A DNA stretch of 12,210 nt from Arenicella sp. (GTDB lineage: Bacteria; Pseudomonadota; Gammaproteobacteria; Arenicellales; Arenicellaceae), in NCBI GenBank assembly GCA_018677115.1, contig JAHHOC010000444.1, positions 1 to 12,210 of the forward strand. The letters run 5' to 3'. Of the stretch, positions 1 through 12,210 are shown in pieces. The position numbers were made by a program, and so were the translations under genes. Each line of letters starts with the position of its first letter. Position 1 is the stretch's first letter. The notes under the pieces are model-generated. The model saw only the letters and a program-made list of their open reading frames with translations, was not told the DNA's origin and made no database searches.

Positions 1-2065
1 GTTTAAACTGTTTAACCATTTGTTTAAACGTATCCAGCGAACCCGGTGTTCTACTGTAGCGAAGTGCCACATAGTGGCCGGTAATAGCGTCTATCTCGCC
101 GGCGTATTGCGGAAATTGAAGTTTTGCTTTGTGAGCAAACTGGTTTGGTGTGTCTGCAGGATTCTTTTGCAGTTTGTAGCGTTTGAATCGGCCTACAAAC
201 TTTAAATAAAGCCGCTGCGCCTCAGCAAGCTTGGCGGGTTTGGGTGCTGATCTGAGGGCATAGATTAATACCAGAATAAAGCAGCCGGCAAATAAAATGC
301 TGACCAGGGTGTAAGCGCTGTAGCGGGTATCCAGCCCGAGAGATCTGAGCAAGGCCATTTGCTTGTCATAGTCGTAGTTGACAATCCATTTGTTCCATTG
401 ATAACTCAGGTTGTTCCAGCTATCCATGGCGAAACGACCCATCCTCCTGATGCCGCCAGGATTCAGGAAATCGGCCAGTTGGCGGCCGGGGTTTCCGCTC
501 ATCAGGCTATTGCCGTCCCATAGTTCAAGCAGCGCCTGCATGCCGAAATCAATCCGGTCAGGGCTGATTGCCGCGGTAGGATCGACGCGGGTCCACTCAT
601 TGTCTATTAACACTTCACTCCACGCATGCGCATCGGAATACCTGATCTCATGGTAGCCACCGATCGGATTAAACTCACCGCCCTGATACCCCACTACGAC
701 ACGGGATGGCACGCCGAGCCAGCGCATTAATGTGGTAAATACACTGGCGAAATGTTCGCAGTAACCAGTTCGGGTTTCAAACAGGAAATCGTCCACCGGA
801 TTGTTGCCCAATGGCGGCGGCATAAGCGAGTAGCGATATCCGCTGGTGCGGAAATGTTGAAATACAAGATTAACCAGCATGACGGGGTTGTCTGTTTGAC
901 TTCGCCATTCATCCAGCAGGGCAAGAATTCGGGCGCTGGGCTGGCTGCTGGTGCGCAATAAGGGCCCAAGGTCTATCCCGTTATTGGCCAGGGAAGGTCG
1001 CAAGGTTGAACTGCCCCGGTAGCTGAAGTCTTTAATTTTACGCTCTCGCAGGTATACGGAATAGTCGTCCAATACTCTGCCCTGGGAATATCCGACTACA
1101 TAATCAAGAAAAGGTAAAAATATATCGGTGCTTTTTTCATGCAGTATTTCGTAATTGTAACGCCCAAGTGACAGATTGGCGCGTTGGTGCATATCCTCCG
1201 CTGCCGTCATATTGCGCAGGTTGGGAGGCGCAATATGCCAGCTGAAATTGTCTTCATAGGGCATAACCTTGGTGCGCCAGTATAAATTCTCATTACTGGG
1301 GATCGCTCCATCGAAGCGCACGCGGAAGGCCAATGAATTGTTAAATGCGCCGGCGGCAAAATCTCCTGCCACCATGGAGTTGCTTAACTGGCTTTTTTCA
1401 CGGAGATTTTCCTGTGAGGGCAGGAATCCAAAAGATCCTTGAATTCTGGGAAAGAACACAAACAGGATTATTGCCAGCGGGATGGCTTTGGCAATTATGC
1501 CGCTGGCTTGAGAAAAGCCATGCCGTAATTTTGTGGGCTCCGGGTTAGTGATTCTTACCATTACTGCGGTTACAGCCAGAGTAAACAGCAACACGGTAAC
1601 GATATTCAGGATCGAGGCCGAGAAAAGAAAACTGCAGGCGGCAAGAAAATACAGTATCAGGCAAACCAGGTAATAATCGCGCAGCGTATGGGATTCGAGG
1701 TACTTAAGCGATAGCAGCAGGGCAATAAAACTGATTCCGGCGCGTTGTCCGTTCCATCCGCCATAGACCACCAGCACCATACCGAAGCTGAGCAGGGTCA
1801 TGGCCATCATCAGCAGTTTAGGTGGTGTCTGTCGGCGAAAAAAAACCAAACTCAGTTTGAGCAGGCAGATAAAAAGTGCATAAATGGCAACTATTTGCGC
1901 GGCGATAAAAAAATGCGCCAGCATGGCAATCAGGATCAACGCGCCAAGCTGCAGCAAAGTCGCGCGGGACAGGCGATGAGCTGGCGGCTGTGCCGGCAAT
2001 GGCGGCAGGCTGAATTTGAATTTATTGGCGATCGCTCTAAGCATAACCGTTGCGCTATCTGGCAT
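1..2065 (-). CDS. tgpA: TgpA-like membrane transglutaminase (DUF3488/transglutaminase-core), 3' end cut by window edge
   Basis: The frame is open from ATG at 2065 to the window edge, 688 codons with no stop. I recall P. aeruginosa TgpA at about 668 residues, so only a short C-terminal piece should be missing. The N-terminal 205 residues hold several hydrophobic helices (about 38-77, 84-105, 108-124, 129-170, 188-205), ending in an FPR motif. A large periplasmic part follows, with a transglutaminase/papain-like core: Cys436 in GYCEHFA, His480 in DAHAWSEV and Asp495 in WTRVDPT form the expected catalytic triad. A last membrane helix lies near 601-620, followed by a basic cytoplasmic tail. In P. 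aeruginosa this protein is an essential inner-membrane enzyme of the cell envelope; its natural substrate is not settled. The start overlaps the DUF58 stop by 11 bp, implying translational coupling. The Shine-Dalgarno sequence is poor, and ATG at 2044 is an alternative start. The gene is last of the visible leftward operon. Family assignment is strong; the symbol is by similarity. Confidence 0.92.
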   Translation of the reverse strand, partial: MPDSATVMLRAIANKFKFSLPPLPAQPPAHRLSRATLLQLGALILIAMLAHFFIAAQIVAIYALFICLLKLSLVFFRRQTPPKLLMMAMTLLSFGMVLVVYGGWNGQRAGISFIALLLSLKYLESHTLRDYYLVCLILYFLAACSFLFSASILNIVTVLLFTLAVTAVMVRITNPEPTKLRHGFSQASGIIAKAIPLAIILFVFFPRIQGSFGFLPSQENLREKSQLSNSMVAGDFAAGAFNNSLAFRVRFDGAIPSNENLYWRTKVMPYEDNFSWHIAPPNLRNMTAAEDMHQRANLSLGRYNYEILHEKSTDIFLPFLDYVVGYSQGRVLDDYSVYLRERKIKDFSYRGSSTLRPSLANNGIDLGPLLRTSSQPSARILALLDEWRSQTDNPVMLVNLVFQHFRTSGYRYSLMPPPLGNNPVDDFLFETRTGYCEHFASVFTTLMRWLGVPSRVVVGYQGGEFNPIGGYHEIRYSDAHAWSEVLIDNEWTRVDPTAAISPDRIDFGMQALLELWDGNSLMSGNPGRQLADFLNPGGIRRMGRFAMDSWNNLSYQWNKWIVNYDYDKQMALLRSLGLDTRYSAYTLVSILFAGCFILVLIYALRSAPKPAKLAEAQRLYLKFVGRFKRYKLQKNPADTPNQFAHKAKLQFPQYAGEIDAITGHYVALRYSRTPGSLDTFKQMVKQFK

Positions 2066-2957
2066 CCCACAGCGCGAGTACTGACAAGCACTCATGATAA
2101 TGTGCGCTGCCCTGACTGAAACCAATTGTAATATTGGGCATCTCCAGTTGGTAAAGCAAGCCGTCCCTCTCGGCGCTGACGATCCATTGACATAACTGGC
2201 TCAAGCGGTCTTCCGTGTTCATACCCGGAGGCATCGTAAACCAGCTGAGGTTCATCGAGTTGCCGGACATATCTTCATGCTGGATACTGACCAATTTGTT
2301 GGTTTTCGCCAGCGACGGCCAGTGGATGTCGCGCAAGCGATCACCCTCCTGATAGGCTTTCATGCCGCTGTAGTCGTCGGCACCAATACGTATTCTGGCT
2401 GGTGCCTGAGGGCGGGCACCGCTCGCGCTGCTATCAGGTAGCGGCATTATATCCACCGGTCGCGGGTAAACCAGGCAGGGTTGTGATGGAATAAATCGCT
2501 TTGTCCAACAAAAGAATATACCCACTGGGAATTGTGAGCTAAGCATGACCGCTGAGCATTGCAAAGAACCTCGCTGCAGGGTTGGCAGTTTAATGTCAAC
2601 ACGTCGCTGCTGGTTGGCGGGAATCTGTAACAAGCAGTGAAAATCGTCACACACCAACCACACCGCCCGGCGATATTTATTACTGGTGTTCACCACAGTT
2701 ACCGGAAACACGGCAGTTTCACCGACAAACACTGCCTTGGCCGGCTGTGCATTTAATTCCAGGCCTATCACATTATTGTGAGTAGAGTGCATGGTGATCA
2801 CGCCGATCGCGGCCAGAATGAATAACATCATGAACGCTGCCTGGTTGTCGAATTTCACCGCTACAGCGAATAGCGCGATCAATATCAATGTGAAATACCA
2901 GCCAACCCGCGTGGGCAGGATGTACAGTTGCCGGCGACCGATTGTGAATTCCGACAT
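2055..2957 (-). CDS. DUF58 domain membrane protein
   Basis: A 300-residue protein. Two adjacent hydrophobic helices (about residues 19-36 and 39-56) are followed by a long soluble domain. The DUF58 signature is at 194-221: DDYSGMKAYQEGDRLRDIHW, then a conserved lysine-rich turn (LAKTNKL). Proteins of this family are usually encoded beside a MoxR AAA+ ATPase and often a transglutaminase or von Willebrand factor A protein; biochemical function is not established. Here it lies between moxR (32-bp gap) and tgpA (11-bp overlap), which is the classic MoxR-DUF58-transglutaminase order. The likely role is as membrane-bound partner of the MoxR ATPase in envelope assembly or maturation; that is inference from context. 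The start is ATG at 2957, preceded by a modest purine stretch (TCGGGAAA). The beginning of the protein (RRQLYILPTRVGW) is typical of this DUF58 subgroup, supporting the start. Confidence 0.9.
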   Translation of the reverse strand: MSEFTIGRRQLYILPTRVGWYFTLILIALFAVAVKFDNQAAFMMLFILAAIGVITMHSTHNNVIGLELNAQPAKAVFVGETAVFPVTVVNTSNKYRRAVWLVCDDFHCLLQIPANQQRRVDIKLPTLQRGSLQCSAVMLSSQFPVGIFFCWTKRFIPSQPCLVYPRPVDIMPLPDSSASGARPQAPARIRIGADDYSGMKAYQEGDRLRDIHWPSLAKTNKLVSIQHEDMSGNSMNLSWFTMPPGMNTEDRLSQLCQWIVSAERDGLLYQLEMPNITIGFSQGSAHYHECLSVLALWDAR

Positions 2958-2989
2958 AATAAATTTCCCGACGCGGCGCTACGCTATGG

Positions 2990-3892
2990 TCACAGCACTT
3001 CGGTTTGCTCGATTACTTTTGCGAGCTCGATAGTCGGGTCAGAGCCGTCATCGCAGTGCAATCTGTGGGCAGCAGCATACGGTGCGAGGCTTTGCACATC
3101 TTCCGGCAACACCGAGTCCCGTTGTTCCACGAAAGCCAGCGCCTTGGCCGCCTGTAGCCACTGTAAACCTGCCCGCGGGGACAAGCCGTTGACGAATTTA
3201 CCACTATTGCGTGTAGCGTCCACCAGCTTGTAGAGATAGTCGATAATTGCGTCACTGACGTACACTTGCTCCACCTGCTCGATCAGGTCGCTAACTTCTT
3301 GCAGTTCGAATATAGCACTGCGCGATGAGGTAGGTTTTGCGCCATTCTGCTTCAATAACTGGCGCTCAAAATCGGCTTCAGGATAACCCAGCGACAGTCG
3401 CATCAGGAAACGATCGAGTTGCGATTCAGGTAATGGGAATGTGCCGCTCTGTTCCAGTGGGTTTTGAGTTGCGATCACAAAGAATGGGTCGGGGAGGTTA
3501 ATCTGATTGCCATCAACTGAGACCTGTTGTTCTTCCATTGCCTGTAGCAGAGCGCTTTGCGTTTTTGGCGTGGCCCGGTTGATTTCGTCGGCCAGCAGGA
3601 TGGAGGTAAACACGGGTCCGCGTTTGAAATGAAACTTCTTGCTCTCCATATCGAAAATGGTCATGCCGACGATATCAGTAGGCAGCAGGTCACTGGTGAA
3701 CTGAACTCTCTTGAAAGGCAATCCAAACAGATCTGCCAGGGCATGTGAAAGTGTTGTTTTACCAACGCCCGGAATGTCCTCAATCAGCAGGTGGCCCCTG
3801 GCTAGCAGGCACACCACTGCTAATTTTGTTGCAAACGGATTACCCAATATGATTTTGTTTAACTGTTCGAACAGCTGATTCAGCTTCTGCAT
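2990..3892 (-). CDS. MoxR-family AAA+ ATPase
   Basis: A 300-residue AAA+ ATPase of the MoxR class. Visible motifs in order: Walker A PGVGKTT (41-47), Walker B LLADEINR (99-106), sensor 1 ATQNP (141-145), the MoxR-type LPESQLDRF (154-162), and the sensor 2 arginine in LSPRAG (237-242). Length and motif spacing match full-length family members. MoxR ATPases act as chaperone-like factors that help mature or activate partner proteins, often with DUF58 or von Willebrand factor A proteins; the exact client here is unknown. The gene sits 20 bp downstream of the K+ channel gene and 32 bp upstream of DUF58, in the same direction, so one transcript probably carries all of them. The start ATG at 3892 has a purine-rich GAGGAAGAGAG about 10 bases upstream. 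The immediate physical link to a K+ channel gene raises the possibility that the channel is co-regulated with, or a client of, this ATPase; that is speculation. Confidence 0.93.
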   Translation of the reverse strand: MQKLNQLFEQLNKIILGNPFATKLAVVCLLARGHLLIEDIPGVGKTTLSHALADLFGLPFKRVQFTSDLLPTDIVGMTIFDMESKKFHFKRGPVFTSILLADEINRATPKTQSALLQAMEEQQVSVDGNQINLPDPFFVIATQNPLEQSGTFPLPESQLDRFLMRLSLGYPEADFERQLLKQNGAKPTSSRSAIFELQEVSDLIEQVEQVYVSDAIIDYLYKLVDATRNSGKFVNGLSPRAGLQWLQAAKALAFVEQRDSVLPEDVQSLAPYAAAHRLHCDDGSDPTIELAKVIEQTEVL

Positions 3893-3912
3893 ATTTAAAG
3901 TTCTCTCTTCCT

Positions 3913-5115
3913 CTATGGTAATCGTGACTCGGCTTTGCCGCGCGTAATCCAGCGTAGCAGTGGGATGTAGTGAGGGTTTTGGTTTATCAGCGTGTCGACC
4001 AACTCTGAATTGTCCCGCAATCTCAGTGCTAATAGCGGACGCCGGCGGGTGCCGCAGAACAATAAATCATCGTCCGGCATCAGTTCAACGTCCTGGTCCG
4101 GCAACAGTTGTGTATTTCCGTCGCGATACAGCAACAATGCGATGCCGCGCGCGGCTGGAAACAGGGGGTGGCTGCACAGATCTCCTACCGTCAACTTGCG
4201 CCCCGATTGCATGTGTTTGCAAAGCGCCGGCGCGCTGATCCTGTTTAAGGTCAATCTGGTGGTTACAGGGCTTTTATTTCGCGTAACCTGGCCAATATCA
4301 GCTATCAGCTTTTCGGTGTCATCTATGGTAAGCCCATTTGAAAATCTGAGAAACTTGCTGACCAGCGGGCGTGACATGATTGTAAGGGCTTCAGTTGCGA
4401 CGATCTGGCTGCGACGCATTATGTAGTCGCAGTTGGCCCGTACGAAGAGCGGCTGGTTGGCCTCTTTGCCGACCCTGCCGATGGTATATATATCTTTGTT
4501 CAATTGTTGCGCTGTAATCAGGATCGACAGGTTATTAGCATCGTCATCACTCGACGCGATGATTACCGAGGCATCAGCTATTCCAGCCTCCTCGAGGGTA
4601 GAGGCTTCGGTGCCCCGTCCCTGGATAATTTCATGCTCGTCGTTCCATTCATCCGGATTGGTATCAACCAATACCATTTCAATGCTGTTATTGGCCAGCT
4701 GCTTGTGAATGGCTCGCCCCATTCGACCATAGCCGCAGATAATCCATCGACCTTTCGGCAGTGGCCGGCCGGATTGATGTTCAGGGCTGTGTTGGTTCAA
4801 AAACCAGGTTTGCACCTTGTGTAAAGCGGGTTTATTTACCAGCAGGCTCAGGCGGCGGGCGAAAGTGCGGTACGGATTGATAATATAATCAGTGCCAAAC
4901 GAAGCCATATTGTTCTCTTCATCTTCGATCTCTGACCTGCAGATAACGGGCACATTTGCATTCATCAGTTTGGCACTGACTGCAATTTGCAGGTTGGTAT
5001 GGTCGTTTTCGGTAACTGCGACGACGCCCCGGCAGTTCGGATGGTTGATTCCTGCGGCAACCAGACTTTGTGGCTCAGTGGTGTCTGCATTAAAGGCAAT
5101 AGGCCTTATGCTCAT
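3913..5115 (-). CDS. RCK/TrkA-N NAD-binding regulatory part of a K+ channel (downstream piece of a stop-interrupted gene)
   Basis: A 400-residue open frame beginning at ATG 5115. It starts in the middle of a Rossmann fold: the first 60 residues supply the second half of the first RCK domain (ADTTEPQSLVAAGI, then VVAVTENDHTNLQIAVSAKL). A complete second RCK/TrkA-N domain follows, with the dinucleotide motif GYGRMG at 128-133 and the acidic strand end at Asp151. A TrkA-C-like region occupies about 300-356. These are cytoplasmic ligand-sensing domains that gate K+ flux. The frame is the same as that of the pore-bearing gene upstream; only TAA and one GAC codon separate them. No Shine-Dalgarno sequence precedes 5115, so any separate translation would need re-initiation just after the stop. 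The most likely reading is one channel gene broken by a nonsense codon, or sequenced with an error there; a functional two-subunit split is less likely. The gene ends with TAG 20 bp before moxR. Confidence 0.85.
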   Translation of the reverse strand: MSIRPIAFNADTTEPQSLVAAGINHPNCRGVVAVTENDHTNLQIAVSAKLMNANVPVICRSEIEDEENNMASFGTDYIINPYRTFARRLSLLVNKPALHKVQTWFLNQHSPEHQSGRPLPKGRWIICGYGRMGRAIHKQLANNSIEMVLVDTNPDEWNDEHEIIQGRGTEASTLEEAGIADASVIIASSDDDANNLSILITAQQLNKDIYTIGRVGKEANQPLFVRANCDYIMRRSQIVATEALTIMSRPLVSKFLRFSNGLTIDDTEKLIADIGQVTRNKSPVTTRLTLNRISAPALCKHMQSGRKLTVGDLCSHPLFPAARGIALLLYRDGNTQLLPDQDVELMPDDDLLFCGTRRRPLLALRLRDNSELVDTLINQNPHYIPLLRWITRGKAESRLP

Positions 5116-5118
5116 GTC

Positions 5119-5121
5119 TTA
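5119..5121 (-). other. In-frame TAA inside the K+ channel gene
   Basis: Reading the minus strand, the codons are ATT GAA ATA TAA GAC ATG AGC. Frames before and after are identical (5613 and 5115 differ by 498, a multiple of three), so no frameshift is involved. The codons on both sides encode adjoining segments of one Rossmann fold. By recall, relatives have a run like LELEDL here, and IEI-stop-DM aligns with it, so the missing residue would be Glu and a single GAA-to-TAA change would explain the break. Confidence 0.8.
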
Positions 5122-5613
5122 TATTTCAATGCTGCTGGTTCGATCAGGGTTATAGTCGATGATAATAGTCTGTAACCCGAGTTCGGCCAGCCCCTCATTG
5201 ATAAGCGCGCCGGTTTCACCGTATCCGCAAATCAGATAAAAGGGCAGGTCTATACGATTAATGCTGCGTTCGAAAGCTTTGCGCGAGAGCGCCTGGCGGA
5301 AGGCCTGGTTTTGTAACAGATTCAGCATGCTGCCGATAGCGTACAGCCATGCACTAACCGAAATGTAAATACATACCAGCACCCAGGCACGCTGCGCATC
5401 GGAGAATGCATAGGGAATTTCACCGAATCCGATGGTTGTGCCCATAAAACTGACAAAATAGAAAGCATGAAAAAAACTCATGTACCAGACATTTCCATCC
5501 TCGTCGACGCCGGGAATAAGCGTCATGACAAAAGTCGCCACCGCGTATACGCTAACCAGCAGGATGAGCGGCGCACGCAGGCGCCTTAATACCAAAAAGA
5601 AAATATCCGACAT
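5119..5613 (-). CDS. Two-TM K+ channel pore with start of RCK domain (upstream piece of a stop-interrupted gene)
   Basis: A 164-residue open frame. Membrane helix 1 lies at about residues 14-33, a pore loop with the K+ selectivity filter TTIGFGE at 59-65, and helix 2 at about 77-99. A cytoplasmic linker leads into the first Rossmann motif GYGETG (130-135) and the strand ending IIIDYNPDR (Asp153). The frame then stops at TAA, before the rest of the fold. The GFGE filter differs from the textbook GYGD but still reads as a K+ pore. As annotated, the protein could make a membrane pore but not a complete RCK domain. The remaining fold is encoded directly downstream in the same frame. The start ATG at 5613 has GGA about nine bases upstream and lies 25 bp after the DUF6394-type gene. 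Together the two pieces make 565 sense codons, about the length I recall for channels with one pore unit and two RCK domains. The single-gene interpretation is inference; pore and fold motifs are seen directly. Confidence 0.85.
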   Translation of the reverse strand: MSDIFFLVLRRLRAPLILLVSVYAVATFVMTLIPGVDEDGNVWYMSFFHAFYFVSFMGTTIGFGEIPYAFSDAQRAWVLVCIYISVSAWLYAIGSMLNLLQNQAFRQALSRKAFERSINRIDLPFYLICGYGETGALINEGLAELGLQTIIIDYNPDRTSSIEI

Positions 5614-5638
5614 CTGATATTCCGGGTGGGTGTCGGGC

Positions 5639-6022
5639 TTACTTGCGAATTTGACTGGTTTCGATAATAAGCAGTACTACCGAGAGCAAATTTGCCACCA
5701 GGGCTCCTCCGGACAGGGAAACAATACTCGCCATGCTCGCGCTGTCCACCCCGCTTATGCCGCTGTCTGCGCTATACCACCATACAACAGCCGCGGCAAT
5801 CAGTTGCAGGTCGGCAACCAGGCTCGAAGCGAGCACTGTTGAGCCGAAATGCGTACGGTCACCAAATTTTAATAAGGTGCAGATCAGGCTGACCACCAGG
5901 GCGGCGAACAATTCGTAGAAATGATGGTGAGTCGGATCAGACAGATCACCGACAAAAAAACCAAAATTCAATGACAGGGCGAGAATGATAAAGAACGCGA
6001 ATACTACTTTCTCGAAATTCAT
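5639..6022 (-). CDS. Small four-helix membrane protein, DUF6394-like
   Basis: A 127-residue, very hydrophobic protein with about four membrane helices (residues 5-25, 36-54, 61-83 and 96-120). Short loops include a histidine triplet at 32-34 (DPTHHHFYELFAAL), and the tail is short and basic. From memory it resembles the DUF6394 family found next to ion-channel genes in marine gammaproteobacteria; function is unknown and the family name should be verified. It is first in the leftward operon, 25 bp ahead of the K+ channel gene. It may therefore be an accessory subunit of the channel, but nothing in the sequence proves this. The start ATG at 6022 is well supported by AGGAG seven bases upstream (6030-6034). 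No cofactor or catalytic motif is evident. Confidence 0.8.
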   Translation of the reverse strand: MNFEKVVFAFFIILALSLNFGFFVGDLSDPTHHHFYELFAALVVSLICTLLKFGDRTHFGSTVLASSLVADLQLIAAAVVWWYSADSGISGVDSASMASIVSLSGGALVANLLSVVLLIIETSQIRK

Positions 6023-6057
6023 GACTATCTCCTGATACGTGACAATATGCCGCAGAG

Positions 6058-6075
6058 CGGGCGCTTCTGCGCCCG
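6058..6075 (-). other. GC-rich hairpin in the leader of the leftward operon
   Basis: A perfect 7-bp inverted repeat, CGGGCGC, with a 4-base TTCT loop and GCGCCCG, lies between the possible minus-strand -10 (6095-6100) and the AGGAG ribosome site (6030-6034). No T-tract follows on either strand, so it is not a typical intrinsic terminator. It could be a leader stem-loop that stabilises the mRNA or affects expression; role unproven. Confidence 0.45.
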
Positions 6076-6094
6076 AACGCCGTTGTGTGCGACC

Positions 6095-6100
6095 ATTATA
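6095..6100 (-). promoter_or_regulatory. Possible -10 element for the leftward K+ channel/MoxR operon
   Basis: The minus strand reads TATAAT exactly, about 73 bases upstream of the ATG at 6022. No good -35 hexamer is seen at 16-18 bp spacing, so the assignment rests on the perfect -10 and its position at the operon head. Confidence 0.35.
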
Positions 6101-6141
6101 GAACTGCCAGCCAGCTTAGCATAGCTGCCAAATCAGGTGCT

Positions 6142-6159
6142 CACCAAATATACTTGGTG
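6142..6159. promoter_or_regulatory. Inverted repeat, candidate operator between divergent operons
   Basis: CACCAA-ATATAC-TTGGTG is a perfect 6-bp dyad with a 6-bp A/T-rich spacer, the shape of a site for a dimeric helix-turn-helix regulator. It lies about 40 bp upstream of the nqr -35 and roughly 40 bp upstream of the possible leftward -10, so a bound protein could affect both operons. The regulator is unknown. Confidence 0.4.
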
Positions 6160-6198
6160 TTGGTCTATAATGTTCGCTGGTTTTGAACCACGTTTGCC

Positions 6199-6226
6199 TT
6201 GCCCGAGTAAGTCAAAGTTGTATAAT
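6199..6226 (+). promoter_or_regulatory. Sigma70-like promoter for nqrABCDEF
   Basis: A -35 TTGCCC (6199-6204) and a perfect -10 TATAAT (6221-6226) are separated by 16 bp. Transcription would start near 6233, giving a leader of about 80 bases before the nqrA start. It is the best promoter match in the intergenic region and correctly oriented for the Na+-NQR operon. A second TATAAT at 6166-6171 lacks a convincing -35. Confidence 0.55.
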
Positions 6227-6236
6227 GCGCCGCAAA

Positions 6237-6249
6237 CAAAGAGTCTTTG
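6237..6249. promoter_or_regulatory. Short inverted repeat just downstream of the nqr start site
   Basis: CAAAGA-G-TCTTTG is a perfect 6-bp dyad around one central base, about +5 to +17 relative to the predicted transcription start. The position suits a repressor site or a weak 5' RNA feature. It is short enough to arise by chance. Confidence 0.3.
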
Positions 6250-6315
6250 AACTGGTCAGCTTTGCACCATAATCGGGTTGGACAGACCTAATAAAAATCG
6301 AAAGTAGAGGTTCGC

Positions 6316-7659
6316 TTGCTCCATACACTTAAGAAAGGCCTTCAACTGCCCCTGCGGGGACGACCTGATCAGCGTATCGAGTCGGCCGGAGTTATTAACT
6401 CGGTGGCCGTGTTGGGTTCAGATTACGTTGGGCTCAAGCCAACTATGCTGGTGCAACAGGGCGACAGCGTTAGCGAAGGCACTCCATTGTTTGAGGATAA
6501 AAAAAATCCCGGAGTATTAGTCTGTTCTCCGGCAGCGGGCACTGTCACTCAGATCAACCGTGGGGCAAAAAGGACTCTGCTATCGGTGGTGATCAATGTA
6601 GAAGGAGATGAGGCCGAAGATTTTAATCCTGAAAATGGCGAGGAGCTGACTGCCTTTAATGGGGAAAAGGTCAGGCAGTTGTTGCTTCGTTCCGGAATGT
6701 GGGTGGCGTTCCGTACACGGCCGTTTGGCAAGGTGCCGGCAGCCGATTCGGTGCCCAATTCTATCTTCGTCAACGCCATGGATACCAATCCGCTGGCCGT
6801 CGATCCGCAGTTGATCATAAATGAACACCCCAACGCGTTCGCTGCTGGGATCGCGATATTGCATAAATTCAGTGTTCCCGTTTATGTATGTCAGGAACGC
6901 GAAGCCAAGTTACCTGATTTAAACGCAACTTCTGCGATAATCGCGAGGTTTGCCGGGCCACATCCGGCCGGGCTTAGCAGCACGCACGTACATTTTCTGG
7001 ATCCGGTAAACTCTAATAAATCAGTTTGGACCGTGGGTTATCAGGACGTTATAGCGATTGGCAAGCTGTTCACTACCGGTAAGCTAGATAATTCCAGGTG
7101 TTTTGCGCTTGGTGGCCCCTTTGTAAATTCGCCCAGGGTTTTCAGGGCAAGGCTGGGTGCCAGTATCGACGATATTATTAACGGGCGGATAATTGAAGGT
7201 AAGAAGCGTGTGATCAGTGGCTCAGTGTTCAATGGTCATCATGCTGATGGTATGTTGGCATTCGCCGGACGCTACGATAATCAAGTCTCGGTAATTGAGG
7301 AAAATGATGACCGTGAATTTATGGGCTGGATTGCTCCCGGCCGCAACAAGTTTTCAGCGTTGAATGTGTTTGTCTCAAGTTTATTTAAGCCCAAGGCTTT
7401 CGATATAACAACTTCGCAGAATGGCAGTCCGCGTGCAGTGGTGCCGATAGGCGTATTTGAAAAAGTAATGCCGTTGGATATTTTGCCCACACCTTTGCTG
7501 AAATCTATTCTGGTGAAGGACACCGACACTGCGCAGGAACTGGGTTGCCTTGAATTGATTGAAGAGGACCTGGCGCTGTGTTCTTTTGTTGATCCCGGTA
7601 AGCACGACTTCGGGCCACTTTTACGTTCAACCTTGACACAAATAGAGAGGGAAGGCTGA
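6316..7659 (+). CDS. nqrA: Na+-translocating NADH:quinone reductase subunit A
   Basis: A 447-residue subunit of the respiratory Na+ pump, a cytoplasm-facing peripheral protein that packs against NqrB. It aligns along its whole length with the Vibrio-type protein as recalled: [11 protein letters not shown] near the start, the barrel-sandwich segment [11 protein letters not shown] and [19 protein letters not shown] at about 35-77, [13 protein letters not shown] (81-93), and GPHPAG at 214-219 leading to THVHFLDPV. The start appears to be TTG at 6316: the in-frame stop TAA at 6292-6294 leaves no ATG or GTG between it and the conserved N-terminus. TAGAGG (6305-6310) lies five bases upstream as ribosome site. 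NqrA carries no covalent cofactor; quinone binding has been proposed from biochemistry. It is the first gene of the operon, about 80 bases from the predicted start site, and its stop overlaps the nqrB start (TGATG). Confidence 0.97.
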
Positions 7660-8876
7660 TGTCCCTGTTGCGGCGCACCCTTGATAATATTTATCCGCAT
7701 GTTACCGAAGGCGGGAAATACCATAAGTTTTACGCCCTTTACGAGGCAGTGGATACGATTTTTTATTCTCCAGCTGATGTAAATCATGGCCGCAACCATG
7801 TGCGTGATGGAATCGACCTGAAGAGGGTGATGATATATGTGTGGCTGGCAGCAATGCCCACCATGCTGATGGGTTGTTACAACGTCGGATTGCAGGCAAA
7901 TTCAGTCATGCAGAGCATGGGGATCACTGAAGTTGTCGGTTGGCGGGGAGACATGCTGACCCTGTTTGGGGTGGGTGTGGATCCAAATAGCGTTTGGGAT
8001 AATTTCTGGCACGGTTTCTGGTACTGGTTTCCCATTTATATGACGGTGTTTATCGTCGGCGGGTTCTGGGAAGTGTTATTCGCTAGTGTTCGCGGTCATG
8101 AGATAAATGAAGGCTTCTTTGTTACCTCTATTCTATTCAGTCTCATAGTGCCGGCATCGTTGCCACTGTGGCAGGCTGCGCTGGGAATCAGTTTCGGTAT
8201 AGTCATTGGTAAGGAGGTTTTCGGGGGGACAGGCAAGAATTTTCTAAATCCCGCATTGACGGCGCGGGCGTTCCTTTACTTCGCGTATCCTGCCCAGTTA
8301 TCCGGCGATGCTGTGTGGGTAGCTGTAGATGGCTATTCAAGTCCAACAGCGCTGAGTGTCGCAGCCAGTGGTGGTTTGGAAGCGCTACAGAATGCCGGAT
8401 TTACCATACAGCAATCCATGACTGGCTATATCGCCGGATCTATCGGGGAAACCTCGTTGATAGCCATTGGTATCGGTGCTCTGTTCCTGCTGTACACTAA
8501 AATCGCATCATGGCGCATTATGTTCGGTGTGGCTGTGGGTGTAATTTTGACTAGCCTGATGTTTAATGCCATCGGTAGCGATACCAACCCGATGTTCAGC
8601 GTCACGCCAAACTGGCATTTCGCAATAGGCGGCCTCGCCTTTGGTATGGTTTATATGGCCACTGACCCGGTCAGCGCCTCAATGACCGACTGGGGCCGGT
8701 TCTGGTTCGGGGCATTGGTTGGACTGATGACGGTACTTATCCGGGTAGTTAATCCGGCGTTCCCGGAGGGCATTATGCTGGCCATTCTGTTCGCCAATCT
8801 GTTTGCCCCGTTGATCGACTGGTTTGTTATGCAAGCTAATATTCGCCGGAGGGAGAAGCGTTATGCCAAGACCTAA
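7659..8876 (+). CDS. nqrB: Na+-translocating NADH:quinone reductase subunit B
   Basis: A 405-residue, polytopic membrane subunit that carries a covalent FMN and takes part in Na+ transport and quinone reduction. The sequence matches family landmarks: [14 protein letters not shown] near the start, the GGFWEVLF helix (134-141), [31 protein letters not shown] (189-200), GSDTNPMF and MATDPVSAS. In V. cholerae the GG-FWE region is where inhibitor (HQNO) resistance changes fall, placing it at the quinone pocket. The FMN-bearing threonine should be Thr230 (codon 8346-8348), but the context is [10 protein letters not shown] instead of the usual DGFSGAT: Thr and Asp are kept, Gly-Ala is replaced by Ser-Pro. 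The start ATG overlaps the nqrA TGA by one base and has a strong GAGAGGGAAGG site (7645-7655). Slightly shorter than the V. cholerae protein (about 415), with a shorter loop near residue 90. Confidence 0.97.
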
Positions 8877-9744
8877 AAAGGTATTCATGATGCGTGATAT
8901 CGGCAGGTATCAACAAGGGTTTCTTAACCTGCCGAATGACAATATGGCAAAGACCATTATCGTTGCCACTTTGCTGTGCCTGGTTTGCTCAATCGTTGTA
9001 TCGACTTCAGCAACGCTGCTTAAACCAGCACAGGTTGCCAACAAACTGCTGGACAAGAAGAAGAATATCCTCATGGTATCGGGCATTTCAGCCGAGTCCG
9101 GTGAACAATCGGTCGATGAGCTATTTCAGCGCATCGAAACAAAAGTAGTGGATATGAGCAGTGGTCAGTACACCGAAGAGGTGGATGCTGCCACTTTTGA
9201 TCAGCGCCGGGCAGCCAACGACCCACAGTACAGGGTTGACCTGGATAAGTCGCAGGACATCGCACAGATCGGTGGGCGCTCCAAGTTCGCCAGTGTCTAC
9301 CTGGTTCGCGATGGCGATCGGGTAACCAAATACATTCTGCCTGTAAAGGGCTATGGTCTGTGGTCAACCTTGTACGGCTTTATTGCACTGGAAAGCGATG
9401 CCAGCACCGTGTCAGGGATTACTTTTTATGAGCACAAGGAGACGCCGGGTCTGGGCGGAGAAATTGAAAATCCCCGCTGGCAGCAGGTTTGGATTGGCAA
9501 ACAGCTGCTTGATGATCAGGGTCGTCTTGCGCTGCAGGTTGTAAAAGGTGAGGTCACTGAAGTCACCCCGCAAGCTGAAAATAAAATCGATGGTCTTGCG
9601 GGAGCAACCTTAACCAGTAACGGAGTTAGCAACCTTATCAGTTTCTGGATGGGTGACAACGGCTTCGGCCCCTATCTTGAGAGAATTCGCAGCGCAGCAC
9701 CACAGCCCGTTTCTATTTCAAGCGATTATTCTAACCGAGGTTAA
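8863..9744 (+). CDS. nqrC: Na+-translocating NADH:quinone reductase subunit C
   Basis: A 293-residue subunit with one N-terminal membrane helix ([20 protein letters not shown], about 28-47) and a periplasmic FMN-binding domain. The flavinylation motif is [10 protein letters not shown], with Thr249 (codon 9607-9609) as the residue to which the ApbE-type transferase attaches [20 protein letters not shown] after the helix is strongly family-like. I chose ATG 8863 because GGAGGGAG (8848-8855) lies eight bases upstream; it overlaps the nqrB end by 14 bp. ATG at 8887 (with AAAAAGG just upstream, right after the nqrB stop) gives 285 residues and is a credible alternative. An ATG at 8824 is possible but lacks support. 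With the longer start, the protein has about 15-20 more N-terminal residues than the Vibrio subunit. Two bases separate its stop from nqrD. Confidence 0.95.
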
Positions 9745-9746
9745 TT

Positions 9747-10421
9747 ATGGCAAGTGAAGCAAAAAAAGCACTTCTTGAGCCGTTATTTGTAAATAATCCC
9801 ATCGCATTGCAAATTCTTGGAATCTGCTCGGCACTTGCAGTGACAACGCAATTGAGTGTTGCGCTGATTATGTGTCTGGCGCTGACCGCAGTTACAGCTT
9901 TTTCGAATTTGTCGATCAGCCTGATCCGCAATCACATTCCTTCCAGTATTCGGATTATTGTGCAGATGACAATAATCGCCTCGCTGGTAATCGTAGTTGA
10001 CCAGGTTCTCAAGGCCTATGCCTACCAAACAAGTAAAGTGCTGGCAGTTTTTGTAGGCTTGATCATCACCAACTGTATCGTAATGGGCCGTGCTGAAGCC
10101 TATGCGATGAAGAATCCCCCGTGGCCTTCCTTTCTTGACGGTATAGGTAATGGTCTTGGCTATAGTTTGATTTTGATAATTGTTGCCACCATCCGCGAAT
10201 TGTTCGGCTCAGGCACGCTGCTCGGATACACAATCCTTGCCCCCGTGAGTCAGGGTGGCTGGTATCAGCCAAACGGTTTAATGCTGCTTGCGCCGAGCGC
10301 GTTTATTATTATCGGGCTGACTATCTGGGCTATTCGTGCTTACTATCCGGAACAGGTTGAAGAACCCGATTTTGAACTTCAGGACGCGCATCAGACTCCA
10401 GTGCAGGGAGGTGTTCACTAA
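9747..10421 (+). CDS. nqrD: Na+-translocating NADH:quinone reductase subunit D
   Basis: A 224-residue membrane subunit with about six helices. It carries two conserved cysteines, Cys27 ([10 protein letters not shown]) and Cys110 ([14 protein letters not shown]), which together with the pair in NqrE hold the intramembrane iron-sulfur centre that passes electrons between NqrF and NqrC. Other family marks are [20 protein letters not shown], and the NGLGYS and [12 protein letters not shown] segments. The C-terminal tail (about 205-224) is polar and acidic. ATG at 9747 follows CGAGG (9736-9740) with a six-base spacer. Its TAA shares one base with the nqrE start, consistent with equal production of the two partner subunits. 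Confidence 0.97.
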
Positions 10422-11026
10422 TGGATCTTGTGAGTCTGGCAGTAAAGTCTGTCTTTATCGAAAACCTGGCGCTGTCCTTTTTCCTGGGGATGTGCACATT
10501 CCTGGCTGTTTCAAAAAAAATCCAGACGGCCCTCGGCCTTGGTTTCGCAGTGTTTGTCGTGCTGACTATAACTGTGCCAGTGAATAACTTGATCTATCAG
10601 AATTTTTTGCGCGAAGGCGCGCTGGCGTGGGCCGGGATGCCGGAAGTTGACCTTAGTTTTCTGGGCTTGATCAGTTATATCGGCGTAATAGCCGCACTAG
10701 TGCAAATCTTAGAGATGTTTCTCGATCGCTTTGTACCTGCGCTGTATAACGCGCTGGGGATTTTTCTGCCACTGATAACCGTTAATTGCGCTATTTTAGG
10801 TGCTTCGTTATTCATGGTCGAACGCGACTACAACTTTTCGCAGAGCGTTGTATATGGTGCCAGCAGTGGTTTTGGCTGGGCGCTGGCAATTGTCGCACTG
10901 GCCGGTATTCGTGAAAAGCTTAAATACAGTGATGTGCCTGATGGCTTAGAGGGATTGGGCATCACTTTTATCACCGTTGGATTGATGGCGCTGGGATTCC
11001 TGGCGTTTTCCGGCATTCAACTTTAA
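10421..11026 (+). CDS. nqrE: Na+-translocating NADH:quinone reductase subunit E
   Basis: A 201-residue membrane subunit, homologous to NqrD but in inverted topology, which completes the shared iron-sulfur site. Cys25 lies in [14 protein letters not shown] and Cys123 in [14 protein letters not shown]. Further matches include [47 protein letters not shown] and the C-terminal [10 protein letters not shown]. It is about three residues longer than the V. cholerae subunit, the difference lying in the loop near 64-78. The start overlaps the nqrD stop (TAATG) and has a strong AGGGAGGTG at 10405-10413, seven bases ahead. The stop is followed by a 23-base spacer before nqrF. Confidence 0.97.
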
Positions 11027-11049
11027 AGTTCTGGTATTAGAGCGAAGCT

Positions 11050-12210
11050 ATGTTAGAAATTGGTTTAGGTGTAGGGTTTTTTACTCTCATTGTGCTACTG
11101 CTGGTAGCAATCATACTGTTTGCCAAGAGTCGATTGGTTGCCAGCGGCAACGTGCAAATATTGATTAATGGAGAGAAGGAAATTGAGGTGCCGGCGGGAG
11201 GTAAATTGCTCGGCGCCCTGGCCGATCACCATTTATTTGTTTCTTCAGCCTGTGGTGGGGGTGGAACCTGTGCACAATGCCGGGTAAAAATTCATGAGGG
11301 TGGTGGATCAATTTTGCCGACTGAAGAAACGCACATCACTAAACGTGAAGCCAGGGAAGGTGATCGTTTGTCCTGTCAGGTTACCGTTAAGCAGGATATG
11401 AAAATTGATGTACCTGAAGAGGTGTTTGGGGTTAAAAAGTGGCCCTGCAAAGTGCGCTCCAACGAGAATGTTGCTACCTTTATCAAGGAATTGGTGCTCG
11501 AATTACCGGAGGGCGAAAATGTCGACTTCAGGGCCGGTGGCTATATTCAAATAGAGTGTCCGCCACATCATGTCAAGTACACCGAATTCGAAGTACAGGA
11601 TGAGTACAAATCCGATTGGGATCATTTCAATATCTGGCAGTATGAGTCGGTTGTCACAGATACCGTAGTGCGTGCTTACTCGATGGCCAATTACCCAGAA
11701 GAGAAAGGCATTATCATGCTCAATGTGCGGATTGCGTCACCTCCGCCCCGTACCGAGGGCCTGCCGCCGGGTCAGATGTCGTCTTATATTTTCAATTTGA
11801 AGCCAGGCGACGAAGTGACCATTTCCGGGCCGTTTGGCGAGTTTTTTGCCAAGGAAACAGAGGCGGAAATGGTTTTCGTCGGCGGTGGTGCCGGTATGGC
11901 GCCTATGCGTTCACATATTTTTGATCAGTTGGAACGCATTAAAACTGATCGTAAAATGACGTTCTGGTATGGAGCGCGTAGCTTGCGCGAAATGTTCTAT
12001 GTCCAGGACTTTGATCGGCTCGACGCTGAACATGATAATTTTAAATGGCACGTTGCCCTGTCTGATCCCCTGGATGAGGATAACTGGACGGGGGACACAG
12101 GCTTTATTCACAATGTGCTGTATGAAAACTATCTGAAGGACCATCCGGCTCCTGAAGACTGTGAATACTATATGTGTGGCCCGCCGATGATGAACTCAGC
12201 GGTAATTTCG
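11050..12210 (+). CDS. nqrF: Na+-translocating NADH:quinone reductase subunit F, 3' end cut by window edge
   Basis: The electron-input subunit, which oxidises NADH. The first 387 residues are visible; about 20 C-terminal residues are missing compared with the usual 407-408. Residues 4-24 form one membrane anchor. A plant-type 2Fe-2S domain follows, with Cys68, Cys74, Cys77 and Cys109. The ferredoxin-reductase part has the FAD motif RAYSMAN (208-214), [17 protein letters not shown], the NADH-binding [10 protein letters not shown] (278-287), and the C-terminal CGPPMM (376-381). It passes electrons from FAD to 2Fe-2S and on to the NqrD/E centre. The start ATG at 11050 has only a weak AGAG (11039-11042). 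The frame stays open to the last base. Downstream, outside the window, apbE and nqrM would be expected from the common operon layout. Confidence 0.97.

Follow-up and report, generated by a model that had tools for sequence, protein, structure and literature searches.

A single in-frame stop in an otherwise open K+ channel gene raises the question of whether the gene is truly divided, has recently been lost, or has merely been misrepresented in the draft that carries it. We favor the last of these: with a probability of about 60%, the stop is a base-level assembly or sequencing error in a fragmented draft, in which case the species' real gene would be uninterrupted and the lone TAA introduced by that error.

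The channel frame occupies minus-strand positions 5613-3913 of the window (the whole 12,210-nucleotide stretch analyzed) and is broken only by the TAA at 5121-5119, which is followed by a GAC codon (5118-5116) and an in-frame ATG (5115-5113), leaving a gap of 3 bases between stop and ATG (Table 1). The first-pass annotation had described one frame split by a single TAA, with one GAC before ATG 5115 and all remaining codons intact: the coordinates bear this out, and no further stop occurs in the channel frame between the TAA and 3913. An intact version would be open throughout its roughly 566 codons.

That the gene is real beyond chance follows from Pfam matches to Ion_trans_2 in the first piece (E = 2.4e-7; 31 bits against a cut-off of 22.5) and TrkA_N in the second (E = 1.2e-33), and from alignment of the whole interrupted frame with intact relatives. 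The motif TIGFGE (residues 60-65), taken here as the K+ filter signature, is shared without variation by 27 relatives and also occurs in this sequence. Pore and RCK domains are encoded in the same frame, with the stop falling inside RCK1, and two TrkA_N stretches per chain are found in the 3 intact relatives scanned. Judged from its sequence, the gene encodes an unremarkable K+ channel with two pore helices and two RCK domains, from an Arenicella-related gammaproteobacterium; it is considered an ordinary feature because the stop is most likely a rough-assembly error or a recent private mutation. As in other members of the family, gating is predicted to occur by ligand binding to the RCK domains.

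The intact orthologue P0002 (genome G015) is 71% identical and has the same domains, near-equal length and the same gene neighbors but, unlike the copy here, no stop. By sequence, the solved structure closest to P0002 is the 'TrkA domain protein' of PDB entries 4gx0/4gx5 (E = 2e-12, carried by RCK2, the pore and RCK1 match being below 5 bits), which we take to be GsuK. It is distantly related and carries pore, RCK1 and RCK2 on one chain, in the order in which the channel frame here encodes them, but in the copy here the stop interrupts RCK1.

Table 1. Features of the interrupted channel locus (positions are those of the window).
Feature	Coordinates	Strand	Description	Source
First piece, 164 aa	5119..5613	-	Two-helix pore (filter TTIGFGE) followed by strand A, helix A, strand B and helix B of RCK1	Pfam Ion_trans_2; secondary structure of P0002
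In-frame TAA stop, residue position 165	5119..5121	-	Sense residue in 148/149 aligned relatives, gap in one	
Second piece, 400 aa	3913..5115	-	Remainder of RCK1 and whole of RCK2; in-frame ATG 3 bases past the TAA	Pfam TrkA_N
DUF6394 gene	5639..6022	-	Just upstream of the channel, same direction	Pfam PF19931
MoxR-type AAA ATPase gene	2990..3892	-	Just downstream of the channel	Pfam AAA_3

Position of the stop and constraint on either side

The position of the cut was read from a structure model of P0002, the closest intact relative (mean pLDDT 85.6; pTM 0.74; 27 sequences), in which RCK1 has strand B at residues 148-153, helix B at 156-164 and strand C at 172-175. On this model the cut is placed just past helix B, with position 165 opening a loop inside RCK1. 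The initial view that the first piece ends just after a strand is therefore refined, the piece being modeled to end after helix B, while its placement of the cut inside RCK1 holds; the second piece, as had been supposed, continues the same fold, and holds the entire second RCK domain in addition to the rest of RCK1.

At the stop column the 148 relatives with a residue carry Glu (98), Gln (13), Ala (11), Asp (7), Leu (7) and others, the 149 aligned rows being 119 database proteins and 30 loci with some redundancy (L032 and L004 share one contig, and P0002 is L003). The suggestion that the lost codon was probably GAA for Glu agrees with the commonest residue, but because the column varies among relatives the original residue cannot be told.

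Constraint was compared by leave-one-out across 17 congener sequences, with invariance defined by 16 congeners. Past the stop none of the 90 congener-invariant positions is altered, the joint lowest value of the 17 sequences. Ahead of the stop 4 of 60 are altered (residues 29, 71, 102 and 164, the last adjoining the stop), the joint highest value, together with L004, L013 and L018. An old pseudogene was rejected as an explanation, since no damage has accumulated past the stop.

The stop in relatives and breaks elsewhere in the draft

The genus lies in the order Arenicellales, of which 109 genomes were searched with P0002 as query; 50 gave strong matches (E<=1e-60), the present draft (G000) included, and the more distant of these matches may include paralogues. 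A mid-gene stop is absent from all of the other 49: a TAA listed for G012 is that gene's own end, and none appears in the other search over nearly the same stretch. The channel gene is intact in 16 of 17 congeners, the exception being a genome without a match (G006; 82% complete). A wider search at E<=0.001 gave matches in 88 of 119 genomes, many of them weak and to other TrkA-type genes. Four weak matches (E above 1e-8; G037, G035, contig 65 of G025 and contig 20 of G015) have stops inside and were left uncounted: they span 141-162 query residues around RCK2 and were taken as other genes.

The stop is thus private to this contig, and a conserved two-gene design was rejected, the split being found in 0/49 other strong-match genomes of the order. 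This is in keeping with the earlier statement that a true pore/RCK split would be unusual. The further proposal, that the break is recent, an error, or somehow tolerated, is upheld by the absence of the stop from the 49 other genomes and by a downstream frame without decay. No conspecific copy was found among the best 120 of 1840 matches to the second piece or the best 120 of 420 matches to the first; within these sets the nearest database proteins besides the channel's own are 70% and 76% identical, respectively.

G000 consists of 510 contigs (2.34 Mb; 82% complete), and 81 of these (413,787 bases, window included) were compared with 60 stretches of G015 (1,040,158 bases). Interrupted frames were flagged in 4 of 114 matched, two of which look like true breaks on reading: the channel, and a transketolase whose frame shifts by one base near L064:4892 (contig 32 of G000), with 75% and 78% identity to G015 on the two sides. 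The other two were dropped by eye, namely a 148-aa frame (probably a shadow frame) that has no Pfam family and lies mostly just upstream of and opposite tatC, and a LysE-type gene in which every stop is upstream of the Pfam domain. The reverse comparison flagged 1 of 109 (tatC, with an over-long 5' end), which by eye is no true break. G000 has no strong PF00456 match besides the broken transketolase; the one other match (E = 1.3e-9, still above the cut-off) belongs to a frame of 901 aa. That a gene of core metabolism is also broken in this draft favors base-level error, the sample being small (one extra broken gene among 113), although the transketolase shift could be genuine, or another copy could sit in the portion of the genome that the draft lacks. 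Frame-shift pseudogenes have been put down to read errors elsewhere (PMC6701015).

Explanations of the stop

One explanation is that translation stops at the TAA and re-starts at the ATG 3 bases on, the pore and RCK pieces then rejoining across the loop between helix B and strand C of RCK1. The cut does fall at a loop in the P0002 model, and a gap this short would permit re-initiation: lengthening the native overlap of three E. coli gene pairs to a gap of +2 lowered re-initiation by 5, 20 and 70% (PMC10666635), and given these data and the short gap the second piece could be made. The first-pass annotation had pointed to the lack of a ribosome site at ATG 5115, and the computed anti-SD energy there is indeed +0.4, against -3.5 at the channel's own start. 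The argument has little force, however, because first-ATG starts (a crude set) and internal Mets share much the same spread of energies, and among the 153 first-ATG starts of the contigs sampled, 35 are no stronger than ATG 5115. A 400-aa relative, P0095, begins by eye at almost the same residue as the second piece, but it lies on a contig of 1296 bases with an adapter-like tail that we assume to be adapter-derived. Database N-terminal fragments (those below 200 aa among the best 120 of 420 matches) end at scattered places: besides the channel's own, only P0143 and P0238 end exactly at 164-165, while P0151, P0240 and others end within a few residues. P0143, P0238 and P0095 are the only hints of similar pieces among the matches listed. 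Against two working pieces stand also the absence of the arrangement from every other strong-match genome of the order, the rarity of Met in column 167 (3 of 148 relatives, without the stop) and an unexceptional RNA fold past the stop (z = -0.69). None of the papers listed in our literature search was seen to treat a split RCK channel with an in-frame stop. We consider two working pieces improbable; a naturally split RCK channel, in which halves made by re-initiation would come together at a surface loop and form a functional gating ring, is slightly more so. Were the stop real and the halves functional, a Rossmann-type gating domain would be operating in two pieces.

The constrained frame past the stop would equally be expected if the TAA were read through or recoded in an intact gene. 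Yet TAA ends 5 of the 8 other genes of the window whose stops were counted, the stop column tolerates so many residues that no special one is called for, no stable RNA element lies past the stop, and the stop is not conserved; we regard recoding as very improbable indeed.

A real and recent nonsense allele, private to a strain or population, is possible although not the favored explanation. It would leave the channel lost, or a stunted pore and perhaps a soluble RCK fragment, and would be too young to show decay: the stop is found here alone, the remaining frame is unscarred, and with the nearest listed relatives so distant a recent event on this branch would escape notice. Such a loss would nevertheless be unusual in a gene kept by nearly all congeners, and the transketolase is broken in the same draft. 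The channel is moreover the sole Ion_trans_2 match in G000 (82% complete), and a second K+ channel covering the loss was accordingly rejected.

Base-level error thus remains the preferred explanation. Two observations run against it: the ATG right past the stop is a mild coincidence (at 25 of the channel protein's 562 positions, one of the two codons that follow encodes Met), and the altered invariant positions ahead of the stop include one that adjoins it. If error is the cause, the case warns that a lone stop in a fragmented draft should be compared with relatives and with any other breaks that the draft contains.

Gene neighbors

The MoxR gene lies beside the channel in 16 congener loci (L003-L018), of which L009 reaches only the first 61 residues of MoxR. 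DUF6394, a family of unknown function, adjoins the channel in 30 of 30 relative loci examined (29 distinct contigs), a constancy that hints at a shared role with the K+ channel.
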